DNA from: Nostoc sp. NIES-3756
Lineage (GTDB): Bacteria; Cyanobacteriota; Cyanobacteriia; Cyanobacteriales; Nostocaceae
Length of the DNA stretch: 64,000 bases
Reading direction: 5' to 3'
NCBI RefSeq assembly: GCF_001548375.1
Contig: NZ_AP017295.1
Coordinates: 3,196,501 to 3,260,500 of the forward strand
Positions 1 to 64,000 of this stretch are shown here, piece by piece. A model generated the notes under the pieces. That model ran no database searches and was not told the DNA's origin. It was given only the letters and a program-made list of their open reading frames with translations. How positions within the stretch are numbered: position 1 is the first letter of the stretch; every line of letters starts with the position of its first letter. The position numbers and the translations under genes were made by a program.

Positions 1-122
1 TGTTGCGGTTGTTTTAGGCTGGTAACACTATAGTTAATGTTGCTGCTACAAGCCGAAGTAAGTGTAAATGTCAACACTCCCAACAATAGTAGATTGAGCA
101 GGTGACGTAAAGAAATTTTCAT
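1..122 (-). CDS. Substrate-binding lipoprotein of siderophore/iron ABC importer (N-terminus only)
   Basis: This is a partial gene: only the first 40 codons are in the window and the rest lies beyond the left edge. The translation starts MKISLRHLLNLLLLGVLTF and continues to a lipobox L-T-S-A-C followed by small polar residues, so the protein should be an exported lipoprotein anchored through that cysteine. It lies directly downstream of a FecCD/FecE-type importer on the same strand, so it is probably the periplasmic ferric-siderophore-binding subunit. No binding-domain residues are visible, so the family is inferred from context. A 340-bp repeat element separates it from the ATPase gene. Confidence 0.7.
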   Translation of the reverse strand, partial: MKISLRHLLNLLLLGVLTFTLTSACSSNINYSVTSLKQPQ

Positions 123-151
123 GAGCAAACGACTCTTTAACGGATACTTTC

Positions 152-491
152 TTGACTTTTCACGGGATCTGAAAAACCCCTCTCCATAGCTTGCTTCCCG
201 TATGGTACCTCTCCCCTCCCAGGAGCTACGGTGTACACACAAGTCTGATAAAGTTGCCGAAGGGCGTTTTGATCCCCCTAAATCCCCCTTAAAAAGGGGG
301 ACTTTGATTATAATTCCCCCTTTTTTAAGGGGGGTTAGGGGGGATCAAACCATATTTTCTACCCAATGTAGAGATGTGTGTACACCGTAGCCTCCCAGGA
401 GAGAGGCTTTAGTTTTCCCCCTTCCCTAGTAGGGAAGGGGGTTAGGGGGTTAGGTTTTGTATTAACTTTTCTACATAACGTGAAAAGTCAA
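152..491. mobile_element. Nested miniature element, copy 1 (outer element)
   Basis: The terminal inverted repeats are TTGACTTTTCACG (152-164) and CGTGAAAAGTCAA (479-491). An 8-bp direct repeat ATACTTTC flanks the element (144-151 and 492-499), consistent with a target-site duplication. It has no coding capacity of its own, although it generates spurious ORFs. It carries a hairpin (CTCTCC..GGAGAG) whose loop is interrupted by a second element at 226-390. It lies between the ATPase and binding-protein genes of the iron importer. Confidence 0.8.
226..390. mobile_element. Inner palindromic element inside copy 1
   Basis: It is bounded by perfect 16-nt inverted repeats CTACGGTGTACACACA (226-241) and TGTGTGTACACCGTAG (375-390). 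The perfect 11-bp direct repeat CCTCCCAGGAG occurs immediately outside (215-225 and 391-401). Inside it lies a third palindrome (271-346) with arms GATCCCCCTAAATCCCCC and its complement. The interior is inverted relative to the inner elements at 10601 and 14056. Confidence 0.8.
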
Positions 492-513
492 ATACTTTCA
501 AATTCAACTAATA

Positions 514-1320
514 CTAATTGCGAAGCATATTTATTCTGCCTTTACGTCCTATCGGTACACACATCGGTGTTTCCACAACAGGATCGGCAACAATACGACA
601 CTCTAAACCAAAAACTTCTTGTACCATTTCCTCAGTCATTACCTGCTGCGGTTCTCCAGCAGTGAAAATTCGACCCTGTTTTACAGCAACCAGATAATCT
701 GCATAACGACAAGCCTGATTTAAGTCATGCAGCACCATAACAATAGTTCTGCCCTGATGCTGGTTCAAATCATATAACAAATCTAAAACTTCTATTTGAT
801 GCGCCAAATCTAAAAAAGTGGTGGGTTCATCTAATAGTAAGATATCTGTATCTTGGGCTAGTGCCATTGCAATCCAAGCACGCTGTCTTTGTCCACCCGA
901 TAAAGTATCTAATGCTCTATCCGCCAAAGCTATTAAATCTGTGATCTCTAGTGCTTGTTGGACAATTCTTTCATCTTTTTGTGACCACTGCTGTAACCAA
1001 TTTTGATAAGGATAACGTCCTTGTCCTACCAAATCTTTAACAGTTAAACCTTCTGGTGCAACTGGACTTTGAGGTAAAATTCCCAATTGCTGTGCTACTT
1101 CCTTAGTTGAACGATTAAAAATAGATTCTCCATCAAGATAAACTGTACCACCATAGGGTTTGAGCAACCTAGCTAAACCTCTTAATAAAGTTGATTTGCC
1201 ACAACCATTTGCACCCACTAAAGCAGTAATTTTTCCAGTGGGAATTGCCAAGTTTAGGTCACGAATAATTGGTGTGCCATCATAAGCTAAAGAAAGACCT
1301 TTAGTTGATAATCCTTTCAT
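514..1320 (-). CDS. Iron/siderophore ABC importer ATP-binding protein (FecE-like)
   Basis: A 268-residue ATPase that should power uptake of a ferric siderophore (or vitamin B12-like compound) on the inner face of the plasma membrane. Visible motifs are Walker [10 protein letters not shown] (36-44), signature LSGGQRQR (140-147), Walker B DILLLDEP (159-166) and a downstream H-loop (VLHDLNQ). Length and motif spacing match the FecE/FhuC/BtuD family. It follows the two permease genes on the same strand after a 45-bp gap that holds heptamer repeats (TGTTGAC), so co-transcription is likely. The exact substrate cannot be told from sequence. Confidence 0.9.
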
Positions 1321-1365
1321 ATTGGTTATTATTTTAACTGTTGACTGTTGACTGTTGACTATTGA

Positions 1366-2406
1366 CTACTTCTTGCGATTACGAATTAATAAATAGAGAA
1401 AATAAGGCGCACCGATAGCGGCCGTTACCACTCCACAAGGAATTTCGATAGGTGCAAACAATATTCGTCCTACAAAGTCTGCCACTACTACCAGCATCCC
1501 TCCCAACAATGCCGAAGTAGGAATTAACCCTTGATGATTTGTGCCTACTAAATGTCGTCCTAAATGAGGTGCAATTAATCCTACAAAACCAATCATTCCC
1601 GCCGTGGCGACTCCTGCACCTGCTAAGGCTGCACCCACTAGTACCAGTAAACCGCGTTGCCATTCCACCCGACTACCTAAACCTTTAGCAACATCATCGC
1701 CTAAATTTAAGGCGTTTAAGTGTCTGGCTAACGTCAACGACATTGGTAGAAAAACAATTAACCAAGGCAATAAAGAAAAGATTTGTTCCCAGTTGCGTCC
1801 GTAGACACTACCAGCTAACCATACCAAAGCGTCACTAACGTTATAAATATTGCCCAAGGTAATTAATAGGCTGGTGAAAGCTGTGGCGATCGCAGATAAC
1901 CCCACGCCCATTAAAATGAACAAAACGGGGGAACTACCATTGTTCCAAGCCAAGGAGTAAATTAAACCAGCCATCAATAAAGCACCTGCAAAGGCTGATA
2001 AGGGCAAAGTATATATAGGTGCTGAGGGGAATAATACAATTACTGTAACTGCCGCTAAACTTGCGCCAGCATTAATGCCAATAATACCGGGATCAGCTAA
2101 TGGGTTGCGTGTGATGCCTTGAAAAATAGTGCCAGAAATAGCCAACGCCACCCCCACCATAAAAGCGACAAGGGTACGGGGTAAACGCAGATTATAAATT
2201 ACAAAAGCATGATCCCGGTTGCCTGTATCTATAGTTAATACAGTCTTCACTATATCTAAGGGAGAAATGGGATATTCTCCCCTCCCTAAGTTCATCACCA
2301 TCGCTACCACAACCACCACTGCTAAGGATAGCAGCACTGGTGGGACACGACGGTCAATTTGCAAAGATACAGTCTGGGAACGGATAATGAGCCAATCAAC
2401 CTTCAT
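1366..2406 (-). CDS. FecCD-family permease, second subunit
   Basis: A 346-residue polytopic membrane protein of the FecCD (BtuC-like) family, forming half of the transmembrane channel of the iron-siderophore importer. About nine or ten hydrophobic segments are visible. Family-typical stretches include LRLPRTLVAFMVGVALAISG, GITRNPLADPGIIGINAGA and GLIAPHLGRHLVG, the last being the coupling region that contacts the ATPase. Its start codon overlaps the stop of the upstream permease gene (ATGA at 2403-2406), indicating translational coupling. It resembles that neighbour closely, so the pair is a probable heterodimer derived from duplication. Confidence 0.92.
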   Translation of the reverse strand: MKVDWLIIRSQTVSLQIDRRVPPVLLSLAVVVVVAMVMNLGRGEYPISPLDIVKTVLTIDTGNRDHAFVIYNLRLPRTLVAFMVGVALAISGTIFQGITRNPLADPGIIGINAGASLAAVTVIVLFPSAPIYTLPLSAFAGALLMAGLIYSLAWNNGSSPVLFILMGVGLSAIATAFTSLLITLGNIYNVSDALVWLAGSVYGRNWEQIFSLLPWLIVFLPMSLTLARHLNALNLGDDVAKGLGSRVEWQRGLLVLVGAALAGAGVATAGMIGFVGLIAPHLGRHLVGTNHQGLIPTSALLGGMLVVVADFVGRILFAPIEIPCGVVTAAIGAPYFLYLLIRNRKK

Positions 2407-3434
2407 TTCTTCACCTTAGATTTAGCCAAATAGACAAAAAAGGGTGCGCCAATTAATGCTGTCATTACTCCCACAGGTAATTCTTGGGGTTTGAGTAATA
2501 TACGTGCAGCCACATCTGCAACTAACAGTAAACTTGCACCAACTACTGCCGAGTAAGGCAAAATCCAACGGTAATCAGCTTTGATAAAAAATTTCACGAT
2601 ATGAGGAACTACTAAGCCAATAAAGCCAATTGGCCCTGCCAAGGATACTGAACTTCCCGCCAGTAAGATAATACTGATTGCCGTTGTGATTTTGACCCCA
2701 ATCGTCTGTTGACCTAAGCCTTTGGCAACGTCTTCACCCAGACTCATAGTTGTAATCTGTCTACCAAGAGCAAAGGCCAGTACTAAGCCAATTGTGACGA
2801 AAGGTAATGCTTGTAAGAGTATGCCAAAATCTCGTCCAGCCAACGAACCTGCTAACCAAAATCTCATTTCTTCTAATGTGCGTTGACTAACGATAAGAAT
2901 AGCAGTGGTGAGGGATGAAATCAGCGCCGTCAAAGCCGCGCCGGCTATGGTGAGATTTAAGGGTGTAGCTCCTCCTCGTCCTAGAGAACTCAGGAAGTAG
3001 ACTAATATTGCCGTGGCTCCTGCACCCAGAAAGGCCACAATGGTTAAAACACTTAAGGATGAACTGCCAAAAACAAAAATTGTTATCACTACAGCTAATG
3101 CTGCACCTGATTCAATACCTAAAATTCCTGGGTCTGCTAAGGGGTTGCGAGTCAAACCTTGCATCAATGCACCAGCAACTGCCAAAGCTGATCCTACTAA
3201 AATGGCGATGAGCGATCGCGGTAATCTTACTGTCTGAATCACTAAATGTTCATAAGAGCCATCAAAAGTAATAAATGATTCTAGAATCGTGCTTAACTGT
3301 ATTTCTACTGCCCCTAATGTAACACTATACACTAGACAAGCTATGAGAATCAGTATTCCCAGAATTAGACCCATGAATAGTGATATTTTGGGGGTATTCC
3401 AGTTTCTAGATGATGCGGTGGTTGCTCTTGTCAT
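2403..3434 (-). CDS. FecCD-family permease, first subunit
   Basis: A 343-residue polytopic protein and first gene of the importer operon. It carries the same family landmarks as its partner: RLPRSLIAILVGSALAVAGA near residues 68-87, GLTRNPLADPGILGIESGAA, and GFIGLVVPHIVKF in the coupling region. An N-terminal hydrophobic segment (about 18-40) is followed by repeated membrane spans. No clear Fur-type site could be read upstream, although iron control of such operons is common in cyanobacteria. The stop overlaps the next gene by four bases. Confidence 0.92.
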   Translation of the reverse strand: MTRATTASSRNWNTPKISLFMGLILGILILIACLVYSVTLGAVEIQLSTILESFITFDGSYEHLVIQTVRLPRSLIAILVGSALAVAGALMQGLTRNPLADPGILGIESGAALAVVITIFVFGSSSLSVLTIVAFLGAGATAILVYFLSSLGRGGATPLNLTIAGAALTALISSLTTAILIVSQRTLEEMRFWLAGSLAGRDFGILLQALPFVTIGLVLAFALGRQITTMSLGEDVAKGLGQQTIGVKITTAISIILLAGSSVSLAGPIGFIGLVVPHIVKFFIKADYRWILPYSAVVGASLLLVADVAARILLKPQELPVGVMTALIGAPFFVYLAKSKVKK

Positions 3435-3964
3435 TATTTTGTAATTAATTGAAAAATATAGTCATTTAATTAAGTTAGTTGTGCCTTCGGTGACATTTGC
3501 AATTTCCACACCTTAACTGACAATTTTTATAAATTCATCAAGCATTTAAGCCAGAAACATCCTGAATATGGCTTGATTCATAGATTGATATGAGTAGTAA
3601 GTTTCAAGAATATACTTTATCCTTATTAGGATATTTTTTCAACTGGTTGTGCCATCGTTGTGAAAATTTGGCTCAACTAGAGGTAGGTTCTGAAGTCATA
3701 CCGTATGAGAGTTATCACAGGAAGCTGGCGCAGAGGTGACAAAAATAGTACCAAGCTGTTCTTGATTCAACACCTGCATAATTAGGGTGGGAAAGATAAC
3801 CAACCTAAAAAATTTTATTGATCTCATCCACTAAATAGACAGTTAAGCAAAGTTTTTCAAAGTTACCCCTAGTGACAATTGAAACTTGAGATAATTAAGT
3901 TCAAGCTCCAGTATCGCCTGTTCAATTTACTAAGTAATCACATCTACTACCAGTAATTCTGCTT
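3435..3964. other. Intergenic region, divergent promoters
   Basis: About 530 bp of AT-rich DNA lie between the divergent importer operon and the hydrolase gene. Both promoters should be here, but no confident -10/-35 pair, Fur box or repeat could be identified. Only very short open frames occur. Confidence 0.4.
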
Positions 3965-5350
3965 ATGTTAAATGCAAGTCCTAGAAATCCAATTGTCATG
4001 CTCCACGGTTACTCTGATACTGGTAACACTTTTAAAACGTGGGTAAAAAAGTTTAAAGAAAATAACTATGATGTAAAAATCATTCATATTTGTAAATATG
4101 TATCGTTATCTAACGAGATTACAATCGATGATATTGCTGAGGGATTGGATCAGGCTTTAGCCCAAAAGTTGGGTGATAACAGAACCTTTGATGCGATCGT
4201 TCACTCAACTGGAATGCTTGTAATCCGTGCTTGGTTGGCAAAATACTCTACTCAAGGCTATTATCGGCTTCAGCACTTAATCGGTTTAGCTCCTGCTACT
4301 TTTGGTTCCCCTATCGCCCACAAAGGCCGGAGTTTTTTAGGTGCGCTGTTTAAAGGAAATAGAGAGTGGGGGCCGGACTTTTTAGAAGCTGGAAACCGCA
4401 TCTTAGATGCTTTAGAACTAGGAAGCAAATATTCTTGGGATTTAGCGCATAAAGACTTACTAGGTGAAACCACATTTTACGGTTTAGGTAGTGATACACC
4501 TTTTGTCTTTACCTTTTGTGGAACCCGTCAGTTTTTTAATTCACAATTAATAAATGCGATCGCTGGCAAAATTACAGATAAAGTTGGTGTACCTCTTGAG
4601 GGTACAGATGGTGTTGTTAGATGGGCAGGTTGTGAATTAAGAACACGTAAAATTACTATAGATTTTACGAAGAAGCGCTACGAAGATAGATTATCTATCT
4701 CACCGTGGAAAAATAATGGGATTGCCCATTCAGTAAGAGTTGAGGGTTATAACCACGGCAAAATTATCGGTGATCCTAGTACAGAATTGGTAGACATCGT
4801 GTTTCAAGCACTGCAATTTTCACCTGAACAGGATATTAATAGTTGGTATGAGAAAGCTGCAAATACCTTATCTCCAAATGGTTCACAAAACACAGAGCAA
4901 TGGCAACAGTTTATCATCCGTGCAGTAGATGATAATGATGAACCAATTACTGACTATTATATTGAATTATCAGCAGGAGAAGATGGACAGTGGCAAAGAA
5001 TTGAAGATTTTGGTGTAGATGTTCATGTCTACAGCAAAGATAAAAGTCTACGCTGTTTTCATGTCAATATTAAGAATACGAAAAATTTACAAAATTTGAA
5101 GATACGTATTGTCGCTTCGTCCAACTCAGATTATGTACTCTATTCTGGATCTGCCACCAATATAGATGATTTGGCTGCACCTGTTTTAAGCCCTATCTCC
5201 GATTTAGAATTAGATATTTCGGGGATTTTGCAGCAAAAAGATATTAACTTTTTCTACCCATTCACCACAACTTTAGTAGAAATAAAACTCCGACGACAAA
5301 CTATAGATCCGCTAGTACAATTTATGGCATTGCTGGAAGACAAGATATAA
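3965..5350 (+). CDS. Alpha/beta-hydrolase (lipase/esterase-like) with C-terminal beta-rich extension
   Basis: A 461-residue protein. The N-terminal half (about 8-290) looks like a lipase-type alpha/beta hydrolase: the start of a strand runs into HGYSDTG (oxyanion-hole type, from residue 14), and a nucleophile elbow V-H-S-T-G lies near residue 80, where the usual first Gly of GxSxG is Val. A histidine in the stretch GYNHGKI near 260 could complete the triad. Residues about 300-461 are polar and beta-strand-like and match nothing I recognise; they may be an accessory binding domain. No signal peptide is visible, so it is probably cytoplasmic. Substrate unknown. Confidence 0.7.
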   Translation: MLNASPRNPIVMLHGYSDTGNTFKTWVKKFKENNYDVKIIHICKYVSLSNEITIDDIAEGLDQALAQKLGDNRTFDAIVHSTGMLVIRAWLAKYSTQGYYRLQHLIGLAPATFGSPIAHKGRSFLGALFKGNREWGPDFLEAGNRILDALELGSKYSWDLAHKDLLGETTFYGLGSDTPFVFTFCGTRQFFNSQLINAIAGKITDKVGVPLEGTDGVVRWAGCELRTRKITIDFTKKRYEDRLSISPWKNNGIAHSVRVEGYNHGKIIGDPSTELVDIVFQALQFSPEQDINSWYEKAANTLSPNGSQNTEQWQQFIIRAVDDNDEPITDYYIELSAGEDGQWQRIEDFGVDVHVYSKDKSLRCFHVNIKNTKNLQNLKIRIVASSNSDYVLYSGSATNIDDLAAPVLSPISDLELDISGILQQKDINFFYPFTTTLVEIKLRRQTIDPLVQFMALLEDKI

Positions 5351-5429
5351 TATTGATGTACAAAATCTGGACTCTTGAAGGTTTGTTTTTAGGGCTGAAG
5401 CCTTACTACTAACTTACCTTGATTAAGTT

Positions 5430-5483
5430 ATTACCGTCTTGATTCATGTGGTTTACTGTCTATATTTGACTCAAGACGGTAAT
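5430..5483. terminator. Inverted repeat between convergent genes
   Basis: ATTACCGTCTTGA (5430-5442) and TCAAGACGGTAAT (5471-5483) are perfect 13-nt complementary arms with a 28-nt loop. It lies between two convergent genes, so a bidirectional terminator is possible. There is no adjacent T-run, so a dispersed repeat is equally plausible. Confidence 0.35.
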
Positions 5484-5496
5484 TCATAGTTAATTA

Positions 5497-6411
5497 TTAC
5501 TTATGATTAGACTGATTTTTTGCCTGGGGACTGGCTGTTATAGGTGATGCGGTTGCAAGACTTTCTTCTTTAGACTGCATTTCTAAAAGTTCGGGTATAG
5601 TAACAAATTTATATCCTTGTGCTTTGAGATCGCTGATAATTTGTGGTAAAGCCTGAACTGTGCGAGAACGATTACCGCCGCCATCGTGCATTAATACAAT
5701 TGCGCCTGGTTTTACGCCTTTAATCACATTTTTGATTAAGGCTGGTGGTTGTTCACGACGCTGGGTATCAGATGATTCATCTGACCACATCATAACTGCA
5801 TACTTTTGACTTTTGGCATAATCAACTAACCCGTTTTTTAAAAAGCCACCGGGAGGACGAAATAGAGTAGTTTTTACTCCTGTAGTTTTATAAATAATAT
5901 CTGCTGTACGATTAATTTCACTAGCGGCTGTGGCCACATCCATGCGACGATACCGATGATGCCAAGTATGATTACCAATAACATGACCGTCGGCTGCTAC
6001 TTGCTTGGCAACTTGGGGAAAATTCTTGACCATTATCCCCACCATGAAAAATGTTGCTTTAATATTGTTTTTCTTGAGAATTTCTAATATTTGCGCTGTA
6101 TTTTTTGGCCCAGGGCCATCATCAAAAGTTAAAGCAACGACTTTATTATTAGGTTTTAATTTAGCTTGATAAATAGTTTGTCCTTGAAATGCTTTTGGTA
6201 TTTCTGTTTTAATAACAGGGGCGGCGGCTTGTGCAGATGTGCTTGATATTGCATGGTTAATAGCTTTGTCATCTCTATTAATTGACTGTTTACTTAGCCA
6301 TGAATAGTCAAATCCAATTTTAGGTATCAGTAAGCCTAAACTTATACCGCCAGCCGTAATCCCAACAACACTAACTAATTTGACAATTAAATGTAATTTC
6401 TCATTAGGCAT
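5497..6411 (-). CDS. Polysaccharide deacetylase (NodB domain), membrane-anchored
   Basis: A 304-residue carbohydrate esterase family 4 enzyme, predicted to remove N-acetyl groups from peptidoglycan or another cell-wall glycan. Residues about 9-30 form an N-terminal membrane anchor or uncleaved signal. The NodB motifs are all present: TFDDGP (95-100), metal-binding HTWHH (148-152), RPPGG (185-189), a W-S-D-E segment (209-212) and LMHDGGG (240-246). The conserved Asp and both metal-binding His are intact, so it should be an active metal-dependent deacetylase outside the plasma membrane. The last 30 residues are low-complexity. It is transcribed alone. Confidence 0.9.
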   Translation of the reverse strand: MPNEKLHLIVKLVSVVGITAGGISLGLLIPKIGFDYSWLSKQSINRDDKAINHAISSTSAQAAAPVIKTEIPKAFQGQTIYQAKLKPNNKVVALTFDDGPGPKNTAQILEILKKNNIKATFFMVGIMVKNFPQVAKQVAADGHVIGNHTWHHRYRRMDVATAASEINRTADIIYKTTGVKTTLFRPPGGFLKNGLVDYAKSQKYAVMMWSDESSDTQRREQPPALIKNVIKGVKPGAIVLMHDGGGNRSRTVQALPQIISDLKAQGYKFVTIPELLEMQSKEESLATASPITASPQAKNQSNHK

Positions 6412-6827
6412 ATTTTATACTCCTTAGTTCTTAGTCAGTAATTAATAGTATTTCTGAGTGTCTGCTTGTGTCTGAGCTTGGCTTATTGAAGCCTATGTAA
6501 TATTTTTGTTCCTACTTATTTAATTAGTCAGCAGTCGTAGTTAACTATATCTCTTAGTAGAAGAAAAAAGAGTAGATTACGGTAAAAATTAAGGCGATCG
6601 CTTTCTTTAAATATATACTCAATACCTAATGTAAAGAGTAATTAATAAAAATTAATATAACTACGGAAAATCCTTGTAGTGGATACCTTATCTGTAGGAA
6701 CGCATCTCAAAATATTTTTTCTAGCCATTGCATAATTTTCTGCAAAAGCCATGAGAAGTATTGAAGACAATTGTGGAAGTTGAATATTCCACGAAAAATA
6801 AACTTTAGTAAAGCGTAAGGCTATATT
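6412..6827. other. Intergenic region, no gene seen
   Basis: About 415 bp of AT-rich DNA with one HIP1-like GCGATCGC near 6594-6602. It should contain the divergent promoters of the deacetylase and VOC-like genes. A 78-codon minus-strand frame that reads into the start of the next gene was judged spurious. Confidence 0.35.
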
Positions 6828-7289
6828 ATGATTCACCATATATCTATTTCTGTTGAAAACCCTCAGCACGTTGCTCAAGTTCTAGCAGAAGTTCTCAACG
6901 GTCAATCTGTACCCTTCTTTCCTCATCCTGGTAGCTACATGGTATTCCCTCTAGACGAATACGGTACAGGCATAGAAGTATATCCTTTAAAATCTTATAT
7001 CAAACCCGGTGAAGGAGAAAACCAGTGTGTTTTTGCAGAAGCTAGTAATGTTTCTGGCTTTACAGCTACTCATGCAGCTATTTCTGTCACTTCCACACAA
7101 GAAAAAATTGAAGAAATTGGCAGACGCGAAGGTTGGAGAACAATACGCTGTAACCGCGATTCTTTCTTTGATGTAATCGAATTTTGGCTAGAAAATAAAG
7201 TCATGATAGAACTGCTGACACCAGAAATGGCAGCACAATACATAGCAGTAACACGCCCAGAAAATTTAAAAGAAATGTTCGCTGCGTAA
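6828..7289 (+). CDS. VOC/glyoxalase-superfamily-like protein
   Basis: A 153-residue protein starting MIHHISISVENPQHVAQ, which is the strand-helix opening of a vicinal-oxygen-chelate module with a possible metal-ligand His near residue 4. A second half includes a THAAISV stretch (about 84-90) and ends with a strand containing MIELL. That gives a beta-alpha-beta3 duplicated layout typical of VOC proteins, but the substrate cannot be inferred. The family assignment rests on pattern rather than on diagnostic motifs. It is transcribed alone. Confidence 0.6.
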   Translation: MIHHISISVENPQHVAQVLAEVLNGQSVPFFPHPGSYMVFPLDEYGTGIEVYPLKSYIKPGEGENQCVFAEASNVSGFTATHAAISVTSTQEKIEEIGRREGWRTIRCNRDSFFDVIEFWLENKVMIELLTPEMAAQYIAVTRPENLKEMFAA

Positions 7290-7370
7290 GTTGAGAAAAT
7301 GGCTTTTCCCTTGGAGTGTGAATGTGGGGAGTGGGGAAAAACCATTTTTATGAAAGGCTTGTGAAATTTT

Positions 7371-7802
7371 TCATTGAGATTGTTTTGTAATAGTTGCTAG
7401 GAATGCTGTCAGCAACATCCAGAGTATAGGTAAGCCAAAGTAGATACCGACATAAATAGCGTTAGTGCTGCGTGTTCTGACAGGTTCGACTGAAAGCCAA
7501 GCATTCATGACAGCAACATTAATCAGCCCAAGAATTAAGTGCAAAGCCACTACAGCAATCATCAACCCAATCAGAGAGTATGTTGCTAGGTTCCTTTGCT
7601 GCGCCCAAGCGATCGCAACCAGAGCGATCGTGCAGCCAATAGCCAACCAGCGTAAAATCATGATGGGGAAAAAGATGATTGCTGCTTCATTGGCAGTTTG
7701 TCCAGGATGCTGAAATGGTGAGAATGACAAAGACCAAAGAAATAGTAGACCAGTAGTAGCAAGTGCTGTAAACCAAGCACCCCAAAAGAAATATTCTCTC
7801 AT
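7371..7802 (-). CDS. Four-helix integral membrane protein of unknown function
   Basis: A 143-residue hydrophobic protein with four predicted membrane segments (about 6-28, 42-65, 75-97 and 115-138), short polar loops and no recognisable motif. Codon use and HIP1 content match the neighbours. The gene converges with the VOC-like gene and diverges from the acetyltransferase gene. I do not recognise the family. Confidence 0.65.
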   Translation of the reverse strand: MREYFFWGAWFTALATTGLLFLWSLSFSPFQHPGQTANEAAIIFFPIMILRWLAIGCTIALVAIAWAQQRNLATYSLIGLMIAVVALHLILGLINVAVMNAWLSVEPVRTRSTNAIYVGIYFGLPILWMLLTAFLATITKQSQ

Positions 7803-7935
7803 TACTCTTAGATTTTTTTACTAATTATAGATGGTTTAATTTATGAGGAATTGAATTTTAAACTAATATGAAATAATTGGTTTCAAAGGTGATTTAAGCC
7901 TGTTTCCTGTCACCTGCTATATCTTGGAGTTGACT

Positions 7936-8805
7936 GTGCCTACCTGCAAAACCCTACAATCTGGTGATGAATCATTACTGGAAAATTTCCTCTTGCAACA
8001 CGTTAATACTTCCATGTTTTTACGTTCAAATTGGCGTGAGGGAGGTTTGAATAATGAGGGTGGTAGATTCCAAGGGACTTATGTAGCTGCTATTGAAGAT
8101 GACAAGATAGTTGCAGTCGCCGCGCACTATTGGAATGGGATGATTGTTGTGCAAGCGCCTGTATATCTTGCAGAAGTGGCGCAAGCTGTTATGGAACAAT
8201 CTGATTTGTTTATATCGGGAATTGCTGGGCCAGCCACACAAGTAGAAGCGACAAAGCAAGCATTGGGGCTAGGAAATCAACCAACTCAACTAGATGAGCA
8301 AGAAATATTATTTTCCCTCACATTACAAGATTTACAAGTACCCCCGGCTTTAGCATCAGGTGCGGTGCAGTGTCGCTTACCCCATACACAAGAGTTGGAA
8401 TTATTGAGTGAATGGAGTGTTGCTTATAATGTGGAGACTTTGGGGAAATTAGCAACTCCTGATTTACTACCTCATTGTCGTCGTGAAATTGAACTACGTC
8501 AGTCTACAGCTAGACATTGGGTATTGATAGCAGACAATACTCCTGTTGCTTACACAGCTTTTAATGCCTGTCTACCCGATATTGTGCAGATTGGCGGCGT
8601 TTGGACACCGCCAGCATTTCGGGGTAATGGCTATGCCAAGTGTGTAGTAGCTGGGTCACTTTTAGAGGCAAAATCCCAAGGCGTAGAACGTGCAGTATTA
8701 TTTACAAACTTTAAAAATTACGCCGCCCAAGCAGTATATAGAGGAATTGGTTTTCAGGATACTGGTGAGCAATTTGGTCTGGTATTATTCCAAGATACTA
8801 ACTAA
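7936..8805 (+). CDS. GNAT-family N-acetyltransferase
   Basis: A protein of about 289 residues. The C-terminal part (about 150-285) has the acetyl-CoA-binding layout of GNAT enzymes, with strand VQIGGVWTPPAFRGNGYAKC supplying the pyrophosphate-binding R-x-x-G-x-A motif, followed by a helix and a final strand FTNFKNYAAQAVYRGIGF. The N-terminal half may be a degenerate second GNAT fold. I prefer the GTG at 7936 because GGAG at 7926-7929 is well spaced from it; an in-frame TTG at 7924 would add four residues. The acceptor is unknown. It is followed 32 bp later by the HpnK-like gene, so they may be co-transcribed. Confidence 0.8.
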   Translation: MPTCKTLQSGDESLLENFLLQHVNTSMFLRSNWREGGLNNEGGRFQGTYVAAIEDDKIVAVAAHYWNGMIVVQAPVYLAEVAQAVMEQSDLFISGIAGPATQVEATKQALGLGNQPTQLDEQEILFSLTLQDLQVPPALASGAVQCRLPHTQELELLSEWSVAYNVETLGKLATPDLLPHCRREIELRQSTARHWVLIADNTPVAYTAFNACLPDIVQIGGVWTPPAFRGNGYAKCVVAGSLLEAKSQGVERAVLFTNFKNYAAQAVYRGIGFQDTGEQFGLVLFQDTN

Positions 8806-8837
8806 GAGGGTGTAAGTATTTTTTGGCTCAGGTAATT

Positions 8838-9734
8838 ATGACCCCATACCCAGAACCTAATTTCCAAGTACCCCGCCGTTTTGCCATCATTAATGGTGAC
8901 GATTTTGGCTTTTCTCGTGGTGTGAATCAAGGGATTATGCGATCGCATCAGCAAGGTATACTCACTAGCACTAGTTTGATGGTAACTGGTGATGCCGCCC
9001 AGGAGGCGATCGCACTGGCAAAAACTCATCCCGATTTAGCAGTGGGTTTACATCTAGTTTTAGTTTGTGGTCGGTCTGTATTACCCCCAGAAAAAATTCC
9101 TCACTTGGTTGACTCCCAAGGAAACTTTCCTAACAGTTCTTTGTTGGCTGGGTTGCGCTATCAATTCCATCCCGCAGCCCGTGCAGAACTGCGTCAAGAA
9201 GTTCACGCTCAGTTAACTAAGTTTCAAGCATCGGGGCTACCGCTTTCTCATGTCGATGGTCATTTACACCTGCATATCCACCCAGTTGTCTTGCAAATTC
9301 TTGTGGAATTGGCGCAGGAGTTTAATATTCGCTTCATTCGTCTACCTGCTGAAGAACTAGGGAAGACTCTCAAACTCAACCGTCAAGATTTGTTGACTAA
9401 ATTAGTGTGGTCTGGGGTATTTGGGGGGCTACGCCGTTATGGAGAGAAACTACTAGCATCTCATGATATTGGTTTTGCTGATAGAGTTTACGGATTATTG
9501 CAAACTGGTAACGTAACGGAGAAATACCTGTTGGGTTTAATACCGCAGATTCAAGCAAATCTCATAGAGATTTATTGTCACCCCGCAGAATTTCAAGCTG
9601 GAGAACCACTAAATGGCCCGCCAAGCGCAGGTGAGGCAGAACTAGCAGCCCTATTAAGTGAGCAAGTACGCGAGTTATTAACTGCAAATGGTTTTGAGTT
9701 GACCAATATTAGGAAATTGGGGACTAGTAATTAG
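8838..9734 (+). CDS. hpnK: HpnK/ChbG (YdjC-like) deacetylase
   Basis: A protein of about 298 residues in the ChbG/YdjC carbohydrate-deacetylase family, close to the hopanoid-associated HpnK type. Signature stretches are INGDDFGFSRGVNQGI (metal-binding Asp pair near residues 22-23), GLHLVL and HVDGHLHLHIHP (metal-binding His and catalytic Asp region). In hopanoid producers HpnK deacetylates N-acetylglucosaminyl-bacteriohopanetetrol. An HpnI-like glycosyltransferase, which makes that substrate, lies at 14395. The ATG at 8838 is chosen because AGG lies five bases upstream; an in-frame TTG at 8823 is less likely. The name hpnK is by family resemblance. Confidence 0.82.
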   Translation: MTPYPEPNFQVPRRFAIINGDDFGFSRGVNQGIMRSHQQGILTSTSLMVTGDAAQEAIALAKTHPDLAVGLHLVLVCGRSVLPPEKIPHLVDSQGNFPNSSLLAGLRYQFHPAARAELRQEVHAQLTKFQASGLPLSHVDGHLHLHIHPVVLQILVELAQEFNIRFIRLPAEELGKTLKLNRQDLLTKLVWSGVFGGLRRYGEKLLASHDIGFADRVYGLLQTGNVTEKYLLGLIPQIQANLIEIYCHPAEFQAGEPLNGPPSAGEAELAALLSEQVRELLTANGFELTNIRKLGTSN

Positions 9735-10090
9735 AAAGGCAGAAAAGTTCTAATAGACCTAATTTCCAGCAATTTAAGGCTCTAGGACAGTATTTAGCTG
9801 ATTATCGGCGTATGGCTTAAATACTTCTTGCCTGTTGGTGCTAGAGTTACTAATCAGACATATCAAATTTTCTTGATGAATTTTTGTATTGCCTGCTTGA
9901 CAATAACTTACATATCAAAAAAAATTGATATAAGAGAGGAGATAAATCAATTCAAAGGCTACAAATAATCACAACAGAAAACCCAAAATTATTTCCATCA
10001 AGTAATACAGCAGTTTTCCAAAAATCTAATTGCTCATCAATTAAATTGAGAGCCTAATAAATTTATTTGCATATATAGAGGAGTCGAACG
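9735..10090. other. Intergenic region upstream of arsC
   Basis: About 355 bp. It contains a TTGACA hexamer (9897-9902), the ArsR-type operator at 9912-9931, and a strong ribosome-binding site (GAGGAG) just before arsC. Nothing else was recognised. Confidence 0.4.
9912..9931. promoter_or_regulatory. ArsR/SmtB-type operator upstream of arsC
   Basis: The sequence is a palindrome with arms ATATCAA and TTGATAT separated by six adenines. It contains ATCAA-N6-TTGAT, the form known for the arsenite-sensing repressor ArsR in Synechocystis. It lies 160 bp before the arsC start and just downstream of a TTGACA hexamer at 9897-9902. Repression relieved by arsenite is therefore the expected control. No arsR gene is in the window. 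Confidence 0.65.
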
Positions 10091-10504
10091 ATGAAACGTG
10101 TAATGTTTGTCTGCAAAAAAAATTCTGCCCGTTCCCAAATGGCGGAAGGCTTTGCCAAAACCTTGGGTAAGGGAAAAATTGAAGTTATTAGCTCTGGGTT
10201 AGAAGCAAGTGTTGTCAGACCAGAGGCGATCGCTACCATGAAAGAAATTGGTATCGATATCACTGATCAAACTTCTAAACCGCTCAGTGATTTCCAAGCC
10301 GAAGACTTTGACGTAGTAATTTCTCTGTGTGGTTGTGGCGTGAATTTACCTCCTGAGTGGGTCGTGCGCGAAGTTTTTGAAGATTGGCAATTAGATGACC
10401 CCGCCGAACAACCGGAAATTTTCCCCAGAGTCCGCGATGAAATTAAGGAACGTGTGACCCAGCTAATTAAGTCACTAACCGAGGAATCTGCACCTGTTGG
10501 GTAA
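10091..10504 (+). CDS. arsC: Arsenate reductase, cyanobacterial glutathione/glutaredoxin-dependent type
   Basis: A 137-residue enzyme with the low-molecular-weight phosphatase fold that reduces arsenate to arsenite in the cytoplasm. The P-loop C-K-K-N-S-A-R gives Cys8 and Arg14; the second and third redox cysteines are Cys80 and Cys82 (SLCGCGVN), and Asp-Asp-Pro at 102-104 supplies the general acid. Cys8/Cys80/Cys82 is the arrangement known from the Synechocystis enzyme, which uses glutathione and glutaredoxin. A strong ribosome-binding site (GAGGAG) precedes the start. A nested repeat element separates it from the phosphatase gene downstream. Confidence 0.93.
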   Translation: MKRVMFVCKKNSARSQMAEGFAKTLGKGKIEVISSGLEASVVRPEAIATMKEIGIDITDQTSKPLSDFQAEDFDVVISLCGCGVNLPPEWVVREVFEDWQLDDPAEQPEIFPRVRDEIKERVTQLIKSLTEESAPVG

Positions 10505-10522
10505 CAATTACCATCATAAAAT

Positions 10523-10845
10523 AACGTGAGTTCGATGGTTGAAACACCCCTCTCCATAGCGCAAAGCGCTTCTCGTAGAGTACCTCTCCCCGACGCGGGG
10601 CTACGGTGTACACACATCTTTGTGCTGGATGCAAAATGTGGCTTGATCCCCCTAAATCCCCCTTAAAAAGGGGGGTTAGGGGGGATCTAAACGTTGTGGG
10701 ACTAGGTTATAAGACTTGTGTGTACACCGTAGCCGACGCGGGGAGAGGCTTAAAAACCTAATTTTTCCTTTTACTTAAGATAGGGATTTTTAGCCCCTTC
10801 CCTTGTAGGGAAGGGGTTGGGGTTAGGTTCGATCGAACTCACGTT
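10523..10845. mobile_element. Nested miniature element, copy 2 (outer element)
   Basis: The terminal inverted repeats are AACGTGAGTTCGA (10523-10535) and TCGAACTCACGTT (10833-10845), a subtype different from copies 1 and 3 but with the same internal order. A hairpin-forming CTCTCC..GGAGAG region is interrupted by the inner element at 10601-10732. A C-rich hairpin (CCCCTTCCC..GGGAAGGGG) follows near 10795-10817. No clear flanking duplication could be read. It sits inside the arsenic gene group. Confidence 0.78.
10601..10732. mobile_element. Inner palindromic element inside copy 2
   Basis: Perfect 16-nt inverted repeats CTACGGTGTACACACA (10601-10616) and TGTGTGTACACCGTAG (10717-10732) are flanked by the 11-bp direct repeat CCGACGCGGGG (10590-10600 and 10733-10743). 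The innermost GATCCCCC palindrome lies at 10645-10687. The interior has the same orientation as the inner element at 14056 and the opposite orientation to the one at 226. Confidence 0.8.
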
Positions 10846-10884
10846 AAAACAAGTTTTCTGACACCACGGCTAAAACTCAAACCA

Positions 10885-11352
10885 ATGCAGCAGGAAGTAA
10901 TTCAACCAATACAAGAAAACATTTGGTGGGTAATTCCAGGGAAACTGGCAGGTGTGCGTAAGCCTACGGCTGAGGAGTTGAATCAATTACAGGCGGTAGG
11001 TATTCGTGCAATTGTCTCTGTTATGGACGACCCATCAAACCTAGATTTGTATCAACAAGCAAACATTCCTTATCTCTGGTTGCCAATCAAAGGTGGCACT
11101 GCACCAACTAGGGAGCAACTTCAGAAATTACAAAACTTTGTTGATCAGCAAAATCAACTCGGCAACGCTGTTGCTGTTCATTGCACCAGTGGCAGACGGC
11201 GTACAGGAACAATGCTGGCTGCTTATTTAATTGTCACAGGTTCATCCTACAACGAGTCAATACAAAGGATTTTGAACGCTAACCCCAATGTGGAACTTCG
11301 AGAAGCCCAAACCACTTTTTTGCAAGAACTAGCAAAACAATTTTTGTCTTAA
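10885..11352 (+). CDS. Dual-specificity/tyrosine phosphatase-like protein
   Basis: A 155-residue protein with the cysteine-phosphatase P-loop H-C-T-S-G-R-R-R-T-G, giving catalytic Cys100 and Arg106 (CX5R), and an upstream IVSVMDDP loop that could hold the general acid (Asp48 or Asp49). Length and layout fit a compact dual-specificity phosphatase. It lies between arsC and arsH, 23 bp before arsH, so it is probably co-transcribed and may serve the same stress. It is not itself an arsenate reductase of the ArsC type. Natural substrate unknown. Confidence 0.8.
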   Translation: MQQEVIQPIQENIWWVIPGKLAGVRKPTAEELNQLQAVGIRAIVSVMDDPSNLDLYQQANIPYLWLPIKGGTAPTREQLQKLQNFVDQQNQLGNAVAVHCTSGRRRTGTMLAAYLIVTGSSYNESIQRILNANPNVELREAQTTFLQELAKQFLS

Positions 11353-11375
11353 GTATTAATTTGTATTGAATATAT

Positions 11376-12041
11376 ATGACGACATTTGACCATCCCCCCA
11401 GAATTTTGTTTTTATATGGCTCATTGCGTGAGCGTTCCTACAGTCGCCTCTTAGCTGAGGAAGCAGCCCGTATCATCCAAGAATTTGGGGCAGAGGTAAA
11501 GTTTTTCGATCCGCGTGACCTACCGATTTACGGCAGCGTACCTGATACACATCCAAAAGTACAGGAATTGCGCGAATTAAGCTTGTGGTCGGAAGGTCAA
11601 GTTTGGTCTAGCCCAGAACTGCACGGTCAGATTTCGGGAATTATGAAAAACCAAATTGATTGGATTCCTTTAAATATTGGAGCAGTCCGCCCAACACAGG
11701 GAAGGACTTTGGCTGTCATGCAGGTAAGTGGTGGCTCTCAATCTTTTAATGCTGTCAACACATTGAGGATTTTAGGGCGTTGGATGCGGATGTTCACTAT
11801 CCCTAATCAATCCTCAGTTGCTAAAGCATATCAGGAGTTTCACGAAGATGGCACGATGAAGGATTCTCCCTACCGCGATCGCGTTGTGGATGTGATGGAA
11901 GAACTTTATAAGTTTACTTTGTTGCTGAGAGACAAGGTGGACTATTTAACAGATCGCTACAGTGAGCGTAAGGAGAAAGCTGCAAAACAAGTAATTGAAG
12001 TAGCTAACAAAGCTTTGGAATTAAACACAACCCAGAACTAA
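11376..12041 (+). CDS. arsH: ArsH, NADPH-dependent FMN reductase of arsenic resistance
   Basis: A 221-residue flavoprotein. The FMN phosphate-binding loop [10 protein letters not shown] lies near residues 15-24. The stretches [20 protein letters not shown] and [14 protein letters not shown] are characteristic of ArsH. ArsH proteins are tetrameric NAD(P)H:FMN oxidoreductases that protect against trivalent organoarsenicals and redox stress. Its position behind arsC and the phosphatase gene supports the name. An arsenite exporter (ArsB/Acr3) and the repressor gene are not in this window. Confidence 0.93.
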
Positions 12042-12059
12042 GAGACTTTTTTAAGCATC

Positions 12060-12082
12060 GCCTATTGATTCAGACAATAGGC
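12060..12082. terminator. Hairpin between convergent arsH and ABC-exporter genes
   Basis: GCCTATTG (12060-12067) and CAATAGGC (12075-12082) are perfect 8-nt arms with a 7-nt loop in the short gap between two convergent genes. It could act as a bidirectional terminator, although the T-run is poor. Confidence 0.45.
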
Positions 12083-12092
12083 TTGCTGGGGT

Positions 12093-13739
12093 CTAACTAG
12101 AACAAGAATTTACACGATTTGACCTAGCTTTAGACTCAATTTTGCCGTAGTCTAGTTTAATGATACGGTCTGCAAGATGAAAATAGCGATCGTCGTGGCT
12201 AATTACTAATACTGTTTTACCTTTACTTTGCAGTTGTGGTAATAACTTGGTATAGAAGAAATCTTTAAATAAGGGGTCTTGATCAGAAGCCCACTCATCA
12301 AATAGGTAAATGGGTCTATCTTCTAAATATGCTGTGAGTAAAGTTAGACGCTTACGTTGTCCTTGAGAAAGAGCGGTGGTTGAAAGTCTGCCATTTTCAA
12401 TTTTCACTTTATGGTCTAATTGGAGTTGCTTGAGGTAACTCTCAGCTAGAGTATCTAAATCGCTATTCCCTAAACCTAATAGGTCATCAAATAAGTAAAA
12501 GTCCGAAAATACTACGGCAAAATGTTGTCTATACCACTCTCGATTTTGGTCGGTGATTAGTTCTCCATCAAATACAATTCTCCCACTTTCGGGAATGTAG
12601 AGTCCGGTAATTAACTTGGCTAGGGTAGATTTGCCACTACCATTTCCACCTACTATAAAGATGAGTTCTTGAGGTTTGAGCTTTAAATCGATAGGGCCGA
12701 GAATAAAGCCTTGGTCTTCCTGTTCTCTATGATAGGTGTGAGCTACACCTTGAAATTCTAAACTCTGCCAGGAAGTACTTACTGGTGTTGGGACTGTCGA
12801 GGCTTCTGCACGGCTGGCTAGAGATAAACCTAAAGATTCTATCTTTTGGAGAGCGATATTAGCTTTACTGATTTGAGGAAGATTAGTGATGATGTTGTCC
12901 ATTGGCAACATCAAATAAGTAAAAGTGAGAATGTAGCTAGAGATAGTTTGAGGATTAATTATTATCAGTTTAGGTAGTGCGAATAATAAAAAACCCATTG
13001 CGAAGAAAAATATCAATCTGCCCCAGCTAGTTGTGACAGCAAATAAAGTCAAACCATCGACATTGTGCCGCCGAAAATTGCCTAATGTTGATTGTAGTTT
13101 TTTTTCTAAAAAAACTTGACGGCGTTGATAGTTAAGCTTGAGTTCTTTGACTCCTTCTGTGACGGTTTGAAAATTTTTAAATAACATATCTTGGTCGTCA
13201 CGAGCCAGCGCTAGTAATTTTTCAGCTTTGCTAATTAACCATTGACAACTGCCTATTCCTACTACAATTAAACCGCAAAGAATCAACAATACTATCCAAG
13301 ATAACCAAGTAATATATACCAAACATCCTAAAACGATCGCTAAATCAATACAAAGGAAAGGAATCACATATACTGCATTGGCAACTGCTTGGACATCTTC
13401 TGTTAAAATTGCCAACAGTCGGGGATTTCCTAGCTGTTCCAGATGGCTTAACTCCGAAGTAAGAATTTGCCGACTCAAACGCATCCTTAATTGGGAAACA
13501 GCATCTTGGGACAAGCGAACCAGCATCACTTGCGAAGTAATACTAGTAATGAGTGCGACTATTACCAGTCCCAAAAAACCACCAACAATGTGCGTTAATG
13601 ATGTATTTTTGCTGTTTGCGCTCGCACTGCTAATTAAAGCAATCAGTGCAGCACTACTACCTCCACTTAGAAAACCTGTACTAATGGCGATCGCCACCAT
13701 CCCCCAAGAAGAACGTAGAAGTAAGTAGATCAGTTTCAT
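12093..13739 (-). CDS. Cyclic-peptide-export ABC transporter (PvdE/SyrD type), fused membrane and ATPase domains
   Basis: A 548-residue half-transporter with a six-helix membrane domain (about 1-310) followed by an ATPase domain. Motifs are Walker A GGNGSGKST (about 363-371), signature ALSQGQRKRLTLL, and a Walker B region IYLFDEWASDQDP. The D-E-W-A-x-D-Q-D-P form is the hallmark of the cyclic-peptide/pyoverdine exporter family rather than of ordinary MsbA-like exporters. It should export a peptide-like product across the plasma membrane as a homodimer. No peptide-synthesis gene is in the window. It is transcribed alone, converging with arsH. Confidence 0.85.
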   Translation of the reverse strand: MKLIYLLLRSSWGMVAIAISTGFLSGGSSAALIALISSASANSKNTSLTHIVGGFLGLVIVALITSITSQVMLVRLSQDAVSQLRMRLSRQILTSELSHLEQLGNPRLLAILTEDVQAVANAVYVIPFLCIDLAIVLGCLVYITWLSWIVLLILCGLIVVGIGSCQWLISKAEKLLALARDDQDMLFKNFQTVTEGVKELKLNYQRRQVFLEKKLQSTLGNFRRHNVDGLTLFAVTTSWGRLIFFFAMGFLLFALPKLIIINPQTISSYILTFTYLMLPMDNIITNLPQISKANIALQKIESLGLSLASRAEASTVPTPVSTSWQSLEFQGVAHTYHREQEDQGFILGPIDLKLKPQELIFIVGGNGSGKSTLAKLITGLYIPESGRIVFDGELITDQNREWYRQHFAVVFSDFYLFDDLLGLGNSDLDTLAESYLKQLQLDHKVKIENGRLSTTALSQGQRKRLTLLTAYLEDRPIYLFDEWASDQDPLFKDFFYTKLLPQLQSKGKTVLVISHDDRYFHLADRIIKLDYGKIESKARSNRVNSCSS

Positions 13740-13983
13740 AACAATTGTTTAACCAGCAATTAAGTTTTCTTTCTTTGGGATAGTAAAAATAATTATTATT
13801 AATAAATAATTACATAAATCGTCCCTTAGTCATAACATTGACAACTGAAAGTCATAAATTTTTTACAAAAACATTCATAATTAATGTAGAGATACTTGGC
13901 AAAAGTATTATATATTCTCAATATAGTAAATTGTATTTTTGATTTGTAGGAATCAAAAAATTATCTTGACAAAGATAGTTGAT

Positions 13984-14302
13984 CTGACTTTTCACGGGAT
14001 CTGGAAAACCCCTCTCCATAGCTTGCTTCCTGTAGGGTACCTCTCCCCTAAAAGGCTACCGTGTACACACAAATCATCTGATCCCCCTAAATCCCCCTTT
14101 CTAAGGGGGACTTGAAGAAATTTCCCCCCTTTCTAAGGGGGGTTAGGGGGGATCGAAACGCCTTTCGGCAACTTTATAAGACTTGTGTGTACACCGCAGC
14201 CCCTAAAAGGAGAGAGGCTTTGATTTCTCCCCCTTCCCTACCAGGGAAGGGGGTTGGGGGTTAGGTCTAACATTAGCTTTTCCTCACAACGTGAAAAGTC
14301 AG
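13984..14302. mobile_element. Nested miniature element, copy 3 (outer element)
   Basis: The terminal inverted repeats are CTGACTTTTCACG (13984-13996) and CGTGAAAAGTCAG (14290-14302). A perfect 10-bp direct repeat GATAGTTGAT flanks it exactly (13974-13983 and 14303-14312), which is strong evidence of transposition with target duplication. The internal order matches copy 1. The inner element occupies 14056-14199. It lies in the intergenic region upstream of the HpnI-like gene. Confidence 0.85.
14056..14199. mobile_element. Inner palindromic element inside copy 3
   Basis: Near-perfect 16-nt inverted repeats (14056-14071 and 14184-14199, each with one change from the consensus) are flanked by the perfect 11-bp direct repeat CCCCTAAAAGG (14045-14055 and 14200-14210). 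The innermost GATCCCCC palindrome lies at 14080-14154. Segment 14155-14183 matches the reverse complement of 242-270 in copy 1, so the inner element is inserted the other way round there. Confidence 0.8.
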
Positions 14303-14394
14303 GATAGTTGATGAGTGCATTGCAAAAATAAGTGATTAACTATGTTGCATAAAAGCAGAGTATAAGTTTAAATTGGCTGGGATAGAGGGGCAAT

Positions 14395-15579
14395 ATGATT
14401 TGGCTGTTGGGGGGCTTGTGCTTATCAGCTATTGTGTATTACTGCTATGCAATTTATGCAGCGATCGCTTTTTTGCGTCATTCTCACCCCATCAATCCTG
14501 AATTTCATCCACCTATCACTATTTTAAAACCCCTGTGTGGACTTGATAGCCATGCTGAAGATAATTTGATTTCCTTTTGCAAACAACATTATCCGTGTTT
14601 TCAAATAGTTTTTACTGTACGCGATCGCCAAGACCCCATCATCGAAGTTGTGGAAAAAATCATCCAACAATTTCCCGATGTAGATATAAATTTAGTTGTC
14701 AGCGATCGCGTCATTGGGGCAAACTTAAAAGTAAGTAATTTAGCCAATGCCCTACCCCAAGCTAAATACGAAATTCTTCTCATAGCCGATAGTGATATCC
14801 ATGTCACCCCAGATTATCTACAAAGAGTCGTACAACCCTTACAAGATCAAAGCGTGGGTGTTGTCACCTGTTTGTACCGTTCCCTCGCTCAAGGCTGGGG
14901 CGCAACCTTAGAAGCCATCTCTACAGCCACAGATTTTCATGCAGGTGTGTTAGTCAGCAATCAATTGTCAGAACTAGAATTTGCCTTTGGTTCCACAATT
15001 GTCATTCGTAAATCCGTTTTAGAAGAAATTGGCAACTTTGCAGCCATCGCCGATTATTTAGCCGATGATTTTCAACTAGGACACTTACCAGCCAAGGCTA
15101 GCTACAAAGTTTTCCTATCTAATTATGTAGTTGAACACGTCTTAGGCAATAGCACCGTTACCAATTCCTTACACCGCCAAATTCGCTGGGCGCGTGGCAT
15201 TAAAATTTGTCGTCCTTGGGGCTATTTAGGGCTGATTTTTACCTACGGCACAGTTAGTAGTTTGCTATTGGTTGTCCTCACACAAGGTTCTATACTAGGC
15301 TGGATTAACCTAGCGATTGTTTGGACAATGCGGCTAGTGATGGGTTGGATAGTTGGTGCGATCGCTCTTGATGATGTAGTTACCAAAAAGTATTTCTGGC
15401 TAATTCCCATATGGGACTTACTTCACTTTGTTATCTGGTGTGCTGGCCTGTTTGGTACAACAATTAAGTGGCGTGGACAGCAATTCAGATTAACCAAAGA
15501 AGGTAAATTAATACCACTTGAACAGGATTCGGGTTTTGTCAGTAGTCAGTGGTCAGTAGTTAGTGGTAAGGATATGTAA
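14395..15579 (+). CDS. hpnI: Family 2 glycosyltransferase, HpnI-like (ceramide-glucosyltransferase type)
   Basis: A 394-residue membrane glycosyltransferase. An N-terminal helix (about 2-27) is followed by a GT-A domain with ITILKPLCGLD (41-51), D-S-D (132-134), DD (224-225) and the R-Q-I-R-W motif (261-265), then two or three C-terminal helices. Order and motifs match HpnI, which adds N-acetylglucosamine to bacteriohopanetetrol, and the related ceramide glucosyltransferases. The HpnK-like deacetylase at 8838 would act on the product. The last ten or so residues are encoded by an AGTCAGTGGTCAGT-type heptamer repeat and are probably not functional. Confidence 0.8.
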   Translation: MIWLLGGLCLSAIVYYCYAIYAAIAFLRHSHPINPEFHPPITILKPLCGLDSHAEDNLISFCKQHYPCFQIVFTVRDRQDPIIEVVEKIIQQFPDVDINLVVSDRVIGANLKVSNLANALPQAKYEILLIADSDIHVTPDYLQRVVQPLQDQSVGVVTCLYRSLAQGWGATLEAISTATDFHAGVLVSNQLSELEFAFGSTIVIRKSVLEEIGNFAAIADYLADDFQLGHLPAKASYKVFLSNYVVEHVLGNSTVTNSLHRQIRWARGIKICRPWGYLGLIFTYGTVSSLLLVVLTQGSILGWINLAIVWTMRLVMGWIVGAIALDDVVTKKYFWLIPIWDLLHFVIWCAGLFGTTIKWRGQQFRLTKEGKLIPLEQDSGFVSSQWSVVSGKDM

Positions 15580-15736
15580 GCACCTGAAGGCATAAGTGAT
15601 CACAATTGGATAACTTATATTTGGCATAGTACCGTAGTTTTAGCTGTGGTTTATTGAGATTCGGGCTAATTTTAAAAACTTATGCCAAACTCTGTAGTGC
15701 ATAAACTTGTCAGTCTTACTCAACTACAGCTTTAAT

Positions 15737-16966
15737 ATGAAACAGATGCAATTGCTGGTCGCTTGCAGCTTAAGTGTTTGGACATTATTATCAACTAATT
15801 TACAACCTGTACAAGCATATAAAAGTACAAAACTGTTTTTCCTATTATCAAAACCAGTAATTTCCGTAGACAATTTAAAAAGGTCTGAACTTGAAACTAT
15901 CAAGGTCGATGGTAACAACTCCAAAAAGCTACCCCCACAATTAGAGCAAAAGCCTTTTTTAATTGCTGCACCTGAAAACTTTAATCCCGGTCTGCAAGTA
16001 CAGCCACCATTACCAAAACCGCCACAAAATCCTAAAACACCGTTAACTTCTCCTGAACCAATTAAGCCATTCGCTGTTTTAGAAAGCATCGATGCTAACT
16101 TTCGTAATGATGCAGATAACTTCGGTCAAAATAATTTGTTCATCGAACCAACATTTCAGTTTCGCTTACCTAATGGCAATAAAATACTTTTCAGGACGGG
16201 GTTTGATTTTTTTGAGCAACGGAATGTGGAATCAATTAGTAATATTCCTTTGCAAATTGGTTGGCAAGGAAAAATTGGAGAAGTAACTCTACAAACAGCA
16301 GCAGGAATAGATATTTTCGACCGTTTACCCACAGCTATAAATTTCAATGCTAAAGTTGAAGCCCCAATTGTACCGCCGCAGGTTTCCTCTTCAGGGAGAT
16401 TACTTTCAGGTGTAATACTATCAATAAATTTAGATAAAGAACCATATAAATTTAATGCTCAGACTTTAGACAATCAAATTAGTGCTTGGCGTTTTGGCCC
16501 TAACTTATATTGGCAAATAGATGGTGATACTAGTTTGTTCTCATCACTGCGTTTAGGTAATTACAGCGATGGTAATTCGGAAATTCAATCTTTTAGTAGG
16601 CTAGAACGCAAGTTTGGACAATTTTCCGTAGCAGCTAACTTGTTCACCTGGAGTTACGATCGCAATGTAGAACGCACAAGTGGCTATTTTTCACCACCAG
16701 ATTTTTTGGTATACAACGCTGAAGTGGCTTGGGAGGGAGATATCGTCAATTTCTTGCGCTGTCGGCTATCGGCAAATTTAGGACAGCAAAGACTTAATGG
16801 AGAATTTGATAACGCTAATGCCTATCAAACTCGCTGTACAGTTAAAGTGTCACCTAAAATTGAGGCTGACCTTGGCTATAGCTTTAGTAATGTGCGTAAT
16901 CAAGACACGGGAGGAAGTGCTTACAGTGGTAACTCCTTAACAGGACAGTTACGGGTGAGATTTTAA
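15737..16966 (+). CDS. Exported protein, probable outer-membrane beta-barrel, function unknown
   Basis: About 409 residues. The ATG at 15737 gives a clean signal peptide (MKQMQLLVACSLSVWTLL.., cleavage after V-Q-A); an in-frame TTG at 15707 would spoil it. A proline-rich linker (about 85-120) is followed by about 290 residues of alternating polar and aromatic strands, ending in the aromatic C-terminal phenylalanine (LTGQLRVRF) typical of outer-membrane barrels. No domain name is recognised. It precedes the DUF3131 gene by 94 bp on the same strand, suggesting a shared role at the cell envelope. Confidence 0.65.
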   Translation: MKQMQLLVACSLSVWTLLSTNLQPVQAYKSTKLFFLLSKPVISVDNLKRSELETIKVDGNNSKKLPPQLEQKPFLIAAPENFNPGLQVQPPLPKPPQNPKTPLTSPEPIKPFAVLESIDANFRNDADNFGQNNLFIEPTFQFRLPNGNKILFRTGFDFFEQRNVESISNIPLQIGWQGKIGEVTLQTAAGIDIFDRLPTAINFNAKVEAPIVPPQVSSSGRLLSGVILSINLDKEPYKFNAQTLDNQISAWRFGPNLYWQIDGDTSLFSSLRLGNYSDGNSEIQSFSRLERKFGQFSVAANLFTWSYDRNVERTSGYFSPPDFLVYNAEVAWEGDIVNFLRCRLSANLGQQRLNGEFDNANAYQTRCTVKVSPKIEADLGYSFSNVRNQDTGGSAYSGNSLTGQLRVRF

Positions 16967-17060
16967 GCACAGATGTCTGTTAGTTAGCTTTGAAAGCTGG
17001 GAAAAATAAATTTGTTGAGGGTTCAAAGCAAGAGTGACTTAAAATAAGGCTTTTTACTAC

Positions 17061-18506
17061 ATGAGTTCTGATTTTCAACCACCCCCAAAAAGCTTGTCTG
17101 TGCTGGCTTCTGTGGGAGGGGTGATGACTGCAATAATTGCGATCGCCACTTTAAATTTTTGGTCTGATAAAATCTCCCAGAATACCCAAACACCAGTAAT
17201 ATCTAAAACGGATACCTCTACAGCCAAGGTGGAAACTCAAGCTCAAAAGGTAGCAAAACTTGATACTCAATCCGTAGCTTTACCAGGAAAAGCAATTCCT
17301 CTGAGTGAACTGACAATTAACAAAGCACCTTATGTCGCGCCTGGAGTCGGAAAACTAAATGCAGTGGAGATAGCAAGTGCGCGTCAGGCTTGGTCATATT
17401 TCCAACGCAACTGGAATGCTCAAACTGGCTTAGTTAATTCTGTTGATGGCTTTGCCTCTGTTACTATGTGGGATCAGGCAGCTGCGATCGCCGCTTTGGT
17501 AAGTGCTAGAGAATTGAATATCATCTCAGCCGCAGAATTTGAAGCGAAGATGACTAAGATGTTACAGACTCTAGCATCATTACCTTTATATAAAGGGGAA
17601 CTACCCAACAAAGTCTACAACACCAAAACCCTGATCCCTGTTAATTACGGGCAATTAGATAAACGAGAAGAAATTGGTTGGTCAGCCATTGATTTAGGGC
17701 GGATGGCATTATGGCTGAAGATTGTCGAAGCCAAGTATCCCAAAATGCGATCGCCTGTACAAAAGGTTTGGCAGCATTGGCAAGTCAAGCGCCTCACCAA
17801 AAACGGACAAATGTATGGTACTGCTGTTGTTCAAGGGAAAGAACAGTATAACCAAGAAGGTCGCTTGGGTTATGAGAATTATGCAGCCTACGGTTTGAAA
17901 CTCTGGGGATTAGATGTCAAGCAAGCCTTAGATTATAAGTCTAATACCGCCTTTGTCAATCTTTACGGTCAGGGAGTTCCTTATGACCGCCGCGATGCTA
18001 AGAACTCAGGTGCAAATAACTATGTCCTCAGTGAACCCTATATTCTCGATGGCATTGAAACAGGATTTCAGGCATTGCCTAAAGCTTATGCAAATAGGAT
18101 TTTAGCCGCTCAAGCAGCTCGTTATCAAGCAACAAAAGAATTAACTGCCCTGACAGAAGACAATTTAGATCGTGAGCCTTACTTTGTTTACAACAGCTTG
18201 TTTGTTAACGGCAAACCTTGGGCAACAATTACCGATACTCAAGAACAGCATAATAATTTACGCTTTCTCAGTGCTAAAGCTGCGATCGGCTGGCACGTAC
18301 TTTATAATACTGCTTACACTCGCCAGTTATTCGATTTTGTGCAAACTAACCTCAAATCTCAAAAAGGCTGGTACAACGGCTTTTATGAATCTCTGCGTCA
18401 GCCGAATAAATCTCTCACCGCCAACAATAATGGTGTAATTTTAGAAAGCTGGCTGTACAAGCAGGTCGGCAAACCGCTTACCGTTTGGGCAGGAGTTAAG
18501 AATTAA
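17061..18506 (+). CDS. DUF3131 domain protein, membrane-anchored
   Basis: A 481-residue protein with an N-terminal membrane helix (about 12-32), a polar linker and one DUF3131 domain (about 105-475). The domain shows repeated helical motifs (ARQAWSYFQRNWNAQTGLV, TMWDQAAAIAAL, LPNKVYNT, GWSAIDLGRMALWL, EGRLGYENYAAYGLKLWG, LSEPYILDGIE). The family is thought to adopt an alpha/alpha-barrel like glycoside hydrolases of the glucoamylase type, and often lies near cellulose-synthase-like genes, as here (28721). Catalytic activity is not established. It should face the periplasm. It shares strong motif identity with both halves of the protein at 25592. Confidence 0.8.
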   Translation: MSSDFQPPPKSLSVLASVGGVMTAIIAIATLNFWSDKISQNTQTPVISKTDTSTAKVETQAQKVAKLDTQSVALPGKAIPLSELTINKAPYVAPGVGKLNAVEIASARQAWSYFQRNWNAQTGLVNSVDGFASVTMWDQAAAIAALVSARELNIISAAEFEAKMTKMLQTLASLPLYKGELPNKVYNTKTLIPVNYGQLDKREEIGWSAIDLGRMALWLKIVEAKYPKMRSPVQKVWQHWQVKRLTKNGQMYGTAVVQGKEQYNQEGRLGYENYAAYGLKLWGLDVKQALDYKSNTAFVNLYGQGVPYDRRDAKNSGANNYVLSEPYILDGIETGFQALPKAYANRILAAQAARYQATKELTALTEDNLDREPYFVYNSLFVNGKPWATITDTQEQHNNLRFLSAKAAIGWHVLYNTAYTRQLFDFVQTNLKSQKGWYNGFYESLRQPNKSLTANNNGVILESWLYKQVGKPLTVWAGVKN

Positions 18507-18604
18507 GTAGGTGGATACAATTATTTAGAAGACGCATTTCGACTACGCTCAATGCTCGATCCCAGAGAAGACGAGGGTTGAGTTTCACCCATGAAGACCA
18601 AAAA

Positions 18605-21568
18605 TTAAGGTTTTGGCAATAAATTATTGGTAAAGTTTAAAGGTAGTTTTACGTAAAAAATACTACCTTTTCCTATTGTACTTTCAACCCAAATTTGTCC
18701 GTTGTGTTGCTCGACAATATTACGACAAATAGCCAAACCTAGACCCGTTCCACCCTGCTTGCGGGAATCGGAAGCATCCACTTGATGAAAACGCTCAAAA
18801 ATAGATTCTATTTTGTCAGCAGGAATCCCTCTACCTTGGTCTTGTACCTTAAATAACACATCTGATGTCTGACCATCTTTTGCTTTGATTTCTTCTACCA
18901 TCATTGATACGGTAGACCCTTGAGGCGAAAATTTAATCGCATTACTCAGCAAATTTGTCAGTACCTGAATAATCCGGTCTTTATCAACTATTAATTCTAC
19001 AGGTTGAGGTTTAACTGATAAATTAATTTCAGCATTATTAGCCATTATTTGCATCAATTCCGTGGCTTCTGTTAATAAGTCAGCAGCATTAACTTGTTGT
19101 TTATTTAAAGTAATTTTTCCAGATTGTAATCTTTCTAAATCTAGAATATCATTTACCAGTCTGACTAAGCGTTCAGAGCTTTCTGAGACAATTTTAATGA
19201 TGCGCTTACCCTGTTCAGAATCAAGTTTTACCAAACCAGTTTTCAACAAGTTTAAACCTCCTTGTATGGAAGTCATGGGAGTACGTAATTCATGACTAAC
19301 AACTGAGATAAACTCATTCTTGATTTTCTCTAAAGCGTAGCGTTGTGTAATATCTTCACCAATACTCATCGTGCCTACAAATGCACCTTGTGAATCTTGG
19401 AGTAGCGTATTGTTCCAAGCAATGACGCGTTCTTCTTGAGATTTAGTAATTATCTGACTCTGATGGTGAGAATGTAATTCTTGCTCTAACGTCTCTACAA
19501 AAACCTTTTGCATATCATGTTGCTGATGCTGCGGGATAAAATTAGCAGTCCAATCTTTACCTAAAATTTCTTCCTGGGTATACCCACTCAATTCTAAAAA
19601 GAAAGGATTAACGTATTCAACTTTACCTGTCTTATCTAGTCCGATAACTAACAACTGCACATTTTCTAGTAAGCTGCGCCAACGGCGTTCTGCTTCACGG
19701 AGTTGAGCTTCAATTTTTGTTTGTTGGTTAATAGTTATTGTTAGGATATTGATTAATCCATGCAAGTGTATATTTGCTTGAGATAATTCAGCAGTTCGCG
19801 CTGCAACTTTTATTTCTAATTCTGCTTTTGATTGTTGCAACACTGCTTCCGCTTCCTTGCGTTGGGTAATATCTACACAAGTACCAAGCATTCTTACTGC
19901 TGTACCTTCATCGTCATAGATACATTCTCCTTTAGCTCCAATCCAGTGAATGCTACCATCAGTCCAAATAACTCTGTATTCCACATAATATTCAGATTTA
20001 TTATCTTTGGTACCCATTACTGCTTGGTGAACTACTTCTCTATCCTCAGGATGAACGCAGGCGAGAAAAGCTTCATAGCTACTTCTAAACGTACCTGGAG
20101 TTATACCAAATAATTGCTCCTGACGAGTTGACCATTTGAGATGGTTAGTAAAAATATTCCAATCCCAAGTTCCTATTTGTGCTGCTTCTAAAGCTAACCT
20201 TAACCGTTCTTCACTTTCCTGTAAAGCAATCTCAGTCTGTTTTTCTCTAGTTATGTCTTTGAAAAAAATTGATACGCCTTGTATAGAAGGATAAATGCGC
20301 TTTTCAAACCAGCGTTGGCTCGATGGAAAAAATTTTTCTACTTGAATAAAACGTTGCTCATTTAAAGCTTGTAAATAATCATTATAATAATTCTGACTAA
20401 TTAATTCGGGAGATTCTTGCCAAATATTTTTACCAATTAAATCCTTTACTTTCTTCCCGATAATTTCTGCTGCTTTTTGATTAACGTATGTATAGCACCA
20501 ATTAGTATCGACAGCTATAAAAGCATCACTAATACTCTCTAAGATATTAGATAAACTATTTTTTGTTGCTTCTGCTTCTGCACAAGCAGCTTGTTCACGG
20601 ATTACAAGTTTTGCTATTTTTTCTTCTGTTTGCTTGCGCTCTGTGATATTCGTCAGCGTCACCACGCTACCAATAACTTGGTTGTCTAAATTTAATAATG
20701 GAGTCGCACTCAAAAGTAAATTCAATTCGCTACCATCTTCGCGGGTTAATAATACTTCTACCCCTTTAAAATATTGACCTTGCATCAAACTAGATAGTGA
20801 AAATACTTCTTGTTTTTGCTGGCCATTTGCTGATTTATCAATAAACAAACATTCTTCTATTTTTTGATAGCAACTACAATGATGACATTGCAGTGGAAAC
20901 GACAAATCAAATTGTTGAAATAATGGATTATTACCACAAAGTTCCTGTGCAGCTTGATTGGCGCGAATAATTTGCCAACTTTGATCACAGACAATGATTG
21001 CTTCGCCTGCTTGTTCCAGAATAGAATTTGCTAGTTTTTCAGCCGCCACAATTTCTACATTACGTTTTTGCTCGGTTAAGTTGGTTACTACTATGCAAGT
21101 AACTGCTACTTCGTCTATTTGCAATGGCTTAAAAGACAAATAAACAGGTATTTGAGTTTCGTCCTCAGCAATTAAGTAAACTTCTCCTCGGCAAAATTCC
21201 TGTCTTGCTTGCTGAAATAATCCTTGAAATACCTGTTTTTCTTGCGATGCTATGTAATCCTCTAATTTAGAGCCAATTACTTTCTCTAGTGGCTTTTTGA
21301 GCATTATTGCTAAAGGATGATTACAGTAAAGAATTGTTCCATGCTCATCTACAGTCACAGCACCTTCGTGCATCTCTTGCAAAAAAGCACGGTAAGGATA
21401 ATCAGCATCTTGCAAAGTGAAAATTTTGTCTCCTTGAGTGCTAGATACAACTAAAGCATCTACCTCACCCATTTTAATGGCTCTAAAAGTCTCTTCTAAG
21501 ACTTGTACTTGATTACGTAAAGTTATATTTTCGAGTTCAAGTTCTTGGCGTGTTTTCACTGCAATCAC
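18605..21568 (-). CDS. Multi-PAS sensor histidine kinase linked to KaiB/KaiC-like genes
   Basis: A 987-residue soluble sensor kinase. After a short N-terminal coiled coil (about 8-45) come about five PAS domains (near 55-170, 190-310, 335-445, 445-575 and 635-755), then the dimerisation/phosphoacceptor helix HELRTPMTSIQGG (about 765-777) and an ATPase domain with NLLSNAIKFSPQGS and [11 protein letters not shown]. No membrane span or receiver domain is present. The second PAS contains a Cys/His cluster (LQCHHCSCYQ..C) that might bind metal or heme. It is downstream of the kaiB-like genes on the same strand, 372 bp away, so it may be an output kinase of that module. Confidence 0.9.
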   Translation of the reverse strand: MIAVKTRQELELENITLRNQVQVLEETFRAIKMGEVDALVVSSTQGDKIFTLQDADYPYRAFLQEMHEGAVTVDEHGTILYCNHPLAIMLKKPLEKVIGSKLEDYIASQEKQVFQGLFQQARQEFCRGEVYLIAEDETQIPVYLSFKPLQIDEVAVTCIVVTNLTEQKRNVEIVAAEKLANSILEQAGEAIIVCDQSWQIIRANQAAQELCGNNPLFQQFDLSFPLQCHHCSCYQKIEECLFIDKSANGQQKQEVFSLSSLMQGQYFKGVEVLLTREDGSELNLLLSATPLLNLDNQVIGSVVTLTNITERKQTEEKIAKLVIREQAACAEAEATKNSLSNILESISDAFIAVDTNWCYTYVNQKAAEIIGKKVKDLIGKNIWQESPELISQNYYNDYLQALNEQRFIQVEKFFPSSQRWFEKRIYPSIQGVSIFFKDITREKQTEIALQESEERLRLALEAAQIGTWDWNIFTNHLKWSTRQEQLFGITPGTFRSSYEAFLACVHPEDREVVHQAVMGTKDNKSEYYVEYRVIWTDGSIHWIGAKGECIYDDEGTAVRMLGTCVDITQRKEAEAVLQQSKAELEIKVAARTAELSQANIHLHGLINILTITINQQTKIEAQLREAERRWRSLLENVQLLVIGLDKTGKVEYVNPFFLELSGYTQEEILGKDWTANFIPQHQQHDMQKVFVETLEQELHSHHQSQIITKSQEERVIAWNNTLLQDSQGAFVGTMSIGEDITQRYALEKIKNEFISVVSHELRTPMTSIQGGLNLLKTGLVKLDSEQGKRIIKIVSESSERLVRLVNDILDLERLQSGKITLNKQQVNAADLLTEATELMQIMANNAEINLSVKPQPVELIVDKDRIIQVLTNLLSNAIKFSPQGSTVSMMVEEIKAKDGQTSDVLFKVQDQGRGIPADKIESIFERFHQVDASDSRKQGGTGLGLAICRNIVEQHNGQIWVESTIGKGSIFYVKLPLNFTNNLLPKP

Positions 21569-21940
21569 CCTCAGCCAATTCGTAATTCGTAATTTGTAAT
21601 TCGTAGTGCGTAATACTCCCTTGCAGCGAGAAGCAATCTACGTAATTAATTATATAGTAATCCGATTTGATTAATGAACATATTTGCGTAGGGAGGGAAC
21701 TCTTAACAGGGAACGGGAAGGGATTTAGGTGTGTACTGAGTTCATTCAGAAATCAAATATGAGTCCTATATGATACACTCAATTAATTATAACTCTCTTT
21801 GTCCAGTTTAACTTAACTAGTAACTGGGGTTATTTATACAAAAAGTCTCTTGATCCTAAAAATAATTTTCTGTGGATTTTCAGTCTATAAATATAGCTAT
21901 AAGCTAATACTTACAGATAATTTGAAGTTATCGCTAAATA
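21569..21940. repeat. Intergenic region with octamer repeats
   Basis: About 370 bp between the second kaiB-like gene and the PAS kinase gene. Near 21578-21615 an AATTCGTA-type tandem octamer is repeated about four times. The remainder is AT-rich. It could hold a separate promoter for the kinase, but no confident site was read. Confidence 0.4.
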
Positions 21941-22300
21941 TCAAGCAATATCTAAAGCAATGATTACCTTATCAACATTTGTCAAATCGCCAATTAACTT
22001 TTGTAGAGGTGGTGGAAGTTCTTTGATTAAAGTTGGGACAGCAAATATATGGTCTTTTTCTAAAGTCTCAGGCTGTTGGTATATATCAATAATTTCCATT
22101 TCATAGCGTCCTTCTAAGTATTTTTCACAAATTTTTTTCAGCATTTGAATAGCACGCATAGATTTGAGGGTATTTCCAGCTACATACAAACGTAAAACAT
22201 ATTTTTGTATGTCTATATTTGCTAGGGCTTTTTCAAAATCTTCTGTAGATTCTATAATTATTTCATCAGAGCTATCGTTAGTTTTCTGTGAATTATTCAT
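21941..22300 (-). CDS. KaiB-like protein, longer paralog
   Basis: A 119-residue protein. Residues about 33-117 match the KaiB thioredoxin-like family: LRLYVAGNTLKSMRAIQMLK at the start and FAVPTLIKELPPPLQKLIGD near the end. In the canonical clock KaiB binds the KaiC N-terminal ring. The first 32 residues form an acidic extension not seen in its neighbour. It is 13 bp downstream of a second kaiB-like gene and follows a kaiC-like gene, so the three form one operon. It is a KaiB-family paralog rather than certain to be the clock KaiB. Confidence 0.88.
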   Translation of the reverse strand: MNNSQKTNDSSDEIIIESTEDFEKALANIDIQKYVLRLYVAGNTLKSMRAIQMLKKICEKYLEGRYEMEIIDIYQQPETLEKDHIFAVPTLIKELPPPLQKLIGDLTNVDKVIIALDIA

Positions 22301-22313
22301 GGCTAGGTTATCC

Positions 22314-22631
22314 TTAGTTGATATTTAATTGACGTAAATCTAACCCTACCAATACCTTTTCAGTATTGGATAAGTCTCCAATTATTTGCTTTACAGGCTC
22401 CGGTAATTTTCTTACTAAAGTCGGGATAGCTAATATTTGGTCTCCCTTAGCTAATTGGGGATTTTGTATGAGGTCAATTACTTCAATACGATATTTACCA
22501 TCTAGGTATTGTTCACAAATTTTTTTCAGATTAGCAAATGCTTTTAAAGATTTAGGAGTTTGTCCAGCTACATATAGCTGTAACTCCCAAACTTCTTCTT
22601 CTGTATGACTATATTGAGACTGGAGATTCAT
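22314..22631 (-). CDS. KaiB-like protein, shorter paralog
   Basis: A 105-residue KaiB-family protein with [20 protein letters not shown], a [19 protein letters not shown] segment and [20 protein letters not shown]. It is about half identical by eye to the neighbour at 21941, indicating tandem duplication. Its length is near that of clock KaiB. It lies 27 bp after the kaiC-like gene on the same strand and should be co-transcribed with it. Expected role: partner of the adjacent KaiC-like ATPase. Confidence 0.9.
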
Positions 22632-22658
22632 ATAGTAATCCTTGGTAAAAATCTAGAA

Positions 22659-24371
22659 TTACACATCAGCTTGGCGAAAATGGAATCGTTTTTTTTGTTC
22701 ATCTAAAAAAACTTTTTCTTGCGTTTCTTCCATAGAAATCAACATTTCAATTTCTTTTTTTTCAAGTTCAAATTGAGCTTCTATCGCTTTAACTTGTGCT
22801 TCCATCATTAAACGTTTACGTTCAATATCGCGCTGTTTTTGCTCAATTTTTTGCTGACGGTCAATAGCAGCAGCTTTGTCTTTAGCTTCTTGGATAATTC
22901 TTGCTGTACCCGTGAGTACACCTTCTGCACCTAAATACACATCTAATAACTGTAAACCTTCAGCAGTCAACAGAAATTCTCGTACTTGATTAGAGTGTGA
23001 CATCCCACGAGATTTAAGTACATGAATTAAGCGGTTGCGCTCACCATTACTCTCTACAGTTCGTACCAATATCCAAGTATCTGCTAAAGAAGAAATACCT
23101 ATCTCTGTATATTCTATAAAAGCACTATTAGCTTCGGTTAAATTTGTAAAAATTGTTGTGATATTTTTTGTTTTCAGATAATCAATTAAGCGCATCATAA
23201 AGGATTTTATCTGAACATCACTACTGCCATAAGTTAGGTTAGATATGGGGTCGAGAATGACTGCATCAGGTTGAAAGTCATTAACTGTACTTAACATATT
23301 TACTAAGTGCATTTCTAAACCATAATATGTTGGGCGTAAAGCTTGGAATTTAAGTAAATTTTTATTAACCGCAACCTCTAAATCAATACCAATAGAACGC
23401 ATATTACGAATAATCTGTTGGGGAGATTCTTCAAAGGCGAAATAAAGGCATTTTTCTCCTCTTTGACAAGTAGCATCAGCAAAATGAGCGCAAAATGAAC
23501 TCTTACCAGTTCCCGCCGTACCAGAAATTAAGATGCTGCTACCACGAAAGAAACCTTTTCCTCCTAGCATTGTATCCAGGCGTTTGATACCACTTGGCAT
23601 CCATTCGGTTGTGACTGGATAATCTAAGCCGACAGAGGTAATCGGGAGAACAGAAATACCATCTTCTCTAATTAAAAATGGATACTCATTTGAGCCGTGC
23701 CTAGAACCGCGATATTTAATAATTTGTAACCATCGAGTTGAAAGTTCATTACTGACACGCTGTTCTACGCGGATGACACAATCTGAAACATATTCTTCTA
23801 AACCATGCCGTGTGAGACTATTATCACCACTTTCACTAGTAATGATAGCTGTGACACCTTTGGTTTTCAGCCACTGAAATAATCGCCGCAATTCGGCTCG
23901 GATGATCGCAGCGTTATCCAACCCGCCAAATAATACTTCTAGTGTGTCTATGACTACTCTTTTAGCGGCGATCGCATCAATTTCATAGCCTAATCTAATA
24001 AATAATGCTTCTAGGTCATATTCGCCTGTTTCTTGAATTTGACTGCGCTCAACCTGGACGTGATCAATTACTAGTTTTTTTTCTTTGATGAGTTCTGCTA
24101 CATCCCACCCCAAGGAAGCAACGTTTTGGGTTAACTCCTCAGCCGTTTCTTCAAAGGCCATAAATACGCCTGGTTCATCAAATAGAGTAGCACCCCGTAC
24201 CAAAAACTCCATTGCTATCAGTGTTTTGCCACAACCTGCTCTACCACATAGTAATATTGGTCTTCCTTGTGGCAAACCTCCATAAGTAATTTCATCTAAC
24301 CCTTGGATTCCTGTTGGGCATTTGGCAAGCATAGTAGGTTTTAGTTGTGGATCAATTTCTTGTTTGTTCAT
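22659..24371 (-). CDS. KaiC-like double-domain ATPase with C-terminal coiled coil
   Basis: A 570-residue RecA-type protein with two KaiC domains. Domain 1 has Walker A GRAGCGKT (43-50) and the catalytic Glu pair E74-E75; domain 2 has Walker A GTAGTGKS (284-291) and E314-E315. The region matching the KaiC phosphosites S431/T432 reads G-I-S-S (Ser427-Ser428), with Thr422 at the T426 position, so autophosphorylation is possible. The A-loop/KaiA-binding tail of clock KaiC is replaced by a Lys/Glu/Gln-rich coiled coil (about 490-565). No kaiA gene is nearby. This resembles the KaiC2/KaiC3-type paralogs rather than the main clock protein. Confidence 0.9.
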   Translation of the reverse strand: MNKQEIDPQLKPTMLAKCPTGIQGLDEITYGGLPQGRPILLCGRAGCGKTLIAMEFLVRGATLFDEPGVFMAFEETAEELTQNVASLGWDVAELIKEKKLVIDHVQVERSQIQETGEYDLEALFIRLGYEIDAIAAKRVVIDTLEVLFGGLDNAAIIRAELRRLFQWLKTKGVTAIITSESGDNSLTRHGLEEYVSDCVIRVEQRVSNELSTRWLQIIKYRGSRHGSNEYPFLIREDGISVLPITSVGLDYPVTTEWMPSGIKRLDTMLGGKGFFRGSSILISGTAGTGKSSFCAHFADATCQRGEKCLYFAFEESPQQIIRNMRSIGIDLEVAVNKNLLKFQALRPTYYGLEMHLVNMLSTVNDFQPDAVILDPISNLTYGSSDVQIKSFMMRLIDYLKTKNITTIFTNLTEANSAFIEYTEIGISSLADTWILVRTVESNGERNRLIHVLKSRGMSHSNQVREFLLTAEGLQLLDVYLGAEGVLTGTARIIQEAKDKAAAIDRQQKIEQKQRDIERKRLMMEAQVKAIEAQFELEKKEIEMLISMEETQEKVFLDEQKKRFHFRQADV

Positions 24372-24968
24372 ATCTCACCTAAATGCTTACTGGGGAAGAA
24401 TAACAACAGTTTGGTTACAAGTGAAAATGACTTTTTAAACAGGTAAAAAAAGAAACATTATTCTAGAAAAACTAGTTCTAAAATTTATCTTTTACGTATT
24501 GTCTTTTACGAATTTAGAGAAAGTTTGTGAGGATTTTGTGAGGGAGTACAACTTTCTATCAATATAGATTTCTTATATGAAATAACCTTAAACAACAATT
24601 TATGAACAAATTACTAATATGATACTACGCCATAATGCCTCAACACATAGCCAATCTTATTCCAACTCTGATAAAAAAACAAAATTAATTATTTCAAGTC
24701 AAAAATTACCGTTTTTGATAACATTATGATAGTAACTACTAACAAATTAGAGTTATCGAATATTTTAACGGTTTAGATTATCTTTCCTCACGATTTTAAT
24801 TCTTCACGAAATATTCACAATTTTTAGGTAATATCTTATTATGACAACATAAAGATAATACGACTCATATTGTTTTAAATCGAAAAGTGAATAAAATTCG
24901 CTAACAAGCATTAGATTTAAGAGTTTTGATTGATAAAAATATCTCTATAAAAAATAGGAGTAACCAAA
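24372..24968. other. Intergenic region, divergent promoters of kaiC-like and response-regulator genes
   Basis: About 600 bp of very AT-rich DNA with no gene. It should hold the promoters for the leftward Kai-like operon and the rightward response regulator. An AATAGGAG ribosome-binding site precedes the latter. No operator or repeat was recognised. Confidence 0.4.
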
Positions 24969-25358
24969 ATGATAAAACGAATATTAGTAATTGATGATGA
25001 AGATAGTGTGCGGGAAATTATTCAAATCTCGTTAGAGTTAGTGGCTGGCTGGGATACACTAACAGCAGCTTCAGGTAGTGAGGGAATAGCAATTGCAGAA
25101 TCGGAGCATCCTGATGTAATTTTGCTAGATGTAATGATGCCTTACATGGACGGGCCGACAACTTTTAAAAAGTTACAAGCAAGTGTTACAACTTGTGACA
25201 TTCCTACGATTATGGTAACAGCTAAAGCTCAAAGTTGCGAACAACAACAATTGATAGATTTAGGGGTAGCAGGAGTAATTACTAAGCCTTGTCTTCCCCA
25301 AGATTTAGTTGATGAAATCTGTAAAATTCTTAATTGGGATCAAATCACCCATGTATAA
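24969..25358 (+). CDS. Single-domain response regulator (CheY-like)
   Basis: A 129-residue receiver domain. The acidic pair is in VIDDEDSV (Asp9-Asp10), the phosphoacceptor Asp lies in VILLDVMMPYMDG (near residue 55), and the Thr and Lys switch residues are in IMVTAK and TKPC. There is no output domain, so it should act by protein-protein contact or as a phosphorelay intermediate. It is divergent from the Kai-like operon, whose downstream PAS kinase has no receiver, so the two are plausible partners. Confidence 0.92.
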   Translation: MIKRILVIDDEDSVREIIQISLELVAGWDTLTAASGSEGIAIAESEHPDVILLDVMMPYMDGPTTFKKLQASVTTCDIPTIMVTAKAQSCEQQQLIDLGVAGVITKPCLPQDLVDEICKILNWDQITHV

Positions 25359-25376
25359 ATATTAAGGGGGTTAAGG

Positions 25377-25480
25377 GGGGAGCCATCCACACAAATTATT
25401 GGTCGCAGCAAAGGTGGATTGAGTACCAAGATTCATGCGGTGGTAGATGCTTTGGGCAAGCCATTGAACTTTGACTCATT
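25377..25480 (+). pseudogene. IS5-family-like transposase remnant
   Basis: The plus-strand frame starting near 25377 reads GEPSTQIIGRSKGG then LSTKIHAVVDALGKPLNF. This is the well-known start of the catalytic region of IS5-group transposases. It is preceded by a C/G-rich repeat scrap and runs out after about 35 codons with no start, no remaining DDE residues and no terminal inverted repeats. It is therefore a dead fragment left between the response regulator and the tandem DUF3131 gene. Confidence 0.75.
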
Positions 25481-25591
25481 TGTAAAAAAATTTCCGTGTA
25501 ATTCACCCTGATGTTCAGAGTTTTTTCGGATATCATGCACTAGCATCACTCATCTGTGCGATCGCGCAAAGGCTCCTTAACTCTTTCTTTT

Positions 25592-28369
25592 ATGCTATTT
25601 AAGCACCATCAACAAAAGCTGCTGAGATGGATTGCATTGTTCCTCGTTGGAACATTTATGCAATTATTGTTTTACATCCCCACACCAGTCTTATCCCAAT
25701 CTAATAGTTGCAATAATATTACTGCCCCGCTTACGCCTGAAGAACAAACTTACGCTCGTGCGGCTTGGCAATATTTTGTCAAAAATTATCAGCCAGCAAC
25801 AGGACTTACAAATTCCACAGGAGGTTATCCTTCGGGTACGCTGTGGGATATGGGTAATTACTTGATGGCGTTAAATGCAGCGCGATCGCTAAATCTCACC
25901 GATCAAGCAGACTTTGATGCACGTCTCAACAAGTTTTTGACAACTTTCAGCAACCTGAAACTGTTTGAGGATGCCTTACCAAATAAAGTATATAATGCAG
26001 CTACCGCACAGATAGTTGATTATGGTAATAATCCGATTGAGCGCGGAATTGGCTGGTCTGCTTTAGATATAGGTCGGATACTAGCGGCGTTTGATGTAAT
26101 TCGCACTTGTCACCCCCAATATAATGATTGGCTCAAAGGAATTGTCGCCAAATGGCAAGTAAAGCGATCGCTCAAAGATGAACAACTTTTTGGTGCTACA
26201 GTTCTTCCAGATAACAAAACATTGCTAGTGCAAGAAGGACGACTCGGCTACGAGGAATATGGCGCTAGAGGTTATCAACTTTGGGGTTTTTCTGCACCAA
26301 AAGCGTTGGCTTTGGAACCATATAAGATGGTTGACATTAACGGTGTACAAATCCCCGTTGATACCCGTGATTTCCAAAGTACCAACGCCAATAATTACGT
26401 TGTTAGTGAGTCTTACATTCTAGATGGGATTGAATTTGGTTTGCAAGGGGAATTAGCAGACTTTGCCGCTAGGGTTTTGGATGTGCAGAAGCGGCGTTAC
26501 GATGCTACAGGTCAGTTGACGGCGGTAACAGAAGATAACATCGACCAAGCACCATATTTTCTCTATAACACTGTTTACGCCAACGGTAACGCCTGGGCAA
26601 CAATTACGGACGAAAACAAACCTTATCCGCAGTTTCGCAGTATTAGTACAAAAGCGGCTTTTGGTTGGCGTTATCTTTTTCCAGAAAATACTTACGCTCA
26701 AAAACTTTTTGATGCAGTCAAGGATCTGCGTAGTCCTAATGATGATGGTTATTATGCTGGCATCTATGAGGAATCAAAGCAACCAAATAAAGCTTTAACT
26801 GGCAATACCAATGGGCTAATTTTGGAGATTTTGTACTACAAAGCTAGGGGAAATCACCCTTTAATTGCCTCTAGTTCTACCAATACACCAACTAAACCGC
26901 CTAGTAACAATACTTCTGCTGCGACACCTGCAACACCACCAACTTCTACCACTTCCACTAAAACCCCTACGGATACTGCTGGCGTTGTTGAGGTGGCGGT
27001 TACACCCATTCCCCCAGTTGGGAGTCCAGATTCATCTTCTAACCTCAAACTAACTCGACCTCTGACAGTAGTTGAACGACGTTATGCAGAAGCAGCATGG
27101 AGGTATTTTCAAGCAAATTATCATTCCAAGAGTGGGCTGATAGACGATCGCAGTGACTTTAAAGGCGCTACCCTATGGGGATTGGGGGATTATTTAGCCG
27201 CATTACACGCCGCGCGATCGCTTGATATTATTTCTGCTAAACAATTCGATGAACGCACCCGCCATCTGTTAGCGGCTTTAGGAAAACTACCGTTATTTGC
27301 AGGGGAATTACCAAATCGGGGTTATGATACCCGCTCTCTCCAAGCAATAGATTATGGTGGAAATCCTGTATCCCAAGGTAATGGTTGGTCAGCGCTAGAT
27401 TTAGGTAGGATGTTGGCAGCGTTGTATAACCTAAAAAGCTATCATCCAGAGTACACCAAAGCAGTTGATCAAATTGTCTTAGATTGGTCATATCTGCGCT
27501 TAGTGCGGGATGGGATTTTATCTAGTGCGACTATCACGAAAGATAAGGAAGGGCGTATTCTTACCCGCGTTAACCCAGAAACTCGCTTGGGTTATGAAGA
27601 ATATGCCGCGCGTGCTTTTCAATTATGGGGTTTTGATGTTGAGGGTTCGGCTGTTGGGGGTGAATATCAAACTGCGTTAGTAGAAGGGGTGAAAGTTCCT
27701 ATTCAGCGTCAGCGAAGTGATACCAATTCCCAGGTTAATCAATATACAGTCAGCAATCCTTTCTTAGTTTATGCTTTGGAATTTGGTTTAGATCCAAAAA
27801 TGCGATCGCTCTTTGAACCAGTTTTCCAAGCACAAGCCGAGCGTTATCGCCGTACCGGAACTCTGACAGCCTCAGCCACTACCCTCATAGACCGCAAACC
27901 CTACACCGTCCACAGCGCCATTACTGGCAAAGGTGAGCCTTGGATAGCTTTAGGCGATGATGGGCAAGCTGTACCTAAAGCGCGAATGGTAAGTACAGCA
28001 GTAGCTTTTGCTTATCATGCGCTACTTCCAGAGAATCAATACAGTCAGAAGTTATTCCCAGCCACAACTGATTTATATAACCCACTGACAGGCTTTTATG
28101 AAGGCTTTTACGAAACCACAGGTAAAACAGCAATTGGTTTCACAGGCAGCACCAACAGCATGATATTACAATCGTTGCTATATACAGTCATGAATCACCA
28201 ACCCTTAATTCGTCCGACTGCGATGAAATCACCTTGGTGGGTAACTGTGGCACAAGGAAATTCTGGTCGTGGTTTACCCAGAAGTTCTGAGTCAACAGCT
28301 AGGTTAATTACTGATAGTAATGGAAGTTACTGGATTTCTAGTAGCGAAAACCTGAGAGTGTCAAAATAG
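25592..28369 (+). CDS. Exported protein with two tandem DUF3131 domains
   Basis: About 925 residues. The ATG at 25592 gives a good signal peptide (LLRWIALFLVGTFMQLL.., ending P-V-L-S-Q); an in-frame GTG lies at 25556. Two DUF3131 domains (about 40-425 and 490-875) repeat the same landmarks (TLWDMGNYL/TLWGLGDYL, LPNKVYN/LPNRGYD, GWSALDIGRIL/GWSALDLGRML, EGRLGYEEYGARG/ETRLGYEEYAARA). A Pro/Thr/Ser-rich linker (about 430-480) joins them. The protein should act in the periplasm or at the surface, probably in handling a beta-glucan-like polymer made by the glycosyltransferase 350 bp downstream; the polymer is inference. Confidence 0.82.
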   Translation: MLFKHHQQKLLRWIALFLVGTFMQLLFYIPTPVLSQSNSCNNITAPLTPEEQTYARAAWQYFVKNYQPATGLTNSTGGYPSGTLWDMGNYLMALNAARSLNLTDQADFDARLNKFLTTFSNLKLFEDALPNKVYNAATAQIVDYGNNPIERGIGWSALDIGRILAAFDVIRTCHPQYNDWLKGIVAKWQVKRSLKDEQLFGATVLPDNKTLLVQEGRLGYEEYGARGYQLWGFSAPKALALEPYKMVDINGVQIPVDTRDFQSTNANNYVVSESYILDGIEFGLQGELADFAARVLDVQKRRYDATGQLTAVTEDNIDQAPYFLYNTVYANGNAWATITDENKPYPQFRSISTKAAFGWRYLFPENTYAQKLFDAVKDLRSPNDDGYYAGIYEESKQPNKALTGNTNGLILEILYYKARGNHPLIASSSTNTPTKPPSNNTSAATPATPPTSTTSTKTPTDTAGVVEVAVTPIPPVGSPDSSSNLKLTRPLTVVERRYAEAAWRYFQANYHSKSGLIDDRSDFKGATLWGLGDYLAALHAARSLDIISAKQFDERTRHLLAALGKLPLFAGELPNRGYDTRSLQAIDYGGNPVSQGNGWSALDLGRMLAALYNLKSYHPEYTKAVDQIVLDWSYLRLVRDGILSSATITKDKEGRILTRVNPETRLGYEEYAARAFQLWGFDVEGSAVGGEYQTALVEGVKVPIQRQRSDTNSQVNQYTVSNPFLVYALEFGLDPKMRSLFEPVFQAQAERYRRTGTLTASATTLIDRKPYTVHSAITGKGEPWIALGDDGQAVPKARMVSTAVAFAYHALLPENQYSQKLFPATTDLYNPLTGFYEGFYETTGKTAIGFTGSTNSMILQSLLYTVMNHQPLIRPTAMKSPWWVTVAQGNSGRGLPRSSESTARLITDSNGSYWISSSENLRVSK

Positions 28370-28427
28370 CAGGACTTTCACTGTTTGGGTTGTTAGTTAT
28401 TAATTGAACTAGGGAATACTGAATTTT

Positions 28428-28660
28428 AACGTGAGTTCGACAGATTGAAAAAACCCCTCTCCATAGCGCAAAGCACTTCTCGTAGAGTACCTCTACCCTG
28501 CAAGGAGGAGCCACTGCGTTGTAGCAAGTGGCGTTAGAGGCTTTAAGACCTTAATTTTTCGTTGATATCTCATACTCTATACTCCCCTCTCCCTTGAAAA
28601 GTCTGAGCGCCGACTTCCGGCGCTCAGACTTTTCAAGGGAGAGGGGTTGGGGGAGAGGTC
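28428..28660. repeat. Variant copy 4 of the outer miniature element, without the inner element
   Basis: It begins with AACGTGAGTTCGA (28428-28440) and follows copy 2 closely through the CCCCTCTCCATAGCGCAAAG region. The hairpin loop that is invaded elsewhere holds instead a short GCCACT..AGTGGC palindrome (near 28509-28532). The right terminal repeat is missing. It carries the 29-bp hairpin at 28584-28646 where the other copies have a CCCTTCCC hairpin. Confidence 0.7.
28584..28646. repeat. Perfect 29-bp hairpin
   Basis: Arms 28584-28612 and 28618-28646 are perfectly complementary with a five-base loop ACTTC. The core GTCTGAGCGCCG..CGGCGCTCAGAC resembles the TTCTGAGCGGAGG hairpin at 49258, so it belongs to a dispersed palindrome family. 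It would form a very stable structure in the transcript leader of the downstream glycosyltransferase gene. Confidence 0.85.
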
Positions 28661-28720
28661 AAAAACCAATAGTGTTAGGAAGTAATAAATAGTATCTGTA
28701 AATTTATTTTTGGTTATACA

Positions 28721-30706
28721 ATGACATCTATATCTATTGATAATTCCACAAATTTTTCTGGCAATAGCCGTTCTACCTTAAAAAAAAGAACACTGTTATT
28801 TCGCTATCTAGCCGAAATCAATCTAATTTTTGGTCTTTGGTATTTACAGTGGCGGATTACTCATTCGATCAATTTTGATGTACCGTGGCTTTCAATTCCA
28901 TTATTGTTAGCAGAAATCTACAGCTATTTCGGTGGTGTAATGTTTGTCATTGGCTTGTGGCGGCCTTTAGTTCGACACATTAAGTCACTTGATCAGATGA
29001 CTCCACCCTTGCCTAAATCCGACTGGCCTAGTGTAGATGTATTTATTACTTGTTACAATGAGCCACCAGAAATTGTAGAACAAACTGCTCAGGCGGCTTT
29101 AGCAATAGATTATCCTCCCAGCAAATTGCGTGTTTATGTGCTAGATGATGGTAACTCGGCTGCTATGCGAACCATGACAGAACAGTTATGTATTGCAGAT
29201 TTACAGTCACCACTACTACAACAAGAAGCAAATCGCATAGATGCAGAACGCTCTTGTTTAGTAGAGCGTCTGCAACAATTAGAAAATCTAACATCTAATA
29301 CTCAAGCTGCTGAACAGTGGTTACAAGAATCAGAACAAGTTGATAATTGGGAAGACAAGACTGTCGGCTCAATTATGCAAAGTTTGCGACAGTTGATTCT
29401 TTGGCTACCTCCCACTCATCAAAGCATTGCTGAACGCCTCAAAACTGAAAAACAAGCTTTAGAAGCAGCTATTGCTCAAAAAGAACTAGAATTAGTCGAA
29501 CTGGCTCGCTTCCGCTACATTGCTCGGCCAAAACCTGCTGGCGTACCTCACCATGCTAAAGCAGGCAATCTCAATTATGCGATTTTCTCTGGAGAAACTG
29601 CTGGAGAATTTATTTTAACTTTAGATGCAGACCATATACCCAAACCACAATTTCTTAAGCGAGTGTTGCCATATTTTTACACCTACAATCTTTTCACAGG
29701 TAAATATGAGCAAAATCGCATCGCTTTTGTACAAACACCTCAAGATTTTTATAACATTCCTACGGGCGATCCCTTTGGACATCGAGCAAGTTTATTCTAT
29801 GGGCCACTGCAACAAGGCAAAGATGGCATGAATGCCGCTTTTTATACAGGAACCAATGCCATTCTGCGCCGGGAAGCATTGATTAATGTTGGGCTACAAT
29901 ATTTTGCTGATGATTTTGCCAAAGATGAAAAACGGTTAGATGAATTTCAGTTAGTAGGTGGTGTATCTAGCAACAGTATTACAGAAGATATGAATACAGC
30001 CATGCGTCTACATGGTGCTGGTTGGAAATCTGTTTATCACAATGAGCTTTTGGCGGAAGGGTTAGCACCAGATGATCTCAGTTCTACTTTGAAACAGCGT
30101 TTACGTTGGGCGCAAGGAACTATCCAAGTGCTACTGAGAGAGAACCCCCTTACAAAACCAGGGCTAACATTTTGGCAACGTCTGCAATATTTTAAGACGA
30201 TGTATAGCTATTTTTCTGGTTTTGCAACTCTAATTTTTATTGCTTGCCCCATTATTTATTTTTTCACAGAACTTGTTCCCGTTAAAAGCTATGGTGCGGA
30301 TTTTGTTCTACACTTCTTCCCAGCTTTTATTATCAATCGTTTGACATTTTTAGCCGCAACTTGGGGTATTCCTGCTCGTGAAGTTTGGCGCTCAGAACAA
30401 TATGCAATCGCTCTATTTCCGTTATTAATCCAAGCTGTTTGGAGTGTCTTTACAGGACAAAAAATTAATTTTCAAGTCACCCCCAAGCAGAGGCAATCAG
30501 GTATCTATCTCCGGTTGGTTTGGCCACAATTACTTGTATTTATCTTAACTATCTTAGGCATACTTTGGAGTATTTATCGTTTTGCTACCGGACAGCTTAA
30601 CAATCCTTGGGTTCACTTACTTAATAGTATGTGGGCTATTTATAATTTGCTGCTTTTATGGGTGATTATACGTGCATCTTTTTGGCAACCTGCAAAAGAA
30701 CAATAA
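28721..30706 (+). CDS. Cellulose-synthase-like (BcsA-type) membrane glycosyltransferase
   Basis: A 661-residue processive family 2 glycosyltransferase. Membrane helices lie near 28-80 and from about 490 to the end. The catalytic set is DDG (142-144), D-A-D (302-304), T-E-D (421-423) and Q-R-L-R-W (459-463). HAKAGNLNYA, QTPQDFYN and an F-Q-V-T-P-K motif are also typical of cellulose synthases. There is no visible C-terminal PilZ domain, so c-di-GMP control of the BcsA type is not expected. An insertion of about 105 charged, coiled-coil-like residues (155-262) separates DDG from HAKAGN. The polymer is probably a beta-glucan. Confidence 0.88.
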   Translation: MTSISIDNSTNFSGNSRSTLKKRTLLFRYLAEINLIFGLWYLQWRITHSINFDVPWLSIPLLLAEIYSYFGGVMFVIGLWRPLVRHIKSLDQMTPPLPKSDWPSVDVFITCYNEPPEIVEQTAQAALAIDYPPSKLRVYVLDDGNSAAMRTMTEQLCIADLQSPLLQQEANRIDAERSCLVERLQQLENLTSNTQAAEQWLQESEQVDNWEDKTVGSIMQSLRQLILWLPPTHQSIAERLKTEKQALEAAIAQKELELVELARFRYIARPKPAGVPHHAKAGNLNYAIFSGETAGEFILTLDADHIPKPQFLKRVLPYFYTYNLFTGKYEQNRIAFVQTPQDFYNIPTGDPFGHRASLFYGPLQQGKDGMNAAFYTGTNAILRREALINVGLQYFADDFAKDEKRLDEFQLVGGVSSNSITEDMNTAMRLHGAGWKSVYHNELLAEGLAPDDLSSTLKQRLRWAQGTIQVLLRENPLTKPGLTFWQRLQYFKTMYSYFSGFATLIFIACPIIYFFTELVPVKSYGADFVLHFFPAFIINRLTFLAATWGIPAREVWRSEQYAIALFPLLIQAVWSVFTGQKINFQVTPKQRQSGIYLRLVWPQLLVFILTILGILWSIYRFATGQLNNPWVHLLNSMWAIYNLLLLWVIIRASFWQPAKEQ

Positions 30707-30924
30707 AAGCAAAGTAAAATTATTTACTTTTAGTTGTTGTTTTGAAAAATTGAAAATTGCTGAATAATGAGTAAATGCTAGTTTTTTTAATGCTTTATCA
30801 AACAGTAAAGATTATTTAGAAAATCAAATTTAATTAATTTAATTTCTTCAATTAGCTGCTTGCCGTTCCCAGATATGAATGCCAAAATAGTAAAGTCAAG
30901 CTTTTAAAAGTTGGTGAACAAAAT

Positions 30925-31254
30925 ATGAATATGTCTGTCAAAGTAATTGAACCATCAGGAATTTTAGATGGTATTAGAGGTAATCAATTGCGCCGCGAAG
31001 TTAGCGATATTTTAAATAGTGGTACAGAAATTTTGTTGATTGATATGAAAGAGGTTAAGTTTATAGACAGTTCTGGTTTAGGTTCTTTAGTAGCGGCAAT
31101 GCAAATAGTACGTAATGCTAATGCTAAACTTTTCGTCTGCTCTATTAATGACCAAGTTAGGATGTTATTTGAGCTTACTAAAATGGATAAAATTTTCCAA
31201 ACATTTGTAGATCAAGATGATTTTAATAATCAACTTTTGACTACAAAAGAATAA
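30925..31254 (+). CDS. STAS-domain anti-sigma-factor antagonist
   Basis: A 109-residue STAS protein of the SpoIIAA/RsbV type. The phosphorylatable site is F-I-D-S-S-G-L-G (47-54, Ser49/Ser50). In its dephosphorylated form it should bind an RsbW-like kinase; phosphorylation by that kinase would release it. The PP2C phosphatase (31276, convergent) and the RsbW-like protein (32600) complete the switch, so the three form a local partner-switching module. Confidence 0.9.
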   Translation: MNMSVKVIEPSGILDGIRGNQLRREVSDILNSGTEILLIDMKEVKFIDSSGLGSLVAAMQIVRNANAKLFVCSINDQVRMLFELTKMDKIFQTFVDQDDFNNQLLTTKE

Positions 31255-31275
31255 GTTGATATTTTAAAAGTTTCT

Positions 31276-32466
31276 TTAACTAAAGAAAACTTTTAAAAGA
31301 GAAAAGTCATCCTCCAATTTTTCTACGTCATTTAATGACATAATATATTCTAGAACTTGTTTAAGATAACAGTTATTGACATTGCTATATTCGATTAGTA
31401 AATCAATAAAAGCATTAAATCCCCATGCCCTACCGTCTGCCTGGTTAATTTCATAAGCTCCATCACTAAAGATGTATAAAGTACTATTTTCTTTGACCTC
31501 AAATACAGCATCTTCAAAGTGAACATCAGGGAAAAAGCCTATTGGCAAATTTAAAGAGCTTAGTTTTGTTACTTGATGGGTAGTAGTTGATGTGCTGGAA
31601 AGGAGTAAAGCTGGAGGATGTCCGGCGTTGGCGTAAACAAGTTGACGTTTGAAGCGGTGGTAAACTCCATACCAAATTGTGAAGTATTTATCACCGTGGT
31701 CTTTCATTTGAAAAGTATGATTGAGGGCTTTGAGAACTTCGCTAGGTTGGTAAAAGTTAGTGTTAGTTAGAGATTGCGATCGCAAAATATTCAATACAGA
31801 TACAGATAATAAGGCAGAACCTACGCCATGTCCTGATACATCTAACAAATAAATTACTAAATGCTCATCATCAAGCCAGTAGTAATCAAAACAATCACCC
31901 CCTAACTGATCTGAGGGTACAAATAGGGCTTCTGTTGTTACTGCTCCTTGAAGTGGCGAAGGTAAGAGCGATCTTACATAATCAGCCGCCTCAGCTAATT
32001 CTGTCTCTAAAATGTGCTTTTGGGTTTGTAAATCCTGGTTGAGTATTTCTAAAGCCTGTTTTTGGCTTTGTAAGTCTTGATTTAATTGATATAACCTTAG
32101 TCCTGCTCTTACCCGTGCTTTTAATTCGCTCATTTCTATGGGCTTAGAGATAAACTCATCTGCTCCAGCATCTAATCCTCTGACTCTATCTTCTTCTTCT
32201 CCTGGAGCCGCGCCTTTAGCCGTCAACAGAATAAAAAAAGTGGTGGCTAGTTCTGGGTCTGCTTTAATTTGCCGACATACTTCTAAACCATCTAACTGTG
32301 ACATCATCCAATCACAAATAATTAAAGCCGGATGCAATAATTGTGCTTTGGCAATTCCTTCCTCTCCATTACTAGCAACAGTAGTTTCATAACCCTGTTT
32401 CTGCAACGTTCTATTTAATGCTGCTCTGACAATTGGGTCATCATCAATAATTAGAATTTTTAGCAT
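31276..32466 (-). CDS. Response regulator with PP2C (RsbU/SpoIIE-type) phosphatase output
   Basis: A 396-residue two-domain protein. The receiver domain (1-120) has D-D-D (8-10) and phosphoacceptor Asp52 in CDWMMSQLDG. A coiled coil (about 125-165) leads to a PP2C-like phosphatase (about 175-396) with metal-binding stretches GGDCFDYYWL, LLDVSGHGVGSALLS, YANAGHPPALL and IFSDGAYEI. It should dephosphorylate a STAS protein, most likely the one at 30925, when its receiver is activated. It is divergent from the RsbW-like gene with 133 bp between them. Confidence 0.93.
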   Translation of the reverse strand: MLKILIIDDDPIVRAALNRTLQKQGYETTVASNGEEGIAKAQLLHPALIICDWMMSQLDGLEVCRQIKADPELATTFFILLTAKGAAPGEEEDRVRGLDAGADEFISKPIEMSELKARVRAGLRLYQLNQDLQSQKQALEILNQDLQTQKHILETELAEAADYVRSLLPSPLQGAVTTEALFVPSDQLGGDCFDYYWLDDEHLVIYLLDVSGHGVGSALLSVSVLNILRSQSLTNTNFYQPSEVLKALNHTFQMKDHGDKYFTIWYGVYHRFKRQLVYANAGHPPALLLSSTSTTTHQVTKLSSLNLPIGFFPDVHFEDAVFEVKENSTLYIFSDGAYEINQADGRAWGFNAFIDLLIEYSNVNNCYLKQVLEYIMSLNDVEKLEDDFSLLKVFFS

Positions 32467-32599
32467 AAACTAGGAAAAATCAAATATCATCATAATTGAA
32501 TATTTTCTTAATTTTAAACTACATATATTTTTGAGATAAATGTATAGTATATATACGTAAATTAAATTAAAAAACTTCAATTATGATGAAAATAAATCT

Positions 32600-33031
32600 T
32601 TGAATACTTACCCAGTGGATCATAAAATATCTTTAACAATCAATACAGATATTACAGCTTTATCTTACCTGCTGTCTTGGTTTGAGCAACTCAATCAACA
32701 ATCTGTAATTAAACAAGAAGTTTGGTGGCAATGTCAAACCTTACTCATAGAAGGTTTTACTAACATTGTTGAACACGCCCACAAAGGTCTATCACCAGAA
32801 ACTCCTATTAATATAGAAGCTTTTCGTTCTGAGAAATCTATACAAATAAGTATATTTTCTCAGGGTGAACCTTTTGATTTAGAACATTACTTACAAGAAG
32901 TATCGGAGTTTGAAGATAATCATCAAGAGCGTGGACGTGGCTTGAAAATAATGTCAATAATGGCTGATAAATTAAGTTATGAACAGATAGCGGAAAATTG
33001 CTATCGGTTGTCTATAAATAAAAATTATTGA
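32600..33031 (+). CDS. RsbW/SpoIIAB-type anti-sigma serine kinase
   Basis: A 143-residue GHKL-type ATPase. The N-box is LIEGFTNIVEHAHKG and the G-box region is ERGRGLKIMSIMADKL. This is the compact kinase of partner-switching systems that phosphorylates STAS antagonists. The only in-frame start before the domain is TTG at 32600; an upstream ATG runs into a stop after six codons. Co-location with STAS and PP2C genes supports the role. Whether it binds a sigma factor or another target is unknown. Confidence 0.85.
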   Translation: MNTYPVDHKISLTINTDITALSYLLSWFEQLNQQSVIKQEVWWQCQTLLIEGFTNIVEHAHKGLSPETPINIEAFRSEKSIQISIFSQGEPFDLEHYLQEVSEFEDNHQERGRGLKIMSIMADKLSYEQIAENCYRLSINKNY

Positions 33032-33166
33032 AAATAATTTATTCCTATTTGCAATTCATAAATAAGTTGATAACTTCAGGTATTCATATATAAAAGCGAA
33101 ATATTCAAATCATATACATACATACATACTCATCATAGCGATTTTTACTATAGATAAATATCAAAA

Positions 33167-36100
33167 ATGACAGCACCATTACCTGATAACGAAGCACAGA
33201 GAATTGAGGCACTTTTAGAATATAAAATTCTTGATACGCCCTCGGAAGCAACATTTGATGATCTTACACGTTTAGCATCATATATTTGTGGAACTCCTAT
33301 TGCTTTGGTCAGTTTAGTTGATCAAAATCGTCAATGGTTTAAATCCAAAGTTGGACTAGATGCACTAGAAACACCAAGAGATATTGCATTTTGCGCCCAT
33401 GCCATTCTTCAATCTGATGTCTTTACTGTACCTGACGCTACAGCCGACGAAAGATTTGCCACAAATCCATTAGTTACATCTGACCCTAATATTCGTTTTT
33501 ATGCTGGTGTACCTCTAACTAATCCTGAAGGCTATGCTTTGGGGACACTTTGTGTTATTGACTACGTACCTAGAAATCTAACTCCACAACAGGTTGAAGC
33601 TTTAAAAATTATAGGTCGCCAAGTTATTAAACAAATGGAACTGCGGCGCAACTTAGCAAATTTAGTATTGGTAACTAATAGACGCAAACAAATAGAAAAA
33701 ATCCGTAAGAATTTCTTTCAAAGGGTTGCTGGTGGTTTTGGATTAGCATCGGTAATTTTGGTACTTATTGGCTTAGTTCATTATCAAAATACAATCGTTT
33801 TAATTAATAGTAGTAACCAAGTAAAAAAAACGCAAGAGACAATAAATACTTTAGAAAGATTTATGTCTCAAATAAAAGATGCTGAAACTGGGCAACGTGG
33901 TTATATCCTGACTGGACAAGAGCGTTATCTTCAACCGTATCAGGAAGCAGTTACAGAATTAGAACCAGAAATTGAAAAACTGAGAAATTTAATATCCGAT
34001 AAATCTCAACATCAAAATTTGGATGTACTAAAAGCTTTAGTCGTAGCAAAGCTTAATGAACTCAAGCACACTATTGAGTTACGTCAGCATCAAGGATTTG
34101 ATGCAGCATTGGAAGTTATCCTGACAAATCAGGGAAAGAACCTTATGAATGATATTCGTAAGGTTGTTTATGATATGGAACAAAAAGAACAAGCGCGACT
34201 ACAACACCAAGCACAGATTGTCAAAGATAGTGCATATAAGACAATTTGGCAAATAGCGATCGCCATTGGTTCAAGTTTTTTGATTCTGGCTATAATTTAC
34301 TATTTAATTTATCGTGAGTTCACCCAGCGAAAGGCTGTAGAAGATACACTTCATGAAGAACGGAATTTTATTTCAGCAGTTTTAGATACAGTTAGTGCAT
34401 TAGTATTAGTTATTAACTCAAAAGGTCAAATTGTTCGTTTCAATCAAGCTTGTGAGCAAGTAACTGGTTACTCATTCGATGAAGTTAGGGATAGATATTT
34501 CTGGAATTTATTTTTAATTCCTGAAGAAATAGCGCCAGTCAAAGCAGTTTTTGAGCAGTTAAGGGTTGGTCATATTACTCCAGACTCTCACAACTATGAA
34601 AACTATTGGAGAACTAAAGATGGTAGCCTGCGCCTGATTTCCTGGTCAAATACAATTCTTCAAGACTACGACGGCTCAGTAGAATACATCATTGGTACAG
34701 GCCTTGATATTACAGAGCGCAAGCGTGCAGAACAACACCTAACCGCACAATACGTAATCACCCGTATTTTAGCAGAGTCTCCTTCAGTCGCCGAGGCTAC
34801 TCCCCAGATTCTGCAAGCAATTTGCCAGAGTTTGGGATGGGATGTAAGTGAAATGTGGCTAGTAAATCAGCATACAAATACACTTACTTTTTCTGAGATG
34901 TGGCATCAACCATCTTTGGATATAAAAGAGTTCAAAGCATTAACTCAGAACATCACATTTGCCCCAGAGATGGGATTACCTGGTCGAGTTTGGAGCAGTA
35001 ATGAACCTATTTGGCTAGTTGATGTTGGCAGAGATGCCAGTTTTTTGCGCAGTGAGATTGTGGCACAAATTGGGCTGCATGGTGCTTTTGGTTTTCCGAT
35101 CCAAAATGGGCAGCAGGTTTTGGGCGTAATTACTTGCTTTAGCCACAAAATTCAGCAATACGACCAAGATTTAGCAAAAATTATCAACTCCATTGGCCAA
35201 CAGGTGGGTCAATTTATTCAACGTAAACACTCAGAAGAAGAACTAGAACTTGCTCGTAGTCAAGCAGAGTTAGCGTCTCAAGCTAAAAGTGCTTTTTTAG
35301 CTAATATGAGTCATGAAATTCGGACTCCTATGAATGCTGTCTTAGGGATGACTGGTCTGATGTTAGAAACTTCTCTCGACCAGGAGCAACAGGATTTTAT
35401 GGAGACAATTCGCATTAGTGGCGAGGCGCTTTTAAGCCTAATTAACGAAATTTTGGATTTGTCCAAACTTGAATCAGGAGAAATGGTTTTAGAAAATCTC
35501 AACTTTGATGTATCTATTTGTGTAGAAGAAGTGTTGGATTTATTAGCTCCTCAAGCTCATAGAAAAGGTTTAGAAATTGCTGCTTTGATTGATCATAATG
35601 TTCCTAACCACCTACAAGGAGATGTGGGTCGCCTGCGACAAATTTTAATGAACTTAATTGGTAACGCTATTAAATTTACTAGCACAGGAGAGGTAATAGT
35701 ACGAGCAGAACTGCAAGCGCAGACTGCCACTACAGCTAATATTTACTTTACGGTTACAGATACTGGTCTTGGTATTACCGAAGAAAACAAATGCAAATTG
35801 TTTACCCCATTTACTCAAGTCGATACTTCTACTACTCGTAAGTATGGTGGTACTGGTTTAGGATTAGCTATCTGTAAGCAATTAGTAATTTTAATGGGAG
35901 GAGAAATAGGAGTAAAAAGTCAGTTAGAACAAGGCTCTAAATTTTGGTTTGAGATTCCTTTTACTAAGCAACAAGAGCCTATTACTAATATTTATGAATA
36001 CCCAATACTGAGCGATCGCTACTTATTAGTGGTTGATGATAATGCAACTAATCGCAAGATTATATATCATCAAGCGAGCCGATGGGGAATGCAAATAGAT

Positions 36101-37276
36101 CAAGCTGACAGTGCTGATACCGCCCTGAAAGCTATGATAGCAGCCTGTCAGCAAAACAAACCTTATGATGTAGTCTTGATTGATATGCAGATGCCCCACA
36201 CAAACGGTCTGGATTTAGGGAAACAAATTAAGGCTAATTTTGCGATCGCTGAAATACCTCTCATTATGCTCACTTCTACTAATCAACGAGAAGAAGTACA
36301 TCAGGCATTAAATATAGGATTTGCTGCTTATTTAGTCAAACCTATTAAAGCATCTAGACTTCTTGACACCATTATGAACGTTTTAGGAAGTAAAACTGAA
36401 ATGGTACAACAAGAGTTGAAAATTATCAGCCAGCAGTCAGAAATGGAAAATGTAGGTCAACAAAACATTCATTTGGTTACTGATTCATCTAAATTGAGAA
36501 TTTTACTAGCCGAAGATAATTTAGTTAATCAAAAAGTAGCATTAAAGCAACTTCAAAGTTTAGGCTACAATGCTGATGTAGCTGCTAATGGGCAAGAAGT
36601 TTTGCAATTACTAGAAATAATGCCTTATGATTTGATTTTGATGGATTGTCAAATGCCAGTTCTCGACGGGTTAGAGACTACCAGAGAAATTCATCGTCGG
36701 CAAGAGAATTTCTTTGCTAATCATCGTCGTCCTATCATAATTGCCATGACTGCTAATGCTATGAAAGAAGATAGACAAATGTGTCTAGATGCAGGTATGG
36801 ATGATTATTTAAGTAAACCTGTCATTAAAGAAAAATTGGCTTTAGCATTAGAACATTGGAGCCAGTTTCTACTATCAAAACAAAAAGAAGATACATTAAA
36901 ATATTCAAATAATACCACACAAAAAATTAATATTGAAAACCTCCCAATTGATTGGAATCAATTACATCAGATTTCAGAAAATGATAATGATTTCGCCATG
37001 AAACTTTTACAACTATTTGTTGAAGATACTGAGCCTCGTTTAGAGTTAATTAAACTAGCTATCACTGCTAACAATTTTCAACAATTAGCTCAACAAGCCC
37101 ACCAAATCAAAGGTGCTAGTGCCAATATAGGAGCTACAACTATGTATCTAGCTGTTGACAAATTAGAACAATTAGCTCACAAGCAAGAGCATAGAGGTAC
37201 TGCTGAGTTAATTACAGAAATAAAAGAAATTTTTAATTATATTCAGAGTTTTGTAATAGCAAGTCAGAAGCTTTAA
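33167..37276 (+). CDS. Hybrid sensor kinase: GAF-CHASE3-PAS-GAF-HisKA-HATPase-REC-REC-HPt
   Basis: A 1369-residue membrane phosphorelay kinase. In order: GAF (about 20-165), membrane helix (about 185-207), CHASE3-like sensor domain (about 210-355, with [13 protein letters not shown]), second helix (about 362-382), PAS (395-515), GAF (530-690), phosphoacceptor [14 protein letters not shown] (about 715), ATPase domain ([25 protein letters not shown]), two receivers ([21 protein letters not shown] and [22 protein letters not shown]), and a C-terminal HPt ([11 protein letters not shown]). All phosphotransfer residues appear intact. An N-terminal GAF before the first membrane span is unusual. It follows the RsbW-like gene by 135 bp. 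Confidence 0.92.
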
Positions 37277-37615
37277 GTTACATAGTAAACTAAGCCGGAG
37301 TTAGAAAACGTTTGCATTGAAACTATCAAAAATATATTTTACATATTTCTCAGCATGGGTGAACGAGGCTTTTCACCTGGAAACAAACAAGGGTAAACCT
37401 ATTCGCAGAGAGTTTGTAATCAAATAATGATTGCTATTCTCCCCACCTCCCTATGCCAGAGGTTATAATAAATATATATAAATATTCCTAAAGTTTCAAA
37501 TAAAGCCGACTAAAAGAATGAGGCATTTGTTAAAAGCCTTGTAGAAAATATATGAAATATCAAAAAACTTCCTGAGAAGGAAGTATTAACTATTGATTAT
37601 TTCAGGAGAAAAGAG
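37277..37615. other. Intergenic region upstream of hemerythrin gene
   Basis: About 340 bp of AT-rich DNA. The only clear feature is the ribosome-binding site AGGAG near 37601-37607. No terminator for the large kinase gene was recognised. Confidence 0.35.
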
Positions 37616-38089
37616 ATGGCTAAAGCTAAAGCAACAGATATCCTATCTCTAATTGAAGCGGAACATCGTCAAGTTGAACAACTGTTTACCCAAATAGAGA
37701 AAGCTAAAGGTAATAAAATCCCTAGTTATTTTCAAGAGATTTACAAAGCACTTAATTTACATGCTAGAACTGAAGAGTTAGCTTTTTACCCTGCTTTGCG
37801 GGAGTACGAAGAAACTCAAGAATACATTGAAGAAGCAGAAGAAGAACATGAAGATGTCTCTGTGCTTCTAGAAGAAATTAAAGCAATGAAACCAAATGAC
37901 CCTGAGTTTCTAGAAAAAATTAGTGAGCTAAAACAAGCAGTTCAGCATCACGTAGAAGAAGAAGAAAGCGAAATTTTTGATGCAGTACGTGAGTGCATGA
38001 GTGAAGAACAGCTAACCGCGTTAGGCGAAGAATTTAAAAAAGCTAAAGCTAAACTAGAGCCAGATGTAGAAGCTGCATTGGCACAATAG
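37616..38089 (+). CDS. Hemerythrin-like HHE-domain protein
   Basis: A 157-residue helical protein. Putative iron ligands are the His in IEAEHRQVE, the His and Glu in NLHARTEELAFY, the His in EEEHEDV and the His/Glu of QHHVEEEESEIF, in the order H..H-x3-E..H..H-x4-E. Such proteins bind a diiron centre and may sense or carry oxygen, nitric oxide or iron. A strong SD (AGGAG) precedes the start. It is a single gene followed by a good terminator at 38140. The tail is Lys/Glu-rich. Confidence 0.88.
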   Translation: MAKAKATDILSLIEAEHRQVEQLFTQIEKAKGNKIPSYFQEIYKALNLHARTEELAFYPALREYEETQEYIEEAEEEHEDVSVLLEEIKAMKPNDPEFLEKISELKQAVQHHVEEEESEIFDAVRECMSEEQLTALGEEFKKAKAKLEPDVEAALAQ

Positions 38090-38109
38090 TAATCAACCCA
38101 ATAGCAACT

Positions 38110-38126
38110 GGCGGTTACAAACCGCC
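38110..38126 (+). repeat. Short hairpin downstream of hemerythrin gene
   Basis: GGCGGTT-ACA-AACCGCC is a perfect 7-bp stem with a 3-base loop, without a T-run. It precedes the real terminator by about 14 bases and may be a scrap of a dispersed repeat. Confidence 0.4.
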
Positions 38127-38139
38127 TCTACACAGAATA

Positions 38140-38161
38140 AACCTGCGGAGGCAGGTTTTTT
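38140..38161 (+). terminator. Rho-independent terminator after hemerythrin gene
   Basis: Stem AACCTGC / GCAGGTT with loop GGAG is followed directly by a T-run (38156-38161). It is well placed 50 bp beyond the hemerythrin stop codon. Confidence 0.75.
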
Positions 38162-38349
38162 ACTGGCTCCATTTAGGCGGACTTACATAAGTGTATAGCC
38201 GTGATTTCTCATCGCCAATGTTAGATGAAAGATGCCGGGAGCCGAAAATATATACCCAAAGATAGACTCTGACAACTTGATATTCAGTCAGCTTAACTTG
38301 ACAATACGGGTATTTGTATTGACGGCAAAGCCACAACTCCTACAAACCT

Positions 38350-39207
38350 ATGAGCAAAGTTTACCTGATTACCGGAACATCAACCGGATTTGGCCGCGCC
38401 TTAGCGGAAGCGGTTTTAGAAAAGGGCGATAAGGTTGTGTTGACGGCACGAAAACCCGAACAAGTTGCTCAATTAGCGCAAGCAAACCCAGAAAATGCGA
38501 TCGCTATTCGTCTTGATGTAACTAACGCCGAAGAAAGAGAAGCGGCTGTACAAGCGGCTATTGAGCGTTTTGGACGGATTGATGTTTTAGTCAACAATGC
38601 TGGACAAGGTTCTTTAGGTGCGATTGAAGGATTTTCCTCGGAGCAAATCAGAAAACAGTTTGAAGTCAATTGCTTCGGTGTAATTGAAATGACACGCGCA
38701 GTATTACCCCTGATGCGTCGCCAAAAATCCGGTCATATTATCAATATCACTTCTATCGGCGGTTTGGCAGCAATCGGCGGATTTGCGCTCTACTGCTCAA
38801 CCAAATTTGCGATCGAAGGCTTTGCTGAAGGCTTGCGTGATGAAGTCAAACCACTGGGAATTAACGTAACAATTGTTGAACCCGGGGCTTTTCGCACTAA
38901 CTTTGCTGGAGATGCTAATATGCAGCCGCAAACAGAAATTGATGATTACAAACCAGTAGTCGATCCAATTAGAGCATATCTCTATGGCAACGACGGGAAA
39001 CAGCCAGGCGATCCGAAAAAGGCTGCACTAGCAATAATTCAAGCTGTTGAATCCGAGAATCCACCACTGCGCTTGATGCTTGGTGCAGATGCTTACGGTT
39101 TGTGGGAACAAAAGCGGACTGCGGAACGCCAGGAGTTTGAAGACTGGAAAGAAGTCGGAATTAATACAGCTTATGAGAACGCAGTAGCAGCTCCCATTGG
39201 CGGATAA
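38350..39207 (+). CDS. Short-chain dehydrogenase/reductase
   Basis: A 285-residue classical SDR oxidoreductase. The nucleotide-binding motif T-G-T-S-T-G-F-G lies at 8-15. Further landmarks are NNAGQG (near 80), catalytic Ser in ITSIGG (near 135), Y-C-S-T-K (about 149-153) and the PG motif in VEPGAFRTNF. It should catalyse NAD(P)(H)-dependent oxidation or reduction of an unknown alcohol or ketone in the cytoplasm. It is transcribed alone, as far as can be seen. Confidence 0.9.
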   Translation: MSKVYLITGTSTGFGRALAEAVLEKGDKVVLTARKPEQVAQLAQANPENAIAIRLDVTNAEEREAAVQAAIERFGRIDVLVNNAGQGSLGAIEGFSSEQIRKQFEVNCFGVIEMTRAVLPLMRRQKSGHIINITSIGGLAAIGGFALYCSTKFAIEGFAEGLRDEVKPLGINVTIVEPGAFRTNFAGDANMQPQTEIDDYKPVVDPIRAYLYGNDGKQPGDPKKAALAIIQAVESENPPLRLMLGADAYGLWEQKRTAERQEFEDWKEVGINTAYENAVAAPIGG

Positions 39208-39293
39208 CAGCAATTTTTAAAGAACAGGGGGTGAGTTCAGGTTTAGCAGGTATTGTTAAACTTGAGTTACTCTCACCCTCTGCTTATATTCAG

Positions 39294-39464
39294 TTAGCTG
39301 ATCAACCCAAAGTAAGCAGTTGCGGCAATCAAGATAATTGTGATGATTCCCAAGGCAATACCCAGACCAAATTCAGTGGCAGTTTCTTTATTCAGAGCCT
39401 CTTTACTTGTGTGCTGAGTAGAGGATTCAGTATTTTGAGAAGTGGGCATATTTTCAGTTTTCAT
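39294..39464 (-). CDS. Small single-span membrane protein (56 residues)
   Basis: This short gene is easily missed. The frame opens with ATG at 39464 and ends with TAA at 39294-39296. The product begins MKTENMPTSQNTESS, has a polar, Ser/Thr/Glu-rich half (1-30), then one membrane helix (about 34-54, GLGIALGIITIILIAATAYF) and ends GLIS. The clean soluble-plus-helix layout argues that it is real; an overlapping plus-strand frame has poor composition. No motif is recognised. It converges with the SDR gene and diverges from the response regulator at 39748. Confidence 0.6.
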   Translation of the reverse strand: MKTENMPTSQNTESSTQHTSKEALNKETATEFGLGIALGIITIILIAATAYFGLIS

Positions 39465-39747
39465 AAATCTTTTAGTTGAAACTCACTTATTACTAAGTTG
39501 ACTTTAAGTTTCAGAAATTACATCTAGCTAGCGGTCTACTAAAAAAGGTATATTAAAGTTAGTGGATTATTTGGGGCTTGATAAATTTTTACTCTCCTAA
39601 AAAACTAAAGTTTTAAAATAAATTTTTAGAAGTTACCCAACTTATTGAGGGTAAGAACGCGATCATAGCTAAAGCAAAATTGAATTTTTATCGGCATTCA
39701 ACACTTTACCTAAGTATCCCTAAAACACAAATAAATTATTATTTGTT

Positions 39748-40152
39748 ATGCAGTCTCCTCTCCCGCTTGCTGGCTTAAGTATTCTCGTAGTTGAGGATGA
39801 TGATGATAACCGCCATTATTTTACGATGGTGTTAGAAACAGATGGAGCGACTGTTGTACCAGTCTCATCGGCAGCAGCAGCTTTTAAAGTGCTACCCGAA
39901 TTACAACCCGATGTTTTAATCAGTGATATAGGTATGCCACAAGAAGATGGGTACACCTTGATTCGCAAAATTCGGGCGCTGAAGCCAGATAGTGGCGGAC
40001 GAGTTTTAGCGATCGCCTTAACGGCTTATGGCGATCGTGAAAGTTGTGTTCATGCTTTGGAATCTGGTTTTCATACTCATGTATCTAAACCAGTTGATCC
40101 AGAGGAGTTAGTGGAAATAGTGGCTAATTTAGTTGCTTCCTGTAATTGGTAG
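39748..40152 (+). CDS. Single-domain response regulator
   Basis: A 134-residue receiver domain with VVEDDDDNRHYF (acidic pocket), phosphoacceptor Asp in VLISDIGMPQEDGY (near residue 61), Thr in ALTAYGD and Lys in HVSKPV. It has no output domain. It resembles the receivers that in cyanobacteria sit at the end of hybrid kinases, so it may be a free phosphorelay partner. No kinase gene is adjacent. Confidence 0.92.
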   Translation: MQSPLPLAGLSILVVEDDDDNRHYFTMVLETDGATVVPVSSAAAAFKVLPELQPDVLISDIGMPQEDGYTLIRKIRALKPDSGGRVLAIALTAYGDRESCVHALESGFHTHVSKPVDPEELVEIVANLVASCNW

Positions 40153-40890
40153 TTGTGGAATATCGATGACTTTTTGGGTATTCAGGGTTCGCCACAGTTA
40201 GTTGCTGGCAGTTGTGTGTTAGTCTGTCCTCTCATCTAGCAGATTGCCAAAGTAGTGACAAGTAGAATTTTTAGTTAAATCTGTCATATTTTATGCTTTT
40301 ATTTATCATCTTGACATTTCATCTGAGTTAGAAAAATTACGAGACTGAGCTATAAAAATTTTATTTAAGAATAATAGAAAAATGTTTATGCCCGTAGTAT
40401 TAAATAGCCTAATGCTAGCGGCGGACGTGAAGTTATTTACTCATGGTTATGCTGATCAATAGGCTAACTATTTATCAGATATCAACAATCATAAAAATGA
40501 GGAGTTAGTATAATTCAGGTACTGCATTACCTTACAAAAACGTCTGATGGCTTAATCTTGCGTCGATTTTCAAGTTTTTTATTACTACAGGTAGAGTTAA
40601 ATATTAGTCTTAAGTAGTAATCTATAGATTTATCTATATAGTTGCTATTGAAAAATAGCAATGAGTATAGCCAGCAGTTGGAATATATTTATAGTTGATA
40701 GTTTTGTCCCAATAGGATTAGGAGCTAAATTATGACAATATCAACAATTATAACTTGTATATAAAAAAATATTTTAATTATTATACATATCTATTTTTTA
40801 AACTCTATTAAATCTTTTTTGTTTGGGCATTTACATATATATTTTTACTACTGTTGCAATTGATATTTTGGCAATACTGGGTCATCTACA
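40153..40890. other. Long intergenic region, no gene seen
   Basis: About 740 bp, AT-rich especially after 40700. Only very short frames are present, with no repeat or RNA gene recognised. It may hold a long untranslated leader for the PAS-CRP gene. Confidence 0.4.
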
Positions 40891-42069
40891 GTGAATATAG
40901 AATTATTTATCCAAAGAGCAGAAGCATTACATAGACAATTAGCAGATTTATATCAAACTGCTAGTGTTTTACCTTGGATTCCCCCAGATTTACTACCACA
41001 AGCTTTTAAGGAACTTTATAGTAACTCTAAACTAATACAGCTAGCAGCAGAAGAACTTTATCGCCAGAATGAGGAACTGCTAAAAACGCAGAATTTAGTA
41101 GAAACAGAACGTCAATACTACTATGATTTATTCGAGTTCGCGCCAGATGGATATTTGGTAACTAATGCAGAAGGAATTGTTCAGGAAGCTAACCTAACGG
41201 CGGCAAAGCTACTCAATACACAGAAGCATATTTTGATAGATAAATCAATTATTAATTTCATTTGTCTCGAACAACGAGAAAGCTTTCGCAATGAAATTAA
41301 TCAATTATCACAGTCTGATAAAACCAGAGAATTAGTAGTACGCTTACAGCATTTTTCTGGTGAGTCTTTTGATGCAGCCTTAACAGTAGTTGCAGTTCGC
41401 AATCAAAATGGTAAAATAACTACTCTACGCTGGTTTTTACGTCACCTTAATCAACCCCAGCAAGAGGATATCAATTCAGATAATAATGAAAATTTTCTAA
41501 TTGAGAATCGTCCAGTTGATATATATGCTAAAGGGGAAAACATCCCTCTTAATCCTTTTACAATTTGGTATGTTCGCCAAGGTTTAGTTAAGCTGAGTAC
41601 TTATTGTGAAACAGGCGAAGAAGTATTGATAGGCTTGGCAAAAAGGCACATGGTATTTGGTGCTAATATGACTTCTTTACCCATATATCAAGCTACTGCT
41701 CTTTCAGATGTAGAATTAGCTCCAATAAATTTTACAGAAATAGCTGTTACGCCTAAGCTTAGTCATACTTTGCTACCAAAGATGAAGCAGCGTCTACAGC
41801 AAACTGAATCTTTTTTAGCCATAGCCGGAAGGCGCAGAGTTGAAGATCGTTTACATCATCTGTTGGAACTTTTAAAACAAGAAATTGGTGAAGCTGTAGC
41901 TGAGGGAATCCGTTTTAGTGTCCGTTTTACTCATGAAGATATTGCTAGTGCTTGTTGCACTACTAGAGTCACAATTACACGATTAATGGGTAAATTACAA
42001 CAACAAGGTTTGATTAGTTTTGATGCCAAGAAACACCTGATTATTAAGAGGTTAGGAGCTAGAGGCTAA
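40891..42069 (+). CDS. PAS-CRP fusion transcriptional regulator
   Basis: A 392-residue protein beginning at GTG. A helical/coiled-coil start (1-70) leads to a PAS domain (about 72-190, FEFAPDGYLVTNAEGIVQEAN), then a linker, a cyclic-nucleotide-binding-like beta barrel (about 215-300, FTIWYVRQGLVKLSTYCETGEEVLI) and a CRP/FNR winged helix (about 335-390, THEDIASACCTTRVTITRLM as recognition region). The barrel lacks the classic phosphate-binding cassette, so cAMP binding is doubtful. The combination suggests a DNA-binding regulator tuned by a PAS ligand or redox signal. Targets unknown. Confidence 0.8.
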   Translation: MNIELFIQRAEALHRQLADLYQTASVLPWIPPDLLPQAFKELYSNSKLIQLAAEELYRQNEELLKTQNLVETERQYYYDLFEFAPDGYLVTNAEGIVQEANLTAAKLLNTQKHILIDKSIINFICLEQRESFRNEINQLSQSDKTRELVVRLQHFSGESFDAALTVVAVRNQNGKITTLRWFLRHLNQPQQEDINSDNNENFLIENRPVDIYAKGENIPLNPFTIWYVRQGLVKLSTYCETGEEVLIGLAKRHMVFGANMTSLPIYQATALSDVELAPINFTEIAVTPKLSHTLLPKMKQRLQQTESFLAIAGRRRVEDRLHHLLELLKQEIGEAVAEGIRFSVRFTHEDIASACCTTRVTITRLMGKLQQQGLISFDAKKHLIIKRLGARG

Positions 42070-42108
42070 GAAGTCATAAAGTTATTTATAGCCCCTAGTC
42101 CCTAATCC

Positions 42109-42414
42109 TTAATCTTTAGTCTGTACCAAAGGCGGAATCAAGTTGGCGCTTTTGCTGGTACTATCCCAAACTATCCAGCTAATAGAACTATCTTGCTCAA
42201 CAGGGTTATTGGAGACTTTAAAGTATAGTTTTTCTCCGCCTTTGGTTTCAATAGCAAAATCAGCATTTTGAGCGTAAATAACTTTAAAGCCTCTATCACG
42301 CAAACAATACATTGCCCAGGCTTTTAATGATTGCTTATAGGGTTCGTGGGGGATGGGCGGTTTTGTTAAGGCTTCTTCAATAACTTTAAATCTCTGCGTT
42401 AGATTCTGATTCAT
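42109..42414 (-). CDS. Conserved-looking small protein of unknown function
   Basis: A 101-residue soluble protein. It has a helical N-terminus (1-40) and then strands with the spacing D-F-A-I-E-T-K near residues 67-73, which loosely recalls the D..ExK core of PD-(D/E)XK nucleases. The protein is short, other core elements are missing, and the resemblance may be chance. It converges with the PAS-CRP gene. I do not recognise the family. Confidence 0.55.
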   Translation of the reverse strand: MNQNLTQRFKVIEEALTKPPIPHEPYKQSLKAWAMYCLRDRGFKVIYAQNADFAIETKGGEKLYFKVSNNPVEQDSSISWIVWDSTSKSANLIPPLVQTKD

Positions 42415-42534
42415 TGTTTAAAGTGGTATTAAGTAACTTTAATATCATCTTAGTTTTTTGTGCTTGTCTTCAGAAAATCTGAAAGCTAGCCAGATATGAG
42501 ATTATGTCCGCTTAAACACTCATCATATAGTGGG

Positions 42535-42597
42535 GTTTGGTAATGGGTAATGGGTAATTGTTTTCTACCATTACTAATTACCTATTACCGACCAAAG
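42535..42597. repeat. Imperfect inverted repeat built of TAATGGG heptamers
   Basis: GGTAATGGGTAATGGGTAATT is followed by the near-complement AATTACCTATTACC after a short spacer. The same arrangement occurs at 49321-49364, so it is a dispersed repeat, of the heptamer type known in filamentous cyanobacteria. It lies between the unknown gene and tetR. Confidence 0.7.
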
Positions 42598-42734
42598 CAA
42601 GCATATCGTAAGTAATTAGCCGGACTTGATATAATTCCTCTCAAATCAGGAATTAAGTAGAACGCTAGGAGACAGGGTATATTTTTTTATTCTTTTTTTC
42701 CCCACACCATACCATATTATGATATTATTAATCA

Positions 42735-42746
42735 GACCACTTGGTC
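42735..42746. promoter_or_regulatory. Probable TetR operator, site 1 (own promoter)
   Basis: GACCACTTGGTC, nearly palindromic, ends ten bases before the tetR start codon. It resembles the sites at 43767 and 44690 (consensus GACYRMTTGGTY). This implies autorepression. Confidence 0.6.
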
Positions 42747-42756
42747 GGTAAAGGCG

Positions 42757-43362
42757 ATGTCAAAAGGCGAAGAAACAAAAACTCGAATCCTGCAACAAGC
42801 GGCGGAACTGTTTAATCAACAGGGATACGCTGGTTCGTCTATTTCTGACATCATGCGAGTGACGGGATTACAAAAAGGAGGAATTTACAATCATTTCCAA
42901 AGCAAAGATGAATTAGCACTACAGGCTTTTGATTATGCGATCGCATCCATCAGCAAGCATTATAGAATTGCCTTACGTAGCAAGCGTCATGCTGTAGAAC
43001 GTCTTCAAGCACTAATTGCCGTTTTTAGTAGTTTTGCAGAAAACCCACCTATTGCTGGAGGATGTCCATTACTCAACACGGCTGTAGAAAGTGATGATGC
43101 ACACCCTGCATTACGAGAACGTACTCAACAAGCAATGAACTCATGGCTGAATATGATTCGGCGAGTGATGCAAATGGGGATTGAGAAAGGAGAAATTCAA
43201 GATAATGTAGATACTGATGAAATTGCCACTATCATAGTTGCCACTTTAGAAGGTGCAATTATGATGAGCCAGCTTTATGATGATACTGTTTATATGCAAA
43301 GAGCAGTTAATCACCTCAATCATTACATAGAAAATACTTTGAAAATCAATGGTACAAATTAA
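42757..43362 (+). CDS. TetR-family transcriptional regulator
   Basis: A 201-residue repressor. The N-terminal helix-turn-helix (about 8-55) contains AAELFNQQGYAGSSISDIMR and GLQKGGIYNHFQSKDELAL, the diagnostic TetR stretch. The remainder is an all-helical ligand-binding domain. It begins just downstream of a GACCACTTGGTC palindrome and overlaps the tautomerase gene by 14 bp, so the two are translated from one message. Similar operators before the thioesterase and glutathione S-transferase genes suggest that it governs the whole 42757-45635 cluster. The inducer is probably an electrophilic small molecule (inference). Confidence 0.92.
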   Translation: MSKGEETKTRILQQAAELFNQQGYAGSSISDIMRVTGLQKGGIYNHFQSKDELALQAFDYAIASISKHYRIALRSKRHAVERLQALIAVFSSFAENPPIAGGCPLLNTAVESDDAHPALRERTQQAMNSWLNMIRRVMQMGIEKGEIQDNVDTDEIATIIVATLEGAIMMSQLYDDTVYMQRAVNHLNHYIENTLKINGTN

Positions 43363-43738
43363 AATCTATGGTTTAGCGCCAATACTAAACCCAATTAAAG
43401 CAGAGTTATCAGATATTATTCACGCCTCTCTAGTAAAAGTCTTAAAAATTAGCCCAGAAAAAAGATTTCATCGTTTTTTACCCTTGGATAAAACAGATTT
43501 TTACTATCCACCTGATAGAACTGAAAATTATCTAGTTATTGAAATTGTTATGTTTGATGGACGTACAGTAGATACTAAAAAACAACTCTTGCGTGATTTA
43601 ATAAAAAGCATCAACGAACAATTGCAAATTGCCGTCAATGATATCGAAATCACAATTTTTGAAACAGCAAAACACAATTGGGGTATTAGAGGTGTACCTG
43701 GAGATGAGCTAAATCTTAACTATAAAGTAGAAGTTTGA
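43349..43738 (+). CDS. Tautomerase-family protein (Tautomerase_2-like)
   Basis: A 129-residue protein of the tautomerase superfamily. It carries the family landmarks RFHRFLPLDKTDFYYPPDR, IEIVMFDGRTVDTKKQLL and a C-terminal NWGIRGVPGDEL. The expected fold is a fused beta-alpha-beta pair, but Pro1 of classical 4-oxalocrotonate tautomerases is not at position 2 here (Met-Val-Gln), so catalysis by that mechanism is doubtful. Overlap with tetR by 14 bp shows co-translation. It may act on enol/keto intermediates during detoxification. Confidence 0.8.
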   Translation: MVQIKIYGLAPILNPIKAELSDIIHASLVKVLKISPEKRFHRFLPLDKTDFYYPPDRTENYLVIEIVMFDGRTVDTKKQLLRDLIKSINEQLQIAVNDIEITIFETAKHNWGIRGVPGDELNLNYKVEV

Positions 43739-43766
43739 GCTTAGTTAATTTTTTTGTGCAGTAACA

Positions 43767-43778
43767 GACTGATTGGTC
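43767..43778. promoter_or_regulatory. Probable TetR operator, site 2
   Basis: GACTGATTGGTC lies 20 bp before the thioesterase start, in the 60-bp gap after the tautomerase gene. It matches sites 1 and 3 at most positions. Confidence 0.55.
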
Positions 43779-43798
43779 GGAAATTTAAAGGAGTAATT

Positions 43799-44236
43799 AT
43801 GCTAACAACCAACAACTCACATAGACCATTAGAAGTAGTCTTGACAATACCTGTAAGAACTTATGAAATCGACTTTGCAGGAATTGTTAGTAACATCGTT
43901 TATATTAAGTGGTTAGAGGATTTACGTCTTAAGTTTTTAGAAGAACATTTGCCAATTCATCAGCAAATTGAGCAAGGATATGTGCCTGTTCTTTCTGGTA
44001 CAGAAATTGAGTATAAACGTCCTATCAAATTGGTTGATCGAGTAATAGGGCGTTTATGGGCAAGTGATTTAGGACGATTAAAATGGACTGTACAAGCAGA
44101 GATTTTAGCTAATAATCAGTTAGCAGCCGTGGCTATACAAAAAGGTGCATTTATAAATTTAGAGAACGGTCGTCCTATTAGCATTCCTGATGAATTAAAA
44201 AATAAGTATTTCACTATTACTAACAAAACGAATTAG
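43799..44236 (+). CDS. Acyl-CoA thioesterase, 4HBT/YbgC-like hot-dog fold
   Basis: A 145-residue hot-dog-fold protein. The active-site helix region reads DFAGIVSNIVYIKWLEDLR, with the catalytic Asp of the D-x-x-G-x-V-x-N-x-x-Y pattern. The start is set at ATG 43799 because AAAGGAG (43787-43793) lies five bases upstream; an in-frame TTG at 43754 would place the operator inside the gene. It should hydrolyse acyl-CoA or acyl-carrier thioesters. It is followed 11 bp later by a membrane-protein gene and belongs to the TetR-controlled cluster. Confidence 0.85.
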   Translation: MLTTNNSHRPLEVVLTIPVRTYEIDFAGIVSNIVYIKWLEDLRLKFLEEHLPIHQQIEQGYVPVLSGTEIEYKRPIKLVDRVIGRLWASDLGRLKWTVQAEILANNQLAAVAIQKGAFINLENGRPISIPDELKNKYFTITNKTN

Positions 44237-44247
44237 AGCTTTAGATT

Positions 44248-44670
44248 ATGAATCAACTAGCTACTCATTTAACATTACATGGTGCTATAGTCTTACTCAT
44301 TGGATTACTTTCAGGAATACCTTATGGCACAGCTATTACCCGCAAAAAGAGTGAAGATATTGTACGAGGGTGGCGTGTTGCTCACTCAGGATTATCAATG
44401 GGTGGAACTACAATGATTGCTATTTCTGCTGTCTTATCTAACTTAGAGTTAAATCCTGTATTGGGTGCAATTTTAGTGTGGTCATCTGTAATTTCTGGAT
44501 ATGGATTTTGTATAGCTTTACCTTACGGTGCATGGATGGGTCATCGTGGTTTAACAAGTGAAAAACCTGTACAAAATAAAGTTGTTTATACAGGTAATAT
44601 GATAGGTGCAATTGGTTCTTTAATTAGCACTTTAGTACTTGTATTTGGTTGCTTGATAACTATTTGGTAA
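44248..44670 (+). CDS. Four-helix membrane protein resembling styrene-oxide-isomerase-type proteins
   Basis: A 140-residue protein with four membrane helices (about 8-28, 48-68, 75-98 and 112-138). The stretch GWRVAHSGLSMGGTTMIAIS at the start of helix 2, plus HGAIVLLIGLLSG in helix 1, recalls the G-W-A-R-A-H-S-G region of the membrane-embedded styrene oxide isomerase, whose His binds heme. The match is partial and from memory, so function is uncertain. Placement between a thioesterase and a glutathione S-transferase under TetR-type operators fits handling of reactive epoxide- or aldehyde-like compounds. Confidence 0.6.
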   Translation: MNQLATHLTLHGAIVLLIGLLSGIPYGTAITRKKSEDIVRGWRVAHSGLSMGGTTMIAISAVLSNLELNPVLGAILVWSSVISGYGFCIALPYGAWMGHRGLTSEKPVQNKVVYTGNMIGAIGSLISTLVLVFGCLITIW

Positions 44671-44689
44671 AATTTTTTGTTATTTTACA

Positions 44690-44701
44690 AACCAATCGGT
44701 C
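44690..44701. promoter_or_regulatory. Probable TetR operator, site 3
   Basis: The minus strand reads GACCGATTGGTT, matching sites 1 and 2. It lies 21 bp before the glutathione S-transferase start. Confidence 0.55.
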
Positions 44702-44722
44702 TTTTATTGTAGAGGAAAATCT

Positions 44723-45397
44723 ATGCTCAAGTTTTACTACAATCATCGCTCACCTATGGCTCGTCGTGTATGGCGGACATTGCTGGAAAAAGAAATTATA
44801 TTTGAGCCAATAATTATGAAATTAAATGGTGATCAATTACAACCTGATTTTTTAGAAATTAATCCCTTTCATCATATTCCAGTCATTGTAGATAATAGTT
44901 TTCGAGTAGTAGAATCCCTAGCAATTATGGATTACTTGGAAGCTAAATATCCTACACCTGCACTGTTACCTAAAAACGCTGAATCCTTAGCAAAAGTAAG
45001 AATGGTACAGATGGTAGTAACAAATGAACTATTACCAAAAATAATTATCTTAATGTTTGAGAAAAAAGATTCAGCCAAATATACACAAGCGAATGAGCAT
45101 ATAGATAAAGTCTTAGGATTTTTATCAGGATGTTTAGGTAATGGTGCTTATTATGCTGGTGAACAGTTTACTTTAGCAGATATTGTGGCAGGAACAGATT
45201 TATCTTTATTGCTAAAGCTGGGAATTAGTTTAAGTAATTATCCTAATTTGCAAGATTGGTTTGAACGTTTAATGCAACGGGAAGTTTGGCAACAAACAGA
45301 ACTGAGTGTAGAAGATTTTGAAAGGTTTAAGGAAGTTTTTATCAAACTACGTCAACGCAAGTTAAACCAGGAAACAAAAGTCAATGTACATCAATAA
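44723..45397 (+). CDS. Glutathione S-transferase
   Basis: A 224-residue two-domain enzyme. The thioredoxin-like N-terminal domain (1-80) has the start MLKFYYNHRSPMARRV, with Ser/Tyr candidates for glutathione activation, the cis-Pro in HHIPVIVD and the glutathione-binding VVESLAIMDYLEAKY. The helical domain includes the buried FTLADIVAGTDLS N-capping motif. It should conjugate glutathione to electrophiles or act as a peroxidase/isomerase. AGAGGA precedes the start. It overlaps the truncated patatin gene by 14 bp. Confidence 0.92.
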   Translation: MLKFYYNHRSPMARRVWRTLLEKEIIFEPIIMKLNGDQLQPDFLEINPFHHIPVIVDNSFRVVESLAIMDYLEAKYPTPALLPKNAESLAKVRMVQMVVTNELLPKIIILMFEKKDSAKYTQANEHIDKVLGFLSGCLGNGAYYAGEQFTLADIVAGTDLSLLLKLGISLSNYPNLQDWFERLMQREVWQQTELSVEDFERFKEVFIKLRQRKLNQETKVNVHQ

Positions 45398-45635
45398 TAA
45401 ATCATTAGCGATCGCCTGTGCATCAGGTAGTTTTAAAGGTGTATTCGCGCATGGTGTTTTGAGTGCGCTGGAATCAGCAGGAGTTCGCGCCAACGCTTAT
45501 AGTGCAGCCTTAGCTTCAGTATTACCAACTGCTTGGGCTACCATTGGCAAAGCCACAGAATTAGGTGTAGATTACTGGTTGGCTGGTTGGCGCGTACTCC
45601 AACAACCAAATATAGGCATGAGTCAAGTTAATTAA
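45384..45635 (+). pseudogene. Truncated patatin-like phospholipase gene
   Basis: Only 83 codons. The product begins MYINNKSLAIACASGSFKG, continues VFAHGVLSALESAGV and a serine-containing SAALASVLPTAWATIG. This looks like the N-terminal quarter of a patatin-like protein (glycine-rich oxyanion loop, then an elbow-like segment). The frame stops after GMSQVN, and no patatin continuation was recognised downstream. The catalytic Asp is therefore missing, and the gene is probably dead or a short remnant. It overlaps the glutathione S-transferase gene by 14 bp. Confidence 0.6.
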
Positions 45636-45762
45636 AGGGGGCATGGTGCGATCGCGCCACCTCTGTTAAATTTAACAATATATTTTATTACGTTTTTTCC
45701 ACAATGTTAGATTAAATTATAATCAGTTATATTGTGAGCGTCGTTATTAGTTTTCAACTAAT

Positions 45763-47025
45763 ATGCTCATATTTTTTATACATGGTGTAGCTGAAGCAAA
45801 AGTTAAATTTGCTAGACCTTTAGAACATTTAATTAAAGAAGATTTATTGCAAAGAGGCATAAACCCACCATATTTTCATTCGGGCTTTTATGCTGATATT
45901 CTCAATAACAAAGGCAAAATATCAAATTTTATTCATCAAGACTTACAGCTTGCAAAACAAGAGAACCCAAATATTAACCAACAAGATATATTTCGGGGTC
46001 AAGAAATTAGAGAAGAATTTATTTCAGATTTCGTTGGCGATGCTTTCACTTATTTAAACCCGGAAAGAGGCGCAAAAATCCGCGAATCAATTGCCGGGCA
46101 TTTAGAGGAATTTATCCTACATCATCCTGAAGAAAAAGAACTGCATATTATAGCTCATTCAATGGGAACTGTTATTTTATGGGATATACTATTCTCTCAA
46201 AAATTTAACCATGATGATGCTGCATATAAAATTCGTTACTTAATTAAGAAAGAAGTGCAACTCAAGAGTATTTTTACGCTGGGTTCACCAATACTCTTAT
46301 TCAACATGATTTTAGATATAAAACCAAAACATATTAATGATTTTTTATTAGATTATCAACAACCTCTACAATGGACTAATATCATTCATTCTTCAGACTT
46401 AATTGCTTACCCCATAAGCTCTAGCTTAAGATTAACTAATGACTCTAAGTTATCTGTAAAAGATAAATTTATATCTTCAAAGGCAAATAATCTAGAACAA
46501 ACTGTACGTGCAGTAGCCGAGTTTCCTGCTGTTGAAGCAGCTAGTAAACTAACTCCAGGTGTTAATCAAGCTTTTTCTCTAGCTGCAATTGCAGCAGGTG
46601 CGGCAGATGCTCATATTAACTATTGGCATTGTTCTCAAACTGTAAAAATTATTGTAGATGAGATTGTAGGAAATAATGAAGAAATAATAGATAAAGTTAT
46701 TGAGTGCTTAAAACAAGTGCCAGGAATGACTATTACTCTCTTAGAAAATAAAAAATCTGCACAGAAGATAAATCCTCAAGAACAAAATAACTGGGATCAA
46801 TTATTCGGTAATGTTGATAAATTGATAGAAAATTTTGATTTTTATGATGATAGCGGTAAATTAAGAATGCGCGATAATTTGGCTCAAGTTCCCCGTGTAT
46901 CTATTTATAACAGTGATGGTAATTGTCAATTTAGAGGTTACGTTGGGTTAATTCATGCCAATGATTTAAGGCAAGAGGTAGAGGCTATAAAACAGAAATA
47001 TATGAAAGTAATTAACCGTCGATAA
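45763..47025 (+). CDS. Alpha/beta-hydrolase-like protein, function unknown
   Basis: A 420-residue protein. It opens with strand MLIFFIHGVAE (oxyanion-type H-G) and has a nucleophile elbow I-I-A-H-S-M-G-T near 133-140, followed by a helix and the strand SIFTLGSPILLF. This resembles lipase-like or effector-like hydrolases that act on lipids. The C-terminal 200 residues include an Ala-rich helix (about 250-285) and a charged region. No signal peptide is present. Codon use is AT-rich. Substrate unknown. Confidence 0.7.
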   Translation: MLIFFIHGVAEAKVKFARPLEHLIKEDLLQRGINPPYFHSGFYADILNNKGKISNFIHQDLQLAKQENPNINQQDIFRGQEIREEFISDFVGDAFTYLNPERGAKIRESIAGHLEEFILHHPEEKELHIIAHSMGTVILWDILFSQKFNHDDAAYKIRYLIKKEVQLKSIFTLGSPILLFNMILDIKPKHINDFLLDYQQPLQWTNIIHSSDLIAYPISSSLRLTNDSKLSVKDKFISSKANNLEQTVRAVAEFPAVEAASKLTPGVNQAFSLAAIAAGAADAHINYWHCSQTVKIIVDEIVGNNEEIIDKVIECLKQVPGMTITLLENKKSAQKINPQEQNNWDQLFGNVDKLIENFDFYDDSGKLRMRDNLAQVPRVSIYNSDGNCQFRGYVGLIHANDLRQEVEAIKQKYMKVINRR

Positions 47026-47034
47026 AGCGGATGT

Positions 47035-47095
47035 AGGCGTTTGCGGTAGCATCTCGTAGAGAACGTAGAGAAGTCTTCCCGCAGGGTACGCCGAT
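47035..47095. repeat. REP-like dispersed repeat
   Basis: The segment with ATCTCGTAGAGAACGTAGAG and CCCGCAGGGTACGCC has the composition of palindromic GC-rich repeats common between genes of Nostoc-type genomes. Short GTAGAGAA motifs recur in it. The boundaries are approximate. Confidence 0.45.
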
Positions 47096-47179
47096 AAATC
47101 AAGTAAAATATTTTCGGCATGAATGATGATTGTAGGGTAGGTATCTTGCCTGCCCTAAAATATTTTATAACTCGTAAAA

Positions 47180-47701
47180 TCATTTAATAGCTGTAGCACG
47201 TATGGTCAGGTTCATATTTTTGAGATGATCGTTTTTATTAACCTGAATAGGATTAGAAAAATTATTAGGCGAAATGCTTACACTATTGATAAATGTAGTC
47301 CATTTATCTGGACTTATAGCAAACACATGAACAGATTTGCCAATAGCGGCAGAAGCAATAGATAAAGTATATTGACAACCAGTAACAATATTACCTTTAG
47401 CTTTTACTACATTGCCAATTTGCTTGTATTCGGGTAATGCAATTCCCCCATCAGATGGGGCAGGAGTAAAACTTTCAGCAACATATACTTTAATTTCATT
47501 ACAAGTGAAGTTAGGTTGACCACCATTATTACTACCACCATTTGTAATTACACCACTAATGCTAGTAGTAGGAATTAACTGGATGGGAATATTTGGAACC
47601 TCAACTGGTCTTTGTATTTTGATGATGGAATCAGCCATTGCACTTTGTGCGGTGAAAATAGCTAAAAAAGCAATAGTAGCTGGAAATAAACGTGACTTCA
47701 T
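47180..47701 (-). CDS. Exported protein of unknown function
   Basis: A 173-residue protein. The start is set at ATG 47701 because AGGAG lies about nine bases upstream and the product then begins with a typical signal peptide (MKSRLFPATIAFLAIFTAQS, cleavage after A-M-A); a longer frame from 47752 lacks this. The mature part is a beta-rich sequence with a Gly/Asn-rich linker (about 55-70) and two cysteines (in FTCNEI and VTGCQY) that could form a disulfide. It should be periplasmic or secreted. I do not recognise the family. Confidence 0.7.
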   Translation of the reverse strand: MKSRLFPATIAFLAIFTAQSAMADSIIKIQRPVEVPNIPIQLIPTTSISGVITNGGSNNGGQPNFTCNEIKVYVAESFTPAPSDGGIALPEYKQIGNVVKAKGNIVTGCQYTLSIASAAIGKSVHVFAISPDKWTTFINSVSISPNNFSNPIQVNKNDHLKNMNLTIRATAIK

Positions 47702-47921
47702 AACTGGACTCCTGAATAAAGTAAATGTTGTTAGTGGTGAATTACCTTTCACTTACTTCATAGGTTTAGCTGCTTTTTTTTATGCAGGGTAAAATTTGAC
47801 AATTTTTGCAAATCTGCAAATTTGGCAGTTTAGTTTTTGCAGACAAGTAAGCATTCCTCTATGATTGTTGATATATAAACAGTCCAAGCAAGTGTATTTA
47901 ATTAGGTATTAAAAATTAGTT

Positions 47922-49235
47922 ATGACTCAACAACCGATACAAGTAATTGGAGGTGGACTAGCTGGAACAGAAGCGGCGTGGCAAATTGCCCAGGCTGGAG
48001 TGCCAGTAATTTTACATGAGATGCGTCCTAAACGTTTCAGCCCTGCCCATCATACAGAACATTTGGCAGAGTTGGTGTGTAGTAACTCCTTTGGGGCAAT
48101 GGCAAGCGATCGCGCGGCCGGATTACTCCACGAAGAATTGCGCCAACTTGGCTCTATAATCATCTCTAAAGCTGATGAACACGCCGTTCCCGCAGGTGGC
48201 GCACTGGCAGTAGATAGGGGTCAATTTGGACAAGATTTAACCCAAACCCTGGCTAGCCATCCCTTAATTGAATTTCGCCGTGGTGAAGTCCCAGCCATTC
48301 CCGAAGGTATTGTGGTTTTAGCAACCGGGCCGTTAACTAGTCCCGACTTGGCAGAAGACTTGCACCGCTTCACCGGGATGGAATACATGAGTTTCTTTGA
48401 TGCGGCTAGCCCTATCATTGTCGGAGATTCGATTAACCGCGATATTGCTTTTATGGCTTCGCGCTATGACAAAGGAGAAGCCGCTTACCTCAACTGTCCC
48501 ATGAATAAGGAACAGTATCTACGATTTTGGCAAGAACTCTGCAAAGCAGAACAAACAGAACTGAAAGATTTTGAACGCGAAACAGCTAAATTTTTTGAAG
48601 CCTGTCTCCCCATCGAAGAACTAGCGCAACGGGGAGAAGATACTATGCGTTACGGCCCCCTCAAGCCTGTGGGTTTATCTGATAGTCGCACGGGGGAACG
48701 TCCCTATGCGGTGGTGCAGTTGAGACAAGAAGATAAAGCTGGTCAATTGTGGAATATGGTAGGATTTCAAACAAATCTGCGTTGGGGTGAACAAAAACGA
48801 GTATTTCAATTGATCCCCGGCTTAGAAAAGGCAGAATTTGTGCGGTTAGGAGTAATGCACCGCAACACCTTTATCAATGCACCCCAATTGATGCTACCTA
48901 CCCTGCAATTTAAACAGCGTCCAACATTATTAGCGGCTGGACAATTAATTGGAACTGAAGGCTACACAGCCGCCGCCGCCGGTGGTTGGTTAGCGGGAAC
49001 TAATGCGGCAAGATTGGCGTTAGGTCAGGAACCTGTAGCTTTACCACCTACGACAATGTTAGGTGCATTATTAGAATTTATCAGTTCCGCCTCGCCTAAA
49101 CACTTCCAACCTATGCCGCCTAACTTTGGCATTCTGCCAGACTTGGGTGTGAAAATCAAAAATAAACAGGAGCGTTACGGACATTACCGCGATCGCTCTC
49201 TCGCAGATTTGGTAAGTTGGAAAAATGGTCATTAG
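47922..49235 (+). CDS. trmFO: tRNA uracil-54 methyltransferase, folate- and FAD-dependent (TrmFO)
   Basis: A 437-residue flavoprotein that methylates U54 in the T-loop of tRNA using methylenetetrahydrofolate. The FAD-binding motif [10 protein letters not shown] lies at 10-19. Other family hallmarks are [24 protein letters not shown] (with the catalytic cysteine), [25 protein letters not shown] and [16 protein letters not shown]. Length is normal for the family. It is transcribed alone and followed by a hairpin at 49258. Confidence 0.96.
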
Positions 49236-49257
49236 TTATTAGTCATCTCTTACAAAG

Positions 49258-49286
49258 TTCTGAGCGGAGGTTTCCTCCGCTCAGAA
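49258..49286. terminator. Hairpin downstream of trmFO
   Basis: TTCTGAGCGGAGG (49258-49270) and CCTCCGCTCAGAA (49274-49286) are perfect 13-bp arms with a 3-base loop, 22 bp after the trmFO stop. There is no strong T-run. The core CTGAGCG is shared with the 29-bp hairpin at 28584, so it is a dispersed palindrome that may also terminate transcription. Confidence 0.55.
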
Positions 49287-49320
49287 TTTGCGCTTAGTCA
49301 TTAGTCCATTCGTAAGGGTT

Positions 49321-49364
49321 GGTAATAGGTAATGGGTAATGGGAGAAAACAATTACCTATTACC
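49321..49364. repeat. Heptamer-based inverted repeat
   Basis: GGTAATAGGTAAT (49321-49333) pairs perfectly with ATTACCTATTACC (49352-49364). It is the same family as 42535-42597. Confidence 0.75.
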
Positions 49365-49757
49365 ACATACGTAATTAGCCCAACTTTATATGACTACGGT
49401 CTACTGACTAATTTATTAAATACATAGACAAAACTAAAGTTCATCATTGAAAAAATGAATTTGTCTCTATACCTTACCCAATTAGCATAGTTACAGCCTG
49501 AGCTAAAGATAATCTTTTTGAAGTCATAGATCATCTATTCCTGATTTACCAATAGAATGATTTTGAAGAGTAAGCAAATTACACAACATCCAACCTGAAC
49601 TGACCATTAGCGCATAAGATAGCTTTGCTGTCTAGTAATAGTAGATAGTGATTTCTTATTAAAAATCTCTATAAAACCGCATTAAGTCCTCATTAATCGA
49701 CAATTCTGAACTTACTCGCTATCAGCTTCGCCTACTCGTTCTGCGGTCAATAAGATC

Positions 49758-52700
49758 ATGAAGATTGACGAATTAACTATGCGATTTAACGAGCCATTGA
49801 CTTATTTACATAATTTATATCATTTGATTGATAGTCATCCTTTGACGCTTAATCCTGATAGTTATGTTATTGATGCTATTATCTTGATGAATCAGCAACA
49901 AAGTCAGAATGTGCCGTTGCATCATTTCAACTCATCGGATGCTTGTAGCAATATTAATTTACAAGAAACAGGTTATGTTTTAGTTATTGAGTCAGGACAC
50001 TTATTAGGTATCTTCACAGAGCGAGAATTAGTAAAGTTGGCTGCATCAACAATTGATTTCGCCGATATCAAGATAACTGAAGTGATGCAGCAGCCAGCTA
50101 TTACAATGAAAATCTCAGATATTCAAGACATTTTTACAGTCTTGTCCCTATTGCATCAGTATCAAATCCGTCACTTGCCAATTTTGAACGATAGTGAGCA
50201 ACTAGTTGGCATTGTAACTATGACTAGCTTGTTGCAAGGATTGAATCAGTTGCAAACATTTTGCAGCCTCCAAGCTTTCACTCACCAGTCTTGCAACCCC
50301 ATCGAATGGTGCAATCGTGACTTTTCCAGACAGCATCAACAAGGAAAAGTGATTTTCTATAGTAACATGGCTGAAGATATCACCAATCTCAAACAGGCAG
50401 AAGAATCACTACGTCGCAGTGAAGCTAGATTGAATTTAGCTTTGGAATCTGCCAACATGGGCATCTGGGATTGGGATATTTTGACTGATGAGACCGTCTG
50501 GTCGGCTAATATGTGGTCATTATATGGTCTGCCGAACACAACTTTAACTCCCAATTTTCAAGGCTTTTTGAAGTTAATTCATCCGCAAGACCGAGAAGCT
50601 GTCCGGCAATCTGTAACTAATATGATTAAGCAAGGAGGTCAATTTGCGGTTGAATACCGGACTGTCTGGCCTGATGGTAGTATTCACTGGCTCTGTGATA
50701 AGGGTCACGTTTACCACAACGATGCTGGTCAAGCAATCAGGATGATTGGCACAACTAGAGACATTACAGATCGCAAACAATCAGAATTAGCTCTAAGAGA
50801 AAGTGAAGAGTTCTATCGCTCCGTTGTTACAGCCATGAGTGAGGGAATTGTATTACAGCAAGCTGATGGCCAGATTATCACTTGTAATGCCAGTGCGGAG
50901 AGAATTTTAGGGTTAAGCCGAGAGCAAATCATAGATCGCACCAGTGATGATGGGCGTTGGCGAACCATTCGTGAAGACGGCTCCCCCTTTCCTAGTGAAG
51001 AGTATCCATCAATGATAACTTTACGCACAGGCAAACCCTGTTCTAATGTGAATCTGGGAATTTACAAACCTGATGGACAATTAACTTGGATTTCGATTAA
51101 CTCTCAGCCTTTGTATCGGGAAAATGAAACAGTCCCTTATGCGGTAGTTACATCCTTTGCCGATATTAGCGAACAACAAGCTGCATTGCGCGATCGCCAA
51201 GTTGCAGAACAAAAAATTCGTGAGCAAGCAGCTTTATTAGAAATTGCTACCGATGCCATTTTTGTGCGAGATTTACACGGCGAAATTTTATTCTGGAATC
51301 AAGGTGCAGAACGGTTGTATGGTTGGTCAAAACAGGAGGCTATAGGCAGGAATGCCCAAGAGTTACTTTATGCAGAAATTTCAACTCACCAGAATAAACA
51401 GGCTTGTAAGGTTGTGACTGAGGTAGGAGTATGGCAGGGTGAGTTGCAAAAGTTAACCAAACACGGAAAAGAAGTGATTGTCGAAAGCCGTTGGACACTG
51501 ATGCGTGATGCGGACGGGGAAGCAAAATCAATTTTAATTGTTGATACCGATATTACCCACAAAAAACAACTAGAAGAACAGTTTTTTCGCGCTCAACGAT
51601 TAGAAAGCTTGGGTACACTTGCCAGTGGCATTGCTCACGACTTGAATAATATTTTGACACCAATCTTAGCTGCTGCCCAACTCCTGAAAGTCAAATTACC
51701 CAACGAACAGCTGCGATCAGCTACGCTGGGCGGAACGCCATCGCCTAAAGTAGAGCGAGCATCATCACAATATCTGTTAGAGATTCTCGAAAATAACGCC
51801 AAACGCGGCGCTTGTCTAGTCAAACAGGTACTGTCCTTTGCACGCGGCTTTAAAGGAGAGCGAATCACAGTCCAACTCAAGCACTTAATTACCGATATTA
51901 TCTTGATTGGTAAACAGACATTTCCTAAATCGATTGAATTTACTGCCAGCCTCCCGGAAGACCTTTGGGCTGTTGCTGGAGATGTCACCCAATTACATCA
52001 AGTGCTGATGAATCTTGTTGTTAATGCCCGTGATGCTATGCCAGATGGTGGCATTATTAGCATCACAGCAGAAAATATTGCCATTGATGAAACCTACGCC
52101 AGCATGATGTTAGAGGCTAATGTTGGCAATTATATTCAAATAACTGTTACTGATACAGGTGTAGGTATGGCTTCAGAAATCTTAGATAAAATTTTTGATC
52201 CATTCTTCACCACAAAAGATGTAGGAGTAGGAACAGGATTAGGGCTTTCAACCGTATTAGGGATCATTAAAAGTCATGGCGGTTTTGTCACTGTCTCTAG
52301 CAAAGTTGGTCAAGGTAGCAAATTTACGCTGTTCTTGCCAGCGATTCAAGCAATACCCAATGTACCAACTAAGGAAATAGAAATACCAATAGGCAAGGGG
52401 GAATTAATTCTCATTGTTGATGATGAAGCACCAATTTGTGAAATTGCCAAGATGATTCTTAAAGGTCATAACTACAATGCCCTCACTGCTTCTAATGGTA
52501 TCGAAGCGATCGCCCTCTATGCCCAAAACAAACATCGGATTAGTGCTGTTGTCATGGATATGATGATGCCAGAAATGGATGGTGTCACAGCCATTCGCAC
52601 CTTGAAAAAAATGAACTCTCAGGTGCGAATTATTGCTAGCAGTGGCATCAATGTGGCAGAAACTTTATCACAAGCAGCAGTAGTGGGTGTACAACAAGTT

Positions 52701-52769
52701 TTACCCAAACCCTTCACCGCTAAGGAATTACTAAACTGTCTGCATCATGTACTCAGGGTGGAAAATTAA
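49758..52769 (+). CDS. Hybrid histidine kinase: CBS pair, multiple PAS, HisKA, HATPase, receiver
   Basis: A 1003-residue soluble hybrid kinase. Two CBS motifs (about 25-170, ending [12 protein letters not shown]) may bind adenine nucleotides. Then come PAS domains (about 215-335, 350-475 and 490-600) and a phosphoacceptor G-I-A-H-D-L-N-N (near 633-640, the NtrB-like HDLNN type). The ATPase domain has [14 protein letters not shown] and [18 protein letters not shown], and a C-terminal receiver (about 880-1000) has Asp in [12 protein letters not shown]. Residues about 652-668 look like an in-frame repeat insertion between phosphoacceptor and ATPase. The partner is unknown. Confidence 0.92.
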
Positions 52770-52820
52770 AGAATTAGGTGTGATGAAGATGGCGATCGCT
52801 AAAGTAAAATGGCTGTTTGC

Positions 52821-52951
52821 TAGGACTTACACACTTAACCAAAAAAACCTTCTGAGGATGGTCAAAGGTCAACAGTCAAGACAGTTTTATACTATTGACT
52901 ATTGACTCTTGACAAAAAAGCCTAAAAGTTAGTCACACTGCGTAAGTCCTA
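52821..52951. mobile_element. Miniature inverted-repeat element with TAGGACTTAC ends
   Basis: TAGGACTTAC (52821-52830) and GTAAGTCCTA (52942-52951) bound a 131-bp segment with no coding capacity. Similarity extends imperfectly inward (ACACA versus GCAGT). The interior carries heptamer repeats (CTATTGA). No target duplication could be read. Confidence 0.6.
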
Positions 52952-52956
52952 AATAT

Positions 52957-54003
52957 TTATGTTGTTTTACTTAATTTGACTTTAGCCTCTCCTTTCAATT
53001 CTTCAATTTGTAGTAAGCTGACAACTAAACCAGCGATTGGCACAGCTAGAAAAACACCTAATAGCCCAGCAATTCTTGCTCCAATTAATAATGCGAAAAA
53101 TGTCACTACTGGGTTAACATCAACCGAATTTTGCATAACTCTCGGTGAAATTAAGTTGTCTTGAATTTGCTGAAGTATAATTGAAACTGCTAAAACTTTG
53201 AAAGCAAGTACAACATCTTGAATTAGTAAAATTAAAAAAACCGTACCAATTCCCAAAGATGCCCCAATCCCCGGAACGGCATCAAGAATGCCGATAATCA
53301 AGGACAAAACTAAGGGATAAGGAACTTGCAATATGATAAAGACTAAACAAGTAGAAATAGACAGAAATAACATTAAAAGTAATTGCCCTCGGAAAAAACC
53401 TAAGAGCTTTTCTTCAACTGTAGCGGCGAAATGATTACGAGATTTTTCGGGAATAATTTTCAAGACGAAACGCCAAACATTCTCACCATTTAGTAACATA
53501 AAAAGAGTAACAACTGTAATAAAAATTAGATTAACGAAATTAGTAAGTGATGTTCCTAAAAGACCAATTAAATAATTAATACTAGATAAAGCAAAGTTTT
53601 GGATTCTTTCGGCAATAGCATCAAGATTTAACTGTAAATTGCGATTTCGCAAAATAGATTCTAGTTGTGCTACTAAAGAACCCACAGAATTAGCAATTTC
53701 CAAAAATCTATCAATGAGTTGTTGCCCTTGAGATATGATTGCTAAACCAAGGGTGGTTGCCAAAGCAACAGCAACCAAGAGGCTGATGAGGAAAACTAAA
53801 ATAACTGCGACTGTGCGAGGTAAAAAACGGTGCAACCATCGCACAGGATAGTTTAATAAAGCGGCTAAGATGGCCGCAAATGTAAAAACTACAATTACAG
53901 TTTCAAAATAACTAAATAGCTGTAGAGCAGCCCAACCAAAAGCGAACAATAGTAAGAAGCGAATGATAAAAGAATTAGTTAATCGCTGTCGGATATTGTT
54001 CAT
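52957..54003 (-). CDS. AI-2E (PerM/TqsA-like) family membrane protein
   Basis: A 348-residue polytopic protein with seven or eight membrane segments and the family signatures NYPVRWLHRF and ALLIGARIAGLLGVFLAVPIAG. The family includes an autoinducer-2 exporter and several ion/solute carriers, so the substrate is unknown. The start at 54003 is preferred because AGGAAA lies five bases upstream; a frame extending to 54057 adds a charged stretch before the first membrane span. It is followed by the miniature element at 52821. Confidence 0.9.
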   Translation of the reverse strand: MNNIRQRLTNSFIIRFLLLFAFGWAALQLFSYFETVIVVFTFAAILAALLNYPVRWLHRFLPRTVAVILVFLISLLVAVALATTLGLAIISQGQQLIDRFLEIANSVGSLVAQLESILRNRNLQLNLDAIAERIQNFALSSINYLIGLLGTSLTNFVNLIFITVVTLFMLLNGENVWRFVLKIIPEKSRNHFAATVEEKLLGFFRGQLLLMLFLSISTCLVFIILQVPYPLVLSLIIGILDAVPGIGASLGIGTVFLILLIQDVVLAFKVLAVSIILQQIQDNLISPRVMQNSVDVNPVVTFFALLIGARIAGLLGVFLAVPIAGLVVSLLQIEELKGEAKVKLSKTT

Positions 54004-54121
54004 TATTTCCTTGCTTAGTTCTTCTATTTGGCGGTCTGGAAAAGTTAATTTTATCACGCTTCCCAGTTAAGCTTACCGCACCAATAAGACAAAGCTTCCA
54101 CCCAAGGAATGAAATTATAAA

Positions 54122-55195
54122 TTAACTTTTCTCGCCTACATAAATACCTAAACAACGCGCACTCTGCACTAAAGAACTGTGAGGATTAACGTGTAAAGGA
54201 CTTTGCGCTACTACATCCTGAATCGGAACGGGAATAACTTCACCATTTTGCCAAGCTACCATTTGTCCAAATTGATTTTGAGTCACTAAATCAACGGCTG
54301 TCTTACCAAAAACTGTGGCGGTTAAACGGTCTAAGGCTGAGGGAATACCACCACGTTGGATATGTCCTAATACAGAAACTCTGGTATCTATAAGATTGGC
54401 ACTACATTGAGCTATTTGATCAGCGATATATTGACCACGGCCGCATTTAGGAGATGAGACAGAACCTGTTATATCCTTGTCCACATCTTCCAGACATAAC
54501 TTCGCACCTTCAGCAACAACAACGATCGCAAATTTGCGCCGCCAGCGATCGCGCAGTTCGGCTAAATGTTGACATAACCCACCAATTGTGTATGAGATTT
54601 CGGGAATTAAAATCACATCTGCACCGCCAGCAATACCTGCGTGTAATGCCAGATGTCCGGCGGAACGTCCCATAACTTCGACAATCATCACGCGATCATG
54701 ACTGGCAGCTGTAAAAGTCAGTTTATTTAAAGCATCGACAATGGTATTCACAGCCGTATCAAAACCAATAGCCCGTTCTGTCAAAGCCACATCATTATCT
54801 ATGGTTTTGGGGATACCAATTAAATTCCAGTGACCTTGTTTAGCGAGTTCATGGAGAATACTCAAACTACCATCGCCGCCAATGACAATTAACGCATCTA
54901 AAGCCAAAGCCTCATAACTAGCCAGCATCTCATCAACATGGGCTAAAGTATCACCTTTATTAATTGTGCCTAAAATCGTGCCACCCATATTCAGCAAGGG
55001 GTCGATACCGCGCAGATCCCAGCCGTGCATGTTGAGTGCGATCGCTTGACGTTCCAGTAAACCTTGGGTGGCATAAGGAATACCAAATACCTCCCAACCG
55101 TAAGTCAATTTTGCATGGCTGACAACTGCACGAATCACACAATTAAGCCCAGGACAGTCACCGCCACTAGTGAGGATACCAATTCTTTTACGCAT
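54122..55195 (-). CDS. pfkA: 6-phosphofructokinase
   Basis: A 357-residue phosphofructokinase that phosphorylates fructose-6-phosphate in glycolysis. Key motifs are TSGGDCPG (9-16), IGGDGS (105-110), PKTIDND (129-135, with catalytic Asp133) and MGRSAGHLALHAGIAGGAD. Asp108-Gly109 matches the ATP-using type at the position where PPi enzymes carry Asp, but Lys130 sits where the E. coli ATP enzyme has Gly124. This mixed Gly/Lys signature is known from ATP-dependent group III enzymes. It is on the same strand as nifJ and the DHOD-like gene. Confidence 0.93.
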   Translation of the reverse strand: MRKRIGILTSGGDCPGLNCVIRAVVSHAKLTYGWEVFGIPYATQGLLERQAIALNMHGWDLRGIDPLLNMGGTILGTINKGDTLAHVDEMLASYEALALDALIVIGGDGSLSILHELAKQGHWNLIGIPKTIDNDVALTERAIGFDTAVNTIVDALNKLTFTAASHDRVMIVEVMGRSAGHLALHAGIAGGADVILIPEISYTIGGLCQHLAELRDRWRRKFAIVVVAEGAKLCLEDVDKDITGSVSSPKCGRGQYIADQIAQCSANLIDTRVSVLGHIQRGGIPSALDRLTATVFGKTAVDLVTQNQFGQMVAWQNGEVIPVPIQDVVAQSPLHVNPHSSLVQSARCLGIYVGEKS

Positions 55196-55202
55196 ATTCT
55201 TT

Positions 55203-55290
55203 AGGGATTGGGGATTGGGGGAAGTGGGGGGAGTGGGGGAAGGTGGGGGAATGGGGGGAGATGAGGGAGTGGGGGGAGATGGGGAAGAGT
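55203..55290. repeat. G-rich low-complexity tract
   Basis: A run of GGGGGAGATG/GTGGGGGA-type units on the plus strand just upstream of the phosphofructokinase start. It is related in composition, on the opposite strand, to the CATCCCCCT array at 55353. It could fold with that array or form G-rich structures. Confidence 0.6.
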
Positions 55291-55352
55291 TTCTACCTAG
55301 CTTGTATATTTGAATCTGTCTTCAGTATTCAAACCCAATAGCTTGTCTATTT

Positions 55353-55433
55353 CATCCCCCTCATCCCCCTCATCCCCCTCATCCCCCTCATCCCCCTCAT
55401 CCCCCTCATCTCCCTCATCTCCCTCATCCCCCC
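55353..55433. repeat. Tandem repeat of the 9-mer CATCCCCCT
   Basis: Nine consecutive 9-bp units, six perfect and the last three with single-base changes (CATCTCCCT twice, CATCCCCCC). The 9-bp period creates a false Ser-Ser-Pro reading frame. It lies just past the stop codon of the DHOD-like gene. Confidence 0.9.
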
Positions 55434-55439
55434 TACTCC

Positions 55440-56450
55440 CTAATAAACTCGCCCCCATTCTGGTAGATAGGTTTGCAACGCACGCATATATTGAGCGCGT
55501 TCAAAGGCGCTGGGGTTGGGACAGTGTTTTTGGCTCATGCTTCCTTGGAGTTGTTTTACTGACTCGTATTCGTGTTTTTCCATCCACTGACACATTTCTT
55601 GTTCAATGCACTTGATATGGCCTATGCCATGTCTGAGCAGAACAGAACACAACATGGTAATATTTGCTCCAGCCATCAGCATTTTTAAGACATCATGGGC
55701 GTTATAAATACCACTGGTAGCTGCTAGATGGGCATGAACGCGGCCGTAGAGGATGGCAATCCAGCGCAGAGGTAGGCGCATTGCTTGGGGTGTACTTAAA
55801 AGTACATGAGGCTGTACTTCTAGGGTTTCTAAGTTAATATCCGGTTGGTAAAAACGATTAAACAAAACCAAGCCATCAGCCCCGGCATCATCTAGACGCT
55901 TGACCATGTTTGCCATATTAGTAAAATAAGGACTCAGCTTCATTGCTACCGGAATCTGCACGGCTGCTTTAACGACCTTGAGCATATCAATATAATGCTG
56001 CTCGATTTGTCCGCTAGTTAATTCAGGATCGGTGTAGACTGAGTAAATATTTAACTCCAAGGCTGCTGCCCCTGCTTGTTCAATCATTCTGGCGTAATCA
56101 GTCCAACCATCTAAAGAAGAACCATTCAAGCTGGCAATGATAGGGATTTTTACCTTTTCCTTAGCTTTGTAAATGAGATTTAAGTATTCTTCCGGGCCAA
56201 TGCGGAAACTTTGATGTTGGGGGAAGTAAGTTAAGGATTCAGGGAAACTTTCAGTTCCGTAAGTTAAGTGATGATCTAATTCATAGCTTTCTAAACTTAA
56301 CTGTTCTTCAAACAAGGAAGGTAGTACCACTGCGGCTGCACCTGCATCTTCCATCGACAGAATATTTTCCACCTCTGCCGATAAAGGTGATGCCGACGGT
56401 ACAAGAGGCGATCGCAATTTTAATCCTAAATAATTAGTAGTTAAATCCAT
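55440..56450 (-). CDS. Dihydroorotate-dehydrogenase-like flavoprotein
   Basis: About 336 residues, a TIM-barrel FMN protein of the dihydroorotate dehydrogenase family. Landmarks are LGLKLRSPLVPSASPLSAEV, IIASLNGSSLDGW, ALELNIYSVYTDPE, VAMKLSPYFTNMANM (catalytic-region Lys) and LVLFNRFYQPD. Genes of this subtype frequently lie next to nifJ, as here, and their substrate may not be dihydroorotate. The start is placed at ATG 56450; nine extra codons up to 56477 would come from a TAGTCAT heptamer array. It ends against the CATCCCCCT array. Confidence 0.85.
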   Translation of the reverse strand: MDLTTNYLGLKLRSPLVPSASPLSAEVENILSMEDAGAAAVVLPSLFEEQLSLESYELDHHLTYGTESFPESLTYFPQHQSFRIGPEEYLNLIYKAKEKVKIPIIASLNGSSLDGWTDYARMIEQAGAAALELNIYSVYTDPELTSGQIEQHYIDMLKVVKAAVQIPVAMKLSPYFTNMANMVKRLDDAGADGLVLFNRFYQPDINLETLEVQPHVLLSTPQAMRLPLRWIAILYGRVHAHLAATSGIYNAHDVLKMLMAGANITMLCSVLLRHGIGHIKCIEQEMCQWMEKHEYESVKQLQGSMSQKHCPNPSAFERAQYMRALQTYLPEWGRVY

Positions 56451-56452
56451 AA

Positions 56453-56496
56453 TCATTAGTCCATAGTCATTAGTCATTAGTCATTAGTCCATAGTC
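56453..56496. repeat. TAGTCAT heptamer array
   Basis: About six copies of the heptamer (TCATTAG / TCCATAG variants) lie directly upstream of the DHOD-like start codon. The same unit is found at 62919-62990. Confidence 0.8.
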
Positions 56497-56547
56497 AAAA
56501 GGCAGAACTCTTTAATTTTGAGTTTTGAATTGATTACTTCCTACTCC

Positions 56548-59500
56548 CTACTCTCTCGCTGCCAAATATTGATACATGTGCCACCGCAGATTTACATCTG
56601 TTTGCGCTTCTTTAAGTAACTGCTTTGCTACCTCTGAGTTAGTTTTAGTCAACATCTTAAAACGGTTTTCCAAATACATAGATTCTTCCAAGGGTAGCTT
56701 CGGTGTGCGGGAGTCAAGTTGCAGGGGATTTTTACCTTGTTTAACTAAGTCAGGATTGTAGCGATACAGTATCCATCTCCCAGACTCAACAGCAGCTTTT
56801 TGATTCTGCATTGCTGTACTCATGTTAATACCGTGAGCAATGCAATGGCTGTAAGCAATAATTAATGAGGGCCCTTGATAAGCTTCTGCTTCTAAAAAGG
56901 CTTTGAGGGTGTGTTCATCCCGTGCGCCCATAGCTACACATGCAACATAAATATTACCGTAGGTCATCGCTATCAAACCCAAGTCTTTTTTCGCTGTAGG
57001 TTTACCGCCAGCCGCAAACTTAGCAACAGCCGCCTTGGGTGTAGCTTTAGACATTTGCCCACCAGTATTGGAATATACTTCAGTGTCGAGGACAAGAACG
57101 TTGACGTTGCGTCCACTGGCTAGGACATGATCTAGTCCACCATAGCCGATATCATAAGCCCAGCCGTCACCGCCAATAATCCAGACGCTCTTTTTCACTA
57201 GAGAGTCAGCCAGGCTAAGGAGGAGTTCGGCTTCTGGGTTGGATATTGCTTGTAGCTTCTGCTTGAGTAAGGAAATGTAATCCCGTTGTTCCCAAATCTG
57301 GGCTTCATCTTTTTGCTGATTATTCAAGATATCATCTACAAGTTCCCTACCGACATCTGCTGCTAGGTGTTGGAGTAGTTCGGCGGCGAATTGTGCTTGT
57401 TTATCTAAAGATATGCGAAAACCTAAACCAAATTCGGCGTTATCTTCAAATAAACTATTAGACCACGCCGGGCCGCGTCCTTCGGAGTTCTTTGTCCAAG
57501 GTGTAGTGGGTAGATTTCCGCCGTAGATGGAAGAACAACCAGTGGCGTTAGCAACAATCATGCGATCGCCAAACAATTGTGTTGCTAATTTTATATAAGG
57601 TGTCTCTCCACAACCAGCACAAGCCCCAGAAAATTCAAATAATGGTTCCTGCATTTGTTGCTGATTAATATGCGTCAGCCTCAATTCCCTTCTATCAGGG
57701 TTGGGAATACTCAAGAAGAAATCCCAATTTTCCCGTTCTGCTTCACGCAATGGCAACTGCGGCTGCATATTAATTGCTTTGTTGCGCGGTTCGGATTTAT
57801 TTTTTGCTGGGCAGACATCAACGCAGATACCGCAACCTGTACAATCTTCTGCGGCTACTTGGATAGTGAATTTCAACCCCTGCCAATCATGGTCTTTAGC
57901 ATTGGCACTCTTGAAAGTAGCAGGTGCATTCTCTAGTTCTTGTGGTTCATAAACCTTACTCCGAATCACACTATGAGGACACACCATCACACACTTACCA
58001 CACTGAATGCAGACATCCGTATCCCAAACCGGAATTTCTTGGGCGATGTTGCGTTTCTCCCACTTTGCCGTGCCTGTGGGATATGTGCCATCGTCTGGTA
58101 ATGCACTTACAGGTAACTCATCCCCAGCACGGGCGATGATTTTACTTAAGAAATCGGGGAGTGGGGAGGGGGGAGATAAGGGGGAGGGGGGAGGTGGGGA
58201 AGTGGGGGGAGATGGGGGAGAAATTACGAACTCCTGCCTCCTGTCTCCTAACTCATACAAGTTATCCAAAGTGGTATCAACAGCTTTGATATTCATTTGG
58301 ACGATTTGTTCACCTTTTTTGCCGTAAGTTTTGCGGATGGAGTTTTTAATCTCGGTGATGGCTTCTTCTTTCGGTAGTACATTAGATACTGCAAAGAAAC
58401 ATACCTGCATCACTGTATTAATTCGTCCCGCCATTCCTGCATCACGGGCAACTTTATAAGCGTTAATTACATAAACTTTGAGTTGCTTTTCTTGAATTTG
58501 TGCCTGGACTGTACTTGGTAAATGTTCCCAAACTTCATCTTGCTCATAGAGACAATTTAATAATAGAGTTCCCCTAGATTCAATATCTTTTAAAATCGGA
58601 AATTTTTCTAGAAATTCCCATTGATGACAGGCGACAAAGTTAGCTTTGTTAATTAAATAAGTAGAACGAATAGGTTGAGTACCAAAACGTAAGTGAGAAA
58701 CAGTTACCGAACCCGATTTTTTTGAGTCATAAACAAAGTAACCTTGAGCATAATTATCTGTTTCCTCGCCAATGATCTTGATAGAGTTTTTATTTGCCCC
58801 TACAGTTCCATCAGCACCTAAACCATAAAATATAGCTCTAACTATATTGTCTGGTTCAATGTTGAAATTCGGGTCATAATCTAAACTGGTATAGGTAACA
58901 TCATCATTAATGCCAATGGTGAAATGATTTTTAGGTGTAGTAGCTGCCAAATTATCAAATATAGCCTTCACCATCCCCGGCGTAAACTCTTTAGAAGACA
59001 AACCATAGCGACCACCAATTATTTTTGGGGGAGATGAGGAAGATACTAGTGTTTCTCTATCTTCCCCTACTCCCTCACATATAGCCGTCACCACATCCAT
59101 ATATAAAGGTTCACCCGATGCACCTGGTTCTTTTGTCCGGTCTAATACGGCAATGCTACGAGCTGTTTTAGGTAAAGCTGTGATAAATCTTTTGTTATCA
59201 AATGGTCGATATAACCGCACTTTGACTACACCAACTTTTCCCCCTAAGCTGTTGAGATAATCTACAGTTTCATGGACTGTTTCACAACCGGAACCCATGA
59301 GGACAATAACTCTTTCTGCTATCGGGTCGCCATAATATTCAAATAGTTGATATTGTCGCCCTGTAATTTGGGCAAACTCATCCATAATTTTTTGGTTAAT
59401 ATCTGGACAAGCAAAGTAATATGGGTTAACAGTTTCCCTGGCTTGGAAGTAAACATCGGGGTTTTGTGTTGTACCGCGTATCACTGGTTTATCAGGTGTT

Positions 59501-60126
59501 AAAGCACGGGAACGATGGGCAATTACTAATTCATTGGGAATAAATTTTTGTAAATCTTCTGTTGTTAATAATTCGATTGTATTCACTTCGTGGGAAGTAC
59601 GAAAACCATCAAAGAAATGTAGGAAAGGTATCCGTGATTCTAATGTAGTTCTTGTAGAAATGAGGGCAAAATCATGGGCTTCTTGAACTGAAGCTGCACA
59701 CAACATAGCAAAGCCAGTACCACGGGTAGCCATCACATCACTGTGGTCGCCGAAAATAGATAGGGCTTGGGCGGCAAGCGATCGCGCCGCAATATGAAAT
59801 ACTGTAGGTGTAAGTTCCCCGGCAATTTTGTACATATTGGGGATCATGAGTAATAATCCCTGAGATGCAGTAAATGTAGTTGTTAATGAGCCAGTTTGTA
59901 AAGCCCCGTGTACTGCACCAGCAACGCCACCTTCACTTTGCATTTGTACCACTGTCGGTACAGTACCCCAAATATTGGATTTACCTTCACTAGCCCAAGC
60001 ATCAGCCCATTCTGCCATCGGTGAGGAGGGAGTTATCGGATAAATGGCAATAACTTCATTAATTTGATAGACAACTTGGGCAACAGCCTCATTACCATCT
60101 ATAGTTGCAAAGGTTCTGTTTTTCAT
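56548..60126 (-). CDS. nifJ: Pyruvate:ferredoxin/flavodoxin oxidoreductase
   Basis: A 1192-residue single-chain enzyme that converts pyruvate and CoA to acetyl-CoA and CO2, passing electrons to ferredoxin or flavodoxin (fermentation and nitrogenase support). The N-terminal pyruvate/TPP domain starts with IDGNEAVAQVVYQINEVIAIYPITPSSPM. Two 4Fe-4S motifs follow (CIQCGKCVMVCPHS near 702 and CTGCGICVDVCPAK near 758), then a third cluster site ACAGCGETPY and the TPP-binding GDGWAYDIGYGGLDH. Residues about 635-659 are a Pro/Ser-rich insertion encoded by a G-rich repeat, and a shorter one lies near 360. The catalytic parts look intact. Confidence 0.96.
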   Translation of the reverse strand: MKNRTFATIDGNEAVAQVVYQINEVIAIYPITPSSPMAEWADAWASEGKSNIWGTVPTVVQMQSEGGVAGAVHGALQTGSLTTTFTASQGLLLMIPNMYKIAGELTPTVFHIAARSLAAQALSIFGDHSDVMATRGTGFAMLCAASVQEAHDFALISTRTTLESRIPFLHFFDGFRTSHEVNTIELLTTEDLQKFIPNELVIAHRSRALTPDKPVIRGTTQNPDVYFQARETVNPYYFACPDINQKIMDEFAQITGRQYQLFEYYGDPIAERVIVLMGSGCETVHETVDYLNSLGGKVGVVKVRLYRPFDNKRFITALPKTARSIAVLDRTKEPGASGEPLYMDVVTAICEGVGEDRETLVSSSSPPKIIGGRYGLSSKEFTPGMVKAIFDNLAATTPKNHFTIGINDDVTYTSLDYDPNFNIEPDNIVRAIFYGLGADGTVGANKNSIKIIGEETDNYAQGYFVYDSKKSGSVTVSHLRFGTQPIRSTYLINKANFVACHQWEFLEKFPILKDIESRGTLLLNCLYEQDEVWEHLPSTVQAQIQEKQLKVYVINAYKVARDAGMAGRINTVMQVCFFAVSNVLPKEEAITEIKNSIRKTYGKKGEQIVQMNIKAVDTTLDNLYELGDRRQEFVISPPSPPTSPPPPSPLSPPSPLPDFLSKIIARAGDELPVSALPDDGTYPTGTAKWEKRNIAQEIPVWDTDVCIQCGKCVMVCPHSVIRSKVYEPQELENAPATFKSANAKDHDWQGLKFTIQVAAEDCTGCGICVDVCPAKNKSEPRNKAINMQPQLPLREAERENWDFFLSIPNPDRRELRLTHINQQQMQEPLFEFSGACAGCGETPYIKLATQLFGDRMIVANATGCSSIYGGNLPTTPWTKNSEGRGPAWSNSLFEDNAEFGLGFRISLDKQAQFAAELLQHLAADVGRELVDDILNNQQKDEAQIWEQRDYISLLKQKLQAISNPEAELLLSLADSLVKKSVWIIGGDGWAYDIGYGGLDHVLASGRNVNVLVLDTEVYSNTGGQMSKATPKAAVAKFAAGGKPTAKKDLGLIAMTYGNIYVACVAMGARDEHTLKAFLEAEAYQGPSLIIAYSHCIAHGINMSTAMQNQKAAVESGRWILYRYNPDLVKQGKNPLQLDSRTPKLPLEESMYLENRFKMLTKTNSEVAKQLLKEAQTDVNLRWHMYQYLAARE
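58145..58222. repeat. G-rich low-complexity repeat inside nifJ
   Basis: The plus strand shows GGGGAGTGGGGAGGGGGGAG-type units like those at 55203. On the nifJ strand it is read in frame as Ser/Pro/Thr repeats (SPPSPPTSPPPPSPLSPPSP) between the pyruvate domains and the ferredoxin-like domain. Confidence 0.8.
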
Positions 60127-60586
60127 CTTCAGGGCCTGTGAAAGTTGAGAAATCGGTCATCCAAGAGTAGTTTCTATCCTGAAGTTAAGCCTAAAACTTG
60201 AGGAACTTGTGAAGGCGATCGCGTCGTTTTCCCCAGCACAGAAGTAACTTATGTAGACCCAAGTAATAAATATCGACTTCAAACCCTGATTTTTACTAGT
60301 GATGTGAGAATTGTAAAAAGTTAGCCTAAGCACTCTATGCAGCCAAGAAACAGGGTGGGGAATCAAACTGTGGTAGAAAATATAACTAATGAGTCACTTA
60401 CAGCTAAATAATTTTTGCCAAATTTAGGTCAGTTCCTCACAACTTCCTCAAATTTCCACCATAAATTATTACTGTAGACAAGTCAGCAGTAGTTGAAAAT
60501 AATTACTCAACTACTGTTTTCCAATTATTTTGGTATTTGATAGCGTTTACACAGATTTATTTTAATTTCTCACAAAAAATAAATTA
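60127..60586. other. Intergenic region upstream of nifJ
   Basis: About 460 bp containing the nifJ promoter region on the minus strand. One HIP1-like GCGATCGCG occurs near 60215. No regulatory motif could be assigned with confidence. Confidence 0.35.
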
Positions 60587-60808
60587 ATGAAACAGTTTCT
60601 TTTGCTTTGTCGTTTTTTAAATCAACCTTTATGGGCATCTACAACAGTTTTAAACCCGATTAAATTTTTTCATAATTACCAAATCCGCCAAAAACTGGAA
60701 AAATGCTGGACTTATGATTCTGTAGCACTATTAGAGCGATGTTGGCATCTTGATAAAAACTATCCAGACCCAAATACTTTTCATCACAGGAAACCCGGGA
60801 ATTTGTAA
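60587..60808 (+). CDS. Small protein of unknown function
   Basis: A 73-residue frame beginning MKQFLLLCRFLNQPLWASTT and containing KLEKCWTYDSVALLERCWHLD. The regular helical amphipathicity and non-random composition suggest a real gene, but there is no clear ribosome-binding site and no recognised family. It lies upstream of the DUF442 gene on the same strand, 121 bp away. Confidence 0.45.
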   Translation: MKQFLLLCRFLNQPLWASTTVLNPIKFFHNYQIRQKLEKCWTYDSVALLERCWHLDKNYPDPNTFHHRKPGNL

Positions 60809-60929
60809 GGTAGTATTTGCCCACCAACTCTGAAAGCTATGTAGTATTTATCTTAGGCACTGATTCGCTGGTGAATAATATTTGAGTTGTCTGTAAAGTT
60901 AACAACTCACTATTAATAAGGTGATGACA

Positions 60930-61316
60930 ATGGATACTGTCAGAAAAATTAATCATGAGTTAGCGATCGCAGGACAAATTACCTCAGACCAGATCCAACA
61001 AATCACTGAAGATGGTTATAAATCAGTGCTGAACCTGCGATCGCCTGAAGAAAAAGGACTGTTAGATAATGAAAAATCTAAGCTAGAGTATTTAGGCTTA
61101 CGCTATATTAATTTGCCTATAAAATTTGAAGAAATTAATCATCAAACCACACTACAAGTTTTACAAGCAATTAAGGAACTGCCTAAACCTATTCTCATAC
61201 ATTGCGATAACTCGATACGTTCATCAGTTATCGCACTTTTATATATCGCTACTAAACAAGGTATTACTTTTGAAAAAGCTTTAGAATTAAGTAACAACTT
61301 AGGGTTGCTATCATAA
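60930..61316 (+). CDS. DUF442/beta-lactamase-hydrolase-like phosphatase-fold protein
   Basis: About 128 residues with the cysteine-phosphatase loop H-C-D-N-S-I-R-S-S (CX4R) and the opening INHELAIAGQITSDQIQQI typical of the DUF442/BLH phosphatase-like family. A GYKSVLNLRSPEE loop precedes the region expected to hold the general acid. Three starts are possible (GTG 60921, ATG 60924, ATG 60930); the last is best spaced from AAGG at 60918. It may act as a small phosphatase or sulfur-related enzyme; substrate unknown. Confidence 0.8.
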   Translation: MDTVRKINHELAIAGQITSDQIQQITEDGYKSVLNLRSPEEKGLLDNEKSKLEYLGLRYINLPIKFEEINHQTTLQVLQAIKELPKPILIHCDNSIRSSVIALLYIATKQGITFEKALELSNNLGLLS

Positions 61317-61363
61317 ACTTCTGTTTTTAAACATCAAACTTGAGTATTTTTAAAGAAAAATTT

Positions 61364-62149
61364 TTAAGCAAGTTTACTCAAGACAAAAGCACACAGAAAT
61401 CCCAAAACAACAATTAACCCAGCAAAATCATGAGCTTGCTCGAATGCTTCAGGAATCATGGTATCTGTAAGCATTGCTAAAATTGCACCTGCGGCGATCG
61501 CAGTTGTCGCAGCAATCACTTCTCCCGAGAAATGGCTGAACAAAGCATATCCTATAAGTGCAGCTATACCAGAAATAACGGCGATACCACCCCACACACC
61601 AAAAATATAGGTAGTGGAACGTCCTGCTTTTTTCATTCCCGCAGCACTAGAAAGCCCTTCAGGTACATTAGACAGAAAAACAGCCGCCACAGTTACCCAA
61701 CTAACAACACCACCGCCAATCATGCTAACACCAATGACGATTGACTCAGGAATACCGTCAAGTAATGCACCAACTGCGATCGCTAGTCCGCTTCCACTGT
61801 TTTCTTCTTCTGATGGTTGGTGTTCACCAGAACGCTTGCGATGCTTTGCACCTTGATGAGACAGAAACCAGTTGGCGGCTGTATATACAACTGCGCCACT
61901 GATAAATCCGATCGCTGTTGAGTCAAATCCACCACGCTTATAAGCTTCATCCATCAGTTCAAAGGCTAGTGCCGAAATTAACACCCCAGCACCAAAAGCC
62001 ATCACTGCGGCGTAGACGCGAAGCGGCTTGTCGCTAGACATCGCCCGTTGGGGTATATTGACGTAGTAACCTATTGCTGAACCTAGTAGCAGCGCCGAAC
62101 CACCAACCAAACCCCAGAAACCAGCCTTTGACCAAAGTGGAAATATCAT
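61364..62149 (-). CDS. ZIP-family metal transporter
   Basis: A 261-residue membrane protein with about eight helices. The metal-binding core motifs are H/D-G-I-P-E-S (in ALLDGIPESIVIG) and N-V-P-E-G (in VFLSNVPEGLSSAAG), matching helices 4 and 5 of ZIP transporters. The long cytosolic loop is His/Lys/Glu-rich (HQGAKHRKRSGEHQPSEEE), as in metal-sensing loops of the family. It should move zinc, iron or manganese into the cytoplasm, but the ion cannot be chosen. It converges with the DUF442 gene. Confidence 0.9.
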   Translation of the reverse strand: MIFPLWSKAGFWGLVGGSALLLGSAIGYYVNIPQRAMSSDKPLRVYAAVMAFGAGVLISALAFELMDEAYKRGGFDSTAIGFISGAVVYTAANWFLSHQGAKHRKRSGEHQPSEEENSGSGLAIAVGALLDGIPESIVIGVSMIGGGVVSWVTVAAVFLSNVPEGLSSAAGMKKAGRSTTYIFGVWGGIAVISGIAALIGYALFSHFSGEVIAATTAIAAGAILAMLTDTMIPEAFEQAHDFAGLIVVLGFLCAFVLSKLA

Positions 62150-62307
62150 TAGTTCGTAATTACAGCAGTTTTCTTTTGCATAAACTACAAGTATAAAATC
62201 TATAGTTTTTGCTGAATAAGGAAAGCTATGTTCTTAATTTTGGATAAAGTCGAGCTTAGATAAGTATAGAAAAGTTTGATATTAATAATCAATACTTCTC
62301 AAACATT

Positions 62308-62925
62308 CTAAGGTAAATTAGGTGTAGATTGAGGTTCAACCTTATCTAAAGGTACAGGTTGTTTCCACTCTGATAATTCTCGATTCACAGCGTTTTGAAA
62401 ATTTGTAGATACCAACAGTACATTTACATTACCGTTTGGTTGAGTACTAGGGTCAGCTTGAGCATAAACAAACTGATTATTAAAATCAGGCTTGCCCAAT
62501 ATCAACTGATGGGTTTTTTGATTTTTTAGGTTAATGTTAATAGTTGCTTGGGGTTTGTCTAAACCAAATTCAGCTACTTGGTTAGCTGGAGTTGTGAAAG
62601 TTCGCGCCATTTTCGGTGAGGCTTCGCTTTTCCCCGCCACCAACAAATCCATTAAATAACTAACTATAGCGTCGTTTGCAGGTTCTGACACAGGAGATTT
62701 AAGTAACCACTTAGGGTTATCAGCTTGGGCGTTTCGTTCCAAACTCACCGTCAACTTTGGAGTTTTGACAGTTATAGCCTGCACATCATTTTCTGTAAAA
62801 GAGAAGATTTGTTGCTGATTTTCCCTAGCCTCTTCTCTTTGCGTTGCACCTCGAATCTCATGGAAATAAACAAACCCACCCAACCCCAGGGCTAACAGTA
62901 CCAAAATTAAAGTTTTTTTAGTCAT
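62308..62925 (-). CDS. DUF4340 domain protein, membrane-anchored
   Basis: A 205-residue protein with an N-terminal membrane anchor (about 4-22) and a DUF4340 domain (about 40-195). The repeating layout FTENDVQAITVKTPKLTVSLER, W-L-L-K-S-P-V-S-E-P-A-N-D and FGLDKPQATININL is family-typical. DUF4340 proteins are usually encoded beside GldG-like subunits of ABC-2-type transport systems, and the GldG-like gene is immediately upstream here. The start codon is itself part of a TAGTCAT heptamer array, with no SD visible. Function unknown. Confidence 0.82.
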   Translation of the reverse strand: MTKKTLILVLLALGLGGFVYFHEIRGATQREEARENQQQIFSFTENDVQAITVKTPKLTVSLERNAQADNPKWLLKSPVSEPANDAIVSYLMDLLVAGKSEASPKMARTFTTPANQVAEFGLDKPQATININLKNQKTHQLILGKPDFNNQFVYAQADPSTQPNGNVNVLLVSTNFQNAVNRELSEWKQPVPLDKVEPQSTPNLP

Positions 62926-62990
62926 TAGTCGTTAGTCATTAGTCATTAGTCATTAGTCATTAGTCAACAGTCAACAGTCATTAGTCAACA
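62919..62990. repeat. TAGTCAT/AGTCAAC heptamer array
   Basis: About ten consecutive heptamers (TAGTCAT, with CAGTCAA variants) lie between the GldG-like and DUF4340 genes and include the DUF4340 start codon. It is a tandem repeat class typical of filamentous cyanobacteria. Confidence 0.85.
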
Positions 62991-63038
62991 TTTATCAGAG
63001 TTTGTAAGGTTGATAATTGATAACTGATAACTGTTCTC

Positions 63039-64000
63039 TTACCTCCGCTTCCACCAAATAGCGGCTGCGGCGACTAAACCCAGAAGGGGTAAAACAAAGA
63101 GAGAGGATAATGTTAGAAGATTAGCTTGTGACGTAGATAGGTTCATTCGTCTATTCTTTGATTCTTTAGGACGAATTGAAAGAGGTTGCTGATCTTGCTG
63201 ACTCAGCCAAGTGACTGAGTTAAGAAACACATCCCCGTTTAATTGTTGTTGAAATATATTGTTGGTGACGAAATCTGAGTTTCCTATTACTACTAGCCGT
63301 GATTCGGTAGCTGTTTTTGTGGGTTTGGGTTCAGTTGGGGGAGTTAGTGTAGCACTGGGACTAGCTGGTGTTGTTGGTAATGTTGTGGGTGTGGGACTAG
63401 CTGGTGTTGTTGGTGTAGCTGGTCTAGTTTCACCTCTGGCTAACGGCGATGGTGTAGGTGAAGCAGTGGGACTAGCTTGACTTTGTGCTGTTGGTGATGG
63501 GGTGGGTGAAGCTTGCGGAGTTGGGTTAGATGGGGCTGGTAGTTTTCGGGTTAAAGCCACACCCAATGTTAAAGGCCCTTTCAGGTCTTTTTCTGGGTTA
63601 AACTGCAAATTCTCGTCTTTTAGGTCACTTTCTGCCCAACTATCGGGGTAGGGTTTGGTTTTTAGTAGGGGGGTAGACTCTACGCCAGCTACCGGGGTAA
63701 TTTCTAGTGGTCTGGCTAATTGATAAAAAGAAATACCTTGACCAAACTCTTTTGTAATGGGATGTTGTCCGTAATCTGTAACTATAAGTGTAACCGGGCC
63801 GCGTTGTGAGTCGGTTCCAGAAACATCAACTGCTAAACGGTCATCTAAGCGCACACCCCATTCTTGCAGTAAGCTGTTGAGGTTGGGGTTGGTGCTGGGG
63901 TCAATCATGAGTAGGGCGTTACCCCCACGATTGAGATATTCTTGTAATGCTTTGACTTCAGTATCAAATAATCCGCGTTTGGGGCCAGCGACAATGACAA
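63039..64000 (-). CDS. GldG-like ABC-transport-associated protein (C-terminal part)
   Basis: Partial: the gene runs off the right edge, so only about 320 C-terminal residues are visible. The first visible part reads VIVAGPKRGLFDTEVKALQE then YLNRGGNALLMIDPS, the hallmark of the Gldg/IFT52-like domain. A Pro/Thr/Ser-rich stretch of about 75 residues (coded near 63315-63540) interrupts the domain before ESRLVVIGNSDFVTNN. A C-terminal membrane helix (FVLPLLGLVAAAAIWW) ends in positive residues. In related operons it works with an ABC-2 permease and ATPase and a DUF4340 protein, the last of which is next to it here. Confidence 0.85.
   Translation of the reverse strand, partial: VIVAGPKRGLFDTEVKALQEYLNRGGNALLMIDPSTNPNLNSLLQEWGVRLDDRLAVDVSGTDSQRGPVTLIVTDYGQHPITKEFGQGISFYQLARPLEITPVAGVESTPLLKTKPYPDSWAESDLKDENLQFNPEKDLKGPLTLGVALTRKLPAPSNPTPQASPTPSPTAQSQASPTASPTPSPLARGETRPATPTTPASPTPTTLPTTPASPSATLTPPTEPKPTKTATESRLVVIGNSDFVTNNIFQQQLNGDVFLNSVTWLSQQDQQPLSIRPKESKNRRMNLSTSQANLLTLSSLFVLPLLGLVAAAAIWWKRR

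What the first reader, a model, noticed from the sequence alone, without database searches (positions are those of the whole stretch)
10590..10743. Independent insertion of the inner element at the same loop, copy 2, with a different 11-bp duplication
Here the inner element is flanked by CCGACGCGGGG on both sides, whereas copy 1 has CCTCCCAGGAG and copy 3 has CCCCTAAAAGG. Within each copy the two 11-mers match perfectly; between copies they differ. Simple spreading of one composite element would carry the same duplication everywhere, so the inner element seems to have targeted the outer element's hairpin loop several times. That would be strikingly site-selective transposition into a secondary structure.
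Basis: seen in the sequence. Interest (0 to 1): 0.85.

Follow-up and report, generated by a model that had tools for sequence, protein, structure and literature searches.

The report
Jumping DNA that picks palindromes
In this cyanobacterium a short jumping element, moved by a relative of the well-known Tn5 transposase, has landed again and again in the middle of C-rich palindromes, many of them inside other jumping elements; transposons that favour palindromes were known before, but the breadth of targets here is unusual.

Summary
Observation confirmed. At 10590-10743 a 134-bp MITE (ends GCTACGGTGTACACACA) lies between perfect repeats CCGACGCGGGG; copies 1 and 3 carry other 11-mers. Genome-wide I paired 40 copies; 27 have a clean 8-11-bp duplication, 26 distinct. 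Copies 1 and 3 also differ by 2 bp in register within the same hairpin. One composite did spread through its outer ends, and its two copies keep the same inner duplication: a natural control.

The pattern recurs in 14 further genomes of the family (40 clean sites) and in other Tn5-like elements at 30-63% transposase identity. The transposase is Tn5-like (3e-38).

'Into a secondary structure' is only partly supported. Of 139 background intergenic hairpins 21 fit the target consensus, yet 16 of 16 strong-hairpin hits do. A symmetric C-rich pyrimidine/purine sequence is needed; hairpin extrusion is neither shown nor excluded. REP-targeting insertion sequences, including the IS4-family ISRm22, are precedents.

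The parts
10590..10600 (+). Copy 2, left 11-bp target duplication CCGACGCGGGG
10601..10732 (.). Copy 2, inner MITE between the duplications (CTACGG...CCGTAG; 134 bp if the outer G and C are counted)
10733..10743 (+). Copy 2, right 11-bp target duplication CCGACGCGGGG
10523..10845 (.). Copy 2, outer element with inverted ends AACGTGAGTTCGA...TCGAACTCACGTT; its own duplication is weak (TAAAA)
215..225 (+). Copy 1, left duplication CCTCCCAGGAG
226..390 (.). Copy 1, inner MITE (167 bp with outer G and C)
391..401 (+). Copy 1, right duplication CCTCCCAGGAG
152..491 (.). Copy 1, outer MITE, ends TTGACTTTTCACG...CGTGAAAAGTCAA, flanked by the duplication ATACTTTC (144-151 and 492-499)
14045..14055 (+). 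Copy 3, left duplication CCCCTAAAAGG
14056..14199 (.). Copy 3, inner MITE (146 bp with outer G and C)
14200..14210 (+). Copy 3, right duplication CCCCTAAAAGG
13984..14302 (.). Copy 3, outer MITE, ends CTGACTTTTCACG...CGTGAAAAGTCAG, flanked by the duplication GATAGTTGAT (13974-13983 and 14303-14312)

Best explanation
The inner element is a MITE moved by a Tn5-like (IS4-family) transposase whose insertion sequence has the same ends. The enzyme inserts it with a duplication of about 9-11 bp and strongly prefers a two-fold symmetric target: a C-rich pyrimidine arm (C at two and four bases outside the duplication), a short variable centre and the matching purine arm. In this genome nearly all intergenic sites with that symmetry are C-rich palindromes of dispersed repeats: hairpins inside outer MITEs, terminator-like hairpins and the MITE's own hairpin. 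Each nested copy in the window is therefore a separate landing, and the 11-mers differ because the loops of the hairpins differed beforehand. Shown: the duplications, shared ends of MITE and IS, homology to Tn5 transposase, a target consensus learned in other genomes that predicts sites here, uninserted hairpins with variable loops. Inferred: mobilisation in trans (both IS copies found in this genome lack an internal part of the transposase, so an active enzyme was lost or came from elsewhere), and that a symmetric transposase dimer reads the symmetry.
For: 26 of 27 clean duplications distinct, 48 of 56 sites with a stem of 6 or more centred within 2.5 bp of the duplication's centre. Centred stem of 6 or more at 20 of 27 own and 28 of 40 relatives' sites against 4.8% of random positions outside ORFs of 100 aa or more. 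A matrix trained on 40 sites of other genomes scores 15 or more at 20 of 27 own sites and at 43 of 87,520 intergenic background positions. Copies 1 and 3 differ in register by 2 bp. Composite control at 422274 and 6232712. Shared ends of MITE and 1229-bp IS; IS4_3 model and Tn5 homology with D, D, E aligned. Uninterrupted palindrome at an orthologous place in 3 of 5 relatives examined (L228, L229, L232).
Against: 13 of 40 pairs show no clean duplication and 46 of 86 in relatives; I read these as later recombination or change, which is not shown. Some clean sites are not palindromic (4047068, L141; stem 1). Of six clean sites among the named loci, three have a centred stem under 6 (L063, L070, L074). 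No intact transposase was found in this genome. No empty site was found for copy 2 itself.
Confidence: 0.85

Rival explanations
1. The transposase recognises the extruded hairpin or cruciform itself (or a hairpin in single-stranded DNA), and the sequence consensus is secondary.
For: Arms outside the duplication pair better than permuted arms: 0, 1 and 47 of 5000 permutations reach the observed mean for 67, 54 and 17 sites. With equal C/G flanks, inner pairs of 3 or more occur in 32 of 47 hits against 22 of 154 intergenic background sites. All 43 high-scoring intergenic background positions are also hairpins, so the two cannot be parted there.
Against: 114 of 139 intergenic hairpins with stems of 8 or more score below 0 on the consensus, yet 16 of 16 own hits with such stems score 12 or more. 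The pairing signal can come from targets that belong to a few palindromic repeat families. With strictly pyrimidine/purine flanks the contrast shrinks (mean inner pairs 2.82 in 44 hits, 2.19 in 32 background sites). A few hits lack a hairpin.
Confidence: 0.15
2. One composite element spread, and loops changed later, both flanking repeats together, for example by gene conversion.
For: Composite spreading does occur once (422274 and 6232712), and their inner bodies are only 88.7% identical against 98.7% and 95.7% for the outer arms, which suggests exchange between inner copies.
Against: In that pair the inner duplication stayed the same. Elsewhere 26 of 27 duplications are distinct; copies 1 and 3 differ in register too; unrelated targets in other genomes show the same pattern.
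Confidence: 0.02
3. No targeting: insertion is random, and only landings in harmless intergenic hairpins survive.
For: Hairpins are commoner outside ORFs (4.8% of 3,896 random positions) than overall (2.7% of 20,000). I did not count how many copies lie inside genes.
Against: The excess over intergenic positions is about 15-fold for stems of 6 or more (20 of 27 against 4.8%) and far larger for the consensus (20 of 27 against 43 of 87,520), and the axis is centred on the duplication.
Confidence: 0.02

Closest known systems
ISRm22 and other REP-targeting insertion sequences (IS1397, ISKpn1, IS621, ISPpu9/10, ISPa11); PMC1525189, passages seen
   Same: Insertion at the axis of a palindromic repeat; ISRm22 is IS4 family, 10 of 10 copies in REPs in that paper's table.
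   Different: There each element hits one REP family with a nearly fixed sequence and ISRm22 makes 6-bp repeats; here several palindromes that share a symmetric C-rich consensus, 8-12-bp repeats, and MITEs as both guest and host.
Tn5 / IS50
   Same: Transposase homologous over residues 10-439 at 3e-38 with catalytic residues aligned; Tn5 targets are described as palindromic with GC pairs at the ends of the duplication. The 19-base ends resemble the Tn5 ends as I recall them.
   Different: Tn5 uses many sites with a weak preference (recalled); here the preference is strong and reaches at least 5 bases beyond the duplication.
IS1111 in QMITE2 of Coxiella (PMC10969869, passages seen)
   Same: A mobile element using a palindrome inside a MITE as its landing site.
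   Different: Two insertions described there, one MITE, another IS type.

Membership tests
IS4 family, Tn5/IS50-like group | Transposase matches the family model | tested here: met
   NF033590 transpos_IS4_3 2e-113 for the 446-aa protein of L061; the two pieces in this genome match the same model
IS4 family, Tn5/IS50-like group | DDE residues and the YREK signature (signature recalled) | tested here: met
   D, D and E align with Tn5; the string YTWRWRIEQIFATLK read fits Y-2-R-3-E-6-K
IS4 family, Tn5/IS50-like group | Inverted ends of about 19 bp and a duplication near 9 bp | tested here: met
   Ends shared by IS and MITE; duplications 8-12 bp, mostly 9-11; 8-11 bp in 11 of 16 further Tn5-like loci
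IS4 family, Tn5/IS50-like group | Active transposase in this genome | tested here: not met
   Only two copies, both lacking model positions 47-130
MITE of that insertion sequence | Short, no transposase, same ends and duplication as the parent | tested here: met
   134-168-bp copies with the ends of the 1229-bp and 1489-bp IS
Palindrome-targeting insertion sequences | Insertion at the axis of palindromic repeats | tested here: met
   48 of 56 sites with stem 6 or more centred within 2.5 bp
Palindrome-targeting insertion sequences | One conserved REP sequence as target | tested here: not met
   At least three repeat classes and several single targets
Recognition of DNA secondary structure | Hairpins of equal strength are used whatever their sequence | tested here: not met
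   114 of 139 intergenic hairpins are off consensus; 0 of 16 strong-hairpin hits are
Recognition of DNA secondary structure | Extruded hairpin present in the target complex | not testable with these tools
   needs transposition assays

The most novel reading that the evidence does not exclude
A branch of Tn5-like transposases reads two-fold symmetry over some 20-30 bp of target, possibly through an extruded hairpin or cruciform on top of the pyrimidine/purine sequence, so that hairpins of other mobile elements serve as intergenic landing pads and elements nest inside one another.
Probability: 0.2. Interest if true: 0.7.

Novelty: new variant of a known kind. Interest (0 to 1): 0.45.

Why it matters
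Tn5 is widely used in the laboratory because it is nearly random (recalled). Natural relatives with a strong, predictable, symmetric target would show how such an enzyme can be specific, would explain how layered intergenic repeats of these cyanobacteria build up, and would give a ready test of sequence against structure in target choice.

Tried and rejected
Rejected: one composite spreading everywhere (26 of 27 duplications distinct; one pair of loci is a spread composite). Rejected: the 1319-1353-bp copies as the autonomous partner; they are MITE copies holding an ISAs1-family insertion sequence, and the partner with its own matching ends is the 1229-bp IS4-family copy. Rejected: a known RNA family; no Rfam match in the window at gathering score. 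No use: the gapped pattern had a wrong spacing. For copy 2 no empty site: G039 and G079 gave none, and in G280 the flank matches at 94% up to window 10509 and then departs before the outer element. Orientation and body type of the inner copies were dropped as evidence, because inner bodies seem to be exchanged and the differences are small.

Literature: eight searches of an open-access library listed no paper on this element or its target choice, judged by titles and starts of abstracts of the papers listed; one search was useless because its term matched unrelated words. Passages only were seen of PMC1525189, PMC3542288 and PMC10969869; other papers only as listings. Nezha, a cyanobacterial MITE, was seen only as a reference and not compared. 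The name of this IS in ISfinder was not looked up.

Full report
What is there. The window is G000:C1:3196501-3260500 of a 6.99-Mb genome; that it is a Nostoc-like cyanobacterium is my inference from the sequence and from named relatives of the transposase. At 10590-10743 a 134-bp element with ends GCTACGGTGTACACACA lies between two copies of CCGACGCGGGG. Copies 1 and 3 lie between CCTCCCAGGAG and CCCCTAAAAGG. All three sit in a CCTCTC...GAGAGG hairpin inside a larger element. None of 100 shuffles had two matches of any of the three 11-mers.

Genome-wide table. With up to 3 mismatches the 17-base end matches 100 places; the pattern read backwards matches 2. I had 93 ends in hand and paired 40; 13 ends stayed unpaired. 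Of the 40 pairs 27 have a clean duplication of 8-11 bp, 26 of them distinct. By a regular expression 16 of 27 lie between CTCT and AGAG or GGAG, 2 in TTCCC...GGGAA, 3 in CCCC...GGGG hairpins like the MITE's own, and 6 elsewhere. So 'always in the outer loop' does not hold; 'mostly in a palindrome' does.

Independent insertions. Copies 1 and 3 lie in outer elements of one family (outer arms 93.7% and 84.0% identical) with different outer duplications, ATACTTTC and GATAGTTGAT. Their inner duplications differ in sequence and by 2 bp in register: cctctcc[CCTCCCAGGAG]agaggc against cctct[CCCCTAAAAGG]agagaggc. In a 464-kb sample five uninserted CCTCTC hairpins (ten rows, each site read on both strands) carry four different loops; one loop equals the duplication at 56625. 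A natural control: loci 422274 and 6232712 hold one composite that moved by its outer ends; the outer duplications differ (TAAGTTA, TAAATAAA) and the inner one is the same. Their inner bodies are 88.7% identical, the outer arms 98.7% and 95.7%, so inner copies seem to exchange sequence.

Uninterrupted site. For the copy at 2329381 the relative G280 (94% identical there) has the single palindrome CTCCTCCTCTTGTGTGAGGAGGAG at the end of the left flank, with no element; its right flank departs soon after. Of five relatives examined three (L228, L229, L232) show an uninterrupted CTCCTCCTC...GAGGAG palindrome, L232 with a longer loop, and two depart before it. For copy 2 no such site was found.

The mover. 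Two 1229-bp copies with the same ends carry pieces of an IS4-family transposase (103 and 299 aa; model positions 47-130 missing). A 299-aa query found only these two in the genome. Relatives hold longer copies, six of them 1489 bp. The 446-aa protein of L061 matches Tn5 transposase at 3e-38 over residues 10-439, with the catalytic D, D and E (recalled) aligned. The ends run on as ...CACAAGT or ...CACATCT, like the Tn5 outside and mosaic ends as I recall them. In a sample of 99 genomes of the family 72 hold the 16-base end; in a different sample of 194 genomes of the phylum 10 held the transposase at 1e-20, several of those at 30-34% identity only.

How strong is the choice. I fetched 80 loci from 16 other genomes, picked from the listed places for a nearby pair of exact ends; the list was cut short. 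They gave 86 pairs, 40 with a clean duplication, from 14 of the genomes. A centred stem of 6 or more is found at 20 of 27 own and 28 of 40 relatives' sites, against 2.7% of 20,000 random positions and 4.8% of the 3,896 outside ORFs. Of 67 sites 56 have such a stem within 15 bp, and in 48 of these the axis lies within 2.5 bp of the duplication's centre.

Sequence or structure. In the symmetrised set of 40 relatives' sites C stands at the second base outside the duplication in 93% and at the fourth in 82%, with pyrimidines between. A matrix from these 40 scores 15 or more at 20 of 27 own sites and at 43 of 87,520 intergenic positions, neighbouring placements counted apart. All 43 also have stems of 6 or more, so consensus and palindrome cannot be parted there. 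For pairing as such: arms pair better than permuted arms (0, 1 and 47 of 5000 permutations for 67, 54 and 17 sites), and with equal C/G flanks inner pairs of 3 or more occur in 32 of 47 hits against 22 of 154 background sites (Fisher 5e-12), though the hits include other genomes and the background does not; with strictly pyrimidine/purine flanks the means come closer, 2.82 in 44 hits and 2.19 in 32 background sites. Targets from a few palindromic repeat families could give all of this. Against any hairpin serving: of 139 intergenic hairpins with stems of 8 or more 114 score below 0 and 21 score 15 or more, whereas 16 of 16 own hits with such stems score 12 or more. If hairpins were hit regardless of sequence that would have a chance of order 1e-13, by a hand estimate that ignores relatedness. 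A symmetric sequence is needed; extrusion is not shown.

A property of the branch. Other Tn5-like insertion sequences with different ends (CTATCCATTA, CTGCTGTGTACACA, CTAATCCTGTAGGGG and others; 30-63% identity) were examined in 16 loci: 11 gave a duplication, 9 of these with a centred stem of 6 or more, L207 with 5 and L216 with 2. The nine are not independent: L214 and L221 are near-identical, and L208/L215 and L212/L217 look like pairs of the same repeat read on opposite strands. Among 19 named loci scanned (L059-L077) six gave a duplication, three with a stem of 6 or more (L061, L065, L067) and three below (L063, L070, L074). L074, a Saprospiraceae contig at 50% identity, has CTGGC...GCCAG around its duplication. 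I read the preference as old in the group.

Mechanism. Most likely a two-fold symmetric Tn5-like complex captures a symmetric, C-rich pyrimidine/purine target and joins the ends 9-11 bp apart. Palindromic repeats offer the best sites and hairpins inside MITEs multiply them, which yields nested elements. Parallels: palindromic, GC-ended Tn5 targets and ISRm22, IS1397 and IS110-family elements in REPs (passages of PMC1525189), and IS1111 in a MITE's REP (passages of PMC10969869). What seems new is the breadth of palindromes, the prediction across genomes, and MITEs as both guest and host.

Noticed in passing
G000:C1 772880-774198, 1720600-1721951, 4745104-4746456, 4778173-4779502 (L056, L053, L040, L041): Four copies of the inner MITE hold an ISAs1-family insertion sequence whose transposase reads in two overlapping frames (184 and 187 aa), alike in all four; programmed frameshifting is possible. 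In at least some of them it sits in or beside the MITE's own internal hairpin.
   Followed up: partly
window 152-491, 13984-14302 and 10523-10845: The outer elements are MITEs of two end types, CTGACTTTTCACG and AACGTGAGTTCGA, with similar hairpins inside. The first type resembles the ends CTGACTTTTCCCG of a Tn5-like insertion sequence in L216, so guest and host may both depend on Tn5-like enzymes.
   Followed up: partly
G000:C1 422274-422441 and 6232712-6232879: A nested composite that spread as a unit by its outer ends, with inner bodies more different than the outer arms, as if inner copies had been exchanged.
   Followed up: partly
window about 28614 and L182 about 7355: A strong repeated hairpin (AAGTCTGAGCGCC...GGCGCTCAGACTT) that is off the target consensus; no inner element was seen in these two copies.
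   Followed up: no
G000:C1 1710931-1712800 and 4162343-4163015 (L055, L037): Clusters of inner elements nested in one another, including a 235-bp variant and unpaired ends.
   Followed up: no
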